From an uncultured Bacteroidales bacterium (lineage in GTDB: Bacteria > Bacteroidota > Bacteroidia > Bacteroidales > Bacteroidaceae), in NCBI GenBank assembly GCA_902774335.1, contig CACYHW010000003.1:62001-126000 (forward strand): 64,000 nt of DNA. The letters run 5' to 3'. Both the position numbers and the translations under genes were made by a program. Shown piece by piece: positions 1 through 64,000 of this stretch. Under the pieces are notes generated by a model. The model was not told the origin of the DNA. It was given only the letters and a program-made list of their open reading frames with translations, and ran no database searches. Within the stretch, counting starts at the first letter, position 1, and every line of letters starts with the position of its first letter.

Positions 1-227
1 ACCTCGGAGCATTCGCCGGTGAACTGCATGCGCAGATCGTTTATCATAGCCTCGGTAGTACTCTTGGCGGTGCCAAGCTCATGCTCGCAGGCAAACTGCA
101 GTGACTCGCCATCGTCTACAACCTCCTTGAATCTCTCTCTGGGTGCTTTACACTGTGGGCAACGCTCCGGTGCCTCGTCTCCTTCATGTACATATCCGCA
201 TACGGTGCAGATGAATTTCTTTTTCAT
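1..227 (-). CDS. Reverse rubrerythrin / rubredoxin-type peroxidase (5' part, runs off window)
   Basis: Only the first 75 codons lie in the window; the gene continues past base 1. The product opens with a rubredoxin-like iron knot: CxxC pairs at residues 7/10 and 23/26 (CTVCGYVHEG and ERCPQC). A helical stretch ending TGECSE follows, which resembles the start of a ferritin-like di-iron domain. This order (rubredoxin first, rubrerythrin second) is that of reverse rubrerythrins, often annotated as NADH peroxidase in Bacteroidales, which reduce hydrogen peroxide in anaerobes. The di-iron ligands themselves are outside the window, so the family call rests on the N-terminus. A -7 box (bases 267-274, minus strand) sits upstream. 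Confidence 0.82.
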   Translation of the reverse strand, partial: MKKKFICTVCGYVHEGDEAPERCPQCKAPRERFKEVVDDGESLQFACEHELGTAKSTTEAMINDLRMQFTGECSE

Positions 228-266
228 AATCCTTTTGAATGATTGGTTTGTTAATTGGTTGGATTG

Positions 267-274
267 CGAATATA
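267..274 (-). promoter_or_regulatory. -7 promoter element for the rubrerythrin gene
   Basis: The minus strand reads TATATTCG, one base from the Bacteroidetes -7 consensus TAnnTTTG, and lies 40 bases upstream of the rubrerythrin start. It is divergent from the yicC promoter. Confidence 0.45.
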
Positions 275-295
275 TGATAATTTGCGGGAAATGAC

Positions 296-303
296 TAATT
301 TTG
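296..303 (+). promoter_or_regulatory. -7 promoter element for yicC-gmk-nadD
   Basis: TAATTTTG matches TAnnTTTG exactly and lies 23 bases before the chosen yicC start at 327. This placement rules out the upstream in-frame codon at 255 as the start, since it would precede the transcript. Confidence 0.55.
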
Positions 304-326
304 TGTCCAAAATTACAGCTCAGATT

Positions 327-1202
327 ATGATTCAGTCAATGACAGGTTACGGCAAGGCTACGGCCGAGACCGGAAACAGGAAGGTGATAGTTGAAATCAA
401 GTCGCTCAACAGCAAGGCTATGGATATATCCACCAAGATAATCCAGGCTTACCGCGACAAGGAACTGGACATAAGGTCCCGTATCACAGCCGCATTGGAG
501 CGTGGAAAGGTGGATTTTTCACTCTATATCGACGCTGCCGCCGCCACAGGTGCACAGACCATCAACACGGCCATCTTCAACAACTACCTGCAGCAGATTG
601 AGTCAATTGCGGCACAGACCGAGTATAAGGTTCCGGAGGATATCATTACCACCGTACTGCGCATGCCTGACGTAATAAGCAGCAACCAGCAGGAGGAGGT
701 CAGCGACGAGGAGTGGGCAGCCGTCTCAAAGGCTGTCGACCAGGCCATTAACGCTCTGGTAGAGTACCGCAAGGTTGAGGGCGCAGCGCTGGAAAAGAAG
801 TTCCGCGAGAAGATTGCCAACATATCGGCCCTGCTCCAGTCTGTCGAGCCCTACGAGAAAGACCGCGTAGCCAAGATAAAGGAGCGTATGCGCACCTCCA
901 TGCTCGATGCCGTAGGCAAGAACTACGACGAGAACCGTTTTGAGCAGGAGATGATATTCTATATCGAGAAGCTTGACATCAGCGAGGAGAAGCAGCGTCT
1001 GAGCAACCACCTGGACTACTTCATCAAGACTCTTGAGGAGGGTCACGGACAGGGCAAGAAGCTGGGATTCATTGCACAGGAGATGGGACGCGAGATCAAC
1101 ACCCTGGGCAGCAAGAGCAACCAGGCCGAGATGCAGAACATCGTGGTCCGCATGAAGGACGAGCTGGAGCAGATCAAGGAACAGGTGCTGAACGTAATGT
1201 AA
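327..1202 (+). CDS. yicC: YicC family endoribonuclease-like protein
   Basis: This 291-residue protein begins MIQSMTGYGKA, the usual YicC N-terminus, which fixes the start at 327 although the frame stays open to 255. Bacterial YicC is a conserved RNase-like protein (YicC_N plus DUF1732 C-terminal domain) implicated in RNA turnover. The C-terminal DUF1732 features are visible (GKKLGFIAQEMGREINTLGS, about residues 240-260). It heads a probable operon with gmk 10 bases downstream and nadD, an arrangement common in Bacteroidales. Length is normal for the family (about 290). Confidence 0.93.
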   Translation: MIQSMTGYGKATAETGNRKVIVEIKSLNSKAMDISTKIIQAYRDKELDIRSRITAALERGKVDFSLYIDAAAATGAQTINTAIFNNYLQQIESIAAQTEYKVPEDIITTVLRMPDVISSNQQEEVSDEEWAAVSKAVDQAINALVEYRKVEGAALEKKFREKIANISALLQSVEPYEKDRVAKIKERMRTSMLDAVGKNYDENRFEQEMIFYIEKLDISEEKQRLSNHLDYFIKTLEEGHGQGKKLGFIAQEMGREINTLGSKSNQAEMQNIVVRMKDELEQIKEQVLNVM

Positions 1203-1212
1203 TCCTAAGGTT

Positions 1213-1782
1213 ATGCGTGGAAAATGTCTTATATTCTCTGCCCCGTCGGGCTCCGGTAAGTCAACCATTGTAAACTGGCTGCTACAGCATCCTGAGCTTA
1301 AGATGGTATTCTCCATATCGGCTACCAGCCGTGCTCCGCGAGGCACCGAGCAGAACGGAGTAGAGTATTTTTTCCTTACAGCCGATGAGTTCCGCAGCCG
1401 CATTGCGAACAACGAGTTCCTGGAGTATGAGGAGGTATATTCAGGCTGTTTCTACGGAACACTTAAGGAACAGGTCGAGAAGCGCTTGAATGAGGGAATG
1501 AATGTAGTCTTTGACGTTGATGTGGTAGGCGGCTGCAACATCAAGAAATACTATGGCGACGAGGCCCTGTCCATGTTCATCCAGCCCCCTTCGGTAGAGG
1601 AGTTGGAGCGCCGCCTCAAGAACCGCGGCACCGACAGCGACGAGATGATTGCCAAGCGTGTGGCCAAGGCCAGCTACGAACTTACCTTCGCTCCCAGGTT
1701 TGACGTCGTGATTGTAAACGACGACCTTGAGGAGGCTCAGCAGAAGGCTTTATCTACCATCAAGTCATTCCTTAATGTCTGA
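1213..1782 (+). CDS. gmk: Guanylate kinase
   Basis: A 189-residue enzyme that phosphorylates GMP to GDP with ATP in purine nucleotide synthesis, in the cytoplasm. The P-loop SAPSGSGKST is at residues 8-17, and the GMP-binding region (SATSRAPRGTEQNGVEYFF) follows at about 36-54. Length is typical. It starts 10 bases after the yicC stop, and its last bases overlap the nadD start by 8 bases, so translation of the three genes is probably coupled. Confidence 0.97.
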   Translation: MRGKCLIFSAPSGSGKSTIVNWLLQHPELKMVFSISATSRAPRGTEQNGVEYFFLTADEFRSRIANNEFLEYEEVYSGCFYGTLKEQVEKRLNEGMNVVFDVDVVGGCNIKKYYGDEALSMFIQPPSVEELERRLKNRGTDSDEMIAKRVAKASYELTFAPRFDVVIVNDDLEEAQQKALSTIKSFLNV

Positions 1783-2353
1783 GGGTATCAGGACAGCCCT
1801 CTTCGGCGGCACTTTCGACCCGCTCCACAACGGTCATCTGGCCATTGCGCAGAGCGTGATTGAGCAGGGTCTGGCCGATGAGCTGTGGCTGCTAATCACC
1901 CCATGCAACCCCTGGAAGGTCAACCGGCAGCTGCTTGACGACCGCCTGCGCTACGAGATGGCGTCCCAAGCCGTGAAGGATCTGCCGCACGTATGTGCAT
2001 CGGACTACGAGTTCAACCTTCCCAAACCCTCATATACCGCAAATACCCTAAGGCATCTGTCGGCCGATTATCCCGACCGCGAATTCCTGCTTGTGATAGG
2101 AGCCGACAACTGGGTACGGTTCAACAACTGGAAGGAGGCCGATTACATTCAGGGAAACTACCGCACTATCGTCTATCCGCGCCAGGACTGCCCTATTACC
2201 GACGTTCCTCAGTGCGTCACTATTCTGGACTGTCCGATGGTGAATGTTTCATCGACCCAGATACGTAATCTGGTTAAGGAGGGTAAGCCTATAGACGAAT
2301 TTGTCCCGGCTGCAGTTGCCAGGACAATCAAGAATCTGAATCTCTATCTTTAA
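1775..2353 (+). CDS. nadD: Nicotinate-nucleotide adenylyltransferase
   Basis: This 192-residue enzyme transfers AMP from ATP to nicotinate mononucleotide, the penultimate step of NAD synthesis. The nucleotidyltransferase motif GGTFDPLHNGH is near residue 10, and the second signature (VSSTQIRNLVKEG) is near the C-terminus. The ATG at 1775 lies inside the end of gmk and gives the usual short N-terminus before the GGTFDP motif; an earlier in-frame start at 1727 would add 16 unrelated residues. Its stop codon shares the palindrome TTAA (2350-2353) with the stop of the convergent ispF. Confidence 0.95.
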   Translation: MSEGIRTALFGGTFDPLHNGHLAIAQSVIEQGLADELWLLITPCNPWKVNRQLLDDRLRYEMASQAVKDLPHVCASDYEFNLPKPSYTANTLRHLSADYPDREFLLVIGADNWVRFNNWKEADYIQGNYRTIVYPRQDCPITDVPQCVTILDCPMVNVSSTQIRNLVKEGKPIDEFVPAAVARTIKNLNLYL

Positions 2354-2832
2354 AGCTTTTCGATAAGAGCGACGGCGTGGGCGGAGATGCCCTCTTCGCG
2401 GCCGGTGAAGCCAAGTTTTTCGGTTGTAGTGGCCTTGATTGATACCTGATCGGGATCAACCCCCATCACCTGAGCCATGACGCGCTGCATCTCCAGGATG
2501 TGCGGGTTGAGCTTGGGACGCTCGGCACAGACGGTGGCGTCGATGTTCGCCACCTGCCAGCCCTTGGAAGCAAGCAGATCGACAGTACGCTTAAGCAGTA
2601 TCTTGCTGTCGATATCCTTGTACTGCATATCGTTGTCAGGGAAGTTGTAACCTATGTCACGCAGGGTGGCGGCGCCCAGAAGGGCATCGCACACGGCATG
2701 TATCAGCACATCGGCATCGGAGTGACCCAGAAGGCCCAGTGTATGCTCTATCTTGATTCCGCCGATCCAGAGGTCACGACCCTCGACCAGACGGTGTACG
2801 TCAAATCCGTATCCTACGCGTATGTTTGTCAT
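2350..2832 (-). CDS. ispF: 2-C-methyl-D-erythritol 2,4-cyclodiphosphate synthase
   Basis: A 160-residue enzyme of the MEP isoprenoid pathway that cyclises CDP-ME 2-phosphate with loss of CMP. Metal-binding motifs are present: GYGFDVHRL (Asp and His, residues 8-16) and HSDADVLIHAVCDALLGAA (His and the DAD segment, about 36-54). The C-terminal TTTEKLGFTGREEGI is also typical. The start ATG overlaps the porV stop (ATGA at 2829-2832), so it is co-translated with the type IX secretion genes upstream, although the functions are unrelated. Confidence 0.97.
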   Translation of the reverse strand: MTNIRVGYGFDVHRLVEGRDLWIGGIKIEHTLGLLGHSDADVLIHAVCDALLGAATLRDIGYNFPDNDMQYKDIDSKILLKRTVDLLASKGWQVANIDATVCAERPKLNPHILEMQRVMAQVMGVDPDQVSIKATTTEKLGFTGREEGISAHAVALIEKL

Positions 2833-4061
2833 CTTCCGAATATCTGTTTGATGCCGTCCATGTCAAACGACAGTGTGAAACGTAATGTCTGGTCCAAAGG
2901 ATTGCTCTGGGCGGTCGATATCAGGTAAGCGGCATCCAGCGAGAAGACGTTCATGCGGAAGCCTGCACCCACCGTGAAGTATTTGCGGTTACCCTTGTAC
3001 TCGTTTTCGTAGTGGTATCCTCCGCGCAGCAGGAACTGGTCGTTGTAGTTGTACTCGGCACCTACGCCCCAGTATATCTCGCGCAGCTCCTCCTTGAAGC
3101 CGCCGGGAGCGTCGCTGAACGACTTGAAGATACCGGCTATGGGCGACATTTCATTGTAACCTGTGCTGGCCAGCCACTGTGCATAGTCCGATGTATAGCT
3201 CAGGTCCTTGGGATCCTCACCGGGATTGACCTCGGCCATATACTGCTGATATGTGGGTCTGGTGGGAACCATCAGTTTGTTGGCATCGGCACTTATGGCA
3301 AATGAGTTGTACTCGTCGATAGGTATGGTAAGCGATGCACCCAGACGCAGGTTGGTAGGTATGAACTCGTTGGTCTGACCACCGTCATAAGATATCTTGC
3401 TACCGATATTCGATGCGTTGAGTCCCAGACCAAGCAGGCAGTCACGGCGGCCCACTCCGATGTAGTTCTGATAGAACATGGAGATATCGGCCGAGAAGGC
3501 CTTGCCGGGGAATACGTCATCGGAATAGTTGTACTGCAGGTCCGAGTAGATGAACCTCATACCCACGGCTGCCGAGAAGTTCTCGGAGAGCTTGCGCGAG
3601 TAGTCGAAATCGATGGCCATCTCATACGGACGGATTATCACCTGCGATCCTCCTGTGATGGCAATAACCTCACCCAGCGAGAAGTATGTGAGCGATGCAC
3701 TAAGAGCCGAGTAGTCGTCCAGTTTGTAGTAACCGGTCAGGTTGGCCAGGTCGATGTCGCTCACCAGCTTGCGCAGCCACGGTGTGTAGCAGAGCGACAC
3801 GCCTGCCTGGCTGTTGGCGAACGGGTACTTGGAGGGGTTCCAGTACTGGCTGTTATTGTCCATATAGGGATCGGTGGCACAACCTACGTCACCCATGGCG
3901 CCTGCCCTTGAGTCAGGGGCGATGGAGAGTGAAGTCACACCCGTATATACAGGGTTGAACTGCATTACATCACTCTCACTCTTCTGAGAGAATGCGTTCT
4001 GACATGTCAGGGCAAGTCCCGACAGCAGAACAAATGCGCGTATATTGTTATGTTTCATCAT
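2829..4061 (-). CDS. porV: Type IX secretion outer membrane protein PorV (LptO)
   Basis: A 410-residue outer membrane beta-barrel with an N-terminal signal peptide (about residues 1-26, ending NAFSQ). PorV is the shuttle of the type IX secretion system: it carries cargo from the translocon to the PorU sortase at the cell surface. Family features visible are the early SRAGAMGDVGCATD segment, then NNSQYWNPSKY, then repeated amphipathic strands ending in FTLSFDMD. Two adjacent ATG codons are possible starts. The gene directly follows porU (32-base gap) and overlaps ispF by four bases. The porU-porV order is conserved in T9SS-positive Bacteroidetes. Confidence 0.93.
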   Translation of the reverse strand: MMKHNNIRAFVLLSGLALTCQNAFSQKSESDVMQFNPVYTGVTSLSIAPDSRAGAMGDVGCATDPYMDNNSQYWNPSKYPFANSQAGVSLCYTPWLRKLVSDIDLANLTGYYKLDDYSALSASLTYFSLGEVIAITGGSQVIIRPYEMAIDFDYSRKLSENFSAAVGMRFIYSDLQYNYSDDVFPGKAFSADISMFYQNYIGVGRRDCLLGLGLNASNIGSKISYDGGQTNEFIPTNLRLGASLTIPIDEYNSFAISADANKLMVPTRPTYQQYMAEVNPGEDPKDLSYTSDYAQWLASTGYNEMSPIAGIFKSFSDAPGGFKEELREIYWGVGAEYNYNDQFLLRGGYHYENEYKGNRKYFTVGAGFRMNVFSLDAAYLISTAQSNPLDQTLRFTLSFDMDGIKQIFGR

Positions 4062-4093
4062 ACTATTAACTCAAAAACATGGCTATTATTGTA

Positions 4094-7000
4094 TCACGGG
4101 CCTACTATCACCAACTTGCACGACGCCTGTGACGATCCTCCGCCGCTGCCTACCGTAGCCCTTATCAGGTAGAGGCCGGGCTGCATCCTGTGGCCGGAAT
4201 TGCCGTGCAGGTTCCACTGTATGAGTGTCACTCCGTTGTTGGAGGTGTCGGTTACGCTGTGGGTCCACTGGATGGTGCCGTTCATATCGGCCACCTGAAC
4301 GCTCACGCCGGCATCCTGGCCTGGACGGTCGTGCGTAATCACGAACGTCGTGCTCTCGCGAGCGGGGCTCTCGGTGACATCGACGGTGAAGCGCGGCTTG
4401 AGGTCGATTACCACCTTGAATCCCAGGTATACGGTCGATGAGTTGTTCATCATATCCCATGCACGCAGCATAAGGGTATGCTTGCCCTCGGGCAGTTCGG
4501 GAATGGCAAACGAAACCGTTCCGCGGGTATAGTCGCCCGGAGTCTGCACAAAGCTGCCGTTAAGCACCCATGTCCAGTTGGGGTTGTTGTCAACAACCAG
4601 CAGTATATCGTGTCCCAGTCCGTTGCCCGATGTGTTTATGCCGGAGCTGTCCTGCAGCTCTACCACCAGCAGCGGCGTGCTGTTGACATTCGCTCCGTAC
4701 TGGAACGACGGTGTGTTCAGGTAGAGCCTGACTGTAGGTCCTATGCTGTCGGCCGAGAGGCCCGCTGCCGTTCCGCCCACGGTGAAGTTGTCATAGTGAC
4801 CGTGAGCAGCTATGCCGTCTACGCTCAAAGCATACATGGAGAGCAGTCCTTTCCGGTTCGAGTAGTTTATATCCAGCGGAACGGGGAACGTGAGCACGAA
4901 CTCACCGCCGCGTACCGAGTCGGTTCCCGAATAGAGCACACGGTCACGGTAATTGAACTCGAAAGGCTCATCGGCGGTCTTGAGGTTGTTGTAGCAGGTT
5001 ATGGTGCGCTCATTGTCGTACACCATGCCTGACAGGATTCCGCGGAAAGCGTCCTGACGTACTCCGCCGCGCTCAATATGACCGCGAATGGTTATGACCG
5101 AACCGGCCGATGCCGATCCCGTGGCCGATGCGGCCACGCCTCCGAACGAGTCGACCACGGCAGTATACTCGGGTACAGCCAGACGCAGGGCCGGATCACC
5201 CAACAGCACGTAGTGTATCTTGTTCTCGGTGAAATCGGTCTCACCCTTTCCGCTTGTCACCAACTCGTTCTTGGCCATTCGCAGGGCGTCACCCAGGGTA
5301 TTGGCTCTGCCTTGATTATCGTAGGCCAGCACGTATCGGTTGAAGCTCAGGTTTATGGTCCTGTTAAGCGATGCGTATACGGTTCTGGTAGTGGCCAGCA
5401 TGCCTATGGCACCGCCTGTCTGGTTGCTTATAAGGTTCATGCCCAGACTCTCAATGGGCGAGTCAAACGGCGCGATGTCACAGGATGCGGTGATCCAGAA
5501 CGGCAGGCGCTTGGAGGAGAGTTCCTTCATATCGGCCTTGTTCATGACAAGCTCATGCGACATTACCTCGGTGCTGCCGTGACCCGAATAGTTCACAATC
5601 AGAGCACCGTTGTCAAGCTCCTTGAGCAGCTGCTTGCGCACTGCGGGATAGCCGTTGTAGGATGCCGTGACCTCCATCTTGTAGGCGTCCCAGTATATCT
5701 TGCGGACATCCATATCGGGATAGATACCGGAATAGAGGTCGGCCATCTCATCGGCGTCACGCATATGCGTATTGTTGTCGCCGTCATCGCCCAGCACCAG
5801 GATACGGTTGTTCCAGGCACCGGCATAACGGCCCTGCATATAATCTATCAGCTGATCCACCTCGGCACGGGCCTGGGATGCGGTGTGTACCGGAATTCGG
5901 CCCACTCCTATATCCACCTTCTCGCCCGGCAGGTTCACGCCCTCCTGGTCGTCCAGCAGGCCGAAATAATCCTCCATCACATACGATGCGGTGTGACTGA
6001 GCGACTCGTAAGACTCGTAGCAGAGCAGGAAATCGTCCGGGTCATTGTCCTTCCAGTCCGATACGTGCATGCGGTTGTCCCAAGCGCCGTCGCCCATAAG
6101 AAGCAGGTAACGCGGGGCGGCATCGGTTCCGCCACGGTCGTAGAGCATCTTCATGAAACGGCGCAGCGCAGTGGCATCGGGAGTGCCCGATGAGAACTCA
6201 TTGTAGACCATATCGGCACGCACCACAGCCACCTTGAGGCTGTCCAGAGCGCGGTGTGCAGCGGCCAGACGCTCGGCCTGTGCGGTGAGTTTGTCCGATG
6301 CGGGCACCACAATAACCATATCCAGCGAGTCCATCCCGTGCAGGTTCTGGTTGGCAACCGTACCTACCGTCTGCGGTTCGGGGAAATTGCCCTTGGGATT
6401 GACGGCAATCAGGATATCGTCGGTGCTGTATGCGGCGTTGAGCGTTACGGTCTTGCCCTGTCTGAACTCCGAGGGTATTATCTGTGCCTGTCCGTCGGCA
6501 GCTATGCGCCACACCATGACGTCGGCATTGGAGTTGTCTATGCTGAAGCTGGCATCGGCCTCACCGGAAGCGGTACGGAAAACAGTGCCGGGACCATAGA
6601 GGGCCAGCTTGCGGTTAAAGTTCAAGCGTATGTAATCCAGATGTCCGTTCGTGCCCGAGGGGGCGTTGTGGACCAGCCTTACTGTCGACTCCTCCCTGAA
6701 CTGGCCGCGGCTTACAAAGCTCTGCTCCTTGGCAACGGCCACGCTCTGCCCCATCCTGGAGCCCATGTTTATCACGCCTGTCTGGAATCCGTTGACCGTT
6801 ACGTTCAGTGTGGTGGCAGTTGTGGCCGATGTGGAGAAGGCCACTGTCACGCCCACGCTGTCGGTCACCATACCCTCAACGGAGAACTTGTATGAGCGGC
6901 CGCCGCCTGCAAAGTCATATGACTCAAACATGCGTCGTCCGGAGCGGTACCAGCTGAACTCATCCTGATCTATCACCGCAAAGTCGGGATATCTGTCAAG

Positions 7001-7825
7001 GATACGGGCCGATATGCTGTCGGCCTCAAGTGTGCCGAACGATGCCGCCGGCGAATCATCACGGTCGGTCAGGAAGTAATAACCCCAGTCCGAATATGTG
7101 TTGACCTGATGCGTATAGCTTTTTGATGTGCGTTTCCAGCTGACAGGACCTTTGGCATAGAAAAGCATGTACCCGTCGGCACGCCACATGGGCTGTTCCG
7201 GCAGGTCGTCTGTAAGATTCTGAAGATAGGTTTCGGGCAGTACCTGGCCGCCGTATCCAAAGAGTCTCACCTTCTTGGGATCACTGAATCCCATAGAGCG
7301 CAGACTGCTGTATGTAAGCTTGTAGACTCCGCTCTCCGGAACCCTTATCTTGACCCATTTACCGCCGGACAGGACCGACTCACGAGTGTATCTCTCAGAA
7401 GCACTCCTGACAGGAGCCCTTTGGCCAGTTCTGGGGCTTGCACTGATGATTGCCTTGTATGACTGGATGGCGTAGTACCGGCCGTCACGCTTTATCACGG
7501 GCATGAAACCTGCATCCAGGGTGGCTGCGCCGTGTGTCACGCCTATAAATGTCTGAACATCGGGCCATTCGGGGACATCACCTTCGGTCAGGTTCCAGCG
7601 CCTGATGTCATCGGCCTCGATCCTTATAAGCTCGGGATACTCTATGCGGGCTGTGTAGACAGAGTCCTGCCATTGGCCCTGCAGCTGCACTCCAAAGCTG
7701 CACCACGGACGCACGGAATCGCTGCGTGTGGACTGCCAGCCGGAGTCTGCAAAGCCGTTTCTCTGCGCATGCATACCTGCGCACGCGCCAAGAAGCAATA
7801 TAAGAATGGCTAATGACTTTCTCAA
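4094..7825 (-). CDS. porU: Type IX secretion system sortase PorU (C25 gingipain family)
   Basis: A 1243-residue surface protease that cleaves the C-terminal signal of T9SS cargo and links it to anionic LPS. A signal peptide covers residues 1-20 (LILLLGACAGMHAQ). The caspase-like C25 domain spans roughly 490-880. The putative catalytic His749 is in NYSGHGS and Cys782 in ITASCDIAPF. Ig-like strands follow, and then a FlgD-like carboxy domain (about 1160-1243, MQPGLYLIRATVGSGG) that resembles a T9SS sorting domain. The only start codon between the upstream in-frame stop and the signal peptide is TTG at 7825, eight bases after the stop of the upstream FAH gene, so the start is non-ATG. Confidence 0.93.
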   Translation of the reverse strand: MRKSLAILILLLGACAGMHAQRNGFADSGWQSTRSDSVRPWCSFGVQLQGQWQDSVYTARIEYPELIRIEADDIRRWNLTEGDVPEWPDVQTFIGVTHGAATLDAGFMPVIKRDGRYYAIQSYKAIISASPRTGQRAPVRSASERYTRESVLSGGKWVKIRVPESGVYKLTYSSLRSMGFSDPKKVRLFGYGGQVLPETYLQNLTDDLPEQPMWRADGYMLFYAKGPVSWKRTSKSYTHQVNTYSDWGYYFLTDRDDSPAASFGTLEADSISARILDRYPDFAVIDQDEFSWYRSGRRMFESYDFAGGGRSYKFSVEGMVTDSVGVTVAFSTSATTATTLNVTVNGFQTGVINMGSRMGQSVAVAKEQSFVSRGQFREESTVRLVHNAPSGTNGHLDYIRLNFNRKLALYGPGTVFRTASGEADASFSIDNSNADVMVWRIAADGQAQIIPSEFRQGKTVTLNAAYSTDDILIAVNPKGNFPEPQTVGTVANQNLHGMDSLDMVIVVPASDKLTAQAERLAAAHRALDSLKVAVVRADMVYNEFSSGTPDATALRRFMKMLYDRGGTDAAPRYLLLMGDGAWDNRMHVSDWKDNDPDDFLLCYESYESLSHTASYVMEDYFGLLDDQEGVNLPGEKVDIGVGRIPVHTASQARAEVDQLIDYMQGRYAGAWNNRILVLGDDGDNNTHMRDADEMADLYSGIYPDMDVRKIYWDAYKMEVTASYNGYPAVRKQLLKELDNGALIVNYSGHGSTEVMSHELVMNKADMKELSSKRLPFWITASCDIAPFDSPIESLGMNLISNQTGGAIGMLATTRTVYASLNRTINLSFNRYVLAYDNQGRANTLGDALRMAKNELVTSGKGETDFTENKIHYVLLGDPALRLAVPEYTAVVDSFGGVAASATGSASAGSVITIRGHIERGGVRQDAFRGILSGMVYDNERTITCYNNLKTADEPFEFNYRDRVLYSGTDSVRGGEFVLTFPVPLDINYSNRKGLLSMYALSVDGIAAHGHYDNFTVGGTAAGLSADSIGPTVRLYLNTPSFQYGANVNSTPLLVVELQDSSGINTSGNGLGHDILLVVDNNPNWTWVLNGSFVQTPGDYTRGTVSFAIPELPEGKHTLMLRAWDMMNNSSTVYLGFKVVIDLKPRFTVDVTESPARESTTFVITHDRPGQDAGVSVQVADMNGTIQWTHSVTDTSNNGVTLIQWNLHGNSGHRMQPGLYLIRATVGSGGGSSQASCKLVIVGP

Positions 7826-7833
7826 TTCAGAGT

Positions 7834-8451
7834 CTATCTAACATGAAAATCCAATACGTTCTTTCCCTCAAGGAATCCCTGCAGATGCTGGCCGATGCTG
7901 ACCGGGCCCACGCCCACAGGTGTTCCGGTAAAGATAAGGTCGCCTGTCTTGAGTGTACAGAAGCTGCTAACGTATTCTATTATCCGCGCAACGGGGAATA
8001 TCATATCGGCAGTATGTCCATCCTGCACGGTCTTGCCGTCTATGTCAAGATTGAAGTGCAGGTTCTGCAGGTCACCTATCTGCTCCTTTGGAATCCAGTC
8101 ACCTACCACGGCCGACTGGTCAAAGCCTTTGCAGAGCTCCCACGGCATACCCTTGCTGCGCAGATCATTCTGCATATCACGAGCCGTGAAGTCTATGCCC
8201 AGCGTCACAGCGTCCCAGTATCGGTCCGCAAAACGGGCGCTGATGCTCTTGCCCAGACGGTTTATCCTCACCACAAGCTCCGTCTCATAGTCTACTCGGC
8301 CAAGATGGTCGGGCAGGAAAAAGGGACGACGGTTCCTCAGGATTGAGGAGTCCGGCTTCATAAAAATGACCGGACTCTCCGGTTTTAATAACGTTTCGCC
8401 CAGTTCTTTATTGTGCTGGCAATAGTTCATGCCGACGCAGATGATTTTCAT
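7834..8451 (-). CDS. Fumarylacetoacetate hydrolase (FAH) family protein
   Basis: This 205-residue single-domain FAH protein is the size of acylpyruvate hydrolases / oxaloacetate decarboxylases (FAHD1, YcgM). The N-terminal KIICVGMNYCQHNKELG and the metal-binding E-x-E type region (VDYETELVVRINRLGK, about 73-88) are visible, as is the substrate-side TGDLIFTGTPVGVGPV near 168-183. The exact substrate cannot be read from sequence. It is the first gene of the leftward unit FAH-porU-porV-ispF and ends eight bases before the porU start. Its -7 box (8472-8479) abuts that of the divergent SUI1 gene. Confidence 0.88.
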   Translation of the reverse strand: MKIICVGMNYCQHNKELGETLLKPESPVIFMKPDSSILRNRRPFFLPDHLGRVDYETELVVRINRLGKSISARFADRYWDAVTLGIDFTARDMQNDLRSKGMPWELCKGFDQSAVVGDWIPKEQIGDLQNLHFNLDIDGKTVQDGHTADMIFPVARIIEYVSSFCTLKTGDLIFTGTPVGVGPVSIGQHLQGFLEGKNVLDFHVR

Positions 8452-8471
8452 AATCGCATTATTAAGTGAGG

Positions 8472-8488
8472 CAAAGTTAGTAATTTTG
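8472..8488. promoter_or_regulatory. Back-to-back -7 elements of a divergent promoter (FAH / SUI1)
   Basis: The minus-strand box TAACTTTG (8479-8472) and the plus-strand box TAATTTTG (8481-8488) are separated by a single base, forming CAAAgtTA-g-TAatTTTG. Both match TAnnTTTG. The distance to the FAH start (8451) is about 20 bases and to the SUI1 start (8497) only 8. Two polymerases could not occupy both sites at once. Confidence 0.6.
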
Positions 8489-8496
8489 CCACTGTT

Positions 8497-8844
8497 ATGG
8501 GAAAGAATACAGGCAATGATTGGAAGGACAGGCTTGGAGTCATGTACTCCACCAATCCCGATTTCAAATACGAGACTGATGAGGAACCTGAGCAGGAGCT
8601 GTTACCTGCACAGCAGCAGAAACTGCGCCTCAGGATGGAGAAGAACGGACGCGGCGGCAAGACCGTGACTGTGATAAGCGGATTCCAGGGGCCCGATGCC
8701 GATATGGAGGCGCTGGCCCGCACGCTTAAGACTTTCTGCGGGTGCGGCGGCTCGGCCAAGGACGGCGAAATCATAATCCAGGGTGACTTCAGGGAAAAAA
8801 TCAAAACGAAACTGATTTCCCTGGGCTACACCCAGACGAAATGA
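8497..8844 (+). CDS. SUI1 / eIF1-like translation factor
   Basis: A 115-residue protein whose C-terminal half (about 45-113) is a SUI1 domain: NGRGGKTVTVISGFQG, then LKTFCGCGGSAKDGEIIIQG and a final KLISLGYTQTK. Bacterial homologues (YciH type) resemble eukaryotic initiation factor eIF1 and influence start-site fidelity; the role in Bacteroidetes is not well established. The first 40 residues are charged and Gln-rich. The gene is monocistronic, with a -7 box only eight bases before the ATG, and its TGA stop is the first part of an inverted repeat (8842-8872). Confidence 0.9.
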   Translation: MGKNTGNDWKDRLGVMYSTNPDFKYETDEEPEQELLPAQQQKLRLRMEKNGRGGKTVTVISGFQGPDADMEALARTLKTFCGCGGSAKDGEIIIQGDFREKIKTKLISLGYTQTK

Positions 8845-8872
8845 CACAATAGGGACAGTCCCTACTGTGTCA
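8842..8872. repeat. Short inverted repeat beginning at the SUI1 stop codon
   Basis: Arms TGACACAATAGGGAC (8842-8856) and GTCCCTACTGTGTCA (8858-8872) pair with one mismatch around a single base. The first three bases are the stop codon of the SUI1 gene. A similar GACGGT-type core occurs in the larger inverted repeat at 18069-18190, and a degenerate half site occurs at 30762-30778, suggesting a REP-like family. Confidence 0.7.
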
Positions 8873-8873
8873 A

Positions 8874-8909
8874 AAAAAAGAGGCTTCCAATCACGGAAAC
8901 CTCTTTTTT
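8874..8909. terminator. Bidirectional rho-independent terminator between SUI1 and tsf
   Basis: The stem AAAAAAGAGGcTTCC / GGAAaCCTCTTTTTT has a six-base loop and one mismatch. The A-run on one side and T-run on the other let it serve both the rightward SUI1 transcript and the leftward ribosomal operon. Confidence 0.8.
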
Positions 8910-8947
8910 AATATGGAGAAATCTTGAAATTTATTCGGATTTCCTAA

Positions 8948-8986
8948 GCGGTCCCGGAGGGCCGCCCGTTTACGGAGTAAACTAAA
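8948..8986. repeat. Dispersed double-hairpin repeat, copy 1
   Basis: Two adjacent hairpins: GCGGTCC-CGGA-GGGCCGC (8948-8965) and GTTTAC-GGA-GTAAAC (8968-8982), followed by TAAA. Both modules recur in the same order at 32086-32144, where 21 bases separate them. It lies downstream of tsf in the convergent gap. Confidence 0.7.
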
Positions 8987-9018
8987 ATAAGGCCAAAGAT
9001 TTACTTTGGAATCCGGAT

Positions 9019-9846
9019 TTATTCGGATTTCAGAGTGAATCTTCTGAAGCCGGCTACGGTGAGATCCTTATCCAGAGCCTTGAGGTACTCGGCAACGGTC
9101 TTCTTCTCGTCAACGATGTACTTCTGGTTCAGGAGGCAGCTCTCGTCGTAGAACTTCTTCATACGACCCTCAGCGATACGCTCGATCATGTTCTCGGGCT
9201 TACCCTCCTCGCGAGCCTTATCGGCAGCGATCTCCTTCTCACGAGCCACGATGTCGGCAGGAACCTCCTCGGGCTTAACAGCGATAGGATTCTGAGCGGC
9301 AACCTGAAGAGCGATCTCGTGAACATACTCCTTGTCGGCAACCTCCTTGTTGAAGGCAACCAGGCAGCAGAGGAAGTTCTTACCCTGGTGGTTGTAAGAA
9401 GCGATCTCGGGACCCTCAATGAAGTTGTAGCCATCGAGCTCGAGTTTCTCACCTACAATACCGGTGCGCTCCAGAACGATGTCGGCAACGGTCTTGCCCT
9501 GGAAGGGAAGAGCCTTAACCTCATCAAGTGACTTAGCCTTAGCAGCAACAGCAGCATCCAGGATGCTCTGAGTGAGAGCAACGAAATCCTTGTTGTTGGC
9601 AACAAAGTCGGTCTCGCACTTAAGAGCTATCATAGCGCCGAAGTTACCGTCTACCTTAACGAGAACGCAACCCTCGGAAGCCTCACGGTCAGAACGCTTT
9701 GCAGCAACTGCCAGACCCTTCTTGCGGATTATCTCGATAGCCTTCTCAAAATCGCCTTCGGCCTCAGTGAGAGCCTTCTTGCAATCTGACATACCGGCAC
9801 CGGTCTTGGTGCGGAGGGCTTTAATATCATCAAGTGTTACAGCCAT
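9019..9846 (-). CDS. tsf: Translation elongation factor Ts
   Basis: This 275-residue nucleotide-exchange factor regenerates EF-Tu-GTP. The N-terminal UBA-like module with the signature LRTKTGAGMSDCKKAL is at residues 11-26. The core EF-Ts segment follows (GNFGAMIALKCETDFVANN, about 68-86), and the C-terminal LLNQKYIVDEKKTVAEYLK is typical. Length is normal. It is last in the leftward unit rplM-rpsI-rpsB-tsf, 30 bases after rpsB. Confidence 0.98.
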   Translation of the reverse strand: MAVTLDDIKALRTKTGAGMSDCKKALTEAEGDFEKAIEIIRKKGLAVAAKRSDREASEGCVLVKVDGNFGAMIALKCETDFVANNKDFVALTQSILDAAVAAKAKSLDEVKALPFQGKTVADIVLERTGIVGEKLELDGYNFIEGPEIASYNHQGKNFLCCLVAFNKEVADKEYVHEIALQVAAQNPIAVKPEEVPADIVAREKEIAADKAREEGKPENMIERIAEGRMKKFYDESCLLNQKYIVDEKKTVAEYLKALDKDLTVAGFRRFTLKSE

Positions 9847-9876
9847 TTTCTTTAATGTTTTTACGGTTAATGAAAA

Positions 9877-10794
9877 TCAAGCCTCAGCTTCGCCCTCTGC
9901 CTTGGGAGCAGCAGCCTTGCGTGTACGCTTGGGTTTTGCGGGAGCCTCCTCGGCGGGAGCCTCAGCAGCAGGTGCCTCCTCGGCGGCCTCGGCGGCAGGA
10001 GCCTCATCAAGTGACTCTTCCTTCTTGGCAACCTTGCGGATGCGCTCCTTGCGGGGCTTCTCGGTCTTCTCCTCATCATCGGCAGCAGCCTCGTCGCCCT
10101 TCTCAGCCTTGCGCTCAGCCAGACCCTCAGCTATAGCATCGCAGCAAGCGGTCAGGATAGCGTCAACTGACTTGGTAGCGTCGTCGTTGGCAGGAATTAC
10201 GTAGTCGATGTTTGAAGGATCGCTGTTAGTATCAACGATAGCGAATACGGGGATACCCAGACGATTGGCCTCACGTACGGCGATGTTCTCCTTGAGAACG
10301 TCGATCACGAACAGAGCAGCCGGCAGACGTGACAGGTCGGCGATAGAACCGAGGTTCTTCTCCAGCTTGGCGCGCTGACGTGTGATCTGAAGGATCTCAC
10401 GCTTTGAGAGGTTTGAATATGTTCCGTCCTGAGTCAGCTTATCGATGGTAGCCATCTTCTTAACAGCCTTGCGGATGGTGGGGAAGTTTGTGAGCATACC
10501 ACCGGGCCAGCGCTCAATAACGTAAGGCATACCTACTGATGATACCTTCTGAGCTACCAGCTCCTTGAGCTGTTTCTTTGTGCCTACGAAAAGGATCTTC
10601 TTTCCGTCACGGGCCATCTTCTTGAGAACCTCAGCAGCCTGATCAATGGCTGATACTGTCTGGTTCAGATCGATGATATGGATGCCATTGCGCTCCATGA
10701 AGATGTAAGGAGCCATAGCGGGATTCCATTTGCGGCGCAGGTGGCCGAAATGGCAACCAGCTTCGAGAAGCTGTTCAAAATTTGTTCTTGACAT
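9877..10794 (-). CDS. rpsB: 30S ribosomal protein S2 with low-complexity C-terminal tail
   Basis: A 305-residue protein with the S2 core in about residues 1-225 (start MSRTNFEQLLEAGCHFGHL, then KWNPAMAPYIFMERNG, later VDTNSDPSNIDYVIPANDDA). After it comes a tail of about 75 residues made almost entirely of Ala, Glu, Pro, Lys and Arg (for example EAPAAEAAEEAPAAEAP). E. coli S2 is about 240 residues, so the tail is extra; similar tails occur in some Bacteroidetes. It is followed by tsf, and 174 bases of leader separate it from rpsI. Confidence 0.97.
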   Translation of the reverse strand: MSRTNFEQLLEAGCHFGHLRRKWNPAMAPYIFMERNGIHIIDLNQTVSAIDQAAEVLKKMARDGKKILFVGTKKQLKELVAQKVSSVGMPYVIERWPGGMLTNFPTIRKAVKKMATIDKLTQDGTYSNLSKREILQITRQRAKLEKNLGSIADLSRLPAALFVIDVLKENIAVREANRLGIPVFAIVDTNSDPSNIDYVIPANDDATKSVDAILTACCDAIAEGLAERKAEKGDEAAADDEEKTEKPRKERIRKVAKKEESLDEAPAAEAAEEAPAAEAPAEEAPAKPKRTRKAAAPKAEGEAEA

Positions 10795-10968
10795 AAATTG
10801 TTTAATTGTTTGTTTACTTTCTTTTTAAACCAACCATCGGGTAGCCGCACCTTTCAGTACAGATCCCGACAGTTTAGATACTAAACACAGATCCCGTAGG
10901 CCTGCTTCCAATTGACAATTGAAAATTGAGAATTGAGAATTGTACAGGCATGGGAATATATCCAGAGC
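10795..10968 (-). promoter_or_regulatory. Intercistronic rpsB leader with dyad and direct repeats
   Basis: This gap is unusually long within a ribosomal unit. On the transcribed strand a hairpin GTTTAG-TAT-CTAAAC (10873-10887) is flanked on both sides by the direct repeat CGGGATCTGT. An AT-rich array of AATTGAG-type heptamers (10910-10942) precedes it. This could be a leader controlling rpsB-tsf, an internal promoter region or both; no exact TAnnTTTG box was found. Confidence 0.35.
10910..10942. repeat. AATTGAG-type heptamer array
   Basis: Overlapping copies of AATTGA(C/A/G) units run through this stretch, including AATTGAGAATTGAGAATTG. The same unit recurs at 33736-33760 and 61703-61720, each next to a gene end. 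Confidence 0.65.
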
Positions 10969-11355
10969 TTAACGCTTGCTGAACTGGAATCTGCGACGTG
11001 CCTTGGGCTGACCGGGCTTCTTACGCTCAACAGAACGTGAGTCACGGGTCAGGAAGCCCTCTGAACGAAGAGCCTTCTTGTCGTCAGGATTGATCTTAAC
11101 AAGAGCGCGGGCGATAGCCAGACGCAGAGCGTTGGCCTGACCGTTGTAACCGCCACCATCCAGATTAACCTTGATATCGTACTTCTCGGCCACCTCAAGT
11201 TTCTTAAGAGGCTGGAGAACTACGTACTGAAGCAGTGATGAGGGGAAATATACTGCGAGATCTCTCTTGTTGATGGTAATCTTACCAGTTCCTTCAGTAA
11301 CGAAGACACGTGCTACGGCGCTTTTTCTGCGACCTATTGCGTTGATTACTTCCAT
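10969..11355 (-). CDS. rpsI: 30S ribosomal protein S9
   Basis: This 128-residue protein has the S9 hallmarks: an early GRRKSAVARVFVTEGTGKI, a central GGGYNGQANALRLAIARAL (about 75-93), and the basic C-terminus ending QFSKR, which reaches the P-site tRNA. It lies 11 bases downstream of rplM, the universal partner. Confidence 0.98.
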   Translation of the reverse strand: MEVINAIGRRKSAVARVFVTEGTGKITINKRDLAVYFPSSLLQYVVLQPLKKLEVAEKYDIKVNLDGGGYNGQANALRLAIARALVKINPDDKKALRSEGFLTRDSRSVERKKPGQPKARRRFQFSKR

Positions 11356-11366
11356 TCTCTTTAAAA

Positions 11367-11828
11367 TTAGCTAAGTGAATTGATATCTATTGCCTTGGGA
11401 GTCTGAGCCTCGTGCTTGTGCTCTGTACCAGCATAAACATAGAGGTTGTCAATAAGCTTGTCACCAAGCTTGGTCTTGGGCAGCATTCCCTTAACAACTT
11501 TCCTCATAAGTCTCTCAGCGCCGTTGGGCTTAGCCATGAGCTGTGCGGGAGTCATCTCGCGCTGGCCACCGGGATAACCGGTATAACGCAGATATACTCT
11601 GTCAGTCCACTTCTTACCGGTAAGAACAATCTTATCAGCATTGAGAACAATGACGTTGTCACCGCAGTCAACGTGCGGAGTGAAATTTGTCTTATACTTA
11701 CCGCGCAGCAGCTTGGCAACCTTCACGGCGAAGCGGCCCAGAACCTGGTCCTTGGCGTCAACCACGACCCATTCCTTATTAGCGGTAGCCTTGTTGGCCG
11801 AAACAGTCTTGTAACTTAAAGTATCCAT
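11367..11828 (-). CDS. rplM: 50S ribosomal protein L13
   Basis: A 153-residue protein with the L13 features DAKDQVLGRFAVKVAKLLRG (about 24-43), NADKIVLTGKKW and KGMLPKTKLGDKLI. It is the first gene of the leftward ribosomal unit and is preceded by a structured leader and a good -7 box at 12010-12017. Confidence 0.98.
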   Translation of the reverse strand: MDTLSYKTVSANKATANKEWVVVDAKDQVLGRFAVKVAKLLRGKYKTNFTPHVDCGDNVIVLNADKIVLTGKKWTDRVYLRYTGYPGGQREMTPAQLMAKPNGAERLMRKVVKGMLPKTKLGDKLIDNLYVYAGTEHKHEAQTPKAIDINSLS

Positions 11829-12017
11829 TCTAAACTTTAAATCAATAATTAAACATTCATTACTCTACGCAACCTCTCCGTCTCCCGACGTCATGGAAAC
11901 TCCCTAAACGCTTGACTTCAGCGGTTACGCTATACCGCAGAACCCGTACTCGGGGGTTTAACACGCTAATAACTAACCTTTTATCCAAAGGTTGATAATA
12001 ATCGGCTCGCAAAATTA
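11829..12017 (-). promoter_or_regulatory. Promoter and long structured leader of the rplM operon
   Basis: The -7 box TAATTTTG lies on the minus strand at 12017-12010, about 180 bases before rplM. The transcribed leader contains a hairpin AACCTTT-ggata-AAAGGTT (around 11977-11995) and GC-rich segments around 11920-11965 that can fold (a CTGCGG/CCGC pairing and a CCCG/CGGG pairing). A long folded 5' region ahead of L13 is compatible with autoregulation by a ribosomal protein, but I do not recognise a named motif. Confidence 0.5.
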
Positions 12018-12056
12018 CACTTTTTCAATGAAATAGCGCACTTTTTCTTGTGTTTT

Positions 12057-12087
12057 TTTGTTTTTCTGCGGCTATGTTGTATTTTTG
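12057..12087 (+). promoter_or_regulatory. Full-consensus Bacteroidetes promoter
   Basis: TTTG at 12057-12060, then exactly 19 bases, then TATTTTTG at 12080-12087. This is the textbook -33/-7 arrangement. It drives the exported protein gene at 12110 and shows that the in-frame GTG at 12089 cannot be the start. Confidence 0.75.
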
Positions 12088-12109
12088 AGTGACTATTCAC
12101 TTAATTGCT

Positions 12110-12841
12110 ATGAAACGGACTGGGATAATGCTTTTGGGCAGAACAATTACGAAACGTTTCTGGGGAGCACTCGTTTGCTCACTGTGTCTTACCACATCGG
12201 CTTTCGGACAGTCGGCGAACGCCCTGTTCCTTAATAATGGAGATAAGGTTATCGGATACGTGATGGACCTGAACCAGGATCCTGATGGCGGTGTCAAAAT
12301 ACAGACTACCGACGGCAAGACCATGTCGTTTCCCATGAGTGAGATAGACAACATTATCTGGACATACAAGTTAGTGGAGCCAAGTCCCGGACCCATCTAC
12401 AGGTACGGCGAGACATTCAGATGGAAATACAACAATCTGGAGTTGTCCGATAAAAACTTCAGCAGGTACTTTGACGTGGACCTGTATCATGAGTACATTG
12501 TGGGCAAGAACCAGTTCAACATAGGCGGCGCAGGCCTTACTCTTGGAACGGGATGCCTGATGCTGTCAATACTCTCCATAAACCCCAACACCGGCAGTCT
12601 GAACAACTCTTTCTATGCATATCTGGGCACCGCAGCCATTCTTTACTGCGTGGGAGCGGTTTATACAAAAAAAGGTATTGCACGCCTGAACAAGGTGGAA
12701 AGAACCTTCAATGAGAGGCAGGCCAATACCCAAAGGTCCGGAGCCGAAAAAAAATTGAACTCCTTAGAGCTAAACCCGGCGCTGTTACTCACAGCCAACG
12801 ATGATTTAGCCCTAGGAGCCTCAATCAGTTTTGCCTTTTAA
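12110..12841 (+). CDS. Exported protein of unknown function
   Basis: A 243-residue protein I do not recognise. The N-terminus (MKRTGIMLLGRTITKRFWGA...TTSAFGQ) is a long signal peptide with probable cleavage after about residue 34. It is followed by a beta-rich segment (GDKVIGYVMDLNQDPDGGVK, DGKTMSFPMSEIDNIIW) that resembles small beta-barrel domains of Bacteroidetes envelope proteins. There are two hydrophobic stretches near residues 133-172, and the last residues (LALGASISFAF) look like a beta-barrel closing strand. The ATG at 12110 was chosen because the promoter -7 box ends at 12087. The gene converges on the DUF2271 gene with no gap. Confidence 0.75.
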   Translation: MKRTGIMLLGRTITKRFWGALVCSLCLTTSAFGQSANALFLNNGDKVIGYVMDLNQDPDGGVKIQTTDGKTMSFPMSEIDNIIWTYKLVEPSPGPIYRYGETFRWKYNNLELSDKNFSRYFDVDLYHEYIVGKNQFNIGGAGLTLGTGCLMLSILSINPNTGSLNNSFYAYLGTAAILYCVGAVYTKKGIARLNKVERTFNERQANTQRSGAEKKLNSLELNPALLLTANDDLALGASISFAF

Positions 12842-13411
12842 TTACTTAAGGGCAGCCTTTACCTCGGTAATCATGTTCTTGTGAGCCTCATCCTCTTCGG
12901 TAAGCGATGAGGTGAGCTTGATTTCACCAGCCTTGTCCTTGGTCGAGAATGCACCGCTGTACAGGAGTATGCTGTTGAAGTAGAGTGTAGCCTCCATGCA
13001 TATCTTGTAATCACCTGCGGGAACATCCTTGCCATTGGCATCCTTGAAATCCCAGGTGTATGTCTGGATTCCGCTCTGTGCGGGTGTTGCGCCGGTTACG
13101 GCATCGATCTGCTCATCGGACATCTCCTCGGCCTTGGCGTTCTTGACCCATGTGGGTACGCAGGTGGGACGGAATGTGTAGCCGCGGCGGCCTCCGCGTC
13201 CCTTTGAGGTGAACGAGGTTACGGTAAGTGTGCGTACCACCTCACCCTGGGAGTTCTCAACCCAGACAGCCCACTGGTTGGAGCCTGCTCCGGGCTGTTT
13301 CTGATAGTTGAACGAGAGTTCCACTGCACTGGTTTTCTTGGAACGCTGAGCCGATGCAGGCATGGCAATGGCGGCAGAGAGAACTGCCAAAAGAATGATT
13401 CTGATCTTCAT
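12842..13411 (-). CDS. DUF2271-type exported protein
   Basis: This 189-residue protein has a signal peptide (ILLAVLSAAIAMPASAQ). The mature part resembles DUF2271 (FlgD-like Ig fold) proteins: it contains NQWAVWVENSQGEVVRTLTV and a late WDFKDANGKDVPAGDYKICM, where FlgD-type Ig domains carry a GxxVPAGxY turn. The ATG at 13411 is preferred over an in-frame TTG at 13420. A -7-like box and a 12-base inverted repeat lie directly upstream (13422-13455). No partner gene is evident. Confidence 0.75.
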   Translation of the reverse strand: MKIRIILLAVLSAAIAMPASAQRSKKTSAVELSFNYQKQPGAGSNQWAVWVENSQGEVVRTLTVTSFTSKGRGGRRGYTFRPTCVPTWVKNAKAEEMSDEQIDAVTGATPAQSGIQTYTWDFKDANGKDVPAGDYKICMEATLYFNSILLYSGAFSTKDKAGEIKLTSSLTEEDEAHKNMITEVKAALK

Positions 13412-13421
13412 ATAAAACAAA

Positions 13422-13455
13422 TTTGGTTATCTTGCTGAGTGCGAAGATAACCAAA
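13422..13455. promoter_or_regulatory. Perfect 12-bp inverted repeat over the DUF2271 promoter
   Basis: Arms TTTGGTTATCTT (13422-13433) and AAGATAACCAAA (13444-13455) are separated by ten bases. The right arm on the minus strand supplies a -7-like box (TATCTTCG), so the dyad covers the probable start of transcription. A regulator binding site or a mirrored promoter are both possible. Confidence 0.55.
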
Positions 13456-13726
13456 ATGTTTTTAAACTACTACTCTCCTGCGGGAGCCGATAGTGGAGAA
13501 AGCGAACTCAAGTTCAAGCTTGGGAATCCTCCTGTCCACTTTGATGTTACGGTTGTGTCTTTTTTTACTTCCTTCGAAGCATTAGTATTATTCCAGTCCT
13601 TCATATATAAATCGTTGTTTTCAAGTTATACAATCCTTTTCAGCATTATCAGGCAATGCTTCTAAGGCAAAGATATGAAAACAAATGGAAACAAGTGTTA
13701 AAATCTGAAAATTTTTTTCAGTTTTT
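13456..13726. other. Intergenic region without a convincing gene
   Basis: The region is AT-rich. A plus-strand open frame of 80 codons crosses it, but it starts with TTG inside the inverted repeat and has no recognisable product. A minus-strand TATCTTTG (13675-13668) could start a leftward transcript with a leader of about 250 bases toward the DUF2271 gene, or a small RNA. A weak hairpin (CTGAAAA/TTTTCAG, about 13705-13722) may end the thioesterase transcript. Confidence 0.4.
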
Positions 13727-14140
13727 TTATTCCAGTCCCGAGAAGGGAGCCGGCATACGCTTTGTATAGCCCTGAGCGTGGAATGTTGCGATTATTGTGC
13801 CGTTCTGGTCGGTCACCTGAACCTGGGCTGCCGGGATCTTGGGATGGCGGCTGGTAAAATGACCCTCGGCGGTAAGCACATCGCCCAGTTTGGCCGATAC
13901 ATGATAATATATGGTGGAGTTGATGGCAAAAGCCATATTCTCGCCCTGGTTGACAAGAGCTGCGAATACCAGATCGGCAAGAGTGAAAAGCGCTCCGCCC
14001 TGGCAGATGTTTCCGGCATTCATATGGTGCTCAGTTACTGTCATGGTTGCCTTGGCTGAGCCCGGTTTTACATCGGTCAGTTCAATGCCGATATACTTGG
14101 CGAACTTGTCGCCCTCGTTCAGAAAGTCTTTCAGTGTCAT
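13727..14140 (-). CDS. PaaI-type hotdog-fold thioesterase
   Basis: A 137-residue protein of the acyl-CoA thioesterase (4HBT/PaaI) family. The central helix motif HHMNAGNICQGGALFTLADLV (residues 38-58) contains the HxNxxxxxHGG-like catalytic segment, here with GGALF. The strand AINSTIYYHVSA follows. The likely reaction is hydrolysis of small or aromatic acyl-CoA, but the substrate is unknown. It lies 11 bases downstream of the PI-PLC gene on the same strand and may be co-transcribed. Confidence 0.88.
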   Translation of the reverse strand: MTLKDFLNEGDKFAKYIGIELTDVKPGSAKATMTVTEHHMNAGNICQGGALFTLADLVFAALVNQGENMAFAINSTIYYHVSAKLGDVLTAEGHFTSRHPKIPAAQVQVTDQNGTIIATFHAQGYTKRMPAPFSGLE

Positions 14141-14151
14141 GATGTAAGGTG

Positions 14152-15090
14152 TTATTCTGCTGCAAAAGTATTCAAAAATATGATGGCGTCTATAAGTTCC
14201 TGCTGCGGAAAATCCATGGAAACTATTCCTACCGGCTTTTTATGGTTACCCAGATACTCCAGCAGGCGGGCATTCGTAACCCTTGCGTTACGGTTTATGT
14301 TTGTGCTTATTCCCGATCCCGTATAACCCGACAAATGGTTAATGCACCAAACTCCCTCCGGGGCCGATGCAAAAGCCCTTATCATACCGGTAACCATATC
14401 CCATTTGGAGTCAAGATAGTTTCCCCTACCCCCGTCAGTAAAGAAATCCTGCGACCAAAGCCCGGCACTGTTTCCTGTACTTGACACCATCCTTGCCTGA
14501 TGAGATGATCCGTTGCCGGGCCAGCCCGCCGCTACCGTGCCGGGATAATCCACGCCACTGGAGGGAGAGTTCCTATGTATAAACAGGACGTGCCCGCGCA
14601 TATCGGCCACAGTCATACGGGCGGTGAATGACGCAAGCATACCGGAGGGAAAGAGTGAGTTGATAATATCCATAGTCATATCAACCGCCGTCTGACCGCC
14701 GCCTGCGCTGTTGCTCATGACTATGCAGAACTCCGTGGGGTGTTGCTCCAGTTTCGCTCTTATGGTGAGCAATGCCTCCTCAAATCCCAGATGGCAGTCC
14801 GCCGGACCGTGATATATCATGAGCTTTCCGTCCTCCAATTTGGGCCTGAGATCAAAGAACCGGATTCCGGCATCCCACTGCTCACTTATGGAAAGGGTTT
14901 GCGTACGCGCATAATGCCGCATGGGGAACCGCACCCCTGCAGTTCCGGAATCGTGTGTACCTGGAACGGAAACCCTGCACACCGCCATAGCATCGGACAA
15001 GCCCGCCATCCAACTGCCACGAGCCGTCTGTGCACCGGCCGCTTTGGATATCAGTACTGTAAGACAGATAACAACTAAGTATTTTTTCAT
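14152..15090 (-). CDS. Exported phosphatidylinositol-specific phospholipase C-like protein
   Basis: This 312-residue protein has a signal peptide (about 1-20, ending KAAGAQ). The PI-PLC X domain shows both catalytic histidines, His46 in VPGTHDSGT and His94 in MIYHGP, plus the FFDLRPK strand (78-84). Such enzymes cleave phosphatidylinositol or GPI anchors, releasing inositol phosphates. In a gut-type Bacteroidales the substrate may be host or dietary phosphoinositides, or endogenous inositol lipids, which some Bacteroidetes make. There are no obvious inositol genes nearby. It is transcribed from a box at 15116-15123. Confidence 0.88.
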   Translation of the reverse strand: MKKYLVVICLTVLISKAAGAQTARGSWMAGLSDAMAVCRVSVPGTHDSGTAGVRFPMRHYARTQTLSISEQWDAGIRFFDLRPKLEDGKLMIYHGPADCHLGFEEALLTIRAKLEQHPTEFCIVMSNSAGGGQTAVDMTMDIINSLFPSGMLASFTARMTVADMRGHVLFIHRNSPSSGVDYPGTVAAGWPGNGSSHQARMVSSTGNSAGLWSQDFFTDGGRGNYLDSKWDMVTGMIRAFASAPEGVWCINHLSGYTGSGISTNINRNARVTNARLLEYLGNHKKPVGIVSMDFPQQELIDAIIFLNTFAAE

Positions 15091-15115
15091 AATCCTTGGG
15101 GTTCCGGTTGGTATG

Positions 15116-15139
15116 CAAATTTATAAAACACTATCTTTG
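15116..15139. promoter_or_regulatory. Divergent -7 elements between PI-PLC and lipoprotein genes
   Basis: The minus-strand TAAATTTG (15123-15116) faces PI-PLC, and the plus-strand TATCTTTG (15132-15139) faces the lipoprotein at 15166. Both match TAnnTTTG and are eight bases apart. Confidence 0.6.
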
Positions 15140-15165
15140 TTGATACAACCAATTGAATCCAAAAT

Positions 15166-17103
15166 ATGAGACGAGTCCTTTATCCGTTTGTCATCGTATG
15201 CCTTATTCTCTGCTCATGCAAGAACCGGAGCAGCCAGACCCAGTCTACATCGGTCCCGGCCAAGGCACCGGTTGCAACCCCGGCAAAGCCTTTAGCTGCC
15301 ACAATACTTGAATTCTACAAGGCGTACTGTGCCAATTGGGACGGTGAAAGCAAGACGGACTCCATACTTTCCATGTATTGTACCCAAGAACTCAAGGATT
15401 ATGTAATGGATTGTGTGGGAGAGTATGACTTTGTCTTAAACGGAGGCATATATGCCGATATACACCCCGAATCTTTCTGTGTGGTCAAACGGAATGAGAA
15501 ATACATTGTCTATTATGAGTACACCAAATGGCCCGTCAGCGAAGAACCCGGGAGGGACTCGCTATATATAATGGTGAATAAGGAGAACAAGATTTCATAT
15601 GTAATAAGACCAGGCGACAACTACAGGGTTCCGGCACAATACGACAGGGAGAAACTCTATACTTTCGATGATTACGAGTATGTGGACCTTGGTTTGAGCG
15701 TAAAATGGGCTACCTGCAACATCGGAGCAAGCAAGTACAATACTGTATCATACGGTGATTTTTTTGCGTGGGGCGAAACCGAAACAAGGTACGCCTTTGA
15801 CAAGAATTATTATCTTGAGCCCAAACAGGGGCATTATTATGATGGCAATTTATCAGTTCTGGAGCCATCCGATGACGCAGCCACAGTGCTTTGGGGTAAA
15901 GAATGGCGCCTGCCCACAAAAGAAGAATTCCAGGAACTGATTAATTCCTGTAAATGGGAATGGGAGGAAATATATAATCATTGGGGTTATAGAGTAACAG
16001 GACCGAACGGTAATACATTATTTCTCCCTGTCGGAGGAATGAAAATGGATGAAAGATGGCTGAATTACAATGAGGGCCTTTATTATTGGACCAGTTCCTG
16101 CAATTTCAGTGACCCGGAAAGAGAGCCCAGAGCATGGATGTTCTTTTCGGTTGCCGATGGGCCCGACCCCAATAAGAACAGAAGGATGGATATTGCGCTC
16201 ACACCCTTGAGCGTTCAGTCGGGACGATTAATTAGGCCTGTCACCACTATGGAGTATATTCCCATCAAAGACATCGACATCAATAAGAAGGAGTTGAAAC
16301 TGGAGATAGGCGATGAGTATACTCTTACAGCTTCGTTCATTCCCCAGAATGCCACAAAAAGAAACATATACTGGGAAAGCGGCAATTCGGCAGTAGCACA
16401 TGTGGGCCGAAACGGTAAGGTCACTGCAGTTTCAAGCGGAAAGTGCACCGTTGCCGCAGTATGCGGAAATATCAGGACGGAGTGTCAGGTAACTGTCGTG
16501 ATGCCCAAGGAGTTTGTTCCTGAATACAGTAAGGTAACCACCGTTTACGAATTCGGGAAAGAGCCCGATAAAGCATACATTGAAAAATTCAATGAATTCG
16601 AGGATTCCTTAAAACTGGAAGAGGTTTTCAGTACACATATAGGTAACAGATCCAAGGGATTCGACGTAACAGTGTCTAACTTTACTGATGAAGAAGACTG
16701 GAAGATTGATCCGGGTGACTTCCGTATGATAACCATTGAAACCGGCGGAAAGAAATACCAATTCAGGAATGGGGACTGGGTTACCGATTACCGGTTTGAC
16801 AACGGATACTTTATCTGTTATCCTATAAGCAAGTCCAGATATCTGCTCTTCCTGAAAGGTTTTGATTATGGATGCTGTCCCGGTGTGCTGACGGTATTGG
16901 CAATAGATGAATCCGGCGCACATCTGGCCTTACATAAAGAATACCATTTGGTGGAAATAAACAGAGATCCCTTCTCAATGACACTTGAAAGCAGTTACGG
17001 AGAAGCTGTCTCCAGATACAAGACTTACTACCCCACATCTTATAATCTGTTTATAGAGGATGGTGCTCTAAAGATAAAGAATGTAAAGCTGCTGCGGGAA
17101 TAA
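15166..17103 (+). CDS. Multidomain surface lipoprotein with Fib_succ-like and BIG2 domains
   Basis: A 645-residue lipoprotein with lipobox-type ILCSC near residue 19. Next comes a DUF3828-like segment (about 40-160). Then there is a Fibrobacter-major/DUF1566-like module (about 165-355) starting YVDLGLSVKWATCNIG and containing WGKEWRLPTKEEFQEL and YYWTSS. A bacterial Ig-like BIG2 domain follows (about 362-445; LTASFIPQNATKRNIYWES, GKVTAVSSGKCTVAA). The C-terminal region of about 200 residues is unrecognised. Domain names rest on motif recall. The modules are common in Bacteroidales surface proteins; no function can be assigned. Confidence 0.8.
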   Translation: MRRVLYPFVIVCLILCSCKNRSSQTQSTSVPAKAPVATPAKPLAATILEFYKAYCANWDGESKTDSILSMYCTQELKDYVMDCVGEYDFVLNGGIYADIHPESFCVVKRNEKYIVYYEYTKWPVSEEPGRDSLYIMVNKENKISYVIRPGDNYRVPAQYDREKLYTFDDYEYVDLGLSVKWATCNIGASKYNTVSYGDFFAWGETETRYAFDKNYYLEPKQGHYYDGNLSVLEPSDDAATVLWGKEWRLPTKEEFQELINSCKWEWEEIYNHWGYRVTGPNGNTLFLPVGGMKMDERWLNYNEGLYYWTSSCNFSDPEREPRAWMFFSVADGPDPNKNRRMDIALTPLSVQSGRLIRPVTTMEYIPIKDIDINKKELKLEIGDEYTLTASFIPQNATKRNIYWESGNSAVAHVGRNGKVTAVSSGKCTVAAVCGNIRTECQVTVVMPKEFVPEYSKVTTVYEFGKEPDKAYIEKFNEFEDSLKLEEVFSTHIGNRSKGFDVTVSNFTDEEDWKIDPGDFRMITIETGGKKYQFRNGDWVTDYRFDNGYFICYPISKSRYLLFLKGFDYGCCPGVLTVLAIDESGAHLALHKEYHLVEINRDPFSMTLESSYGEAVSRYKTYYPTSYNLFIEDGALKIKNVKLLRE

Positions 17104-17108
17104 AAGAT

Positions 17109-17116
17109 TATCTTTG
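17109..17116 (+). promoter_or_regulatory. -7 element for the nucleoside-recognition gene
   Basis: TATCTTTG lies 24 bases before the ATG at 17141 and just after the stop of the upstream lipoprotein, so the gene has its own promoter. Confidence 0.55.
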
Positions 17117-17140
17117 CAGCCGTTTTAGGACAAGACACAC

Positions 17141-18073
17141 ATGGATCGGTTCAAAAGGGTTGTAAAGCAGGCAGTACCAAGGGCATTCAAGACGATATGG
17201 TGGATCTTCAAGATTACCGCCATAGTCTCCTTTATAATGTTCCTTCTCAAGTATACCGGCATACTGGCATGGATCGCAGCGGCTGTAAGCCCTGTGTTCC
17301 GTATATTCGGTCTGCCGGGTGATGCGTCGCTGGCTTATGTAAGCGGTTATTTCATCAACGTATATTCGTGCATTGCGGTGGTATCGACCATCGACCTCAC
17401 CGCACGTCAGATTACCATTCTGGGTACCATGACACTGGCAGCCCACGCAATGGTGGTGGAGACGGCCGTTCAGAAGAAGACCGGCGCTCCAGCCTTATAC
17501 ACCGTACTGATACGTACTTTCGGCTCCATTGCATTGGGTATCATCATGAACCTGGTTCTGCCGGGACGTCCCGTATATGATGCTGCAGCAGTGAATCTGT
17601 CCGATATTCCGTTCTTTCAGATTCAGGGCGAGTTCTGGCCCATGTTCCTGGTATGGTTCAAGGGACTGGCCAAGCTGGCTGTATGGATGACGGTGCTCAT
17701 CACTCTGCTCAATGTGATTCAGCGCGCATTCTACGAGTACGGTATCATGAACTGGATTTCACGCCTGTTCAGCCCGCTGCTCACTCTGTTCGGTCTGCCC
17801 AAGGAGACATCGTTCCTCTGGATCGTTGCCAATGTGGTGGGTCTGTCGTACGGATCGGCCGCAATCATGGATGAGATGGAGCGCGGTGAGATATCGGACA
17901 AAAGCATACGCCTTCTGAACACTCACATCGGCATATCGCACAGTAACCTGGAGGACCTGATGCTCTTTGCAGCCGTGGGCGGCATGTGGTACTGGATGCT
18001 CCTTTTCCGCTGGGCCATGGTCACCATCCTGGCCTGGTCGCTCCGCCTCTACTTCAAACTCACCAGAAGATGA
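17141..18073 (+). CDS. Nucleoside-recognition (Gate) domain membrane protein
   Basis: This 310-residue inner membrane protein has about eight hydrophobic segments arranged as two similar halves. Each half resembles the Gate domain of spore maturation proteins SpmA/SpmB and nucleoside transporters (GILAWIAAAVSPVFRIFGLP near residue 45 and NWISRLFSPLLTLFGLPKE near 205). The fused two-half form is common in Bacteroidetes. Transport of a small solute is likely but the substrate is unknown. Its TGA stop lies in the left arm of a 28-base inverted repeat. Confidence 0.82.
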   Translation: MDRFKRVVKQAVPRAFKTIWWIFKITAIVSFIMFLLKYTGILAWIAAAVSPVFRIFGLPGDASLAYVSGYFINVYSCIAVVSTIDLTARQITILGTMTLAAHAMVVETAVQKKTGAPALYTVLIRTFGSIALGIIMNLVLPGRPVYDAAAVNLSDIPFFQIQGEFWPMFLVWFKGLAKLAVWMTVLITLLNVIQRAFYEYGIMNWISRLFSPLLTLFGLPKETSFLWIVANVVGLSYGSAAIMDEMERGEISDKSIRLLNTHIGISHSNLEDLMLFAAVGGMWYWMLLFRWAMVTILAWSLRLYFKLTRR

Positions 18074-18190
18074 CAAAGGGGACGGTTCCGTTTGGCACGC
18101 ACAAAAAGAATCCCATCTGCGCTTCAGATAGCTCAGATGGGATTTTTTCAATTTGCAGACGAGCCAAACGGAACCGTCCCCTTTGTCATC
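18069..18190. repeat. Large inverted repeat wrapped around a terminator
   Basis: Perfect 28-base arms (18069-18096 and 18163-18190) begin at the stop codon of the Gate protein and end one base before the asnS stop. The core of the arm is GGGGACGGTTCCGTTTGGC. Between them lies a terminator hairpin (18104-18148). The core resembles the GGGACAGTCCC repeat at 8842-8872. Confidence 0.85.
18104..18148. terminator. Terminator between Gate protein and asnS
   Basis: The stem AATCCCATCTG / CAGATGGGATT is followed by a T-run on the plus strand and preceded by an A-run, so it can act for both converging transcripts. Confidence 0.8.
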
Positions 18191-18191
18191 T

Positions 18192-19637
<1,446 letters not shown>

Positions 19638-19662
19638 TGTTTTAGATTTATTGTAAGGTTAA

Positions 19663-21057
19663 TTATTCATATGCACCCATACGGAGCATGTTGACCTCCT
19701 TCTCGGTCAGGAAACGCCAGTCACCGCGACGCAGACGCTTCTTGGTGAGTCCTGCAAACTGAACGCGGTCGAGCTTGGTTACACGATAACCCAGGGCGTC
19801 GAACATACGACGTACCACGCGGTTGCGGCCTGAGTGGATCTCAATGCCTACCTGAGTCTTGTCATCGTTAACGTAGCTCACCTCGTCGGCGCGTACGATA
19901 TCGCCATCCTCCTCGCCTATGTTCACACCGTCCAGAAGCTTCTGCAGATCCTCACCGCTGACAGCGCGGTCCAGACGTGCATGGTAGATCTTCTTCTTGA
20001 GGAACTTGGGATGAGTCAGGCGGCTGGCCATCTCACCGTCGTTGGTAAGCAGCAGCACACCGGTGGTGTTGCGGTCCAGACGACCTACGGGATAGACGCG
20101 CTCCTTGCATGCACCCTTGATGTAGTCCATAACGGTCTTGCGCTCCTGGGGATCATCCACTGTGGTAACGCAATCCTTGGGCTTGTTCAGAAGGATATAT
20201 ATCTTACGCTCAATGCTTACAAGCTGATCGTGGAACAGTACGTTGTCACCGCGGTGTACCTTGGTGCCGAGCTCGGTTACGGTCTGGCCGTTAACCTTTA
20301 CCACTCCGGCCTGGATGAACTCATCGGCCTCACGACGTGAGCATACACCGGCATTTGCCAGGTACTTGTTCAAACGTATCTCCTCCTCGGGATCGTGTAT
20401 CACATCCTGATACTCAATGCGCTTGCGGTTGTCCTGACGCTTCTGCATGGGCTTGCGGAAACCGCCCTGCTGGCCGTAGCCACCCTGACGCTGGTAACCA
20501 CCCTGCTGGTAGCCGCCCTGACGCTGGCCGTAGCCGCCCTGGCGCTGATAGCCGCCCTGACGCTGGCCGTAGCCACCCTGGCGCTGATAGCCGCCCTGAC
20601 GCTGGTAGCCGCCTTCCTGCTGCTCACCGTTCTGACCCTGAACACGCTCCCTGTAGAAACGGGGCTGACCCTCCTCGCCGTTGTTATACTGGCGGGGCTG
20701 GTTATAACGCTGCTGTCCGTACTGCGGACGATTATTATTGTAACCACGGTTCTGATAACCGCCATACTGACGCTGTCCGTACTGGGGGCGATCCTCACCA
20801 CCCTGGCCGTACTGACGGCGCGGACGGTCCTGATTGTAGCCCTGCTCGCCATCCTGGCGCTGCGGACGCTCAACTCTTGAGTACTGCGGACGATTGTTGT
20901 TGTAGTCTACTCTTACAAAACGCGGGCGGCCTTCGCGGCGTGAACCCGACTGATTGTTGTCCTCGGAATTACCGTTAAATCTGTTGAAGCTGTTTTCCTG
21001 CTCTTCCTGATTCCCGCTCTCGTCGTAGAATCTGTTTCCGTTCTCTGTTTCCATCAT
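19663..21057 (-). CDS. RluB/RsuA-family pseudouridine synthase with long Gly/Gln/Arg/Tyr-rich leader
   Basis: The 464-residue product has two parts. Residues 1 to about 212 are low complexity, rich in Asn, Gln, Gly, Arg and Tyr, with tandem GYGQRQGGYQRQ-type units (DNA about 20460-20625). After that come an S4 RNA-binding domain (EIRLNKYLANAGVCSRREAD) and an RsuA/RluB catalytic domain with GRLDRNTTGVLLLTNDGE, where the Asp is catalytic. The C-terminal half modifies rRNA uridine, probably 23S. The N-terminal half resembles RGG/prion-like regions that bind RNA or form condensates. Two ATGs in a row are possible starts. Confidence 0.9.
   Translation of the reverse strand: MMETENGNRFYDESGNQEEQENSFNRFNGNSEDNNQSGSRREGRPRFVRVDYNNNRPQYSRVERPQRQDGEQGYNQDRPRRQYGQGGEDRPQYGQRQYGGYQNRGYNNNRPQYGQQRYNQPRQYNNGEEGQPRFYRERVQGQNGEQQEGGYQRQGGYQRQGGYGQRQGGYQRQGGYGQRQGGYQQGGYQRQGGYGQQGGFRKPMQKRQDNRKRIEYQDVIHDPEEEIRLNKYLANAGVCSRREADEFIQAGVVKVNGQTVTELGTKVHRGDNVLFHDQLVSIERKIYILLNKPKDCVTTVDDPQERKTVMDYIKGACKERVYPVGRLDRNTTGVLLLTNDGEMASRLTHPKFLKKKIYHARLDRAVSGEDLQKLLDGVNIGEEDGDIVRADEVSYVNDDKTQVGIEIHSGRNRVVRRMFDALGYRVTKLDRVQFAGLTKKRLRRGDWRFLTEKEVNMLRMGAYE
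20460..20630. repeat. In-frame tandem repeats encoding GGYQRQ/GGYGQRQ units
   Basis: Degenerate repeats of 18 to 33 bases built around the plus-strand string TAGCCGCCCTGACGCTG encode alternating GGYQRQ and GGYGQRQ units inside the pseudouridine synthase leader. All copies stay in frame, so unit number can vary without breaking the gene. Confidence 0.75.
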
Positions 21058-21125
21058 AACTGATAATGTTTAGAAAGCCTCACGGCCTCCTTCGTTAATA
21101 AATTAGATTTTGTGTCGAAAAAAAA

Positions 21126-22472
21126 TCACACACCGTAATAATTGCCCGGTGTTATGGCTTTAAGTTCCTTTTTTACACTCTCATTTACGTTAAGACCATC
21201 GATAAACTCGCTTATGGACTCACGGGTCACCTGACTGTTGGTGCGGGTAAGAGCCTTAAGCGCCTCATATGGATGCGGGTAACCCTCACGGCGCAGGATA
21301 GTCTGGATGGCCTCGGCCACCACGCTCCAGCATCCGTCCAGGTCGGCGGCAATCTTCTGCTCGTTGATGAGCAGCTTGCCCAGACCCTTGAGTGAGCTGG
21401 CTATCGCTATTACCTGGTGTCCGAAGGGCACACCGATATTGCGTATCACCGTGGAATCGGTAAGGTCACGCTGCAAACGTGAAACGGGCAACTTGCGTGC
21501 AAGATGCTCCAGTATTGCGTTGGCCATACCGAGATTACCCTCGGCATTCTCGAAATCTATGGGATTTACCTTGTGAGGCATGGCGCTTGAGCCCACCTCG
21601 CCGGCTTTGATCTGCTGCTTGAAGTACTCCATTGATATGTACTGCCAGAAGTCGCGGTTCATATCAATCTGGATGGTGTTCATGCGCTTCATGGCGTCAA
21701 AGAGAGCAGCCAGATTGTCGTAGTTGGAAATCTGGGTGGTATACTCCTCACGAATCAGGCCCAGCTTCTCGCTCAGGAACTTGGCGCCGAATGCCTTCCA
21801 GTCAATCTCGGGATAGGCTACGTGATGGGCGTTGAAGTTACCTGTGGCACCGCCGAACTTAGCCGACAGGGGCACAGCCTTGAGCTGCTTGAGCTGCTCG
21901 CGCAGACGGTATGCAAATACCTCGATCTCCTTGCCCAGACGTGTGGGCGAAGCGGGCTGTCCGTGTGTGCGGGCCAGCATGGGTATATCCTTCCAGCGCT
22001 GTGCATACTCCTCAAGCTTGTCGATGAGTGACTGTATGCCGGGATAGTACACATTCTCCAGAGCCTCCTTGATTGAAAGGGGGACCGATGTGTTATTGAT
22101 ATCCTGCGATGTAAGACCGAAGTGTATGAACTCCTTGAATTCAACCAACTCAGGTACAAGGTCGAACTTCTCCTTGAGGAAGTACTCGACGGCCTTTACG
22201 TCATGGTTGGTAACCTTCTCTATATCCTTGATGTGCGCAGCATCCTCCTCGCTGAAGTTCTGCCATATCTGACGCAGACCGTCCAGTGAGGCACGTGAAA
22301 CGCCTGCCAGCTGGGGCAGTCCGAATTCACAGAGCGCAGTAAAGTACTCTATCTCTACTCTGACCCTGTAGCGGATCAGTGCATATTCTGAAAAGTATGA
22401 TGCAAGTTCTTGTGTCTTGCCACGATATCGCCCGTCTATGGGGGATACAGCCGTTAATTCATCCAATTTCAC
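21126..22472 (-). CDS. purB: Adenylosuccinate lyase
   Basis: A 448-residue enzyme of purine synthesis that releases fumarate from SAICAR and adenylosuccinate. The family signature GSSAMPHKVNPIDFENAEGN is near residue 290, and SQDINNTSVPLSI carries the His/Ser region near 120. There is no ATG in the N-terminal part. A GTG at 22472 gives MKLDELTAVSPIDGRYRG, which lines up with E. coli PurB (MELSSLTAVSPVDGRYG); an in-frame TTG at 22481 would add three residues. It is transcribed leftward from a box at 22546-22553. Confidence 0.95.
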   Translation of the reverse strand: MKLDELTAVSPIDGRYRGKTQELASYFSEYALIRYRVRVEIEYFTALCEFGLPQLAGVSRASLDGLRQIWQNFSEEDAAHIKDIEKVTNHDVKAVEYFLKEKFDLVPELVEFKEFIHFGLTSQDINNTSVPLSIKEALENVYYPGIQSLIDKLEEYAQRWKDIPMLARTHGQPASPTRLGKEIEVFAYRLREQLKQLKAVPLSAKFGGATGNFNAHHVAYPEIDWKAFGAKFLSEKLGLIREEYTTQISNYDNLAALFDAMKRMNTIQIDMNRDFWQYISMEYFKQQIKAGEVGSSAMPHKVNPIDFENAEGNLGMANAILEHLARKLPVSRLQRDLTDSTVIRNIGVPFGHQVIAIASSLKGLGKLLINEQKIAADLDGCWSVVAEAIQTILRREGYPHPYEALKALTRTNSQVTRESISEFIDGLNVNESVKKELKAITPGNYYGV

Positions 22473-22545
22473 TTCAAACAATCTCTAATAAGCCTTTTTC
22501 TCAATATTTTTCACTTAATCTCTTATCTGCTTCGCAGCAGCGGTG

Positions 22546-22573
22546 CAAAAGTACTAAGAAATTCATAATTTTG
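22546..22573. promoter_or_regulatory. Divergent -7 elements between purB and the MFS gene
   Basis: Minus-strand TACTTTTG (22553-22546) for purB and plus-strand TAATTTTG (22566-22573) for the transporter; both are exact TAnnTTTG matches, 12 bases apart. Confidence 0.6.
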
Positions 22574-22594
22574 CACACACAATTATATTAAAAT

Positions 22595-23968
22595 ATGTCA
22601 CAGACTACCAAGAAGAAGATTAGTGAGAGCAAAGCCGCACGCTGGACGGCGCTCATCATAGTGTCGTTCACAATGATGTGGGGTTACTTCCTGACCGATG
22701 CCCTGTCACCCCTCATGACCATGCTCGAGGAGCAGATGGGCTGGACCAGCCTTGAGTTCGGACAGTTCAACTGGGCCTACTGCTGGTTCAACGTATTCCT
22801 GTTCATGCTCATACTGGGAGGAATAATCCTTGACAAGATGGGTGTCAGGTTCACCGGAATAGTGACCTGTGTACTGATGTTTGCAGGTGCGGTAATCAAA
22901 TATTACGCAGTCAATTACATTTCACCGGGACCCGAGGCCGGAACCATGTTCGGAATGCGCACGCAGGTGTTCGTGGCCTGCCTGGGATACGCCATATTCG
23001 CCGTGGGAACCGAGAACTGCGGAATCACGGTGTCAAAGGTCATAACCAAATGGTTTGCCGGCAAGGAGCTGGCACTGGCCATGGGCGTTCAGGTGGCAGT
23101 GGCCCGTCTGGGAACAGCCGCCGCTCTGGTCTTCAGCCCCATGATCGTAAAGCACTGGAACCTGTCGGCCCCGCTGCTCTTCTCGGCCGTACTGCTGTGC
23201 ATCGGACTCCTGGCTTACCTGGTCTTCTGCGGCATGGACAAGAAGTTCGACGCCGAGGTTGCCCTTGAGCAGGGTGAGCCCGACGACGTATTCAAGATCA
23301 AGGACCTCAAACTGATAATCACCAACCGCGGATTCTGGCTCATTGCACTGCTCTGCCTCATGTTCTACTCGGCCGTATTCCCCTTTATGAAATACGCAGC
23401 CTCACTTATGGAGAACAAATACGGTGTGAGCACCACCCTGGCCGGTATCATACCCAGCCTTATACCTTTCGGCAACCTTATCATGACACCGCTCTTCGGC
23501 GGTATCTATGACAGGAAGGGCAAGGGCGCGACCATCATGATAATAGGTTCACTGCTGCTCATTCTGGTACACGTGCTGTTCGCCCTGCCGCTGCTCAACT
23601 ACTGGTGGTTCGCAGCATTCATCATGATAATCCTGGGTGTGGCTTTCTCACTCGTTCCGTCAGCCATGTGGCCCAGCGTTCCCAAGATCATCCCGCAGAA
23701 GCTTGTAGGCTCTGCATACGCACTCATATTCTGGGTTCAGAATATCGGACTGGGATTTGTTCCCCTGCTTATAGGCGGCATACTTGACAAGTACTGCAAG
23801 GCCGGAACACGTCTGGTGAACGGAGCCGAGGTTACACAGTACAACTACACTCTCCCCATGGTGATATTCGCCCTGTTCGGCATCGTAGCCCTGCTGCTTG
23901 CCCTGCGCCTCAAGGCTGTTGACAGGAAGGAAGGATACGGACTGGAGGAGCCCAACATCAAAGAGTGA
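22595..23968 (+). CDS. MFS transporter
   Basis: This 457-residue protein has about twelve hydrophobic segments in two halves and a charged loop after the sixth (about residues 208-240). It contains MFS-like features such as LDKMGVRFTG in loop 2-3 and YDRKGKGATIM in loop 8-9. The overall look is of the OxlT/MFSD1-like branch. The substrate is not evident; the next three genes concern amino acid and peptide use, which hints at an organic anion or small peptide. The NSS transporter starts six bases after its stop, so they are probably one operon. Confidence 0.85.
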   Translation: MSQTTKKKISESKAARWTALIIVSFTMMWGYFLTDALSPLMTMLEEQMGWTSLEFGQFNWAYCWFNVFLFMLILGGIILDKMGVRFTGIVTCVLMFAGAVIKYYAVNYISPGPEAGTMFGMRTQVFVACLGYAIFAVGTENCGITVSKVITKWFAGKELALAMGVQVAVARLGTAAALVFSPMIVKHWNLSAPLLFSAVLLCIGLLAYLVFCGMDKKFDAEVALEQGEPDDVFKIKDLKLIITNRGFWLIALLCLMFYSAVFPFMKYAASLMENKYGVSTTLAGIIPSLIPFGNLIMTPLFGGIYDRKGKGATIMIIGSLLLILVHVLFALPLLNYWWFAAFIMIILGVAFSLVPSAMWPSVPKIIPQKLVGSAYALIFWVQNIGLGFVPLLIGGILDKYCKAGTRLVNGAEVTQYNYTLPMVIFALFGIVALLLALRLKAVDRKEGYGLEEPNIKE

Positions 23969-23974
23969 CGGTCC

Positions 23975-25345
23975 ATGGAGAGGAAAGAAAGACGCAAAGA
24001 GCGTTTTGAGAGCCATTTCGGAATGATAATGGCCCTGGCCGGTTCGGCTGTGGGTTTGGGTAACCTGTGGAGATTTCCCTTTCTGGCAGCCCAGAACGGA
24101 GGCGGCGCCTTTATTTTTGTCTATCTGATTCTCCTGCTCACCATCTGCCTGCCGGTGCTTATGACCGAGATTACGCTTGGCCGTAAATGCCGCAGCAACG
24201 TGACCCGCGTATACGACAATCTGGGTGCGCCGCGCTGGCGCTGGGCCGGATTCATAACCCTGCTCACCCCCATTGTCATAATGGCTTTCTACACCGTTGT
24301 GGGAGGCTGGTCGGTAAAGTACCTGGTCCAGGCATGCACCTTCAGCTTCACCGATCCGGGGGCCGATTATTCCGGCACGTTCGGCGGATTCATCAGCTCC
24401 ACATATGAACCTCTGGTCTATACCGTAATCTTCCTGGCCGCAACGGCAATAGCCAACTTCGGCGGCGTAAAGAACGGTATTGAGCGTTTCTCCAAACCTA
24501 TGATGACGGTACTCTCCGTCACCATTATACTGGTAGCCATCCGCTCACTCACGCTTCCGGGAGCGACCGAGGGAACAAAGTATCTGCTCATCCCCGATTT
24601 CGGAAAGATTGACGGCAAGGTTCTCATTACCGCTCTGGGCCAGGCATTCATGTCACTCAGCATAGGCATAGGCATCCTGCTTACATACGGCTCTTACGTA
24701 AAGACCAAGGAGGATATTGTCATGACTGCCGTATCGACAGGACTCATCGACACCCTGTTCGCCATCATAGCCGGCCTGGCAATCATCCCGGCCGTTTATG
24801 CAATAGCCTACATGAACGGTACCGTGCCGGCCGTAAATGCCGGTCCCGGACTGGTGTTCATCACCCTGCCCGGAGTCTTTGCATCCATGCCCGGCGGCAG
24901 TATCATAGCCATACTGTTCTTCCTCTCATTGCTGCTGGCCGCGGTAACATCGGCCATATCAATGCTAGAGGTTATCGTGGCCTATTTCATTGAGGAGTGG
25001 CATCTGTCACGCAACAGAGCGGTATCAGTAAGTATGATAATAATAATCCTGCTGGGTTGCATCTGCTCCCTGTCTCAGGGTACACTGGCCGGCATAACCG
25101 TAGCGGGCATGAACATCTTTGATTTCTTTGATGTGATATCAAGTGATGTGTTTATAACAGTGGGCAGCCTGATAATGGTCCTGTTTGCAGGCTGGCGCAT
25201 CAAAAAGGCCGATTTCATGGACGAACTGACCGGCCACGGCACCTCCCAAACCCCTGCATGGATGTTCCGATACGTCTATTTCATGGTACGCTGGGTTGCC
25301 CCCGTAATCATTATCGTGATTATGCTGAGCAACATTCTGCTATAA
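23975..25345 (+). CDS. Sodium-dependent transporter, NSS/SNF family
   Basis: A 456-residue LeuT-fold symporter that imports amino acids or related solutes with sodium. TM1 carries the diagnostic unwound segment GSAVGLGNLWRFPFLAAQNGG... (about residues 15-35) with GNLWRFP. About eleven hydrophobic segments are visible, as in many prokaryotic NSS proteins. LDTLFAIIAGLAI-like TM7 (IDTLFAIIAGLAIIPAVYA) is typical. It lies six bases downstream of the MFS gene. Confidence 0.92.
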   Translation: MERKERRKERFESHFGMIMALAGSAVGLGNLWRFPFLAAQNGGGAFIFVYLILLLTICLPVLMTEITLGRKCRSNVTRVYDNLGAPRWRWAGFITLLTPIVIMAFYTVVGGWSVKYLVQACTFSFTDPGADYSGTFGGFISSTYEPLVYTVIFLAATAIANFGGVKNGIERFSKPMMTVLSVTIILVAIRSLTLPGATEGTKYLLIPDFGKIDGKVLITALGQAFMSLSIGIGILLTYGSYVKTKEDIVMTAVSTGLIDTLFAIIAGLAIIPAVYAIAYMNGTVPAVNAGPGLVFITLPGVFASMPGGSIIAILFFLSLLLAAVTSAISMLEVIVAYFIEEWHLSRNRAVSVSMIIIILLGCICSLSQGTLAGITVAGMNIFDFFDVISSDVFITVGSLIMVLFAGWRIKKADFMDELTGHGTSQTPAWMFRYVYFMVRWVAPVIIIVIMLSNILL

Positions 25346-25395
25346 TCTTGTCTGTTAAAATTAGTTAATCGTATTGCGCATCTGGAAATGCTCTA

Positions 25396-25427
25396 TATCT
25401 TTGCGGTGTATTAGCGTATTAATACAC
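25396..25427 (+). promoter_or_regulatory. Promoter with start-site dyad for the M28 peptidase gene
   Basis: ATTG at 25373-25376, 19 bases, then TATCTTTG at 25396-25403. Immediately after is a perfect dyad GTGTATTA-gcgtat-TAATACAC (25406-25427) that spans the predicted first transcribed base. Confidence 0.6.
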
Positions 25428-25461
25428 CAAAAATGTAATCAAACACAACAACTATTGTAAT

Positions 25462-26913
25462 ATGAAAAAACTAATCTTTTCTCTCGCCATCATCATGGCA
25501 TTCCCGTTTGCAAACGCACAGAACACAGACCGTCGTGCACGTCTGGAGAAACACCTCTACTATCTTGCGTCAGACTCCCTGCACGGACGCATGGCCGGAT
25601 CCGAGGACGGCGCAAAGGCACGCGCCTACATACTTGAGCAGTGGAACGAAATAGGCATGGAGCCCTTCTACCCCGAAGGATTTGAGATGCCGTTCTCAAG
25701 AAACGGACTGGACATGGCCAACCTGGTAGGTGTAATCCCCGGAAACGATCCCGTACTTAAGGCCGAATATATACTCCTGGGCGCACATTTTGACCATATA
25801 GGTTATAAGGACGGAGAGATATGTAACGGAGCCGATGACAATGCATCGGGCTCATCTGCGCTCATTGAGATTGCACGCATGCTCAAGGAGAATCAGAGCA
25901 AGCTCAAACGCAGCGTGATAATTGCCGCTTTTGACGGTGAGGAGCAGGGACTGTGGGGTTCCGAGGAACTTGCCCGCAAAATGAAGGATGACGACATGAT
26001 TTCACTTGTCAAGTGCATGATGAGCATCGACATGGTAGGATGGTATGCCACCAACGGCAAGCTGGAGCTGCTTGGATCAGGCACCTTCAAGGATGGAAAA
26101 AGTATTCTCCAGGAGAATGCCGGCGGACTCAAGCTCAACATAAAGAAATTTGAAACCGCTGCCTTGACCGCGACCGATACCCGCAGCTTTGCCAAGAAGT
26201 ACCAGGTTCCCACACTGCACGTCTTTACCGGACTCAAGTCACCGTACCACAAACCCGCCGATGACGCCGAGCTTATTGACTACGAAGGTCTGGACAGCAT
26301 CACCTGCTTTATCTCAAGAGTGGCAGCCGATATGGCATCGGACCCCGATTTCGGTCCCTCAGGTGAAATAGCATACATACACAGCGGCAGGAACAAGCCC
26401 TTTGAACTGGCTGTAAGCGCCGGATTCACAACTACCTCAATCTCTTTCCCAGACGCCCACTTAACCACCGACGGTGCTTTCGGTCTGACTGCAGGTCTTA
26501 GCGCACAGTACAACAGCAAGTCTATATGGGGATACCGCGTAGGTGCCTACTATGAGACATCCAAGAGCTACTTCCCAGAGCAGACAAATCTGTTCAGCGC
26601 ATCCAGGACATACCGCCAGCAAGCCGTCGAGGTTCCCGTTACCATTATCATGCAGAACAGCAACCCAGCCATCAGAATCTACTGGGGTATGGGTGGAAAC
26701 GCACGCTACACGTTCGATTCATCGCTGGGCGACCTCAACTACAAGACCAACGAACTGCAGTGGGGCATCCACTTCATGTTCGGCATGAAGTTTGGTCACT
26801 TCTTCTTTGAGGACTATTTCATGAGACAGTTCAACGACCTGTTCGACACCGGCGCCGGCGATCCCAAAGCCAGGATCAACCTGACCACTTTCAAGATAGG
26901 TTGGGTATTCTGA
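25462..26913 (+). CDS. Exported M28 zinc aminopeptidase with C-terminal barrel-like domain
   Basis: A 483-residue protein with a signal peptide (1-19, AFPFANA). Residues 25-295 form an M28 peptidase with all metal ligands: His109 (LGAHFDHIG), the Asp125-Asp126 pair (GADDNASG), Glu160-Glu161 (DGEEQG), Asp190 (SIDMVG) and His263 (SPYHKPAD). Residues about 310-483 are strand-rich with alternating aromatic residues (AVSAGFTTTSISF, WGYRVGAYYET, IGWVF) and look like a small outer-membrane beta-barrel. The enzyme would release N-terminal amino acids at the envelope, next to NSS and POT importers. Confidence 0.9.
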   Translation: MKKLIFSLAIIMAFPFANAQNTDRRARLEKHLYYLASDSLHGRMAGSEDGAKARAYILEQWNEIGMEPFYPEGFEMPFSRNGLDMANLVGVIPGNDPVLKAEYILLGAHFDHIGYKDGEICNGADDNASGSSALIEIARMLKENQSKLKRSVIIAAFDGEEQGLWGSEELARKMKDDDMISLVKCMMSIDMVGWYATNGKLELLGSGTFKDGKSILQENAGGLKLNIKKFETAALTATDTRSFAKKYQVPTLHVFTGLKSPYHKPADDAELIDYEGLDSITCFISRVAADMASDPDFGPSGEIAYIHSGRNKPFELAVSAGFTTTSISFPDAHLTTDGAFGLTAGLSAQYNSKSIWGYRVGAYYETSKSYFPEQTNLFSASRTYRQQAVEVPVTIIMQNSNPAIRIYWGMGGNARYTFDSSLGDLNYKTNELQWGIHFMFGMKFGHFFFEDYFMRQFNDLFDTGAGDPKARINLTTFKIGWVF

Positions 26914-26932
26914 CCCACCCTTTCAGTTGCAT

Positions 26933-26986
26933 TGTCCCGCAACCGCCCCTTTCAGAAGAGTTTCTGACACGGGTTGTTGCGGGACA
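26933..26986. other. Long hairpin between the M28 and POT genes
   Basis: TGTCCCGCAAC (26933-26943) pairs perfectly with GTTGCGGGACA (26976-26986). The loop holds a smaller hairpin (TCAGAA/TTTCTGA). No T-run follows, so it is not a classical terminator; it may stabilise a 3' end or be a repeat. Confidence 0.55.
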
Positions 26987-27008
26987 TTCATTTAAAATCG
27001 GGCAAGCC

Positions 27009-27040
27009 TTTGCTTAATTATACAGGAAATACTAATTTCG
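27009..27040 (+). promoter_or_regulatory. Promoter for the POT transporter gene
   Basis: TTTG at 27009-27012 and TAATTTCG at 27033-27040 with 20 bases between; one mismatch in the -7 box. The leader is about 35 bases. Confidence 0.55.
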
Positions 27041-27080
27041 CAGGCAGTAAAAAAAACAACAATCAATACTAAACTGTAAT

Positions 27081-28661
27081 ATGTTCAAAGGACAGCCAAA
27101 AGGCCTGTTTGCACTGGCTCTTGCCAACACAGGCGAAAGATTCGGTTACTACACCATGCTGGCCATCTTCACCCTCTACATGAGGGCCAAGTTCGGTTGG
27201 GATGAGAACGCAGCCGGACAAGTGTATGCAATATTCCTTGCCGGAGTTTACTTTATGCCTCTTCTGGGAGGTATCATCGCCGACAGGATAGGTTACGGCC
27301 GATGCGTAACCGTAGGTGCGTTTGTAATGATTTTCGGTTATCTTGCCCTGGCAGTGCCCATGGCAACCCAGGTGATCGACAAGTGGACACTGTTTGCCGG
27401 TCTGGCGCTGATTGCCGTGGGAACCGGTCTGTTCAAAGGTAACCTGCAGGTGTTGGTGGGTAATCTCTACGATGATCCCAAGTATGCCGATAAGCGTGAC
27501 GCCGCATTCAGCCTGTTCTACATGGCTATCAACATAGGTGCCATGTTCGCGCCCGCCATGGCCAAGGCTCTCTACAATCCCTATATCGAGCGTGCCGGTT
27601 ACTATTTTGTACCCATTGACAATGCCGGCGTAGAGTTCGGCGAAGAGTCTGCCTCATACCTGCAGTCACTGGCCGAGGGCTACCGCCTGTGCTTCTACGT
27701 GGCTTGCGCATCACTGGTACTCTCTCTGCTTATCTACTTTGCTTGCCGTTCATGGTTCAAGCATGCCGATGTCAACACCAAGCAGGCCAAGGCCAGCGAC
27801 GTTCAGGTTCAGGAGCTCACTCCCAAGCAGACCAAGGACCGTATCGTAGCCCTGCTGCTTGTCTTTGCTGTGGTAATATTCTTCTGGATGGCATTCCATC
27901 AGAACGGATCGGCCCTTACATTCTTTGCCGACAAGTATACACGCCTGACCAGGATCACCGGCATCAACCGCATATGGTTCAACATATGGTCGCTGGCTCT
28001 TATAGCAGTATCCATCTACACATTGTTCGCCATATTCCAGAGCGACACAAAGAAGGCACGTATCATATCGGCCGTGGCCACACTCGCCCTCTGGGCTGGC
28101 GCCATTGCATTCTATCTGCAGATGCCTACCTTCTACAACGCCGCCACATCCGATTTCCAGCAGTTCAACCCCTTCTTTGTGGTTGCACTCACTCCGGTGT
28201 CGGTTGCAGTGTTCGGAGCTCTGGGAAGCAAGGGCAAGGAACCGTCGGCTCCCGTCAAGATAGGTCTGGGTATGCTGCTTGCCGGTGTGGGATTCGCTGT
28301 AATCACCGTGGCATCGACCGACCTTATCTCACCCAAGGACCTGGGTGATTCGGCGCAGAGTATATTGAGCCCCGACTGGCTTATCGGCACCTACTTTACA
28401 CTGACCGTGGCAGAGCTCCTGCTCAGCCCCATGGGTATAAGCTTTGTAAGTAAGGTTGCTCCTCCCAAGTACAAGGGTCTTATGATGGGTGGATGGTTTG
28501 CCGCAACAGCTATCGGTAACTACCTGAGCCGCATTCCCTCGGCTCTGTGGAAAAAGATTCCGCTTATGGCCAACTGGGCTATCCTGATTGCCTTGTGCGT
28601 AATTGCAGGCTTGATAATGTTCATTCTGCGCCGCAAGCTTGAGGCTGCCACCAAGGACTGA
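27081..28661 (+). CDS. POT/PTR family peptide transporter
   Basis: This 526-residue MFS protein belongs to the proton-coupled oligopeptide transporter family, with about fourteen hydrophobic segments. The family motif ExxERFxYY appears as NTGERFGYY at residues 16-24, so the first Glu is replaced by Asn16. The TM4 lysine motif survives as FKGNLQVLVG. Di- and tripeptide uptake is the family role; loss of the first Glu may change proton coupling. It follows the exported M28 peptidase, which could supply peptides, but it has its own promoter. A strong terminator follows. Confidence 0.9.
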   Translation: MFKGQPKGLFALALANTGERFGYYTMLAIFTLYMRAKFGWDENAAGQVYAIFLAGVYFMPLLGGIIADRIGYGRCVTVGAFVMIFGYLALAVPMATQVIDKWTLFAGLALIAVGTGLFKGNLQVLVGNLYDDPKYADKRDAAFSLFYMAINIGAMFAPAMAKALYNPYIERAGYYFVPIDNAGVEFGEESASYLQSLAEGYRLCFYVACASLVLSLLIYFACRSWFKHADVNTKQAKASDVQVQELTPKQTKDRIVALLLVFAVVIFFWMAFHQNGSALTFFADKYTRLTRITGINRIWFNIWSLALIAVSIYTLFAIFQSDTKKARIISAVATLALWAGAIAFYLQMPTFYNAATSDFQQFNPFFVVALTPVSVAVFGALGSKGKEPSAPVKIGLGMLLAGVGFAVITVASTDLISPKDLGDSAQSILSPDWLIGTYFTLTVAELLLSPMGISFVSKVAPPKYKGLMMGGWFAATAIGNYLSRIPSALWKKIPLMANWAILIALCVIAGLIMFILRRKLEAATKD

Positions 28662-28688
28662 TCCGGCACCTGCCAAAAGATAAGACAG

Positions 28689-28718
28689 ACCCCTCTGCAA
28701 TTGCTGTAGAGGGGTTTG
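28689..28718 (+). terminator. Rho-independent terminator after the POT gene
   Basis: The stem ACCCCTCT / AGAGGGGT with additional CAattgCTG pairing is followed by TTTGTTATTT. Confidence 0.75.
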
Positions 28719-28817
28719 TTATTTCAGAACTCTATTAGAAATCATAAACTTTCTGAAAACCATAGCAAAACAAAATAAAAACGCACCTCGAATAAATAAC
28801 ATTCCGGAAACTAATGA

Positions 28818-28825
28818 TACATTTG
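28818..28825 (+). promoter_or_regulatory. -7 element for lipoprotein 1
   Basis: TACATTTG, an exact TAnnTTTG match, lies 45 bases before the ATG at 28871. Confidence 0.5.
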
Positions 28826-28870
28826 CGGATATTATCGTTGTAAATATTTATCAACCAATATAATTACAAT

Positions 28871-30040
28871 ATGAAAAACGTAAAATTGTTTGCATTGTTT
28901 GCACTCACTCTGTCAACACTTCATTCATGTAAGGAAAAACCTTCACTCCAAGTTAACGAGATTGATTATCTCAACAAATCGGAACAACTTATTGAGAGCG
29001 TCCCTGTCGATATTGAAATGCCGTTAGTCGTTTACAGCGTACTGTCATGCGACACCTTTAACATACTGCTGGCACAGGATCCCAAGGGCTTTATATTCGT
29101 ATACTCACAGGATTGGAAACTGCTTGATGTATTCTGCCATCAGGGAAGAGCCAGGAACGAATTCCTGGAGCGCCCCTCATTACGAAGCAAGCAGGTCTTC
29201 AAAAGCCCGGAAGGTCATATCCTGCTCCCACTCCAGGATGTGGATTGCATCAAGGTTCTGGACGTAAACCAGTCCTTGGCTGCCCACAGGGCAATCATTT
29301 CCCGGACCAGGGATTTTACGTTATTCGACGACTCCAAGGGTACGCTTAACGGACAGGAAGTAAAGATCCGCAGATCGCGTAAATACCTTTTTCTCGACAA
29401 CGACATATATAACACCCTGGAATATGCGGATGGTATAAGCATTGCGGAAATTGAAATCCTATCCGAATACAAGGTCAGACATGACACTACACTGCTGGAG
29501 ACTCCCCTGCCACTTAAGCAGATTCTCAATACTGTCGGCACCCAGCCCTCTACAAAATACTTGAGGGAATTCTACAGGCATCCCAGCCGTAATCTCATAA
29601 TAGAGCCGTTCTTCGTAATGGACTACATTTTGTTCTATGATCTGGACCACGACAAAATCTTTGCAATCCACCAGAACGGCAGTCCCAGCTTCAACGATGA
29701 TCTGGAACAGAAACCTGTTTACGACAGCGAGGGCAACATTATGTACTATGATGAGGAGAGAGGATGTTTTGGCGATGCACTGGTAACCGATTCCTATTTC
29801 ATGGTATTCTACTTTGGAGGCGAATACAGTATGGGTGACGAGAATAAGGAGTGGCCCAGATGTGAACTCCTGTTCTTTGACTGGGACGGCAACTTTATAA
29901 AGTCGGTAAAGCTGGATACCTATATCGACGCCACCTCCTTCAACCCGCAGACCAAGATCCTTTACGGAATCCCCACTTCGGAATCAGACCAGGACGAGGT
30001 ACTGCTCAGCTACGACCTTTCCAGCGTCATAGACTGGTAA
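28871..30040 (+). CDS. BF3164-like lipoprotein (beta-propeller type), paralogue 1
   Basis: A 389-residue lipoprotein with lipobox LHSC at residue 20. It resembles the BF3164/6-bladed beta-propeller lipoproteins of Bacteroidales (KGFIFVYSQDWKLLDVF, HQGRARNEFLE, LLFFDWDGNFIKSVKL near the C-terminus). The function is unknown; the likely location is the periplasmic or outer face. It is clearly homologous to the gene at 30798 (shared QDWxL, GRARNEFLE, FFDWxGNFIKSVKL). Its last 14 bases overlap the 3' end of the antisense SprT gene. Confidence 0.82.
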   Translation: MKNVKLFALFALTLSTLHSCKEKPSLQVNEIDYLNKSEQLIESVPVDIEMPLVVYSVLSCDTFNILLAQDPKGFIFVYSQDWKLLDVFCHQGRARNEFLERPSLRSKQVFKSPEGHILLPLQDVDCIKVLDVNQSLAAHRAIISRTRDFTLFDDSKGTLNGQEVKIRRSRKYLFLDNDIYNTLEYADGISIAEIEILSEYKVRHDTTLLETPLPLKQILNTVGTQPSTKYLREFYRHPSRNLIIEPFFVMDYILFYDLDHDKIFAIHQNGSPSFNDDLEQKPVYDSEGNIMYYDEERGCFGDALVTDSYFMVFYFGGEYSMGDENKEWPRCELLFFDWDGNFIKSVKLDTYIDATSFNPQTKILYGIPTSESDQDEVLLSYDLSSVIDW

Positions 30041-30689
30041 GAGGCGTTGCACCCTCCAGATACGGAAAGACATCCTGAGTATCCCTATAGATAACATTCA
30101 GGGCCGATGAGCACGGAAACCTGTTGAACCAGGGCTCATCGGTCTCATAAAAGGAGATACGGCTCACACGGCCGCTTGCCATCACGCCGTTCCTGTACAT
30201 CTTGACGCTCTTCCTTATGCAGGGCAGTACCTTGATACCGGTGCGTCCGTCGGTGAACGTAATGAGCGCTATCACATGGGGCTTGCGGCGTGTGTCGACG
30301 GCCTGCTCACGCAACTGGGGACTGCTGCGGTGCGACACGGTGATATGGCGGCCGTGAGTACGGTTTATCTCATCCATCATGCTGCGGAACACCTTGCCGT
30401 GGGCCGATGTATCCTTGATGCCGTTCCGCCAGATATAGTAGTGGATCATTTCGTGTATCACGGTATCCTCTATCTCGGCCTCCGGAAGGTCGAACCTGGC
30501 GCTGATGCAGATGCTGAAACCGTACATCTCATATCCGCCCAACAACCGACGGCGCTTACGGTATCGGCACACACCCAGATATGTCCGGGCATTGCTCACA
30601 CGTAAAGGCACAGGCTCAAGCTTACCCTCAAAGCAAAGCCGGTTAAAATAATCAAACCGTTCCCGAACAAAATCCACCGTAGCTTTCAT
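30027..30689 (-). CDS. SprT-like zinc metallopeptidase domain protein
   Basis: This 220-residue protein carries the SprT-like zinc motif HEMIHYY (His79, Glu80, His83) and a third ligand candidate, His97 in TSAHGKVF, 14 residues later. SprT-family proteins include the DNA-protein crosslink protease Spartan; the bacterial role is unclear. The C-terminal half has no obvious zinc-ribbon cysteines. It lies antisense between two paralogous lipoprotein genes. Its -7 box (30694-30701) ends five bases from the ATG, so the mRNA may be leaderless. Confidence 0.87.
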   Translation of the reverse strand: MKATVDFVRERFDYFNRLCFEGKLEPVPLRVSNARTYLGVCRYRKRRRLLGGYEMYGFSICISARFDLPEAEIEDTVIHEMIHYYIWRNGIKDTSAHGKVFRSMMDEINRTHGRHITVSHRSSPQLREQAVDTRRKPHVIALITFTDGRTGIKVLPCIRKSVKMYRNGVMASGRVSRISFYETDEPWFNRFPCSSALNVIYRDTQDVFPYLEGATPLTSL

Positions 30690-30693
30690 ACTA

Positions 30694-30701
30694 CAAAGAT
30701 A
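30694..30701 (-). promoter_or_regulatory. -7 element immediately before the SprT start
   Basis: Minus-strand TATCTTTG (30701-30694) leaves only four bases before the ATG at 30689. Confidence 0.55.
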
Positions 30702-30739
30702 GTCAAAAGCACAGTCTTGATTATTAGTGGGAAAACAAT

Positions 30740-30747
30740 ATATTTGC
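30740..30747 (+). promoter_or_regulatory. -7 element for lipoprotein 2
   Basis: TATATTTG lies 50 bases before the ATG at 30798; CTTG at 30716-30719 may serve as the -33 element with a 20-base spacing. Confidence 0.5.
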
Positions 30748-30761
30748 AGTGGAATGACCCT

Positions 30762-30778
30762 GTCAGTCCCTATTGTCC
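30762..30778. repeat. Degenerate half site of the GGGACAGTCCC-type repeat
   Basis: TGTCAGTCCCTATTGTC in the leader of lipoprotein 2 matches one arm of the inverted repeat at 8842-8872 with small changes; the other arm is missing. Confidence 0.4.
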
Positions 30779-30797
30779 AACCAGTTAAACAGATATT

Positions 30798-31952
30798 ATG
30801 AGGACTTTATCTCTCCCTACAGCGTTTGCAGTGACATTGTCGTTACTCTTTTCATGCAAGCCTAAACCTACACTCCAAGTAATTGAAACCGATTACCTGA
30901 ATAAGGCGCAGATTACCATCCAGGCCGATACTGTCGATGTGGAGTTACCTCTGTCCGTACACAGCATGATCCATTGCGACTCACTGAACATCGTGATAGC
31001 CGAGGATCCTCAGGGATATATATCCGTCTATTCCCAGGACTGGCAGCTGATTGACAGGTTCGGCAATAAGGGAAGGGCAAGGAACGAGTTTCTTGAGGTA
31101 CCTATGATAAACAGCAACCAGATTTTCAAAGGTGCCGACGGTCATATTCTGCTGCCTCTTTGCGAAACGAGAGGCAGAATGATAAAGCTGGTGGATATAA
31201 CGGAATCAATGGACAAGCACCGGACCGTTATTACCGATTCCAGAAGATTCGAGTTTGGAGATCGTCACAGGGTATACGAAGAAGAAACCGATTCTTACGT
31301 CTATTACTTATGCGATTTCACCTTCCTGTTTCTTGATGACAACATCTACCATACAATGGAGACCACCGAAGCCAGTTTTTATGATAGGTTCAAAGAACCC
31401 ATACAATACAGGATAAGGTATGACACCGCTTTTGTGGAAAAGCCGGATATCCTTACAGCCATGGAAGAGCTTGTGGGTCCCAGACGCCAGTCTAAGTTCA
31501 TCAGAACAAATTACCGACATCCCAAACGCAATCTCATTATCGAGCTGTTTGAATACAACAACTATATCGCATTCCTGGACCTGGATAACAACAGGCGCTA
31601 TTTCGTTCATCAGGAGGGAGCGATAACCTTTGACCAGGAGATAGAGAAAGTGGAAATCAATCAGGACGGAGACACGTTTTCCATACCCAAATACAGGACT
31701 TTTACCAACGCAATCACGACCGACTCTTTCTTTATGGTAACATATTACGGCAGCTCATATTTCGACGAGGATGCGACACCGGAGCTCATGTTCTTTGACT
31801 GGGAAGGCAATTTCATCAAATCCGTCAAGCTGAGTCTCGCAATCGGTTGCCTATCCTACGACCCCAATCTAAAAACCCTCTACGGATTAAACATAAAATC
31901 CGATAACGAAGAGCTCATCCGCTTCAACCTCTCCACCATCATGGATTGGTAA
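30798..31952 (+). CDS. BF3164-like lipoprotein (beta-propeller type), paralogue 2
   Basis: A 384-residue lipoprotein with lipobox LLFSC at residue 20. It aligns with the gene at 28871 along its whole length (ETDYLNKA, DPQGYISVYSQDWQLIDRF, KGRARNEFLEVP, FFDWEGNFIKSVKL), indicating a tandem duplication later separated by the SprT gene. The differences are spread evenly, so the duplication is old. The function is unknown. Confidence 0.82.
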   Translation: MRTLSLPTAFAVTLSLLFSCKPKPTLQVIETDYLNKAQITIQADTVDVELPLSVHSMIHCDSLNIVIAEDPQGYISVYSQDWQLIDRFGNKGRARNEFLEVPMINSNQIFKGADGHILLPLCETRGRMIKLVDITESMDKHRTVITDSRRFEFGDRHRVYEEETDSYVYYLCDFTFLFLDDNIYHTMETTEASFYDRFKEPIQYRIRYDTAFVEKPDILTAMEELVGPRRQSKFIRTNYRHPKRNLIIELFEYNNYIAFLDLDNNRRYFVHQEGAITFDQEIEKVEINQDGDTFSIPKYRTFTNAITTDSFFMVTYYGSSYFDEDATPELMFFDWEGNFIKSVKLSLAIGCLSYDPNLKTLYGLNIKSDNEELIRFNLSTIMDW

Positions 31953-31966
31953 GAAAAGCAATTCCC

Positions 31967-32049
31967 ACGCAGGTCCTAACGCAGGTCCTAACGCAGGTCC
32001 TAACGCAGGTCCTAACGCAGGTTCTAACGCAGGTTCTAACGCAGGTTCA
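31967..32049. repeat. 12-bp tandem repeat array
   Basis: Seven units of ACGCAGGTCCTA start at 31967 just downstream of lipoprotein 2. Units 1-4 carry TCCTA, units 5-6 TTCTA and the last TTCAA. The period is exactly 12. Confidence 0.9.
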
Positions 32050-32085
32050 ATAGTATTGGAGCGAGCGAATGCCTGGAGCGAGACC

Positions 32086-32144
32086 GCGGTCCCGGAGGGC
32101 CGCCAAGCGAAATGAAATGGAGCGTGTTTACGGAGTAAACTAAA
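32086..32144. repeat. Dispersed double-hairpin repeat, copy 2
   Basis: The same two modules as at 8948-8986: GCGGTCCCGGAGGGCCGCC at 32086-32104 and GTTTACGGAGTAAACTAAA at 32126-32144. The 21-base spacer reads AAGCGAAATGAAATGGAGCG plus one T. Confidence 0.75.
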
Positions 32145-32172
32145 AAAAGGACGAGGGGGCCTTCAGCCCCCT

Positions 32173-32195
32173 GGTTCGAATCCGTCAACGCCCAC
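32173..32195 (+). repeat. Inverted partial copy of the tRNA-Val 3' end
   Basis: These 23 bases equal the T-loop, T-stem 3' side and acceptor 3' side of the adjacent tRNA-Val plus one base, in inverted orientation. They pair perfectly with 32230-32252. Confidence 0.85.
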
Positions 32196-32229
32196 AAAAA
32201 AAGAGAGCCTCCTTTTGAAGACTCTCCTC
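32196..32229 (-). terminator. Terminator of tRNA-Val
   Basis: On the minus strand GAGAGTCT...AGGCTCTC is followed by seven T residues. It sits between the tRNA and its inverted 3' copy. Confidence 0.75.
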
Positions 32230-32230
32230 G

Positions 32231-32305
32231 TGGGCGTTGACGGATTCGAACCGCCGACCCTCTGCTTGTAAGGCAGATGCTCTGAACCAGCTGAGCTAAA
32301 CGCCC
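32231..32305 (-). tRNA. tRNA-Val (anticodon UAC)
   Basis: A complete 75-base cloverleaf: acceptor GGGCGTT/AACGCCC with discriminator A, D-arm GCTC/GAGC, anticodon stem TCTGC/GCAGA enclosing loop CTTACAA (anticodon TAC), and T-loop TTCGAAT. CCA is not encoded. It is monocistronic with its own terminator. Confidence 0.95.
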
Positions 32306-32407
32306 GTGCTTCCGTAAAAGCGGTGCAAAGATAAGCACTTTTCGTTACAAGCAAAAACTTTTGGACCTTTTTTTGAATAAATTTTTCCCTGTCTGCCCGT
32401 TTTGTGG

Positions 32408-32415
32408 TATCTTCG
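32408..32415 (+). promoter_or_regulatory. -7-like element for trpS
   Basis: TATCTTCG (one mismatch to TAnnTTTG) lies 28 bases before the ATG at 32444, which argues against the longer in-frame start at 32402. Confidence 0.45.
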
Positions 32416-32443
32416 CAGTGCAAAAACACATATCATTAGAAAA

Positions 32444-33436
32444 ATGGAAACAGTTCTCAGCGGCATACGCCCCACAGGAAACCTTCACCTGGGCAACTAT
32501 TACGGTGCAGTGACAAGCTTCATCAAGCTTCAGGATTTGTACAGATGCTTCTTCTTTATAGCAGACTGGCACTCCCTGACCACACATCCCACACCTGAGA
32601 ACATCCAGAACAGCGCCCGCACCATTCTGGCCGAGTACCTGGCATGCGGACTTGATCCCGAAAAGGCAACCATCTACGTTCAGAGCGACGTGCCCGAGGT
32701 TGTAGAGCTTTACCTCTACCTCAACATGAACGCTTACCTGGGCGAGCTGGAGCGCGTGACATCATTCAAGGAGAAGGCACGCAAGCAGCCCGACAACGTG
32801 AACGCCGGTCTGTTGACCTATCCCACCCTGATGGCATCGGACATTATTATCCATAAGGCCAACAAGGTTCCCGTGGGCAAAGACCAGGAGCAGAACATGG
32901 AGATGGCACGCAAGTTTGCCCGCCGCTTCAACCAGATGTACGGAGTTGAGTTCTTCCCCGAGCCCGCATCATTCTCGCTGGCCAAGGAGGGCGGCATCAA
33001 GATTCCCGGACTGGACGGATCGGGCAAGATGGGTAAGAGCGAGGGCAACTGCATCTACCTGTGCGACGAGCCCTCAGTAATCCGCAAGAAGGTTATGAAG
33101 GCTGTGACCGATGCAGGTCCGCAGGCCATGAACAGCGAGAAGCCCGAGGTTATACAGAACCTCTTTACACTGCTCGACGTTGTCTCAACAAAGGATACAT
33201 ACAACTACTTCAACGATAAGTGGAACGACTGCACACTCCGCTACGGCGACCTTAAGAAGCAGCTGGCCGAGGATATTGTGGCTGCCACCGATCCTATCCG
33301 CGAGCGTATTAAGGAGTTCCAAAGCAATACGGAACTTTTGGATAAGATTGCCCGGGCTGGTGCTGAGAAGGCTCGCGAGAGCGCTTCTAAGACACTTCGG
33401 GAGGTTCGGCAGATTATCGGTTTCAGGGTATATTAA
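32444..33436 (+). CDS. trpS: Tryptophanyl-tRNA synthetase
   Basis: A 330-residue class I synthetase that charges tRNA-Trp. The HIGH-type motif is TGNLHLGNYYG (about residues 9-19) and the KMSKS-type motif is SGKMGKSEGN (about 193-202). The start METVLSGIRPTG is normal for the family. It stands alone between the tRNA-Val region and repeat element A1. Confidence 0.97.
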   Translation: METVLSGIRPTGNLHLGNYYGAVTSFIKLQDLYRCFFFIADWHSLTTHPTPENIQNSARTILAEYLACGLDPEKATIYVQSDVPEVVELYLYLNMNAYLGELERVTSFKEKARKQPDNVNAGLLTYPTLMASDIIIHKANKVPVGKDQEQNMEMARKFARRFNQMYGVEFFPEPASFSLAKEGGIKIPGLDGSGKMGKSEGNCIYLCDEPSVIRKKVMKAVTDAGPQAMNSEKPEVIQNLFTLLDVVSTKDTYNYFNDKWNDCTLRYGDLKKQLAEDIVAATDPIRERIKEFQSNTELLDKIARAGAEKARESASKTLREVRQIIGFRVY

Positions 33437-33446
33437 TATTGTTACT

Positions 33447-33689
33447 CGCCGCTACGCGGCTCGACGGTTTTGTGACTTTTGATGCCCTTCGGGCTCAAAG
33501 TCTCGGGACAGAAACTTATCTGCGTATTAGATACACGACATTTTTTTAGTTTGGGGCGGCGACGCCCCAAACCCGTTCCGCGGGACATGGTCCCGCTCCA
33601 CTCTGCCGGCCTTCCAGGCCGGGTAAAACGAAACCCTGACAACGCTTTGCTGTCAGGGTTCCGTTTTACTGGGTGCAGCTGGAAACCTT
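33447..33689. repeat. Structured dispersed element A, copy 1
   Basis: About 240 bases of serial hairpins between the converging trpS and mutL. They are GCCGC-tac-GCGGC (33448-33460), GCCC-ttc-GGGC (33484-33494), GTTTGGGGCG-gcga-CGCCCCAAAC (33549-33572), GCGGGAC-atg-GTCCCGC (33580-33596), CCGGCCT-tcc-AGGCCGG (33606-33622), and a long stem GTAAAACG...CGTTTTAC (33623-33669) enclosing AACCCTGAC/GTCAGGGTT. A second copy at 54078-54320 keeps the stems with compensating changes. Confidence 0.9.
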
Positions 33690-33735
33690 GTACGTATTAG
33701 AATCACGCTTTTGATTACGCAGGTGCGTTGGTATT

Positions 33736-33760
33736 AATTCTCAATTCTCAATTCTCAATT
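33736..33760. repeat. AATTGAG heptamer array at the mutL 3' end
   Basis: On the minus strand three and a half units of AATTGAG follow the mutL stop directly and overlap it by two bases. Confidence 0.75.
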
Positions 33761-35570
33761 ATTCCAGCCACTTGGAGATTTCCTGATCGGATTTAACCAC
33801 ATAGGTGGGTTTGGCGTCGGGAGTGCGGGAAGGCATGGCGCATGATTTGAGGGAACGCAGGAGTTCCTGCATCTCGGATTCAGAGAGATGACGTCCTGCG
33901 GGGATAGCGGTCTTGCGGGCCATAGCCAAAGCCATGGATTCCAGCTGACGGTCCTCCTCCTGAGTGGGGTTGATCCTCAGGTCGGCTATCATATCGGTAA
34001 TAAGACGCTCATAATCCTGTCCCTCCATACCCGAAGGTATACCCTGAACGGCAATAGCTCCGCGACCCATGTCCGATATGTCAAAGCCAAGAGCCGCAAA
34101 ACGGGGCTTGAGGTCGGCAAAGGCGGCTGCATCGGACTGTGACAGCTGGAACATCTCGGGGAAGAGCAGTCCCTGTGACGCGGCGCTGTGGTTCTTGGCA
34201 TCGGCCAGATAGCGCTCGTAGAGCACGCGTAAATGGGCGCGGTGCTGGTCCACAACCATAAGTCCCTGTTCCGATGCCGCAAGGATATAGCGGTCGGCAT
34301 ACTGGAACACCGATACAGGCTGCTCCTCGGGCTGCACAAGCGGCTCGTCGGCAGGATGGAACGGTATGGTACCCTCGCTTATCTTATGGTCAATCACATC
34401 GCCGTACAGCTTGGTCCAGTTATCCGCGTTGCTGCGGCTGGTGTGAGTCTCGCTGCGGCTGCCTGCAAAGGGGTTGAAGGATGTGTTGATCTCCACCTTA
34501 GGCTGCACTACAGGACGTGACGGGTCATAGATTGGTATATCGGGCATATCGGCCGTATTGAAATCAATGGTGGGCATCTCCTCGAACTTGCCTACGGTCT
34601 CCTTTACGGCTGCCATAATGATCTTCCAGATAACCTGCTCATCCTGGAACTTTATCTCGGTCTTGGTAGGATGTATGTTGACGTCGATGGTATCGGCCGG
34701 AACAGTCAGGAACAGGAAGTACGAAGGCTGGTCACCCTCCGGTACAAGACCCTCGTATGCGCTCAGCACGGCTTTGTGGAAATAGGGATGACGCATAAAG
34801 CGGCCGTTCACAAAGAAGAACTGCTTGGCTCCCTTGCCCTTGACGCTGTCCAGGTTGGAGCAGAATCCGCTCACCTTTACGACCGATGTCTCCACCTCGA
34901 CGGGAAGCAGAGCCTCGTTCATCTTGCGGCCGAACAGGTTGACAATACGCTGTTTTACGGCCGATACGGGCAGGGACAGCACCTGCTCGTTCTGATGGGT
35001 CAACTCAAAGCCCACCTCGGGATGAGCCAGAGCCACACGTTCAATCTCATTGAGGATATGTCCGAACTCCGTCTGGTTACTCTTAAGGAACTTACGGCGG
35101 GCCGGCACATTGTAGAAGAGGTTACGCACCGTGAACATACTGCCTTGGGGGCAGACACACTCCTCCTGCTGCACTACTTCCGAAGCCTTGATGGTTATGG
35201 AGGTTCCTGTTTCGGAGTCGGCTGTGCGTGTGCGCAGTTCCACCTGGGCTACCGCAGCAATTGAGGGCAGAGCCTCGCCGCGGAATCCGAATGTGGTAAG
35301 TGTATAGAGATCGTCCGATTCACGTATCTTGGAGGTGGCATGACGCTCAAAGGCCAGGCTTGCGTCGTCGGCACTCATTCCGCAGCCGTTGTCGATTACC
35401 TGTATGGATGTGCGGCCGGCATCGGTCAGAATGACCTTGATGTTGTCGGCACCGGCATCGACTGCATTCTCCACCAGCTCCTTAACCACCGATGCGGGGC
35501 GGTTGACCACCTCACCGGCTGCAATCTGGCTGGCCACCTGCGGCGAAAGAACCCTGACTTTACCCTCCAT
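33759..35570 (-). CDS. mutL: DNA mismatch repair protein MutL
   Basis: A 603-residue GHKL ATPase that links mismatch recognition to strand removal. The N-terminal motifs are ASQIAAGEVVNRP, the ATP-site VIDNGCGM, and FGFRGEALPSIAAVA. The C-terminal region contains VVDQHRAHLRVLYE. The endonuclease signature DQHAxxExxxxE would sit here, but Ala is Arg444 and the first Glu is Leu447. It is the last gene of the OstA-like / small membrane protein / mutL group, six bases after the preceding stop. Confidence 0.96.
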   Translation of the reverse strand: MEGKVRVLSPQVASQIAAGEVVNRPASVVKELVENAVDAGADNIKVILTDAGRTSIQVIDNGCGMSADDASLAFERHATSKIRESDDLYTLTTFGFRGEALPSIAAVAQVELRTRTADSETGTSITIKASEVVQQEECVCPQGSMFTVRNLFYNVPARRKFLKSNQTEFGHILNEIERVALAHPEVGFELTHQNEQVLSLPVSAVKQRIVNLFGRKMNEALLPVEVETSVVKVSGFCSNLDSVKGKGAKQFFFVNGRFMRHPYFHKAVLSAYEGLVPEGDQPSYFLFLTVPADTIDVNIHPTKTEIKFQDEQVIWKIIMAAVKETVGKFEEMPTIDFNTADMPDIPIYDPSRPVVQPKVEINTSFNPFAGSRSETHTSRSNADNWTKLYGDVIDHKISEGTIPFHPADEPLVQPEEQPVSVFQYADRYILAASEQGLMVVDQHRAHLRVLYERYLADAKNHSAASQGLLFPEMFQLSQSDAAAFADLKPRFAALGFDISDMGRGAIAVQGIPSGMEGQDYERLITDMIADLRINPTQEEDRQLESMALAMARKTAIPAGRHLSESEMQELLRSLKSCAMPSRTPDAKPTYVVKSDQEISKWLE

Positions 35571-35576
35571 TGCGCT

Positions 35577-35873
35577 TTAAAAAATCATTTTACCCGTCAG
35601 GAGCCAGTGCAGCAAGAGTCCCAGCAGGACTATGAGCACAATTGCCATCTGGGCCGAAACACGCGGACCACCGTTCTCTTTGCGACGCTTGAGATGGGTG
35701 GTTCCTTCAACGAACTTGCCGCGGATATTCTCAGGATTGAAAGTCTCCTCCGGCAGCATACCAAGTTCACGACGGGCCTTCTCTTCGATCTTGGCCAGTT
35801 TCTCCTTGCGCTCGTCCACATAGATATACTTATGCTCAAAGCGGCGAGGTTCACGGATGTTGAACATTCCCAT
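35577..35873 (-). CDS. Small membrane-anchored protein of unknown function
   Basis: This 98-residue protein has a basic and acidic, coiled-coil-prone N-terminal part (about 1-70, EEKARRELGMLPEETFNPEN) and one hydrophobic C-terminal segment (about 75-93, MAIVLIVLLGLLLHWLL). It looks like a tail-anchored inner membrane protein facing the cytoplasm. I do not recognise the family. It lies between the OstA-like gene (3 bases) and mutL (6 bases), so it is translated as part of that unit. Confidence 0.8.
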   Translation of the reverse strand: MGMFNIREPRRFEHKYIYVDERKEKLAKIEEKARRELGMLPEETFNPENIRGKFVEGTTHLKRRKENGGPRVSAQMAIVLIVLLGLLLHWLLTGKMIF

Positions 35874-35876
35874 ATG

Positions 35877-37550
35877 CTATCTCTTACGTTTGTTCTTATC
35901 CTTTAACGACGGAAGCGGAGCCTCCTTGCTTGAGTTGCTCTTCCTGAGCAGCTCGTCTACACTCTTGCCCCTCCAGTAGAAGACATCCTCCGGATCCATG
36001 GGACGTATCCTGTCAAACCAGTTGAAGTTGGACAGATACATCTTGCGCGGGTCTATCTGCTCCATGGGATACATCACTCCGTTGGACTGGCCGAACACAA
36101 CTATCCTGTTGACCATCCGCTGCTTGAAATAGGCAGTCAGGAAGGATCCTTCGGTAGTGTTCATGCCTATCATGTCTTCGTCGGAGTCAAGGGGATAGAA
36201 CACGGCCTCCACGTTACCCCTGACATCGGCATAGTCTATCTCGCCGTCCTTGAAGAAGGCCTTCATCTCGCGGCCGGATATCTGATTGAAGTGAGTGGAG
36301 TCGTTCCGCTGTATAAAGAGGGCCTGACCTATCACATGAGCCCAGTCAATGGTGCTGTCGTTCATGTAGAACTTGATCTGCTCGCCCAGTATCTGCTGGC
36401 CCTCGTTCCACAGAATGGGATCGCCAAACAGGGTAAGGCATGAGTCGATTGATGTAAACACCATGGAGTCGGCCACCATCTGCATGTCGGGACGGAAGGC
36501 ACGAACCTTGTTGAATCCGCGCATCTGGCGCTCTATCACACTGTCATGCTCAGCATTGTAGAACGTTACCACCCTGAAGGTATCGGCATGCATGAACATG
36601 CTGTCACCGGCCGAATACTCTATAAGCAGAGCCCTGCCCGTTACCACAGCAGAGTCGTTGTTCTGGTTGTAGTAGACGTAGTCGCCCTGGATATCCAGCT
36701 TGTCCTTGTAGTTGTTTATGATGACATCGCCAAAGCCCTTCATTATTCCGGCATCCTTGTCGTAGATGATGCTGTCGCCGGTCATACGGCTGTTACCGCC
36801 GTCCTGTTCCACCACCGAGCGCTCCAGAAGCACGGCGTTGTTGCTCTCCGTATTGAAGCGGCCGCGGTTGGTATTGATAACGTTATCCTCGTTGACAATC
36901 GTGGTGGGGCTTATCAGGAAAGCCATGTGGCTGTCGGTATGATAGAGCAGCGTATCGGAGGTAAGGGTATAGTCGGGACTCTCCAGCGACACACCGTCCT
37001 GGAAGAACGCCAGCTTGGTGCCGGTGTCGAACTGTCCGTATTCCGATATCAGGGTGTTGTCCTCGTCCAACAGGGTTCCGCCGTCAAAGAACCAGCCCAG
37101 GCCGGTGTTGCGGTCGTAGTTCAGACTGTCGGTCAGGAGCACCATGGTCCTGTTCTCGATACGCACGTTGTCACGCACCCTTAGAAACTTGGTGTTGCCG
37201 TCATAAAAGAGCGAGTCACCGTACAGGAAAAGGGTGTCGCCCTGCTCGGCCCTGACGTTGTGATATGCGTTGAAGGCGTTCTTCTTCTGATAAAAGAGAG
37301 CGCTGTCACAGTACATATACATGCTGTCATGCCTGAATATGACGTTGCCTATAAGCCTCTGGGCATCGGGATTGAGATACTCCTCAAAGCGTATCTCATC
37401 GGCGTTCAAGAGATATACGAAATCGGTATCCGACGGCTCGGGCGCGGGCTCAAGACCGGATAAACGCACACTGTCAGCCTCCTGTGCCAACGCAGACGGC
37501 ATGACACAGAAAAACAACAGGAGCGGCAGATACCTGAACAAACCAGTCAT
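35877..37550 (-). CDS. OstA-like / LptA-type envelope protein
   Basis: A 557-residue exported protein with a signal peptide (about 1-22, MPSALA). It has repeated OstA-type beta-jellyroll units: LNADEIRFEEYLNPDAQRLI near residue 49, then many short repeats of the DSLFYDGNTK / DTLLYHTDSH / DSIIYDKDAG type. In Bacteroidetes such proteins are taken to be the periplasmic LPS bridge or part of the LptD complex. The C-terminus is basic. It is downstream of three PpiC-type folding factors, consistent with outer membrane assembly. Confidence 0.88.
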   Translation of the reverse strand: MTGLFRYLPLLLFFCVMPSALAQEADSVRLSGLEPAPEPSDTDFVYLLNADEIRFEEYLNPDAQRLIGNVIFRHDSMYMYCDSALFYQKKNAFNAYHNVRAEQGDTLFLYGDSLFYDGNTKFLRVRDNVRIENRTMVLLTDSLNYDRNTGLGWFFDGGTLLDEDNTLISEYGQFDTGTKLAFFQDGVSLESPDYTLTSDTLLYHTDSHMAFLISPTTIVNEDNVINTNRGRFNTESNNAVLLERSVVEQDGGNSRMTGDSIIYDKDAGIMKGFGDVIINNYKDKLDIQGDYVYYNQNNDSAVVTGRALLIEYSAGDSMFMHADTFRVVTFYNAEHDSVIERQMRGFNKVRAFRPDMQMVADSMVFTSIDSCLTLFGDPILWNEGQQILGEQIKFYMNDSTIDWAHVIGQALFIQRNDSTHFNQISGREMKAFFKDGEIDYADVRGNVEAVFYPLDSDEDMIGMNTTEGSFLTAYFKQRMVNRIVVFGQSNGVMYPMEQIDPRKMYLSNFNWFDRIRPMDPEDVFYWRGKSVDELLRKSNSSKEAPLPSLKDKNKRKR

Positions 37551-37564
37551 GAATCAAGTGTGTT

Positions 37565-38932
37565 TTATTTTATCCAACCGGGATATATAAAGTCACAGTC
37601 GTTCCAACCCTCGCTGATCTTGACATAGGTGGTGCGCTGTTTTTCACGTACCCATTTCTCGAGAGCCTCCTGCTGACGGATCTGGCTCACACCGTCGTAA
37701 AGGATCTCGTAGTCATCGGCCATGTTAGCCTTATGGGCGTTGATCTTGCTCTTGAGCTTTACTATGGCGCAGATGGTCTTACCGTTTGGAAGCTGCATGG
37801 TGAAGGGGTCCGATATCTCTCCTACATGCATGCGGTCCACCACCCTGGCCACTTCGGGAGGAAGGTTCTCCATCTGATACTTGGAGATAACGTTACCGGA
37901 CTCGGCCCTGAAGCACATCAGACCGTTGTTGTTACGTGTATCCTTGTCCTCGGAGTAAGCGGCAACGCAGAACTCGAAAGTATGGTTACCCATTCTGATA
38001 TCCTGAGCGATGGTGTCAAGACGTGCCATGCAGTTCCTGACGCTCTCCATGGGAATGCGGGGCTTGCGCAGGATATGACGTACGCGAACGCGGTCACCCA
38101 GACGCTCAACGAACTGTATGATATGGAAACCGTACTCGGTCTCCACTATCTTGGATATCTTGTTGGGATCGGTCATATTGAATGCCACAGCCGTGAACTC
38201 CGGCACCATCTCACCGCGTCCAAAGAAGCCGCAGTCACCACCGTTACGGGCAGTTCCGGGATCCTCGGAGTAGAGACGTGCAAGTGTGGAGAAAGATGTC
38301 TCGCCGGCCTGTACGCGCTCAATGTAGTTGCGCAGCTCGCTCTTGACCTCGTCTATCTCCTCCTGCGGGATTACAGGCTCCTGAGTCAGGATCTGAACCT
38401 CCACCTGATTGGGGATAGTAGGAATCTCATCGGCGGGAAGGTCTCTGAGATAACGTCTGACCTCACCCGGAGTAACCTTAACGCTCGATACTATCTTGCT
38501 GCGGACACGGCTTATCACATACTCCTGACGGCGTGTCTCAAAGAGTCTCTCCCTGATCTGGTCGATGGACATACCGTCGTAATACTCCACCAGTTTCTCC
38601 TCGGAGCCTGCGCGGTTGACCAGTTCGTTGAACATGTACTCCACCTCGGGAGCCACATCCTCGTCGGTAGCGTATATACTGTCTATCTCGGCCTGGTTCA
38701 GAAAGAGCTTGTTCACTGCCAGCTGCTCGGGGATGATGCAGTAGGGATCGCCCTCCCACTCCACATCGCGCATCAGAGCCTCCTTACGGGCCTCCTCAAC
38801 CTCCGACTTGTATATAGCCTCGTCGCCCACAACCCATACGACCTCGTCGATTATGTTATTCTGGGCTATAGAGTCATTATATTGCAACAAGACTGTCATA
38901 AGTACGACGGTCAGAAACATACCTTTTCTCAT
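37565..38932 (-). CDS. SurA-like peptidyl-prolyl isomerase (two parvulin domains)
   Basis: A 455-residue periplasmic chaperone with a signal peptide (1-23). A SurA N-terminal helical domain (about 25-165) is followed by a first parvulin domain (about 172-275, FGRGEMVPEFTAVAFNM, TEYGFHIIQFVERLG) and a second (about 282-390, VRVRHILRKP). It delivers and folds outer membrane proteins. The start codon overlaps the stop of the upstream lipoprotein (ATGA, 38929-38932). Confidence 0.92.
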   Translation of the reverse strand: MRKGMFLTVVLMTVLLQYNDSIAQNNIIDEVVWVVGDEAIYKSEVEEARKEALMRDVEWEGDPYCIIPEQLAVNKLFLNQAEIDSIYATDEDVAPEVEYMFNELVNRAGSEEKLVEYYDGMSIDQIRERLFETRRQEYVISRVRSKIVSSVKVTPGEVRRYLRDLPADEIPTIPNQVEVQILTQEPVIPQEEIDEVKSELRNYIERVQAGETSFSTLARLYSEDPGTARNGGDCGFFGRGEMVPEFTAVAFNMTDPNKISKIVETEYGFHIIQFVERLGDRVRVRHILRKPRIPMESVRNCMARLDTIAQDIRMGNHTFEFCVAAYSEDKDTRNNNGLMCFRAESGNVISKYQMENLPPEVARVVDRMHVGEISDPFTMQLPNGKTICAIVKLKSKINAHKANMADDYEILYDGVSQIRQQEALEKWVREKQRTTYVKISEGWNDCDFIYPGWIK

Positions 38933-39825
38933 TGTCTGTTCTTTTGATGGAATATGATCCTGTTTTTCTCCAAGGCGGCATCATAGAGATCCTCCTTGAT
39001 CTTACGCATATATGTTACCTCGTTGCTGTTGATGAGCAGGCCGCGTATCCTGGAACTTGCATGATCCAGGGGTTCGATGTCTCCCCTTGCCACGAACTCG
39101 CTCACATTCAGCAGGTATATGTACTCCTCGTCCTTAAACTCCATGTTCACTCCGCTCTTGAGTTCCTTCTCCAGAGGCTTGTCCATGGCGGGCAGCAGTA
39201 CCTCTATCTCGGCTACGGTGCGCCAGTTGTCATAGAAGAACTCGCATCGGGCGGCGTTACGTATGCAGTATTTCTCTATCTCCTCAAACGACTCGTCATC
39301 CATCTGGGTGTAGAGTCTGCGAATATCGGACAGGTCATGTGACCTGTTGGGGATCTTGAGGAACAATCCCTTTACAAGCGACTCGTCCAGCACGAACAGC
39401 CTCAGGTTATCGTTGTAGAACTGCTCTATCTCCTCCTGGGTTATCTCGGACGAGAACTTCTGCTCTATGAGCCTGCGCTGGTACTCATGCTCAAACAGCG
39501 AACGGCGGTAGTTCTCCACCAGACGGTCTATATCCTTGGTGTCGGGGATGTTGCGGATGGCGTTCTGGTAAAAGAGAACGTCCTGCGCCCAGTTGCGGAT
39601 ATAACGCTCGGCAAACAGCGCGCTGTCGGCATCGGACAGGCCCAAGGGTATAACCTGACGGATATCCTCGGCGTACAGGACGTCGCCGTTGATCTCCACG
39701 ATGGGTGTCTTGCCCTGAATATAATCGGTAACGCTTTTGTTCCACTTGCAAGCTACAAGCGAAAGAGTCATCAGGATCACCAGCAGTCCCCCGGTCTTAT
39801 TTGAACAAAAACGCATGCGGTTCAT
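38929..39825 (-). CDS. PpiC/SurA-related lipoprotein
   Basis: A 298-residue protein with a lipobox (LSLVAC, Cys about residue 26 from the chosen ATG). The mature N-terminus (VEINGDVLYAEDIRQVIPLG) and helical region resemble SurA/PpiC N-terminal domains, but a complete parvulin catalytic domain is not visible, so it may be a chaperone-only member. The ATG at 39825 lies five bases after the previous stop; an in-frame TTG at 39834 overlaps that stop. It is the middle gene of three related folding factors. Confidence 0.82.
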   Translation of the reverse strand: MNRMRFCSNKTGGLLVILMTLSLVACKWNKSVTDYIQGKTPIVEINGDVLYAEDIRQVIPLGLSDADSALFAERYIRNWAQDVLFYQNAIRNIPDTKDIDRLVENYRRSLFEHEYQRRLIEQKFSSEITQEEIEQFYNDNLRLFVLDESLVKGLFLKIPNRSHDLSDIRRLYTQMDDESFEEIEKYCIRNAARCEFFYDNWRTVAEIEVLLPAMDKPLEKELKSGVNMEFKDEEYIYLLNVSEFVARGDIEPLDHASSRIRGLLINSNEVTYMRKIKEDLYDAALEKNRIIFHQKNRQ

Positions 39826-39830
39826 ATCAG

Positions 39831-41255
39831 TCAAGGCTTAACCTGCTTGAGTGCCCTCTTGTAGATTTTGTGTTTGTACTTTTTGCGCAGCGAATCCACC
39901 CACTGTTTCTCCAGGTGGTTCTGATAATCCTCCGCCACCTGACCTGCGACATCACGGATGCTTTCAGGCTCAGAGATGGTGCGGCCTATCACATTGACGT
40001 AGGGGAAACCGGGCATAGGATCGAACTCACCTGTGCCGAACACCAGTTTGTCCACATAGGCGTTCTGGCCCTTCATAAAGAGTCCTGTCTCGGTGGATCC
40101 GCGCATTACACGCATCTTGACATCCTTCCTGTTGATGGCCAGAATTGTGTCCACCCAGTTCTCCATGCTCAGGTCTTTCAGGGCTGCCTCAACATTGCGG
40201 AACACATCCTCGTTGACGCAGAAGAATACCATACCCTTGAAGCAGGGCTCCTTGAACTTGTAATTCTTGCGGTTGGCATTGAAATAGTTCTCAAGGGCGT
40301 CGGGATCCGAAGAAACCTTCTCCCATATCTCCCTGCTGCTGATATCGAACAGAAGCAGTCCGTCATGATACTCCCTTGAGATGTTTCCGAACGCGGGCTC
40401 AATCTCCTCAAGCACGCTGTCCAGATGAGCCACAGCCTCATCGTCGCGTACCGTCCAACCCAGACGCTCGGCGTACTGGTTGGCCTTGCGGCGTCTGGCC
40501 TCGGTCTGGATATTGTCCTCACCGTCCATCCATTTGTATATCTCCGCACGGTTTTCCTCATATGTACCCAGCTGACGGCGTCCTGTACTCTTTACGATGT
40601 AGAATGCTCCGTTGCTGATGAAAGGCTTGCTGTACTCTCCCTCTTTAAGATCGTAAAGGATATCGGCAAAATCATCCTCAAGAATGCCGCGTGACACCCA
40701 TCCGGCTTCACCTCCGGACTTGGCCGACTGGTCGTCGGAGAACTTGCGGGCCACTGCCGCAAAATCCTGACCAGCCTCAAGCATGCCGTATAATTCCCTG
40801 ATAAGCTCCACGCCCTCATCAAAGGCTTCGCGTGAATTATCCTTGGGATGTACGGAGATAAGGTTCAGATAAACCAGACCATCCGGGCCAACCTCCCTGA
40901 TAGACTCGTCATAAGATGCTCTTGCCACCTCCTCCAGGAAAGTGGAGTCAATCAGATACTCCTCGGCCTGCATATCCCTGTACATGGAATACTCGCTCAG
41001 GAACGACTGAGACTTGTCCATACCCTCATCCATTGCGGCCTGGACCTTGAGTTTGAAATTCAGATAGAGCTCAGCATACTCCTTGACCGATTTCCTGGTC
41101 ACAGACTGTGAGGTGTTGTTCTTCCTGAAGAAATACTCAAACTCCGATTTCGTAACGTCATATCCGTTGACCGTCATTACCACGGGATTATCGGTCCCGG
41201 CCATCGACGGAGCGGCAAGCAGTACGGAAATCAAACAGATAAGGAAACGTCTCAT
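39831..41255 (-). CDS. Peptidyl-prolyl cis-trans isomerase, PpiC/SurA type
   Basis: A 474-residue exported protein with a signal peptide (1-20, LLAAPSMAG). A SurA-like N-domain is followed by a parvulin domain (about 125-230) with LNLISVHPKDN, FAAVARKFSDDQSAKSGGEAGWVSRG and PFISNGAFYIVKSTGRR. The C-terminal half is less clear and may be a second, degenerate parvulin domain. ATGs at 41255 and 41261 are both possible; 41255 gives the cleanest signal peptide. It begins the folding-factor group downstream of guaB. Confidence 0.9.
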   Translation of the reverse strand: MRRFLICLISVLLAAPSMAGTDNPVVMTVNGYDVTKSEFEYFFRKNNTSQSVTRKSVKEYAELYLNFKLKVQAAMDEGMDKSQSFLSEYSMYRDMQAEEYLIDSTFLEEVARASYDESIREVGPDGLVYLNLISVHPKDNSREAFDEGVELIRELYGMLEAGQDFAAVARKFSDDQSAKSGGEAGWVSRGILEDDFADILYDLKEGEYSKPFISNGAFYIVKSTGRRQLGTYEENRAEIYKWMDGEDNIQTEARRRKANQYAERLGWTVRDDEAVAHLDSVLEEIEPAFGNISREYHDGLLLFDISSREIWEKVSSDPDALENYFNANRKNYKFKEPCFKGMVFFCVNEDVFRNVEAALKDLSMENWVDTILAINRKDVKMRVMRGSTETGLFMKGQNAYVDKLVFGTGEFDPMPGFPYVNVIGRTISEPESIRDVAGQVAEDYQNHLEKQWVDSLRKKYKHKIYKRALKQVKP

Positions 41256-41283
41256 AAGCATCAATTGTTAGTTCAGAATACCG

Positions 41284-42759
41284 TTATTCGTGACGGCTGT
41301 AGTTGGGTGCCTCGCTTGTGATGGCGACATCGTGCGGATGGCTCTCGTTCATACCGGCGTTGGTAATGCGTACGAACTTGGCGTCATGCAGTTTCTCGAT
41401 GTTTGCGGCACCACAGTAGCCCATACCTGAGCGCAGACCGCCTGCAAGCTGATAGACAACCTCGTACAGAGTGCCCTTGTAAGGAACGCGGGCTGCAATA
41501 CCCTCCGGAACGAGTTTCTTGACATCCTTCTCGCCAGCCTGGAAGTAGCGGTCCTTTGAGCCGTTCTCCATAGCCTCGAGTGAACCCATGCCACGATATG
41601 ATTTGAACTTACGTCCGTTGAATATGATGGTCTCACCGGGAGACTCCTCGGTACCGGCCACCAATGAACCGAACATCACGCTGTCACCGCCTGCAGCCAG
41701 AGCCTTGACCACGTCACCTGAGTAACGCAGACCGCCGTCGGCAATAACGGGAACACCTGAGCCCTTGATGGCGTTGGCCACATCATAGATGGCCGAAATC
41801 TGAGGAACGCCGATACCTGCAATCACGCGGGTGGTGCAGATAGAGCCCGGTCCGATACCTACCTTGACGGCATCGGCACCTGCCTCGACCAGCATCTTGG
41901 CAGCTGCACCGGTAGCGATGTTACCTACTACAATGTCGATGTTCTTGAAGCTTGCCTTGGCCTCCTTGAGCTTCTCGACAACTGAGCGTGAGTGACCGTG
42001 GGCGGTATCGATAACGACGGCGTCCACACCGGCCTCTACCAGTGCCTCGATACGCTCCATGGAGTCGGCTGTAACGCCCACACCGCCGGCAACGCGCAGA
42101 CGGCCCTTGCTGTCCTTGCATGCCATGGGTTTATCCTTGGCCTTGGTGATATCCTTATAGGTGATCAGACCTATCAGCTTGCCGTTGTTGTCAACGACAG
42201 GGAGCTTCTCGATCTTGTTCTCCTGCAGAATCTGTGAGGCTGCCTCCATGTTTACCTGCTGGTATGTGGTGACCAGGTTCTCCTTGGTCATGACATCCTC
42301 GATCTTGACGTCGTAGTTGCGCTGGAAGCGGAGGTCACGGTTGGTCACGATACCGCACAGCTTGCCGTCGGTCTCCACAACGGGTATACCGCCGATGTGA
42401 TACTCTGCCATGATGGCAAGAGCCTCACGGATGGTATTCTCGCGATGGATGGTGATGGGATCGTAGATCATACCGTTCTCGGCACGCTTTACGATTGCCA
42501 CCTGGCGGGCCTGCTCCTGAATGGACATGTTCTTGTGGATTACACCGATACCGCCCTCACGAGCAATGGCGATTGCCATGTTGGACTCGGTTACGGTATC
42601 CATGGCTGCCGTAACGAACGGCAGGTTGAGTGTAATGTTGCGTGAAAAACGCGATGCGAGTGACACCTCACGGGGAAGAACTTCCGAGTATGCAGGCATG
42701 AGCAGCACATCATCGAAAGTCAGTCCTTCCATAACTACCCTATCTTTCAAAAATGACAT
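41284..42759 (-). CDS. guaB: Inosine-5'-monophosphate dehydrogenase
   Basis: This 491-residue enzyme oxidises IMP to XMP, the committed step of GTP synthesis. A TIM barrel is interrupted by two CBS domains (about residues 95-200, with [10 protein letters not shown]). The catalytic Cys308 is in GPGSICTTR, and the mobile flap region includes [10 protein letters not shown]. Length is normal. It lies 32 bases downstream of recQ. Confidence 0.98.
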
Positions 42760-42791
42760 CTTGATATGTTTTAATTGTTATTACTTCAAAA

Positions 42792-44972
42792 TCAGTTTCC
42801 CATCTCCGATATGAACTTGATGCGTACCAGTCGGATCTCCTCTTCCGAGTAGTCGTCGCCCAACTCATCGATGGCATCATCGATCGAGTCGCTTACCGAC
42901 TCCCTGAAGTACTCGTATATATCCTCGGCACGGTCATCGTCCATGACGCTCTCAATGAAATAGTCTATGTCGAGCTTTGTTCCGGAATTGACAATAGCCT
43001 CTATCTCGGTAAGCAGCTCGTCAAAGTCTATGCCCTTGCTTATGGCGATGTCGTCCAGGGCCACCTTCATGTCTATGCTCTGGATGATGCTCACCTTGAG
43101 CTTGGACTTGTTGGCAACGGTGCGTACACGCAGGTCCTCGGGACGCTCTATCTCGTTCTCCTCGACGTGGCGCTTGATCAGGTCTATGAAATCCTGACCG
43201 TAACGCTTGGCCTTGCCGGCACCCACGCCAGGGATGTTCTGGAGCTCGTCGATGGTTACCGGATAGGTGGTGGCCATAGCCTCGAGCGACGGATCCTGGA
43301 AGATCACGTACGGCGGGAGCTGCAGATGCTTGGAGAGTTTCTTGCGCAGGTCCTTGAGCATTGAGTAGAGCTCGGGGTCAACGGCGAACGAGCCGCCTCC
43401 GCGCATGGGTCCTTCGGTCTCCTCGTCGTCAAACTCCTTGTCCTCGACAATCATGAATGACTTGGGATCCTTCATAAACTCACGTCCCTCGTCGGTTATC
43501 TTGAGCAGTCCGTAGTTCTCAACATCCTTGCGGATATATCCGGCTATCAGAGCCTGGCGGATAACGGCGTTCCATGTCTTCTCCTCCTCGTCCGAGCCTG
43601 AGCCGAACACCTCGAGGTCATCGTGCATGTGGTCCGTTATCTCCGATGTCTCCTTACCCAGGAGCATGTCGATAATGTAATCGGCCTTGAAGTTCTCCTT
43701 GACGGCTGCGATTGTCTCGAGCACTGCCTCCAGAAGCTGCTGAGCCTCCACCCTCTTCTTGGGATTCAGGCAGTTGTCGCAGTTTCCGCAGTTCTCCTCC
43801 TCGTAGTTCTCGCCGAAATAGTGGAGCAGGAGCTTGCGGCGGCATACGGACGACTCGCAGTATGCTGTGGTCTCAGCCAGCAGCTGACGGCCTATATCCT
43901 GCTCGGCCAGGGGCTTGCCCTCAAGGAACTTTTCCAGTTTCTGGACATCCTTGCTGTTGTAGAATGCTATGCACTGGCCTTCGCCACCGTCACGGCCGGC
44001 ACGTCCGGTCTCCTGATAGTAGCCCTCAAGGCTCTTGGGTATGTCGTAATGGATGACATAGCGTACATCGGGCTTGTCAATACCCATTCCGAACGCTATG
44101 GTGGCTACTATCACGTCAATCTTCTCCATGATGAAGGCGTCCTGAGTCTTGCTGCGGGCGGCTGCCTCCATTCCTGCGTGATAAGCCATGGCCGATATGT
44201 CATTGGCCTGAAGTATCTCGGCCAGCTCCTCGACCTTTTTGCGTGACAGGCAGTAGATGATACCTGACTTGCCGGGGTTGGCCTTGATGAACTTGATAAT
44301 ATCCTTGTCCACGTTCTTGGTCTTGGGCCTTACCTCGTAGTAGAGGTTGGGACGGTTGAACGAGGATTTGAAGTCCTTGGCATCCTGAATGCCCAGGTTC
44401 TTCTTTATGTCGTCACGCACCTTGTTGGTTGCGGTTGCTGTGAGCGCTATGATGGGTGCAAGGCCTATCTCCTTGACGATATCCCTGATCTTGCGGTACT
44501 CGGGGCGGAAATCGTGTCCCCACTCTGAAATACAGTGAGCCTCGTCGATTGCATAGAACGAAATCTTGATCTTCTTGAGGAAGTCCACGTTCTCCTCCTT
44601 GGTCAGTGACTCGGGAGCCACATACAGGAGCTTGGTCTTGCCCGAAAGGATATCAGATTTTACCAGGTCAATCGATGTTTTGTTCAGTGACGAGTTTATA
44701 AAGTGGGCTATACCGTCCTCCTCGCCCAGGTTGCGCATGGCGTCAACCTGATTCTTCATAAGGGCAATGAGGGGTGATATAACGATGGCTGTTCCTTCCA
44801 TAACAAGGGCCGGGAGCTGATAGCACAGGGACTTGCCGCCACCCGTAGGCATGAGCACGAACGTGTCGTTACCCGCCAGCAGGTTACGGATTATTGCCTC
44901 CTGGTCTCCCTTGAAGGTGTCGAATCCGAAATGAACTTTCAGGATTTCCTGCAGATTAACGTCTTTTGCCAT
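42792..44972 (-). CDS. recQ: ATP-dependent DNA helicase RecQ
   Basis: A 726-residue 3'-5' helicase. Motif I is PTGGGKSLCYQLPAL, the motif II box is DEAH (AIDEAHCISEWGHDFRPEY), and motif VI is YYQETGRAGRDG. The zinc-binding cysteines lie in about 372-400 (SSVCRRKLLLHYF, NCGNCDNC). A winged-helix RQC domain and an HRDC domain (about 525-605) follow. A C-terminal extension of about 120 acidic residues is common in Bacteroidetes RecQ proteins. The promoter carries a symmetric dyad (45030-45046). Confidence 0.97.
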   Translation of the reverse strand: MAKDVNLQEILKVHFGFDTFKGDQEAIIRNLLAGNDTFVLMPTGGGKSLCYQLPALVMEGTAIVISPLIALMKNQVDAMRNLGEEDGIAHFINSSLNKTSIDLVKSDILSGKTKLLYVAPESLTKEENVDFLKKIKISFYAIDEAHCISEWGHDFRPEYRKIRDIVKEIGLAPIIALTATATNKVRDDIKKNLGIQDAKDFKSSFNRPNLYYEVRPKTKNVDKDIIKFIKANPGKSGIIYCLSRKKVEELAEILQANDISAMAYHAGMEAAARSKTQDAFIMEKIDVIVATIAFGMGIDKPDVRYVIHYDIPKSLEGYYQETGRAGRDGGEGQCIAFYNSKDVQKLEKFLEGKPLAEQDIGRQLLAETTAYCESSVCRRKLLLHYFGENYEEENCGNCDNCLNPKKRVEAQQLLEAVLETIAAVKENFKADYIIDMLLGKETSEITDHMHDDLEVFGSGSDEEEKTWNAVIRQALIAGYIRKDVENYGLLKITDEGREFMKDPKSFMIVEDKEFDDEETEGPMRGGGSFAVDPELYSMLKDLRKKLSKHLQLPPYVIFQDPSLEAMATTYPVTIDELQNIPGVGAGKAKRYGQDFIDLIKRHVEENEIERPEDLRVRTVANKSKLKVSIIQSIDMKVALDDIAISKGIDFDELLTEIEAIVNSGTKLDIDYFIESVMDDDRAEDIYEYFRESVSDSIDDAIDELGDDYSEEEIRLVRIKFISEMGN

Positions 44973-45017
44973 ACGAAATAATAAAAAACATCTAGTCTAT
45001 CCTGTAGGGATAGAAAA

Positions 45018-45046
45018 CAAAGTTAAGTACAAGTATTTTATACTTG
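45018..45046 (-). promoter_or_regulatory. recQ promoter with operator-like dyad
   Basis: The minus-strand -7 box TAACTTTG (45025-45018) is preceded by the dyad CAAGTAT-AAA-ATACTTG (45046-45030). A TTTG overlaps the upstream edge at 21 bases from the box, so the dyad fills the spacer between -33 and -7. Confidence 0.6.
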
Positions 45047-45115
45047 CAAACTTTTTGACGAAAAAAAATGCAAATATTACTAAGTAATTTAAGCGTGTAT
45101 CAGAACCTGTACAGG

Positions 45116-46345
45116 TCAGGCATTCTCGAATACAGCGCCGTCCGCCTTGTCAAGCTGAGCCTTGGCGTAATCAAGGGTAACCGTGTAGCTTTTTCGGCCT
45201 GACGAAGGGATCTCATACATGGCGTCTATCATGATAGTCTCCACGATTGACCTGAGTCCGCGGGCACCCAGTTTGAACTCGATGGCCTTGTCCACGATAA
45301 AGTCCAGAACCTCAGGCTTGAAGGTGAGTTCCACACCGTCCAGCTTGAAGATCTTTACATACTGGCGGACTATTGAGTTCTTAGGCTCCGTAAGTATGTT
45401 TCGCAGGGCATCGCGGTCAAGCGGCTGCAGGCTTGTGACAACGGGCAGACGACCGATTATCTCGGGTATCAGACCGAAGGACTTGAGGTCCTGGGGCGAC
45501 ACGTACTTCATGAGATTGTTCAGATCAACCTTGCTGCGCTGCTCCACTGAGTCAAAGCCCACCACCTGAGTGTTCAGGCGGTTTGCAATCTTGCGCTCAA
45601 TACCGTCAAACGCACCTCCGCAGATGAACAGGATGTTCTTGGTATCCACCTGTATGAATTTCTGCTCGGGATGCTTGCGGCCTCCCTGTGGCGGAACATT
45701 CACCACCGAGCCTTCAAGAAGCTTGAGCAGGCCCTGCTGGACTCCCTCACCGCTCACGTCACGTGTAATGGAGGGGTTGTCGCTCTTACGGGCTATCTTG
45801 TCTATCTCGTCTATAAACACTATACCGCGCTCGGCGGCTGCCACATCATAATCGGCCACCTGAAGCAGGCGGGACAGGATACTCTCCACATCCTCGCCCA
45901 CATAACCGGCCTCGGTCAGCACCGTGGCGTCGACTATGGTGAACGGAACCTTGAGCAGGCGTGCTATGGTCTTGGCAAGCAGGGTCTTGCCGGTACCGGT
46001 AGCACCCACCAGGATGATATTGCTCTTTTCGATGTCAATATCATCGGTATCGGGCTGGGTAATACGTTTGTAATGGTTGTATACGGCAACCGAAAGGTAA
46101 CGCTTGGCGGCGTCCTGTCCAATCACATAGTCATCAAGGAACTTCTTGATTTCCTTAGGTTTGGGCACGGATTCCATCGTAAACGACGGACGTTCGCCAC
46201 TCTGCTTGGCATCGCGTACAATCTCCGCCGCACGCTCCACGCATTCATTGCAGATGCAACCGTCTATGCCGGTGATGAGAAAACCCACCTCCTTGTCTGT
46301 GCGGCCGCAGAAACTGCATGTCCTACCCTTCTTGCTTACTGCCAT
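45116..46345 (-). CDS. clpX: ClpX, ATP-dependent unfoldase of ClpXP
   Basis: A 409-residue AAA+ protein that unfolds substrates and feeds ClpP. The N-terminal zinc domain has [10 protein letters not shown] and [10 protein letters not shown]. Walker A is [13 protein letters not shown], Walker B is [10 protein letters not shown], and the pore/sensor regions are typical ([10 protein letters not shown]). The ClpP-binding loop IGF-type segment should lie near residue 260 and reads [10 protein letters not shown] downstream. The start codon directly follows the clpP stop. Confidence 0.98.
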
Positions 46346-47011
46346 TTACTTGCGCTTTTCCAAAACCTGATCTATCATTCCGTACTCCTTGGCCTCCTGA
46401 GCTGTCATCCAGTAGTCACGGTCGCTGTCGGCCCACACCTTGTCAAACGGGGTGTGTGAGTGGTCTGATATGATAGTGTAAAGTTCTTTCTTCATCTTCT
46501 GGATCTCGCGAGCGGTAATCTCGATGTCACTGGCCTGTCCCTGAACACCACCCAGAGGCTGGTGAATCATGACGCGGCTGTGAGGCAGAGCCGAACGCTT
46601 ACCCTCCTGACCGGCCACCAGAAGTACGGCTGCCATGCTGGCTGCCATGCCTGTGCAGATGGTGGCAACAGGGCTGGAGATGAACTGCATTGTATCATAA
46701 ATTCCCAGTCCGGCGGTTACGCTGCCGCCGGGGGAATTCAGATAGATCGATATCTCTTTGGACGAATCCACCGAGTCCAGATAGAGCAGCTGAGCCTGGA
46801 TGGTATTGGCCGTATAGTCACTTATCTCAGTGCCCAGGAATATGATGCGGTCCATCATAAGGCGGGAGAACACATCCATCTGAGTTACGTTCAACTGACG
46901 CTCCTCAAGGATGTAGGGATTCAGATACTGCGACTCTGCCTTGATGACATCGTCAAGAGTCTGGCTGTTCATGCCCAGATGGCCTACGGCAAATTTACGG
47001 AAATCGTCCAT
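46346..47011 (-). CDS. clpP: ClpP protease subunit
   Basis: A 221-residue serine peptidase with the catalytic triad Ser125 (GMAASMA), His150 (MIHQPLGG) and Asp199 (DRDYWMTA). The oligomer interface and [16 protein letters not shown] segment are typical. It lies 21 bases after tig and is directly followed by clpX, the common tig-clpP-clpX order. Confidence 0.98.
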
Positions 47012-47032
47012 ATCGGTATGTTTTACTGTTGT

Positions 47033-48421
47033 TTACTTCTTAGAGGTCTTCTTGGCCTTGGGCTCAGCGGCTGCAGGCTCAAAGAGCTTGTTGAACTCGT
47101 CAACGGTAACCTTCTTGTTCTTGAGCTTAACAACGCCCTTGATGGCAGCTGAAAGCTTGGTCTCGATGGCGCGGTTTACAAGTCCGTCAACAGTCTCACG
47201 CTTCTTGAGCATCTCCTTTGAGTAGTTGTCAAGCAGCTCGTCGGGAATGTTCATCATTCCGTACTGGGCGAACTGAGCGCGTGTAGCCTCGCGTGCCATA
47301 GCCTTGATATCCTCCTCCTCGACCTTGATTGAGAACTTCTCAACCAGTTTCTCCTGGATAAGATGCCATGTCAACTCGTCAAGGCTGCGCTTGAATGTCT
47401 CCTCGCTCTGGTCGGCATCGGGCTTGTTGGCAGTCATGATGCGCTTGAGCAGATCCTCGGCATACTCCTGCTTGCCAACCTTCTCCATCATGTATGTGCG
47501 GACATCCAGAAGGAACTTGTAGTCGCAGTCAGGAACAAAGCTCTGAGCAAGTGACTCCTCAACCTTGGCGCGGAAACCGGCCTCGTCCTTGACAACGTCC
47601 TTGCCGAATACGCGGTCGAACACCTCCTGGTTGAGTTCGCTCTCTACAAAGCGGGTGATATCCTGAACGGTCAGAGAGAAATCGGCTGTAATACCGTCAA
47701 CCTCCTCCTTCTTTTTGTTAAGCAGTGAAGAAATCTCGATTGCGTTGCCCTCGTAAGCCTTTGCGGGGTTGAATACGATAACGTCACCCTTCTTGGCCTT
47801 GGCGAAGAGCTTCTTCTGAGCGGCGTCCTTGATGTACGAAGGCATCAGGGTTGCACCCTCTACTACGATACCGCCCTCCTTGGCAGCACCGGTCTCGTCA
47901 AGTTCTACAAGCTGGCCCTTAACTACGTCGTTCTCCTTGTAGCTGTCAACCTGCTCATACTTGCCGTTCTGCTGCATGTAAGCCTTTACCTGGTTCTCTA
48001 CCATCTCGGGAGTAACCTTGATCTCATAGTATGTGATTGAGTCTTCCTTACCGATCTCAGCGTTGAACTGCGGAGCAAGTGCAATGTCAAAGTAGAATGT
48101 CTGGTTGTCATCGTCAAGGCTCATTCCGGCCTCCTTCTCCTCGTTAGGCATGGGCTCGCCCAGCATATCGATCTTGTTCTCCTTGATATAGCCGAAAACC
48201 TTCTCCTGAAGAAGCTTGTTGATCTCATCGGCCTTGATTGACTTGCCGTACATCTTCTGCACGAGAGCCATGGGAACCATACCCGGACGGAAACCCGGCA
48301 TGTTCACCTTCTTCTTGGCATCCTTAAGTGCCTTGTCCACATTCTCCTGATAATCAGCCTTGTCCATGCTGACGGTAAGCAGGCCCTGTACCTTGCTTAC
48401 ATTCTCAAACTTTACGTTCAT
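47033..48421 (-). CDS. tig: Trigger factor (ribosome-associated chaperone)
   Basis: A 462-residue chaperone with prolyl isomerase ancestry. The N-terminal ribosome-binding domain has the signature GFRPGMVP (about residues 43-50). The central FKBP-like region is divergent, as usual in Bacteroidetes, and the long helical C-domain ends in a Lys-rich tail (AEPKAKKTSKK). It starts the tig-clpP-clpX unit and diverges from lptB. Confidence 0.94.
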   Translation of the reverse strand: MNVKFENVSKVQGLLTVSMDKADYQENVDKALKDAKKKVNMPGFRPGMVPMALVQKMYGKSIKADEINKLLQEKVFGYIKENKIDMLGEPMPNEEKEAGMSLDDDNQTFYFDIALAPQFNAEIGKEDSITYYEIKVTPEMVENQVKAYMQQNGKYEQVDSYKENDVVKGQLVELDETGAAKEGGIVVEGATLMPSYIKDAAQKKLFAKAKKGDVIVFNPAKAYEGNAIEISSLLNKKKEEVDGITADFSLTVQDITRFVESELNQEVFDRVFGKDVVKDEAGFRAKVEESLAQSFVPDCDYKFLLDVRTYMMEKVGKQEYAEDLLKRIMTANKPDADQSEETFKRSLDELTWHLIQEKLVEKFSIKVEEEDIKAMAREATRAQFAQYGMMNIPDELLDNYSKEMLKKRETVDGLVNRAIETKLSAAIKGVVKLKNKKVTVDEFNKLFEPAAAEPKAKKTSKK

Positions 48422-48466
48422 TCTGTCTTTATAGTGTTGAATTATTCGCCTTTTTTAATTAGGGTG

Positions 48467-48524
48467 CAAAATTAGCTTAATTCCTGCAAATGGCGAAAAT
48501 TTTGAGGTTTTTTAGCTATCTTTG
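48467..48524. promoter_or_regulatory. Divergent promoters of tig and lptB
   Basis: Minus strand: TTCG (48497-48494), 19 bases, TAATTTTG (48474-48467) toward tig. Plus strand: TATCTTTG (48517-48524) toward lptB, leaving only seven bases before its ATG. Confidence 0.6.
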
Positions 48525-48531
48525 CAACACT

Positions 48532-49296
48532 ATGGAAGAAAACACCGACCACAAAATGGTCCTAAGAACCGAGGATCTGGTAAAACGCTACGGCAAACGC
48601 ACCGTAGTGAACCACGTTTCATTCGATGTCAAGCAGGGCGAGATTGTAGGTCTGCTGGGCCCGAACGGTGCAGGCAAGACCACGTCTTTCTATATGACCA
48701 CCGGTCTTATCACTCCTAACGAAGGACATATATATCTTGATGAGCAGGATATAACCGACTTTCCTGTGTACAAGCGTGCCCGTGCCGGTGTGGGATATCT
48801 GGCTCAGGAGGCCAGCGTATTCCGCAAGATGAGTGTGGAGGATAACATAGCCTCCGTGTTGGAGCTGACAGGAAAGCCCCTGGACTACCAGCGCGACAAG
48901 CTGGAGAGCCTGATTGCCGAGTTCCGTCTGCAGAAGGTACGCAAGAACCTGGGCGACCGCCTTTCGGGTGGTGAGCGCCGCCGTACCGAGATTGCCCGCT
49001 GCCTTGCCATCGAACCCAAGTTCATCATGCTGGACGAGCCGTTTGCCGGCGTCGACCCCATTGCTGTGGAGGATATCCAGCAGATTGTATGGAAGCTCAA
49101 AGACCGCAACATAGGCATCCTGATAACCGACCACAACGTGCATGAGACGCTTAGCATCACCGACCGCGCCTACCTGCTGTTCGAGGGCCGCATCCTGTTC
49201 CAGGGTACCCCCGAGGAGTTGGCCGTCAACCCCATTGTAAGGGAGAAATACCTTAGCCAAAGCTTCGAGCTCAAGAAAAAGAATTTCCAGAACTGA
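48532..49296 (+). CDS. lptB: LPS export ABC transporter ATP-binding protein LptB
   Basis: A 254-residue ATPase that powers LPS extraction from the inner membrane. It has Walker [11 protein letters not shown], the signature [16 protein letters not shown], Walker [15 protein letters not shown] and the H-loop TDHNVHETL. The LptB-type [19 protein letters not shown] context is clear. The ATG at 48532 was chosen; an earlier in-frame ATG at 48490 would overlap the promoter. Its stop overlaps the start of the M6 protease gene (TGATG). Confidence 0.96.
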
Positions 49297-50933
49297 TGAG
49301 GGCCTTCAAACATATACTGGCTATTTTGGCTTGTATTGTTTTTTCTCAGTCAAGCCAAGCAGTACAGATCCGCAGGGTTCCCGGAACCCGCGTACCTGAG
49401 AGCGTCCTGCCTACCGACCGCGACAGGTTAGCCACACAGGCCGTCAGCTACACATCATATACCAAAGGCGCAGCCGCCGGATCATACGCCAAGACCAATG
49501 TTCCCAGGACCGGCACCCACACCTTCCTTGTAGTTCTGGTGGACTTTACCGACCGCAAGTTCGCACTCAAGGATACAGAGACGCTGATACGCCGATACGA
49601 CCGTACCCTGAACCTCAAGGGTTATGCCGATTCGGTGGCATACACGTATCAGGGTTCGGTATTCTGTCCCACGCCCGGCAGCGTATCGGACTACTTCACC
49701 GACCAGTCTTACGGATTATACGTTCCCAAGTTCAAGGTCATCGGACCACTTCACCTGTCCAACGGCTACGCCTATTACGGGGCCGATGAAAACGGGAAGG
49801 ACAAGAACACCGATTATATCATGAAGGAGATCTGTGACCAGCTTATGGCCTGCGATACCATAGACCTGGAGGCATATGTGGGAAACAACTCACTGACCCA
49901 GATTTACTATATCTATGCCGGACCCGGGCAGAACTATGACGATTCCGACACCCGTAACATATGGCCGCACTCCAATAGTTACACATACAGCTATACATCG
50001 GGCCGCAACACCAAATACATGAATTTCATTTATGCCTGCACCTGCGAGCTGTTCTGGAATTCCACCTACATACCCGACGGCATAGGTGTGTTCTGCCATG
50101 AGTTTGCTCACACCCTGGGACTGCCCGACTTCTACTCGACCGATTTCGACAATGATGCGGCCATGGGTTACTGGAGCCTGATGGACTACGGCAACTACGA
50201 GAACGGCGACTTCTCGCCCGTGGGACTCACCGCCTTTGAGAAATACTCTCTGGGATGGCTCGACCCCGAGGAGATAACCTCGGCCGGAACCTACACCCTG
50301 AATGACATAAGCACGGCTCCCAACCCCGAAGCCGGCATCCATACGGCATACAGGCTGAGCACCGCCAACAGCAACCGTTTTGTGCTGCTGGAGAACCACG
50401 TCAAGTCCGGTTGGTACGGATATCACGCCTCACAGGGCCTCATGGCTACGGTTGTAAACTACAGCAGCAGCCGCTGGATCAGCAACACCGTCAACGACAA
50501 GCGCCCCTACGGATTCTCCATCCTGCCTGCCGACAATGACTTTACCAGAGACAGCAACAGCGGCGACCTCTACCCCCATAACGGCAGCGACAGCATAACG
50601 CCGTTCAGCCAGCCCGCCCTGATTGTAGACAGGACCCGCCCTCACTACTCCGTCTACTCCATCCAAAACAACCAGGGAATCGTCTCATTCATAGCATCCC
50701 GCGACGTGCCCACATCCGTAACGTCACCACAGGACCGCACCGTCACAATCACCGTCTCACAGGGAGCATGCCTAATCTCGGCTCCCGTGGGCAGCAGCGT
50801 CTCCGTTCACGACGTATCGGGTAAGTGCGTAATGGAAACACGTACAACCCGGCCCACCCAAAGCATCGCTCTGCCCGGTCAGGGAATCTGGATAGTCAGA
50901 TGCGGAAACATAACAAGAAAAGTGAGGCTCTAA
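49296..50933 (+). CDS. Secreted M6-family metalloprotease with T9SS-type C-terminal domain
   Basis: A 545-residue protein with a signal peptide (about 1-23, SQSSQAV). The M6 (immune inhibitor A-like) peptidase domain has the zinc motif HEFAHTLGLPDFY (His268, Glu269, His272) followed by a Met-turn-like GYWSLMDYG. The last 75 residues (GSSVSVHDVSGKCVMET...GIWIVRCGNITRKVRL) match the form of a T9SS type A sorting domain, so it is probably exported by PorU/PorV machinery. The ATG overlaps the lptB stop, an odd operon partner. Confidence 0.9.
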   Translation: MRAFKHILAILACIVFSQSSQAVQIRRVPGTRVPESVLPTDRDRLATQAVSYTSYTKGAAAGSYAKTNVPRTGTHTFLVVLVDFTDRKFALKDTETLIRRYDRTLNLKGYADSVAYTYQGSVFCPTPGSVSDYFTDQSYGLYVPKFKVIGPLHLSNGYAYYGADENGKDKNTDYIMKEICDQLMACDTIDLEAYVGNNSLTQIYYIYAGPGQNYDDSDTRNIWPHSNSYTYSYTSGRNTKYMNFIYACTCELFWNSTYIPDGIGVFCHEFAHTLGLPDFYSTDFDNDAAMGYWSLMDYGNYENGDFSPVGLTAFEKYSLGWLDPEEITSAGTYTLNDISTAPNPEAGIHTAYRLSTANSNRFVLLENHVKSGWYGYHASQGLMATVVNYSSSRWISNTVNDKRPYGFSILPADNDFTRDSNSGDLYPHNGSDSITPFSQPALIVDRTRPHYSVYSIQNNQGIVSFIASRDVPTSVTSPQDRTVTITVSQGACLISAPVGSSVSVHDVSGKCVMETRTTRPTQSIALPGQGIWIVRCGNITRKVRL

Positions 50934-50944
50934 CCTCACTTTTC

Positions 50945-52258
50945 TTATTTCTGACGGATAAAGATATTTATCGGAGTACCGCTGAAGTCCCACTTCTCCC
51001 TGATCTTGTTTTCAAGGAAACGCTTGTAGGGATCCTTTACATACTGGGGAAGGTTTGCAAAGAAGATGAATGTAGGTATCTGCGGTCCCTGCAACTGTGT
51101 GCAGTACTTGATCTTGATGTATTTACCCTTGGTCGAAGGAGGCGGGTAAGCCTCAATCAGAGGCAGCATCTCGGCGTTCAGTTTGCCGGTAGACACATGG
51201 TTGGTCTTATGCTTGTAAACATCCTTGGCACACTCCAGCACCTTAAGGATACGCTGCTTCTCGATGGCCGATGTAAACACGATGGGGAAATCCACGAACG
51301 GAGCCAGACGCGAACGGATGGCATCCTCGTAGTTATGCATCACCTTGGCCGAGCGGTCCTCAATGAGGTCCCACTTGTTAACCACCACCACCAGACCCTT
51401 CTGGTTCTTGACAATGAGTGATACTATGTTCATATCCTGGCTCTCGATACCGCGTGTGGCGTCAAGCATGAGCACACACACATCGCTGTTCTCGATGGCA
51501 CGGATGGAGCGCATCACGGAGTAGAACTCCAGATCCTCCTCCACCTTGCTCTTCTTGCGGATACCGGCAGTATCCACCAGGTAGAAATCAAATCCGAATT
51601 TGGTATAGCGTGTATAAACCGAGTCACGGGTGGTGCCGGCAATATCGGTCACAATGTTACGGTCCTCACCGATAAAGGCGTTGACAATCGAGCTCTTTCC
51701 CACGTTAGGACGTCCCACAACGGCAAAGCGCGGAATATCCTCGTTGGCCTCGACATCAGCCTCGACAGGCAGCTTGGCCACAATGGCATCCAGCAGATCG
51801 CCGGTGCAGCTTCCGTTAGCGGCCGATATGGAGATGGGATCACCCAGACCCAGACGGTAGAACTCGGCAGCCGCATACTGGAGATCAAAAGTATCCATCT
51901 TGTTGGCCACCAGAATGACCGGAGTCTTGGAGCGGCGCAGGATACCTGCCACCTCGTCATCAAGGTCGGTCACACCGTTCTTGATGTCCACCAGGAACAG
52001 GATCAGGTCGGCCTCATCGATAGCCACCTTGACCTGCTTGCGGATCTCCTCCTCAAACACATCGTCCGAGTTGACAACCCAACCGCCGGTATCCACGATC
52101 GAGAAACTACGCTCGCCCCACTCGCACTTGCCGTACTGACGGTCACGGGTGGTGCCGGCCTCGTCGTCAACGATAGCCTGACGGGTCTGTGTAAGGCGGT
52201 TGAACAATGTTGACTTACCAACATTGGGACGGCCTACTATTGCTACCAGATTGCTCAT
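50945..52258 (-). CDS. der: Ribosome-biogenesis GTPase Der (EngA)
   Basis: A 437-residue protein with two tandem G domains, both with P-loop GRPNVGKS (residues about 8-15 and 183-190) and the G3 motifs DTGGW and DTAGI. G4 motifs NKMD and NKWD are present. A C-terminal KH-like domain ends in IFIRQK. It acts in 50S subunit assembly. It lies 21 bases downstream of era. Confidence 0.97.
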
Positions 52259-52279
52259 TTACGTGGTGAGATTATGTGA

Positions 52280-53161
52280 TTAATCCTGTCCGTAACCAAA
52301 GTTGCGGAGCTCGCGGTCGGAGCTGCGCCAGTCCTTGTCGACCTTTACGAACAGTTCCATGAAAATCTTCTTGCCGAAGAACTTCTCCAGATCCTTGCGT
52401 GCCTCGATGGCTACGCGCTTGAGGGCCTGACCCTCATGTCCGATAAGTATACCCTTCTGTGACTCACGCTCCACATATATCACGGCATTGATTACAATGC
52501 GCGAATGGTTCTCGCGGAACTGTTCCACAACCACCTCGACCGAGTAAGGAATCTCCTTGTCGTAGTGGAGCAGGATCTTTTCGCGGACTATCTCCGATAC
52601 AAAGAAACGGGCGGGCTTGTCGGTCAGCTGATCCTTGTCAAAGTAGGGCGGGCACTCGGGAATGAGCTCGTTCACCCTCTTGAGCACGGTCTTTACTCCG
52701 AAAGCCGTTGCTGCCGATATAGGTATTATCTCGGCATTGGGCAGTTTTTCATGCCATGACTCCACCAGCTTGATCAGGTTCTCCTGATCGGTCAGGTCAA
52801 TCTTGTTGATGATGACCAGCACAGGCACCTTCATCTTGGCCACCTTATCCAGGAACTCGGCGTTCTTATCGGCCTTCTCCACGACATCGGTCATGTAGAG
52901 CAGCACGTCGGCGTCAACCAGGGCTGACTCCGAGAATGCGAGCATGGACTCCTGAAGCTTGTAGTTGGGTTTGAGCACACCCGGGGTGTCCGAGAATACT
53001 ATCTGCGACTCCTCGGTGTTGACTATACCCATTATCCTGTGACGCGTAGTCTGCGCCTTAAAGGTGGCAATGGATATATGCTCGCCCACAAGCAGGTTCA
53101 TCAGAGTTGACTTGCCTACGTTGGGGTTTCCTACAATGTTTACGAATCCGGCCTTGTGCAT
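52280..53161 (-). CDS. era: GTPase Era
   Basis: A 293-residue protein with a G domain ([24 protein letters not shown]) and a C-terminal KH domain with the Era signature (GILIGHEGQALKRVAIEARKD split over about 232-250). It binds the 3' end of 16S rRNA during 30S maturation. A terminator upstream (53185-53216) separates it from rpmF, so it may depend on readthrough or an unseen promoter. Confidence 0.97.
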   Translation of the reverse strand: MHKAGFVNIVGNPNVGKSTLMNLLVGEHISIATFKAQTTRHRIMGIVNTEESQIVFSDTPGVLKPNYKLQESMLAFSESALVDADVLLYMTDVVEKADKNAEFLDKVAKMKVPVLVIINKIDLTDQENLIKLVESWHEKLPNAEIIPISAATAFGVKTVLKRVNELIPECPPYFDKDQLTDKPARFFVSEIVREKILLHYDKEIPYSVEVVVEQFRENHSRIVINAVIYVERESQKGILIGHEGQALKRVAIEARKDLEKFFGKKIFMELFVKVDKDWRSSDRELRNFGYGQD

Positions 53162-53184
53162 ATTGCTTACTGGTTGTAAGAGTC

Positions 53185-53216
53185 AAAAAAAACGCACCTG
53201 AAAGGGATGCGTTTTT
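53185..53216 (-). terminator. Terminator between rpmF and era
   Basis: On the minus strand AACGCA...TGCGTT with flanking A/T runs is followed by TTTTTTTT. Strong enough to limit transcription from rpmF into era. Confidence 0.7.
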
Positions 53217-53227
53217 CGATTTTTGGT

Positions 53228-53416
53228 TTACTCAGCGGCTGCTTCCTTGACTACTGCCAACTTGCCTCTGTAATAACCGCACTCACCGCATACTGTGTGA
53301 TAGACGTGCCATGCTCCGCAGTTCGGGCAGATTGCAAGTGTAGGTGCTACTGCCTTATCGTGAGTCCTTCTTTTCGCAGTTCTTGTCTTGGACTGCCTTC
53401 TTTTAGGATGTGCCAT
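53228..53416 (-). CDS. rpmF: 50S ribosomal protein L32
   Basis: A 62-residue protein beginning MAHPKRRQSKTRTAKRR, with a zinc-ribbon pair CPNCGAWH and CGECGYYRG. Zinc-containing (C+) form. It follows yceD (24-base gap), the common yceD-rpmF pairing. Confidence 0.97.
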   Translation of the reverse strand: MAHPKRRQSKTRTAKRRTHDKAVAPTLAICPNCGAWHVYHTVCGECGYYRGKLAVVKEAAAE

Positions 53417-53440
53417 TTTGTTTTGTTTTTATTATTGTTG

Positions 53441-53983
53441 TTATTCGTTATCTGAATCCATCAGGCTGCTCAGTGCATCCCAACGCGGATCGGTTGCTCC
53501 GGTATCTCCTTCGGGACTACCCTCCTCACCATCCTCGGCGGTATGCTCGTCGAGCTTCTCCATCATGCCCTTGTTGCACTTGCCCGGAGCGTGAACATGC
53601 TTAATGGGAATGGCCAGAGCTATGAACTCATAGATGTACCATGCCACGTTCACGATACCCTTGTCCTCGGGTACAACAACTATATCACCGTCATCGGCAA
53701 AGTCAGGTCCAAGTTTTACCTTGAGTTCGCCTGTGTTCTCGATATCGAGTGACATGTCGTCCAAGCAACGGTCACAAGTAACTATAACCGAGCCTGCTAC
53801 CGAAAATGCCAGATGGTATACACCGGATGCCTTGGTTACCTTCAGGTCAACATTAACCTTGCCGCGCTGCACCTCTTCGCCCTCCACAATGCTGAAGAAC
53901 TCCTGGTCAACGGTCCAACTGTAGGTTGAATTGGCTTCGGTAAGGCCCTTGAGGTCAACGTTATATTTATCCAGTCTTCCCAT
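53441..53983 (-). CDS. yceD: DUF177 / YceD family protein
   Basis: A 180-residue protein paired with rpmF in most bacteria and implicated in 23S rRNA accumulation. The Cys pair VTCDRCLDDM (about 85-94) and the later DPRWDALSSL near the C-terminus are typical. An in-frame GTG at 54004 lies inside the -7 box, so the ATG at 53983 (MGRLDKYNVDLKGL) is the start. The C-terminal part is acidic. Confidence 0.9.
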   Translation of the reverse strand: MGRLDKYNVDLKGLTEANSTYSWTVDQEFFSIVEGEEVQRGKVNVDLKVTKASGVYHLAFSVAGSVIVTCDRCLDDMSLDIENTGELKVKLGPDFADDGDIVVVPEDKGIVNVAWYIYEFIALAIPIKHVHAPGKCNKGMMEKLDEHTAEDGEEGSPEGDTGATDPRWDALSSLMDSDNE

Positions 53984-54003
53984 CAAACAATTTTTTCGGG
54001 GCA

Positions 54004-54011
54004 CAAAGATA
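54004..54011 (-). promoter_or_regulatory. -7 element for yceD-rpmF
   Basis: Minus-strand TATCTTTG (54011-54004), 21 bases before the yceD ATG. Confidence 0.55.
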
Positions 54012-54077
54012 AGACATTATTTTCGCAAAGTGAAATGATTAAGAATTTTTTTGGTATGAGAGCCATCCAGCGGATTC

Positions 54078-54320
54078 TCACTGCTACGCAGTTCGAAGTA
54101 TTTTGGGCTTTTTGGGCCTTTGGCCTCAAAAGCCTCGGGATGGAGGCTTATCTGCGTATTTGATACACGACCTTTTTTTAGTTTGGGGCGGCGACGCCCC
54201 AAACCCGTTCCATTCCATTTCATTCCATTCCACTCTGCCGGCCTTCCAGGCCGGGTAAAACAAAACCCTGACGGGCTTCGCTGTCAGGGTTTTGTTTTAC
54301 TGGGTGCAACTGGCAACCTT
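54078..54320. repeat. Structured dispersed element A, copy 2
   Basis: This aligns with 33447-33689 almost end to end. It keeps ACTGC-tac-GCAGT (54080-54092), GGCC-ttt-GGCC (54115-54125), the 10-bp GTTTGGGGCG stem with GCGA loop, CCGGCCT-tcc-AGGCCGG, and the long stem now GTAAAACA...TGTTTTAC (54255-54300). The fourth hairpin of copy 1 is replaced by an unfolded ATTCC-rich run. It lies between yceD and the histidine kinase gene. Confidence 0.9.
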
Positions 54321-54322
54321 TA

Positions 54323-54418
54323 TATACCTTGAGGAAATAGGATGTAAACCTTTGTATACCTTGAGGGAATAGGATGGAACCCTATTTATACCTTGAGGGA
54401 ATAGGATGGATACCTTTC
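54323..54418. repeat. 32-bp tandem repeat, three units
   Basis: Units start at 54323, 54355 and 54387, each beginning TATACCTTGAGG(g/a)AATAGG. The array runs from the end of element A2 to three bases before the histidine kinase stop codon. There are no unique spacers, so it is not CRISPR. Confidence 0.9.
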
Positions 54419-54421
54419 CTT

Positions 54422-55573
54422 TTATTTGGGTAACTCTATTCTGAAAGTGGTTCCCTTGCCTAGTTCGGAGTGGGCGACGTAGATTTTGCCTTTGTGGTAC
54501 TCGGTTACTATTCTTTTGGCTAGGGAGAGGCCTAGACCCCATCCTCTTTCTTTGGTGGTGTAGCCGGGATCGAATACGCTTCGCCAGGAGTTCTTGGCTA
54601 TTCCTTTTCCGGTATCGGTTACGTCTATTATTACACTGTTCTTCTCCTCGAGGAGCTTTATGGTCAGCTTGCCTTTGCCGCTCATGGCATCGACAGCATT
54701 CTTGCAGATATTCTCAATGACCCAACCGAATAGCGAGGCGTTGACACGCGCATTGACCGGAGGATTGGGGAAGTCGCGAACGAACTTGACCGTAGCGGGA
54801 GAGCGGTGCTCCACGTAATCTATCACGCCGTCCAGCACGCCAACCATATCGGCCTGAACGGGCTCCGGCAGTGAACCTATCTTGGAGAATCGCTCGGCCA
54901 CCATCTGCAGGCGGTTCACATCCTTCTCCATCTCGGATATCAGCTCGTCGTCATACTTGTCCTTCAGGAGTTCGGTCCAGGCCATGAGTGACGATATGGG
55001 TGTTCCCAACTGATGGGCTGTCTCCTTGGAGAGTCCCACCCACACGCGGTTCTGCTCGGTCTTCTTGAAGCTGAGCAGCGCGAATATTGCTATCAGCACA
55101 AAGAGCATGACCACGCCCAGCTGAATGTAGGGATAGACGGTCAGGCGGTTCAGGAGCAGCGACTCGTCAAAACACACCTCATTATAATGGACGGTATCGG
55201 TATCGTCAAAGTAGATCTTGATTGAGTTGCCCAGACTGCGCATACGCTCCACATAATTGCTCAGGTACTGCAGCGTATCGCCCTTGCGGATCTCGATGTT
55301 CAGGAAACTGCGGATCCCGTTGTTCTCATCCACCACGATAACGGGGATGGTCTGGTTGCCGGACATCACGGAGAGCACCAGACTCAGGTCGGTATTCTCG
55401 TCGGCATCGCTCAGCGACTGGTATGCCTGTGCAAAGAGCTCCATCTTGGAGTGCTCCTCACGCGACAGGTCCTTGACCAGCGACTGTGACACGAACAGCG
55501 AAATGAATGCTATTATTATGGCTACGACTATAAGGACGGTCCTTATGCGTTTGAATTCCCTGAATTTCCTCAT
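54422..55573 (-). CDS. Membrane sensor histidine kinase
   Basis: This 383-residue kinase has two transmembrane segments (about 11-32 and 148-168) enclosing a periplasmic sensor of about 115 residues. The phospho-accepting His187 is in SKETAHQLGTPIS. The ATPase domain shows the N box NICKNAVDAM, G1 DTGKGIA and G2 GWGLGLSLAK. No HAMP or PAS domain is visible. No response regulator gene lies beside it, so it is an orphan in this window. Confidence 0.92.
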   Translation of the reverse strand: MRKFREFKRIRTVLIVVAIIIAFISLFVSQSLVKDLSREEHSKMELFAQAYQSLSDADENTDLSLVLSVMSGNQTIPVIVVDENNGIRSFLNIEIRKGDTLQYLSNYVERMRSLGNSIKIYFDDTDTVHYNEVCFDESLLLNRLTVYPYIQLGVVMLFVLIAIFALLSFKKTEQNRVWVGLSKETAHQLGTPISSLMAWTELLKDKYDDELISEMEKDVNRLQMVAERFSKIGSLPEPVQADMVGVLDGVIDYVEHRSPATVKFVRDFPNPPVNARVNASLFGWVIENICKNAVDAMSGKGKLTIKLLEEKNSVIIDVTDTGKGIAKNSWRSVFDPGYTTKERGWGLGLSLAKRIVTEYHKGKIYVAHSELGKGTTFRIELPK

Positions 55574-55645
55574 TGAAAAACGCCGCCTGTTTTTGAGGCG
55601 ACATAGAATAAACGGATTATCGGCCGGCTTATTGTACCGGAGCCA

Positions 55646-56440
55646 TTAAAGACCGAACAGACGTTTGGCGTTGGCCGATGTAAACGCGGCAACCTGCTCC
55701 ACATCCACTCCGTAGACACCGGCCATGACCTGGGCCGTATTGACTATGTACGAAGGCTCGTTCCTCTTGCCCCTGAAAGGCACAGGCGACAGATATGGAC
55801 AGTCTGTTTCGAGCACCACCCTGTCCGTGGGGATGAGCGGCAGTACCGACGGCAGTGTGGATTTCTTATAGGTGAGCACGCCTCCTATGCCGAACATGAA
55901 CCCCTTGAACTCCATAAGGGCCGCTGCCTCCGACTCTGTACCGGAAAAACAGTGGAATATGCCCCTGAGCCCCCTGTCTCTGTAGCAGGAGAGCACATCG
56001 TAAAGCTGGGTAAAGGAGTCGCGCGAGTGTATCACCAAGGGCAGGTCATACTCAAGAGCCCACTCTATCTGTATCCGGAACGACTCTATCTGATCGTCCA
56101 GGCGGCTCTTGTCCCAATAGAGATCCAGACCAGTCTCACCTATTCCTATATAACGGTGAGCGCCGCCGGGAGCACGGTCGCTGTCCAAGAGGGATTTGAG
56201 TCCGTCCAGCTGACTGTGGAAATCGTCGGCAAGATCCTCGGGATGGAGTCCAATCATGGGACGGCACATACCGGGCCATGTGTTGCACACGTCCAGAAGT
56301 GCAGGTAATGTCTGCGGATTGATATTAGGCAGGAGCAGATACTCCAGCCCCGCACCGGCAGCCCTCTCCATGACCTGGGGCAGATCCTCGCGGAACGCCT
56401 CGTCATAGACATGGCAGTGGGTGTCAATCAGCTTTCTCAC
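55646..56440 (-). CDS. tatD: TatD family metal-dependent deoxyribonuclease
   Basis: A 264-residue TIM-barrel hydrolase with DTHCHVYD at residues 6-13, IGETGLD near 98-104, and HCFSG and ETDCPYLSP further on, the metal-binding motifs of TatD. Family members degrade DNA 3' ends. The start is GTG at 56440, within the 3' end of the upstream gene (17-base overlap). Confidence 0.94.
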   Translation of the reverse strand: MRKLIDTHCHVYDEAFREDLPQVMERAAGAGLEYLLLPNINPQTLPALLDVCNTWPGMCRPMIGLHPEDLADDFHSQLDGLKSLLDSDRAPGGAHRYIGIGETGLDLYWDKSRLDDQIESFRIQIEWALEYDLPLVIHSRDSFTQLYDVLSCYRDRGLRGIFHCFSGTESEAAALMEFKGFMFGIGGVLTYKKSTLPSVLPLIPTDRVVLETDCPYLSPVPFRGKRNEPSYIVNTAQVMAGVYGVDVEQVAAFTSANAKRLFGL

Positions 56441-57125
56441 TGGTGCGGTAGTAGTATATCAGGCCGTATTCGCGGCAGACCTTGAGCTTCTTCTCGCCCG
56501 AAAGGTCCTGGAAGTAGTTCTCGATGGAGTTCCAGACATCCAGTATCACCTCGTCTATCTGAGGACGCATGAGTGAAACCACGAGCAGAGCCTCGTCGGT
56601 GAGCTGACGCAGCTCGCACTGCTTGTCATAAAGCTCCTTGAACAGGTCATAATGGACCGCCACCTTGGCGATGGTGGGGTTGTATATGGGAATGCCGCCC
56701 TTGCTGGTCCTCATCTTCTCACCGTTGATGGTGTTCTCGCAGCAGCGGATCACGGCTATATCGCTCGACATGTCGGGTATCTCGCCCGAGTTTTCGGGTA
56801 TGGCGTAGAACTTACGGTCGGCCACCTTCATCTCACCGCGCTTGACGCAGAGGTTGAACACGGTAAGGAAATGTGACACGTACATCTTGGCGTTCTTGAG
56901 TCGTGTCTGATAGGGTTCCGATTTGGAGTAGCTCACCTGAGCCTCCAGTGATTTGACATACCTGTCGACAGCCTCCTTGAACTGTTGGAGTTTCTTGTCG
57001 GCCTTGGAAAAAAGCTCCGGCGACATAACAGGCGCATAATACTCATTGTTGCGCATCTTGGCGATGGCAGTCTCCAGAGAACGTATTCTGGCTTTGTCGG
57101 TGTTGGGTAATCTTCTGTAAGGCAT
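56424..57125 (-). CDS. Conserved protein of unknown function
   Basis: A 233-residue, soluble, mostly helical protein with no signal peptide. It has basic N-terminal repeats of Lys/Arg-rich helices (LKNAKMYVSHFLTVFNLCVK about 76-95) and a middle segment GGIPIYNPTIAKVAVHYD. It ends by overlapping tatD. I do not recognise a domain; its position between polyprenyl synthase and tatD gives no functional clue. Confidence 0.78.
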   Translation of the reverse strand: MPYRRLPNTDKARIRSLETAIAKMRNNEYYAPVMSPELFSKADKKLQQFKEAVDRYVKSLEAQVSYSKSEPYQTRLKNAKMYVSHFLTVFNLCVKRGEMKVADRKFYAIPENSGEIPDMSSDIAVIRCCENTINGEKMRTSKGGIPIYNPTIAKVAVHYDLFKELYDKQCELRQLTDEALLVVSLMRPQIDEVILDVWNSIENYFQDLSGEKKLKVCREYGLIYYYRTSEKAD

Positions 57126-57128
57126 TTG

Positions 57129-58103
57129 TCAAAGGACTCTATTCATTAAACTTCGGGCATATTCCTTAAGCAGCTGCTTGCGGGACTCGGGAAGGCTCAC
57201 TTTATCAAGCTCACCCAAACCCTCCTCAAACAGCGAACGGATAAGATTCTCAGAAAGACGGCGCACTCCCACGGCATCGTAGACGGCACGCACGGCCGCA
57301 ATCTTGGCATCGGGATCATCACCGTCGTACGCAGCCCAGCGGTCCAGTTCCTCACGCTGTGCGGGGTTGGCCAGCAGGTACGCATTTATATAAAGGTATG
57401 TCTTCTTGTTGCACAGTATGTCTCCGCCTATCTTCTTGCCGAACACCAGCGGATCGCCGTAAACGTCCAGCAGGTCATCCTGCAGCTGGAACGCAAGGCC
57501 TATCTTCTCGCCGAAGTCATACAGACGACGTGCATCCTCATCGGTGGCACCGCCTATCACGGCACCCATCTGAACGCATGCAGCCAGCAGGACCGATGTC
57601 TTGAGGCGTATCATCTCCAGATACTCGGCCTCGGTGACATCGTCACGGGTCTCAAACTCCATGTCGTACTGCTGTCCCTCCATGATTCCGGTAAAGGTCT
57701 CATTGGCTATGTCCAGCACCTTCTTTATGTCCGATGCGGGCCTGAGTGAGAGATAACGGTATGCAAGCACCAGCATCCCGTCGCCCGACAGGACAGCTGT
57801 ATTGTCATTCCATTTCTTGTGTACGGTGGGTTTTCCGCGACGCATGTCGGCACGGTCCATAAGGTCGTCGTGCAGAAGCGTGAAATTGTGGAAGATCTCC
57901 ATACCGGCAGCGGTACTGAAGACATTCTCTATATCGTCGGCATACATATTGTACGCCATAATAAGCAGTGTGGGGCGGATTCTCTTGCCGCCAAGCGAAA
58001 GGACATACCTTACCGGAGCATACAGATTGTCCGGCTTTCGTGAGTAATCCAAGGACTGGAGATAACTCTCAAAACACTCCTGTATTTGTTGCGAAGTTTT
58101 CAT
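57129..58103 (-). CDS. Polyprenyl (geranylgeranyl/farnesyl-type) diphosphate synthase
   Basis: A 324-residue all-helical trans-prenyltransferase that condenses IPP with allylic diphosphates. The first Asp-rich motif is LLHDDLMD (about residues 78-85) and the second is QLQDDLLD (about 206-213). GGKRIRP binds IPP. The ATG at 58103 (MKTSQQIQECF) was chosen over an upstream in-frame start at 58154 because the latter lies in the region of the tonB terminator. Chain length cannot be read with certainty. Confidence 0.93.
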   Translation of the reverse strand: MKTSQQIQECFESYLQSLDYSRKPDNLYAPVRYVLSLGGKRIRPTLLIMAYNMYADDIENVFSTAAGMEIFHNFTLLHDDLMDRADMRRGKPTVHKKWNDNTAVLSGDGMLVLAYRYLSLRPASDIKKVLDIANETFTGIMEGQQYDMEFETRDDVTEAEYLEMIRLKTSVLLAACVQMGAVIGGATDEDARRLYDFGEKIGLAFQLQDDLLDVYGDPLVFGKKIGGDILCNKKTYLYINAYLLANPAQREELDRWAAYDGDDPDAKIAAVRAVYDAVGVRRLSENLIRSLFEEGLGELDKVSLPESRKQLLKEYARSLMNRVL

Positions 58104-58152
58104 CAACCGCAAAATAACAAGTTGTTTTTGAAATCCGCAACAAAACGAATAC

Positions 58153-58185
58153 AAAAAAACGAAGAGGCCGGAAACGGCCTCTTCG
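58153..58185 (-). terminator. Terminator of tonB
   Basis: A perfect 11-bp stem CGAAGAGGCCG / CGGCCTCTTCG with a four-base loop is followed on the minus strand by seven T residues. Confidence 0.85.
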
Positions 58186-58206
58186 CAATATGGTTCTAAT
58201 CCAAGA

Positions 58207-58893
58207 TCAGTTCAGACGGAAGTTTACAGGTACGGTGTACTTTACACGTACTGCCTTACCACGCTGCTTACCCGGCTTCCAAGGCGGCATGTTTGAGATA
58301 ACTCGAACGGCCTCCTTATCAAGTGAGGGGTTAACGCTCTTTACAACCTCCGGATCTACAATGGCACCGTCCTTGTTAACAACGAACGATACGATTACAC
58401 GACCCTGGATATTGTTCTCACGGCAGATAGCCGGATACTTGATGTTCTTTCTGAGATACTCCAGAAGAGCTGCGGTACCACCGGGGAACTCAGGCATATC
58501 CTCAACGACCATGAACGGAGCTTCCTCCTCGGGCTCGGGCTCAACCTCAACAACGTCATACTCGGTAAGGTCAACCCACTCTGACTGGTCCTCGGTAGAT
58601 GCCATGATATCCTCCTCGATATCAGCGTCATCTTCAACAATTTCGATAATCTCGGCCTTGGTTACGGCTGCTGGAGGGGGCGGAACGGTCTTCTTTTCAG
58701 GAAGTGTGATAGGAACCATCTCCTCATTCAGAGAGACGTCTCTTGCCATGAAGAGCTCGGAATTGTCTTCCACCTCTCTCTGAGTCCACTCGAGCGCCAC
58801 GAACATTACGGCAAGTGCCATAACGAATCCGATCAGGAGCGATGTTGATTTGCCCTTCTCGAGATCGGCTCTTTCAGACTTTTTGATTTCCAT
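58207..58893 (-). CDS. tonB: Energy transducer TonB
   Basis: A 228-residue protein that transmits proton-motive force to outer membrane receptors. It has one N-terminal transmembrane helix (about 17-36), then a Pro/Glu-rich periplasmic stretch (LPEKKTVPPPPAAV, VEVEPEPEEEAPF), then a TonB C-terminal domain (about 135-228, GRVIVSFVVNKDGAIVDPEV, PPWKPGKQRGKAVRVKY). The ATG at 58893 gives MEIKKSERADLEKG, typical for Bacteroidetes TonB; a longer frame would add nine residues. No exbB/exbD nearby. Confidence 0.92.
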   Translation of the reverse strand: MEIKKSERADLEKGKSTSLLIGFVMALAVMFVALEWTQREVEDNSELFMARDVSLNEEMVPITLPEKKTVPPPPAAVTKAEIIEIVEDDADIEEDIMASTEDQSEWVDLTEYDVVEVEPEPEEEAPFMVVEDMPEFPGGTAALLEYLRKNIKYPAICRENNIQGRVIVSFVVNKDGAIVDPEVVKSVNPSLDKEAVRVISNMPPWKPGKQRGKAVRVKYTVPVNFRLN

Positions 58894-58934
58894 AATTATG
58901 TTAGTTTTGTTTTTTGACACTTTTTATCACCGGG

Positions 58935-58942
58935 CAAAAATA
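58935..58942 (-). promoter_or_regulatory. -7 element for tonB
   Basis: Minus-strand TATTTTTG (58942-58935), 42 bases before the tonB ATG. Confidence 0.5.
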
Positions 58943-59170
58943 CTAATCTTTTTTCATCTCCGATAACAAAAGGCCGTTTTTGTGTATTTTTAATACTTAA
59001 AGACACCCCTGTCTTTTCCTCTTCTCTGCCTTGTAAACGTAACCGTTCCGGCAATACGTCCCCGTTCACGAAAAAATTTTTTGCTCCCCGGCATTTTTTG
59101 TGCGGGCCCCCATGTACGGATTGTCCATAAAAAACGTTATTACCAGAGGGTATGTTCCACGCGTTTTTTG

Positions 59171-59178
59171 TACATTTG
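59171..59178 (+). promoter_or_regulatory. -7 element immediately before porQ
   Basis: TACATTTG leaves six bases before the ATG at 59185, predicting an almost leaderless mRNA. Confidence 0.55.
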
Positions 59179-59184
59179 TTCCCA

Positions 59185-60171
59185 ATGAAGAGAATCCTGT
59201 CGACAATAGCATCAGTCCTGTTTCTGATTAGCTCAAACAACCTCCGGGCACAGAGTCTTGAGAGCTCTTTCGAGTTTCTCAAACTACCCGTATCGGCCCA
59301 TAACTCTTCACTTGGAGGACGCACGGTATCCGTCTTTGACGCCGATCCCACGCTCTTCATATCAAACCCCGCCCTGCTATCGGCAAACAGCACAAGACTG
59401 GTAGGACTCAACGCCATGACCTGGTTCTCAGGGACCACCATTGCGGGAGCCCAGTACTGCAACATGTTCGACGAGCGCTCCCGTTTTGCCTTCAACGCCA
59501 GGTATGTGAACTACGGCCGCATGAAGGAGACCGCTGCCGACGGAACTGTGACCGGTTCATTTTCGGCCAAGGACATAGCTGTGGGTGCCACATGGGCATA
59601 CATGCTCACCGACCGTCTGAGCGGAGGCGTGACAGGCAACATCGTAACTTCCCGATACGGCTCAATGTCATCGGTAGCAATAGGAGTTGACCTTGGACTG
59701 CTCTACATAATCCCCGACAACGGAGTCACCATAGGATTGGCTGCCACCAACCTGGGCGGACAGATCAAGGCCTTTGAGAACACCTTCCAGAAGATGCCGT
59801 TCGACCTCTGCGCCGGAGTAACCTGGAAACCGGCCCACGCGCCCCTCAGGTTCACCCTGTCAATGGACAACCTGACCCGCTGGGACAAGTCCGATTTCTA
59901 TTTTGCCGAGGATCAGGAGAGCGGATTCGGCGAGATACTCAAAAGACACATATCCCTGGGAGCCGATGTCAACCTGACGGAGCGCTTCTACATAGCCCTG
60001 GGATGCAACCTGCGTAACCGCGAGGAGCTGGCAGCCAAGGGCAGCAAGGGTTTTACCGGATTCACCGTCGGAACAGGACTCAGGATAGGCAAGGTCATGT
60101 TTGACCTCTCCTACGGCAAGTACCAGGTTTCGGAATCATCATTAATCTGCAATTTCGCATTCAACATATGA
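59185..60171 (+). CDS. porQ: Type IX secretion system protein PorQ
   Basis: A 328-residue outer membrane beta-barrel with a signal peptide (1-23, NNLRAQ). It has the PorQ opening [19 protein letters not shown] and [14 protein letters not shown], then alternating strands to ICNFAFNI. PorQ belongs to the PorV-related barrel group of the T9SS surface attachment complex. An in-frame start at 59152 lies in the promoter and is excluded. The stop overlaps the cmk start, the arrangement porQ-cmk seen in many Bacteroidetes. Confidence 0.9.
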
Positions 60172-60857
60172 AGAAGATCATAATAGCTATGGACGGCCAT
60201 TCGTCGTGCGGCAAGAGCACCATGGCCAAGGCATTGGCAAAAAAGATAGGCTATACCTACATCGACACCGGCGCCATGTACCGCGCTGTCACACTTTATG
60301 CGCTGCGCCGCGGTTTCATCAACGGTGACACCATCGACCAGGAGTCACTGCGTCGTGAGCTGCCCGGAATAGAGATATCGTTCGGACATGACGCCGACGG
60401 AATGCAGTACACCATCCTGAACGGAGAGAACGTGGAGCGCCAGATTCGCGGCATGGAGGTATCGGGCAAGGTAAGTCCCATATCGGCCATCCCGTTTGTA
60501 CGCGAGGAGATGGTAAGGCAGCAGAGGATCATGGGAAGCAAGGGCGCCGTCATCATGGACGGACGCGACATTGGAACCACAGTGTTCCCCAACGCCGAGC
60601 TCAAGATATTCGTAACGGCAAGCGATGAGATACGCGCCCGCCGCCGCTTTGACGAGCTCAACATGAAGGGAGAGAATCCCGTGTACGAGGAGGTTCTCAA
60701 GAACGTCCGCGAACGTGACTACATAGATTCACACAGGGCCGTTTCGCCCCTGAGACAGGCCGACGATGCCATCGTGCTGGACAACAGCGACATGACACTC
60801 GAGCAGCAGGACGAATGGCTTATGGAACAGTACCGCAAAGCAGCACAGCAGTCATGA
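60168..60857 (+). CDS. cmk: Cytidylate kinase
   Basis: A 229-residue enzyme converting CMP/dCMP to the diphosphates. P-loop-like [18 protein letters not shown] at residues 5-22, [19 protein letters not shown] following, [12 protein letters not shown] near 126 and the C-terminal READDA-like [18 protein letters not shown] overlap with porQ at the front and with ispH at the end. Confidence 0.97.
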
Positions 60858-61756
60858 CGGTTGAGATAGACAACGATTCGGGATTCTGCTTCGGTGTGCT
60901 TTCGGCCATAGGTAAGGCTGAGGAGGAACTGCGTCAGGGCGACGAATTGTTCTGTCTGGGCGACATTGTGCATAACGGAATAGAGTGCGAGCGGCTGCAG
61001 GGTCTGGGACTTAAGACCATCAACCACGAGCAGTTCGGTTCGCTGCACGGCGCCAAGGTGCTTCTGCGCGCCCACGGCGAGCCCCCATCCACATATCAGA
61101 CCGCCCAAAAGAATGGCATAACACTGATTGACGCCACATGTCCTGTGGTGCTCAAGCTGCAGCAGCGCATACACCGTCAGTATCAGGAGTTGGACCCGTC
61201 CACCGGCCAGATAGTCATATTCGGCCAAAAGGGACATGCCGAGGTGCTGGGTCTGGTGGGACAGACCGACGGTACGGCCACGGTCATTGAATCGGCCGAT
61301 GAGATGGACCGTATTGATTTTAATAAGGACATATTCCTATACTCTCAGACCACCAAATCGGCCTCCAGCTACAACCAGCTGATAAGCAAGATTCAGGAGC
61401 GCGTCAGGGAGGGACATAAGTTCATCCACAACAACACCGTATGCGGACAGGTGTCACACCGCCGCGAGAATATACGTGAGTTTGCCAGCCGCCACGACGT
61501 GATACTGTTCGTGTCGGGACGCAAGAGCTCCAACGGCAAGGTGCTGTTCAACGAGTGCCAGAACGTCAACCCCAAGTCCTACATGATAGAGGGAAAGGAC
61601 GACATCGTGCCGGACATGCTGCGTGGGGCACGCTCGGTGGGGATATGCGGGGCGACATCCACTCCCAAGTGGCTTATGGAGGAGTGTCGGGACTATATCC
61701 TGGAATTGAGAATTGAGAATTTTTGGAGCAGTGAGAGTAGAGTCAAGCTCGCTTGA
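60854..61756 (+). CDS. ispH: 4-hydroxy-3-methylbut-2-enyl diphosphate reductase
   Basis: A 300-residue iron-sulphur enzyme, last step of the MEP pathway, yielding IPP and DMAPP. The three cluster cysteines are in GFCFGV, DATCP and NNTVCGQ; the substrate His-Gly is in RAHGEPP. The ATG at 60854 overlaps the cmk stop. The last 16 or so residues ([15 protein letters not shown]) are encoded by an AATTGAG repeat and a hairpin, not by normal ispH sequence, so the protein has an acquired tail. Confidence 0.95.
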
Positions 61757-61763
61757 ACTCTAC
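61703..61763. repeat. AATTGAG array plus hairpin overlapping the ispH 3' end
   Basis: AATTGAGAATTGAGAATT (61703-61720) is followed by the imperfect hairpin GTAGAGTCAAG-ctcg-CTTGAACTCTAC (61737-61763), which contains the ispH stop codon. A second hairpin ATGAAAC-gaa-GTTTCAT (about 61781-61797) and AATTGAAAATTGAAA follow in the gap. Confidence 0.7.
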
Positions 61764-61839
61764 CGAGTCGCGACAAAAATCATGAAACGAAGTTTCATAA
61801 TTGAAAATTGAAATACTAATTACATCCAACTAAACTGAA

Positions 61840-62793
61840 ATGAGTTTGAAATGCAATGAGATCGGCAAGACCGGAATGAAAGTGGCCAGACTGGCCTTTG
61901 GTGCGTCATCCTTGGGCGGAGTTTTCCACGACATCAACGAGAAAGAGGCCATCAACGCCGTATTCACGGCAGTTGACAACGGTCTGAACTTTATCGACGT
62001 ATCCCCCTATTACGGACATTACAAGGCTGAGACCGTGTTGGGCAAGGCACTCAAGGATATCCCGCGTGACAAATACTACCTGTCAACAAAGGTGGGCCGA
62101 TACGGAAAAGACGGCGTGAACACATGGGACTACAGTGCCAAGCGCGCCACAGAGAGCGTTTATGAGAGCATGGAACGCCTCAATATAGATCATATAGATC
62201 TTATCAACGTACATGACATAGAGTTTCAGGCAGCACTGCCCGGCGGACTCCAGAAGGTGGTCGACGAAACCCTCCCTGCCCTGGTTGAACTCCGCGAAAA
62301 GGGAATCGTGAGCCATGTGGGCATAACCGACCTGCAGCTTGAGAACCTGAAGTGGGTGGTTGACCACTCACCTGCCGGAACGGTTGAGAGCATACTCAAC
62401 TTCTGCCACTTCTGCCTGAACGACGACAAGCTCAACGACTATCTGGGTTACTTTGAGCAGAAGGGAATAGGCGTCATCAACGCCTCACCGCTGGCCATGG
62501 GCCTGCTCTCCGAACGCGGTGTCCCCGACTGGCATCCCGCACCCAAACCTCTGGTCCAGGCATGCGCCAAGGCTGCACAGCACTGCAAGTCACGCGGGAC
62601 CTCAATCGAGAAACTGGCCGTTCAGTACTCCTACAGCAACCCGCGCATAGCCACCACCCTGTTCAGCTCGGCCAACCCCAAGAACGTGCTGCGTAACATC
62701 GAGGCCGTTCAGGAGCCGCTTGACTGGGATCTGGTATTCGAGGTACGTGAAATCATAGGCGACCAGCAGAGGGTTACCTGGTGCAACTCATGA
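61840..62793 (+). CDS. Aldo/keto reductase, probable sugar (L-fucose/L-galactose type) dehydrogenase
   Basis: A 317-residue TIM-barrel oxidoreductase with the AKR tetrad Asp53, Tyr58, Lys84 and His125 (FIDVSPYYG, STKVGRYG, NVHDIEF). It resembles the L-galactose dehydrogenase branch. Together with the lactonase-type amidohydrolase and the FucP-like symporter directly downstream, it probably oxidises L-fucose or a similar sugar to its lactone. The specific sugar is an inference from context. Confidence 0.88.
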   Translation: MSLKCNEIGKTGMKVARLAFGASSLGGVFHDINEKEAINAVFTAVDNGLNFIDVSPYYGHYKAETVLGKALKDIPRDKYYLSTKVGRYGKDGVNTWDYSAKRATESVYESMERLNIDHIDLINVHDIEFQAALPGGLQKVVDETLPALVELREKGIVSHVGITDLQLENLKWVVDHSPAGTVESILNFCHFCLNDDKLNDYLGYFEQKGIGVINASPLAMGLLSERGVPDWHPAPKPLVQACAKAAQHCKSRGTSIEKLAVQYSYSNPRIATTLFSSANPKNVLRNIEAVQEPLDWDLVFEVREIIGDQQRVTWCNS

Positions 62794-62800
62794 TCAGGCA

Positions 62801-63718
62801 ATGAAGATCATCGATACACACTCGCACCTGTGGCTGCGTCAGGACACCGTGGTGAACGGCATGCCCATACGCACCCTGGAGAACGGACGCTCCCTGTTTA
62901 TGGGCGAGGTCCGTCAGATGGTTCCGCCGTTCATCATCGACGGCCGCAACACCGCCCAGATATTCCTCTCCAACATGGACTACGCACAGGTTACGGCTGC
63001 CGTTGTGGTACAGGAGTTCATTGACGGACTGCAGAACGATTATCTGGCCCAGGTACAGAAGGAGTTCCCCGACCGCTTCCTGGTATGCGGTATGGCCGAT
63101 TACCGTCAGCCCGGCTATCTGGAGCATGTAAAACAGCTCATAACGCAGGGATTCAAGGGAATTGCAATTCCCGGTCATCGGCTCCAGACCCCGCAGGGAC
63201 GCGTAAGCCTGACCTGCCCGGAGATGATGGAGATGTTCCGCCTTATGGAAAAGAGCGGCGTGTTCCTCTCCATAACCCTCGAAGACGGTGCTGTTCAGGT
63301 TCCCGAAATGGAGGAGGTCATTCAGGAGTGCCCCGACCTGAAGATTGCGGTGGGTCACTTCGGAATGGTTACAGTACCGGGATGGCTGGAGCAGATACGC
63401 CTGGCACGCCACAAGAACGTGATGATTGAATCGGGCGGCATAACTTGGCTTTTCAACGATGAATTCTACCCGTTCAAGGGAGCCGTAAAGGCCATCCGTG
63501 AGGCGGCCGATGAGGTGGGCATGGACAAGCTCATGTGGGGCTCGGACTACCCGCGCACCATAACCGCCATCACCTACCGCATGTCGTACGATTTCATACT
63601 CAAAACCCAAGAACTGACGGAGCGTGACAAGGAGCTTTTCCTGGGTCAGAACGCCGCCGCATTCTACGGTATTACCACCCAAATTGATTTACCTTACATT
63701 AAAAATATGTCGGAATGA
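62801..63718 (+). CDS. Amidohydrolase-2 family protein, probable sugar lactonase
   Basis: A 305-residue TIM-barrel hydrolase opening with the metal motif DTHSHLW (residues 5-11). The later His in VGHFGMV and the catalytic Asp in WGSDYPRT (about 247-254) are typical of the COG3618 group, which includes L-fucono-1,5-lactonase. It starts seven bases after the aldo/keto reductase stop, and its stop overlaps the transporter start, so lactone hydrolysis in the same pathway is likely. Confidence 0.85.
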   Translation: MKIIDTHSHLWLRQDTVVNGMPIRTLENGRSLFMGEVRQMVPPFIIDGRNTAQIFLSNMDYAQVTAAVVVQEFIDGLQNDYLAQVQKEFPDRFLVCGMADYRQPGYLEHVKQLITQGFKGIAIPGHRLQTPQGRVSLTCPEMMEMFRLMEKSGVFLSITLEDGAVQVPEMEEVIQECPDLKIAVGHFGMVTVPGWLEQIRLARHKNVMIESGGITWLFNDEFYPFKGAVKAIREAADEVGMDKLMWGSDYPRTITAITYRMSYDFILKTQELTERDKELFLGQNAAAFYGITTQIDLPYIKNMSE

Positions 63719-64000
63719 GCCAGAATACTAAATCCAAATCGTTTACCGTTGCCCTGTCAATGGTAATCTGCCTGTTTTTCCTCTGGGCAATAAGCAACAA
63801 TCTGCTTTCATCGGTTGTAAAGAAAATGATGACCCTGTTTGACATCGATCAGGCAAGGGCCGAGTTTGTGGAGACATCATACTGGTTTGCCTATTTCCTG
63901 TTCCCTATACCCATAGCCATGTTCATGAAGCGTTTCAGCTACAAGGCCGGTATAGTTTCAGGACTGCTCATAGCAGCCGTAGGCGGCCTGCTGTTCCTCC
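63715..64000 (+). CDS. MFS transporter, probable L-fucose:H+ symporter (5' part)
   Basis: The first 95 codons are present; the gene runs off the window. Two or three hydrophobic segments are visible. The N-terminal VICLFFLWAISNNLLSSVVK closely resembles FucP-type symporters (FFLWG.sNNLl), and FVETSYWFAYFLFPIPIAM follows. It shares an ATGA with the lactonase stop. The sugar specificity cannot be confirmed from this part. Confidence 0.82.
   Translation, partial: MSQNTKSKSFTVALSMVICLFFLWAISNNLLSSVVKKMMTLFDIDQARAEFVETSYWFAYFLFPIPIAMFMKRFSYKAGIVSGLLIAAVGGLLFL

Follow-up and report, generated by a model that had tools for sequence, protein, structure and literature searches.

The window analysed here, a 64,000-nt stretch of DNA from an uncultured Bacteroidales bacterium, contains two long-form copies of a structured intergenic element (Table 1). 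Copy 1 occupies a convergent gap between a class-I W/Y tRNA synthetase gene (+, ending at 33436) and mutL (-, 33759-35570), with its first hairpin, H1, beginning 11 nt past the synthetase stop codon. The gap of copy 2 is tandem, its neighbours being a yceD-type gene (-, 53441-54004) on one side and a gene for a histidine kinase (-, 54422-55573) on the other. AATTCTC tandem units are found between copy 1 and mutL (33735-33762, +). Elsewhere in the window there are two alike lipoprotein-like genes (28871-30040 and 30798-31952, +; starting MKNVKLFALF.. and MRTLSLPTAF..), separated by an opposite-strand gene (30027-30689). A sequence-only reading of this DNA had matched 33447-33689 with 54078-54320, and the two indeed align end to end, with a mean column identity of 83% across a slightly longer alignment. 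The stem changes listed in that reading were confirmed, with GCCGC/GCGGC becoming ACTGC/GCAGT, GCCC/GGGC becoming GGCC/GGCC and, in H5, GTAAAACG/CGTTTTAC becoming GTAAAACA/TGTTTTAC, as was the presence of ATTCC-rich sequence in copy 2 in place of the hairpin at 33580-33596 of copy 1. The GCGA-looped stem, called invariant, is identical in both window copies, but it belongs to the long form only, found in three of ten own-genome copies; the remaining seven full copies have a short hairpin at that position.

Table 1. Positions of the two element copies, their parts and the related module near tRNA-Val in the window
Feature	Position	Strand	Basis
Copy 1, long form, CTCG before H1 to CTGGAAACC	33443..33687	+	blastn, alignment, covariance model
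Copy 1 H1 hairpin GCCGC-TAC-GCGGC	33448..33460	+	fold, family covariation
Copy 1 H2 hairpin GACTTTTGATGCCC..GGGCTCAAAGTC	33474..33502	+	fold; outer pairs covary across copies
Copy 1 conserved core, without consensus hairpin: GGGACAGAAACTTATCTGCGTATTAGATACACGACATTTTTTTAG	33505..33549	+	
Copy 1 H3, 10-bp stem, GCGA loop (long form)	33549..33572	+	fold, covariation
Copy 1 optional hairpin GCGGGACATGGTCCCGC; ATTCC-rich sequence there in other copies	33580..33596	+	
Copy 1 H4 hairpin CCGGCC-TTCCA-GGCCGG	33606..33622	+	fold, covariation
Copy 1 H5 hairpin GTAAAACG...CGTTTTAC	33623..33669	+	
Copy 1 right-end motif CTGGAAACC	33679..33687	+	
Copy 1 tail module (..GTACGTATTAGAATCACGC..GATTACGCAGGTGCGTTGGTATT); similar tails behind other copies	33688..33735	+	
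Copy 2, long form, left-end GCCATCCAGCGG to CTGGCAACC	54062..54318	+	alignment, covariance model
Copy 2 H1 ACTGC-TAC-GCAGT	54080..54092	+	fold
Copy 2 H2	54106..54134	+	fold
Copy 2 core	54137..54181	+	alignment
Copy 2 H3 (GCGA loop)	54181..54204	+	fold
Copy 2 H4	54238..54254	+	fold
Copy 2 H5	54255..54300	+	fold
Copy 2 tail: tandem units around ..ACCTTGAGGGAATAGGATGGAA..	54319..54418	+	
Related module (C) behind tRNA-Val; has the CCTTTTTTTAGTTT..AAACACGCTCCATTTC.. part in common	32053..32157	-	
Inverted copy of tRNA-Val 3' end, 23 nt, no mismatch, between tRNA-Val terminator and C module	32173..32195	-	

The claim that the element exists in two copies did not hold. The own genome (2.35 Mb in 29 contigs, 87% complete) gave 14 matching pieces by blastn and 17 matches with a covariance model, R1, built from 17 copies; ten of these are full elements (E 1.4e-33 or better) and seven are weak. 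The covariance-model search of this genome and its relatives, as had been proposed, thus returned many homologues: at a cutoff of E 1e-4, 25 of the 37 genus genomes searched have a match, 14 of these with a best match of 2.5e-19 or better and 11 with weak matches only (best E 4.7e-12 to 4.2e-6). The other 12 have no R1 match at E 1e-4, three of them being 96-98% complete, and the highest per-genome totals, weak matches included and with 80 candidates scored in each genome, are at least 62 (in G008), 37, 28 and 22. The weak matches inspected, in the own genome and three others (G018, G050, G006), proved to be a related C module, described below. In a family-level search under stricter filters, 2 of 101 genomes matched, both of the same genus (1 of 30 genera), and a DNA query found no match in 16 genomes drawn from the order's other families. 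A pattern scan of a named genome collection found 72 stretches, 70 of which come from nine assemblies of uncultured Bacteroidales type (RUG, RGIG and UBA MAGs); reticulum in two kinds of record title points to the rumen tract, from which the RUG series presumably also derives. The remaining two, in Flavobacterium (L073) and Segetibacter (L101), look like chance. A match to a known Rfam family had been named beforehand as contrary evidence, and none was found for the element over the window at the gathering threshold. At E up to 1, four loci gave two tRNAs and four sub-threshold microRNA-model matches, some over H5, and a known RNA family was rejected, no Rfam score lying above the curated threshold. 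One copy used as query found no match among phages and plasmids, nor did a core pattern scan of viral contigs, and phage or plasmid cargo was rejected on these grounds. No description of the family was found among the papers listed from the open-licence PMC literature; this family of modular structured repeats is real and apparently undescribed.

Across the family the element has, in order, a left end GCCATCCGGCGGG, H1, a T-rich run, H2 (e.g., GACTTTTATGGCCC..GGGCCTAAAAAGTC), the core, H3, H4, H5 and a right-end motif. The core is strongly conserved (type GGATGGAAACCTATCTGCGTATTAGAAACAACCTTTTTTTAG), H3 has a short (GTTTCCTTCTGGAAAC) and a long (GTTTGGGGCGGCGACGCCCCAAAC) form, H4 has the consensus CCGGCCTTCCAGGCCGG, and H5 is GTAAAAC..GTTTTAC with a very variable interior. 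The right-end motif CTGGAAACC is followed in many copies by small units spaced by TGGAAACC. The length is about 155-180 bp from H1 to H4, and about 205-245 bp including H5. Between H5 and the right stop codon of 74 copies, GGAAACC-like anchors number none in 20, one in 34, two in 13, three in six and four in one. By eye, complementarity between CCATCCGGCGG on the left and GGATGGAA/CTGGAAACC on the right is only partial, in end-motif listings that retain some chance pattern matches. Several loci depart from the plan. An insert of about 75 nt with its own hairpin is nested within the core at the copy-2 site of one genome (L136, G020), and longer model matches in G022, G023 and G008 suggest further nested inserts. 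L020 (with about four altogether) and L107 have additional H1-like hairpins in tandem on the left side of the element, so H1 may multiply alone. L165 has two tandem elements, the second without H1 and H2 and beginning shortly past a GGAAACC motif.

Folding and covariation were evaluated in the window copies and across the family. Against dinucleotide shuffles the fold has a z of -6.4 for copy 1 and -7.3 for copy 2. In an alignment of 77 copies fitted to the R1 structure, which excludes H1, 93.1% of cells pair and one H3 pair is unpaired in 33 of 73 sequences. Two-sided changes occur in 8 of 19 pairs versus 4.5 (sd 0.8) in shuffles, and the covariation score is 0.132 versus 0.047 (sd 0.005), a value reached by none of 500 shuffles, in an alignment whose fitting to structure favours covariation. 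The covariation over the 77 copies is real. With the register set by distance from the core, the three outermost positions of the H2 stem are paired in 74 of 89 copies; among distinct H2 sequences the count is 54 of 69, versus a shuffle mean of 26.8 (sd 2.7, highest 37; 5000 arm shuffles). Column pair 8-18 of H1, in 20 long-form copies, is C-G in six, G-C in six, U-A in four, A-U in two and broken in two. H5 arms pair at 11.2 of 12 positions within a copy versus 8.0 between copies, a difference overstated because the 3' arm was picked for pairing. RNAalifold missed H1 and H2 on a first mixed alignment and recovered them on a single-form alignment. The polarity of G-U versus A-C cells over distinct hairpins (19:6 in H1, 28:44 in H5) has the expected direction, but was set aside as a test of the transcribed strand because the H1 set includes wrongly called stems. 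The compensating changes had been taken earlier to imply selection on structure. Their significance is upheld, but entire hairpins are swapped in blocks too, and part of the covariation may derive from replacement or palindrome-templated repair.

The element is placed mainly between converging genes. Its 63 gaps (from the window and 70 of the 72 loci of the pattern scan, L073 and L101 being omitted; genes from a simple ORF chooser) are convergent in 37 cases, tandem in 24 and divergent in two, versus 16, 61 and 46 of 123 control gaps of at least 60 nt in the same stretches (Fisher p 2.5e-10 for convergent enrichment and 4.3e-8 for divergent depletion). An earlier count under slightly different rules, with one chance match included, gave 46, 28 and 5 of 79. 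In the 24 tandem gaps the right end points toward the neighbour's 3' end in 18 and the opposite way in six (p 0.02). The median distance from the left stop codon to the start of H1 is 17.5 nt (52 copies, middle half 14-27), and from the end of the last GGAAACC-like motif to the right stop codon 11.5 nt (58 copies; 5 nt or less in 22, the longest above 300). Five C-type or chance loci (L073, L101, L040, L129, L190) were omitted from the stop-distance, H2/H5 pairing, terminator and orthologous-site sets, as was L106, which removed one chance match but also lost one true copy.

Terminator-like hairpins were scored as a stem followed by a T-rich tail, with overlap of the tail and stem base allowed. 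On the reverse strand 55 of 92 copies qualify versus 13.0 in shuffles, the best match lying at H5 in 50; on the forward strand there is a small excess, 65 of 92 versus 51.2, with about 43 best matches at H5 and about 13 at H1. Both strands qualify in 46 of 92 copies versus 8.0 in shuffles. T-rich tails accompany the H5 hairpins, copy 1 H5 is terminator-like in the mutL direction by the simple stem-and-tail rule, and textbook two-way terminators occur among the H5 variants, e.g., AAAAAAAGGTGGCCC..GGGTCACCTTTTTTT in L020. A stricter terminator scanner flagged no hairpin in either window copy.

Orthologous sites revealed turnover of the gap contents. The copy-2 site is filled in G000, G016, G022 and G020, and the element is absent from the gaps of the other 17 of 20 loci compared, a comparison that leaves out L163 (the 3-kb gap of G007). 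Four of the 20 loci (L137, L139, L140, L148) are empty without an extra base at the junction, and other element-less loci have unrelated small inserts. In G005 (L151) this site has another kind of intergenic insert, whose ends are inverted (AAGCTTAATGGTATAGA..TCTATACCATTAAGCTT) and whose interior includes a GACCTTTTTTTATTTCGC stretch. The copy-1 site is filled in G000 and G008 and unfilled in the other eight genomes compared: in four species (L156-L159) an unrelated two-way terminator hairpin, as judged by eye, stands in place of the element, in L155 the stop codons overlap with nothing between, and L160-L162 have other sequence or another gene. Several sites are filled in two or more species. 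Between L018 and L077 the flanks are 96-97% identical and the elements, one short and one long form, 66% identical, with the difference spanning roughly stop codon to stop codon. H5 is block-swapped between copies at other loci, L031 and L053 being near-identical through H4 and then having different H5 blocks, and L171 has the element and L125 a different hairpin between flanks that are 97-98% identical. In L022 and L078, the elements are 98.8% identical and the flanks 81-86%. Orthologous copies are thus conserved above their flanks in some pairs and below them in others, and a uniform signal of constraint is lacking. The 12 filled/empty comparisons listed revealed no target duplication of constant length; several of them reuse one empty site, some have other sequence in the "empty" one, and most have gaps that are too diverged.

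The related C module shares CCTTTTTTTAGTTT-hairpin-AAACRCGCTCCATTYCATTYCGCTTGGCGGCC with the right half of the element; it follows genes for tRNA, tmRNA and 5S rRNA as well as one protein gene. Between terminator and module there is often a copy of the gene's own 3' end in inverted orientation, so placed that gene end, terminator and inverted copy form one long hairpin (z -9.8 for tRNA-Val). Such a copy (score of at least 15) accompanies 24 of 55 tRNA or tmRNA genes with a C module within 300 nt, and 12 at a score of at least 20, many of these genes being orthologous and so not 55 events; it accompanies none of 41 such genes without the module in the same set of loci, a control that includes 30 tRNA loci from three genomes. 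A 5S gene also has an inverted 3'-end copy. Inverted copies reach about 40 nt, some without mismatch, C-type loci being 32053-32305 (-) of the window, L039, L127, L193, L197, L203, L213, L215, L217 and L244. Short tandem units of the CCTGCGTTAGGA type lie downstream of the tRNA-Val module (window 31950-32060, -). Around the main element, inverted flank copies of 11 nt or more gave six matches at 5 of 94 pattern copies, some being REP-type hairpins, in a set that includes chance matches; their general presence was rejected on this low count. The association of the C module with inverted tRNA and tmRNA 3' ends points to a self-primed copying step, and to our knowledge self-primed copying of gene ends has not been linked earlier to a repeat family. 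More broadly, the element family and the C module could together form a novel mechanism by which gene ends are built and moved, in which a mobile element enters at terminators and then spreads as an exchangeable gene-end cassette; we regard this proposal as improbable. By that proposal, a terminator hairpin would fold back and be extended by copying the adjacent gene 3' end, which would account for the inverted copies at tRNA, tmRNA and 5S genes; the extended end would be joined to the ACCTTTTTTTAG module.

Candidate movers were sought in the same genomes. Y1-type transposase genes are present in 11 of 21 genomes searched, and no element end lies beside them at eight loci, at two of which the script chose a neighbouring ORF. 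A match to an insertion-sequence end had likewise been named beforehand as contrary evidence, and this check, which covered Y1 transposases, found none. Palindromes of other types adjoin the Y1 gene at six or more of the eight; L175, L176, L178, L179, L186 and L189 have RAYT-type Y1 genes next to their own REP-like palindromes (GGGGTCTGACCCC and GGGGACGGTTC types). Reverse transcriptase (RVT_1) genes occur in 3 of 16 genomes searched, including 1 of the 10 carriers among them, and a reverse transcriptase is disfavoured as current driver for this reason, although these carriers are 78-97% complete. Neither gene type tracks copy number.

From the hairpins and placement we infer a likely role in termination, and from presence, absence and swaps, probable movement. 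The favoured reading, held with moderate confidence, is that these are genus-restricted, non-autonomous, modular interspersed repeats serving as replaceable, often two-way terminator cassettes between convergent genes. The elements would enter short convergent-gene gaps by an enzyme or recombination route. Their retention would be due to H5, which would stop transcription of the right-hand gene and often that of the left-hand gene as well; in some copies H1 and the T-rich run after it may contribute to termination, and the gap occupant would be a replaceable cassette. Against this stand the failure to find a transposase (with Y1 searched), clear terminal inverted repeats or a regular target duplication, as well as the small forward terminator excess, with about 13 forward best matches at H1, the silence of the stricter scanner on both window copies, the uneven conservation of orthologous copies relative to their flanks, and the possibility that convergent placement reflects no more than harm from insertions elsewhere.

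The sequence-only reading had offered two identities, and its structured mobile (MITE-like) half is supported by the dispersed copies, copy-number differences among species, filled and empty orthologous sites and module swaps. A classical MITE, derived by deletion from an insertion sequence, mobilised in trans by its transposase and without host function, would be short and non-coding with many dispersed copies, as found here (ten full in the own genome, strong matches in 14 of 37 genomes), and present or absent at orthologous sites; the ends also have a weak inverted likeness (CCATCCGG.. versus ..GGATGGAA / CTGGAAACC). Its convergent placement would be survivorship, and such placement can arise simply from harm done by insertions elsewhere, as PMC3049150 argues for pneumococcal repeats. 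However, the listed filled/empty comparisons lack a constant target duplication, the Y1 search found no partner transposase, and survivorship alone leaves the orientation bias in tandem gaps and the terminator-like H5 unexplained, so that we consider a classical MITE rather unlikely. Of a different kind is the proposal that hairpin covariation arises from template switching and block exchange of palindromes, not from selection on structure. It is possible, if somewhat doubtful: whole H5 blocks are exchanged between near-identical copies (L031/L053) and G-U cells are rare (11 of 1421) versus 74 cells changed on both sides in the model alignment, but one H1 column pair has all four Watson-Crick types among 20 copies, and the T-rich tails go with the H5 hairpins.

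The other identity, a non-coding RNA family, was not supported, as convergent-gene placement and terminator-like hairpins fit a 3'-end element better. A trans-acting RNA with its own function would account for a conserved core adjoining covarying hairpins, but we judge it very improbable given the absent Rfam match, the range from none (in near-complete genomes) to at least 62 matches among sister species, the tie to gene 3' ends on both sides, and promoter-like matches near copy 1 at chance level (2 versus 2.1). Mobilisation of REP/BIME-like repeats by RAYT (Y1) transposases is disfavoured further and appears extremely improbable. The genus does have Y1-type genes, but their presence is independent of the element (5 of 9 carriers versus 6 of 12 match-free genomes), and the eight loci have other palindromes instead of its ends.

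Among known repeats, ERIC, RUP, Correia and CerM differ from the element in placement and module set, and Porphyromonas gingivalis, host of the BrickBuilt MITE, belongs to the Bacteroidales. The former repeats, compared by description in the pertinent part of PMC2229807, are likewise non-autonomous and structured. BrickBuilt, as outlined in part of PMC4596501, is also intergenic and non-coding with inner tandem units, but has ISPg1/ISPg9-like terminal inverted repeats, and for the element no such ends or partner insertion sequence were found. REP/BIME sequences are extragenic palindromic repeats too; by the portions of PMC2817692 and PMC3733652 that concern them, REPs are 20-40 bp and RAYT-linked, and the element is 155-245 bp without RAYT link at the loci examined. 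In kind, the element is closest to the pneumococcal SPRITE and BOX repeats, a likeness based on their description in sections of PMC3049150. SPRITEs of Streptococcus pneumoniae are small interspersed repeats, terminator-like, enriched between convergent genes and near gene 3' ends; the element shares a terminator-like hairpin near gene 3' ends (strong in reverse, weak in forward) and convergent enrichment, and both are nearly confined to a few related species, but SPRITE belongs to another phylum and the element is multi-hairpin and modular. BOX (S. pneumoniae) resembles it as a modular, structured, non-autonomous intergenic repeat with variable inner units; its convergent enrichment is weaker than that of SPRITE in the same sections, and its length is set by the number of boxB modules, whereas the element swaps different hairpins as blocks.

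In summary, under the cassette reading, species of the genus seem to draw many convergent gene ends from one exchangeable pool of hairpins. Since occupants change between species even at 96-98% likeness of the flanking genes, terminator turnover is directly measurable in this genus.
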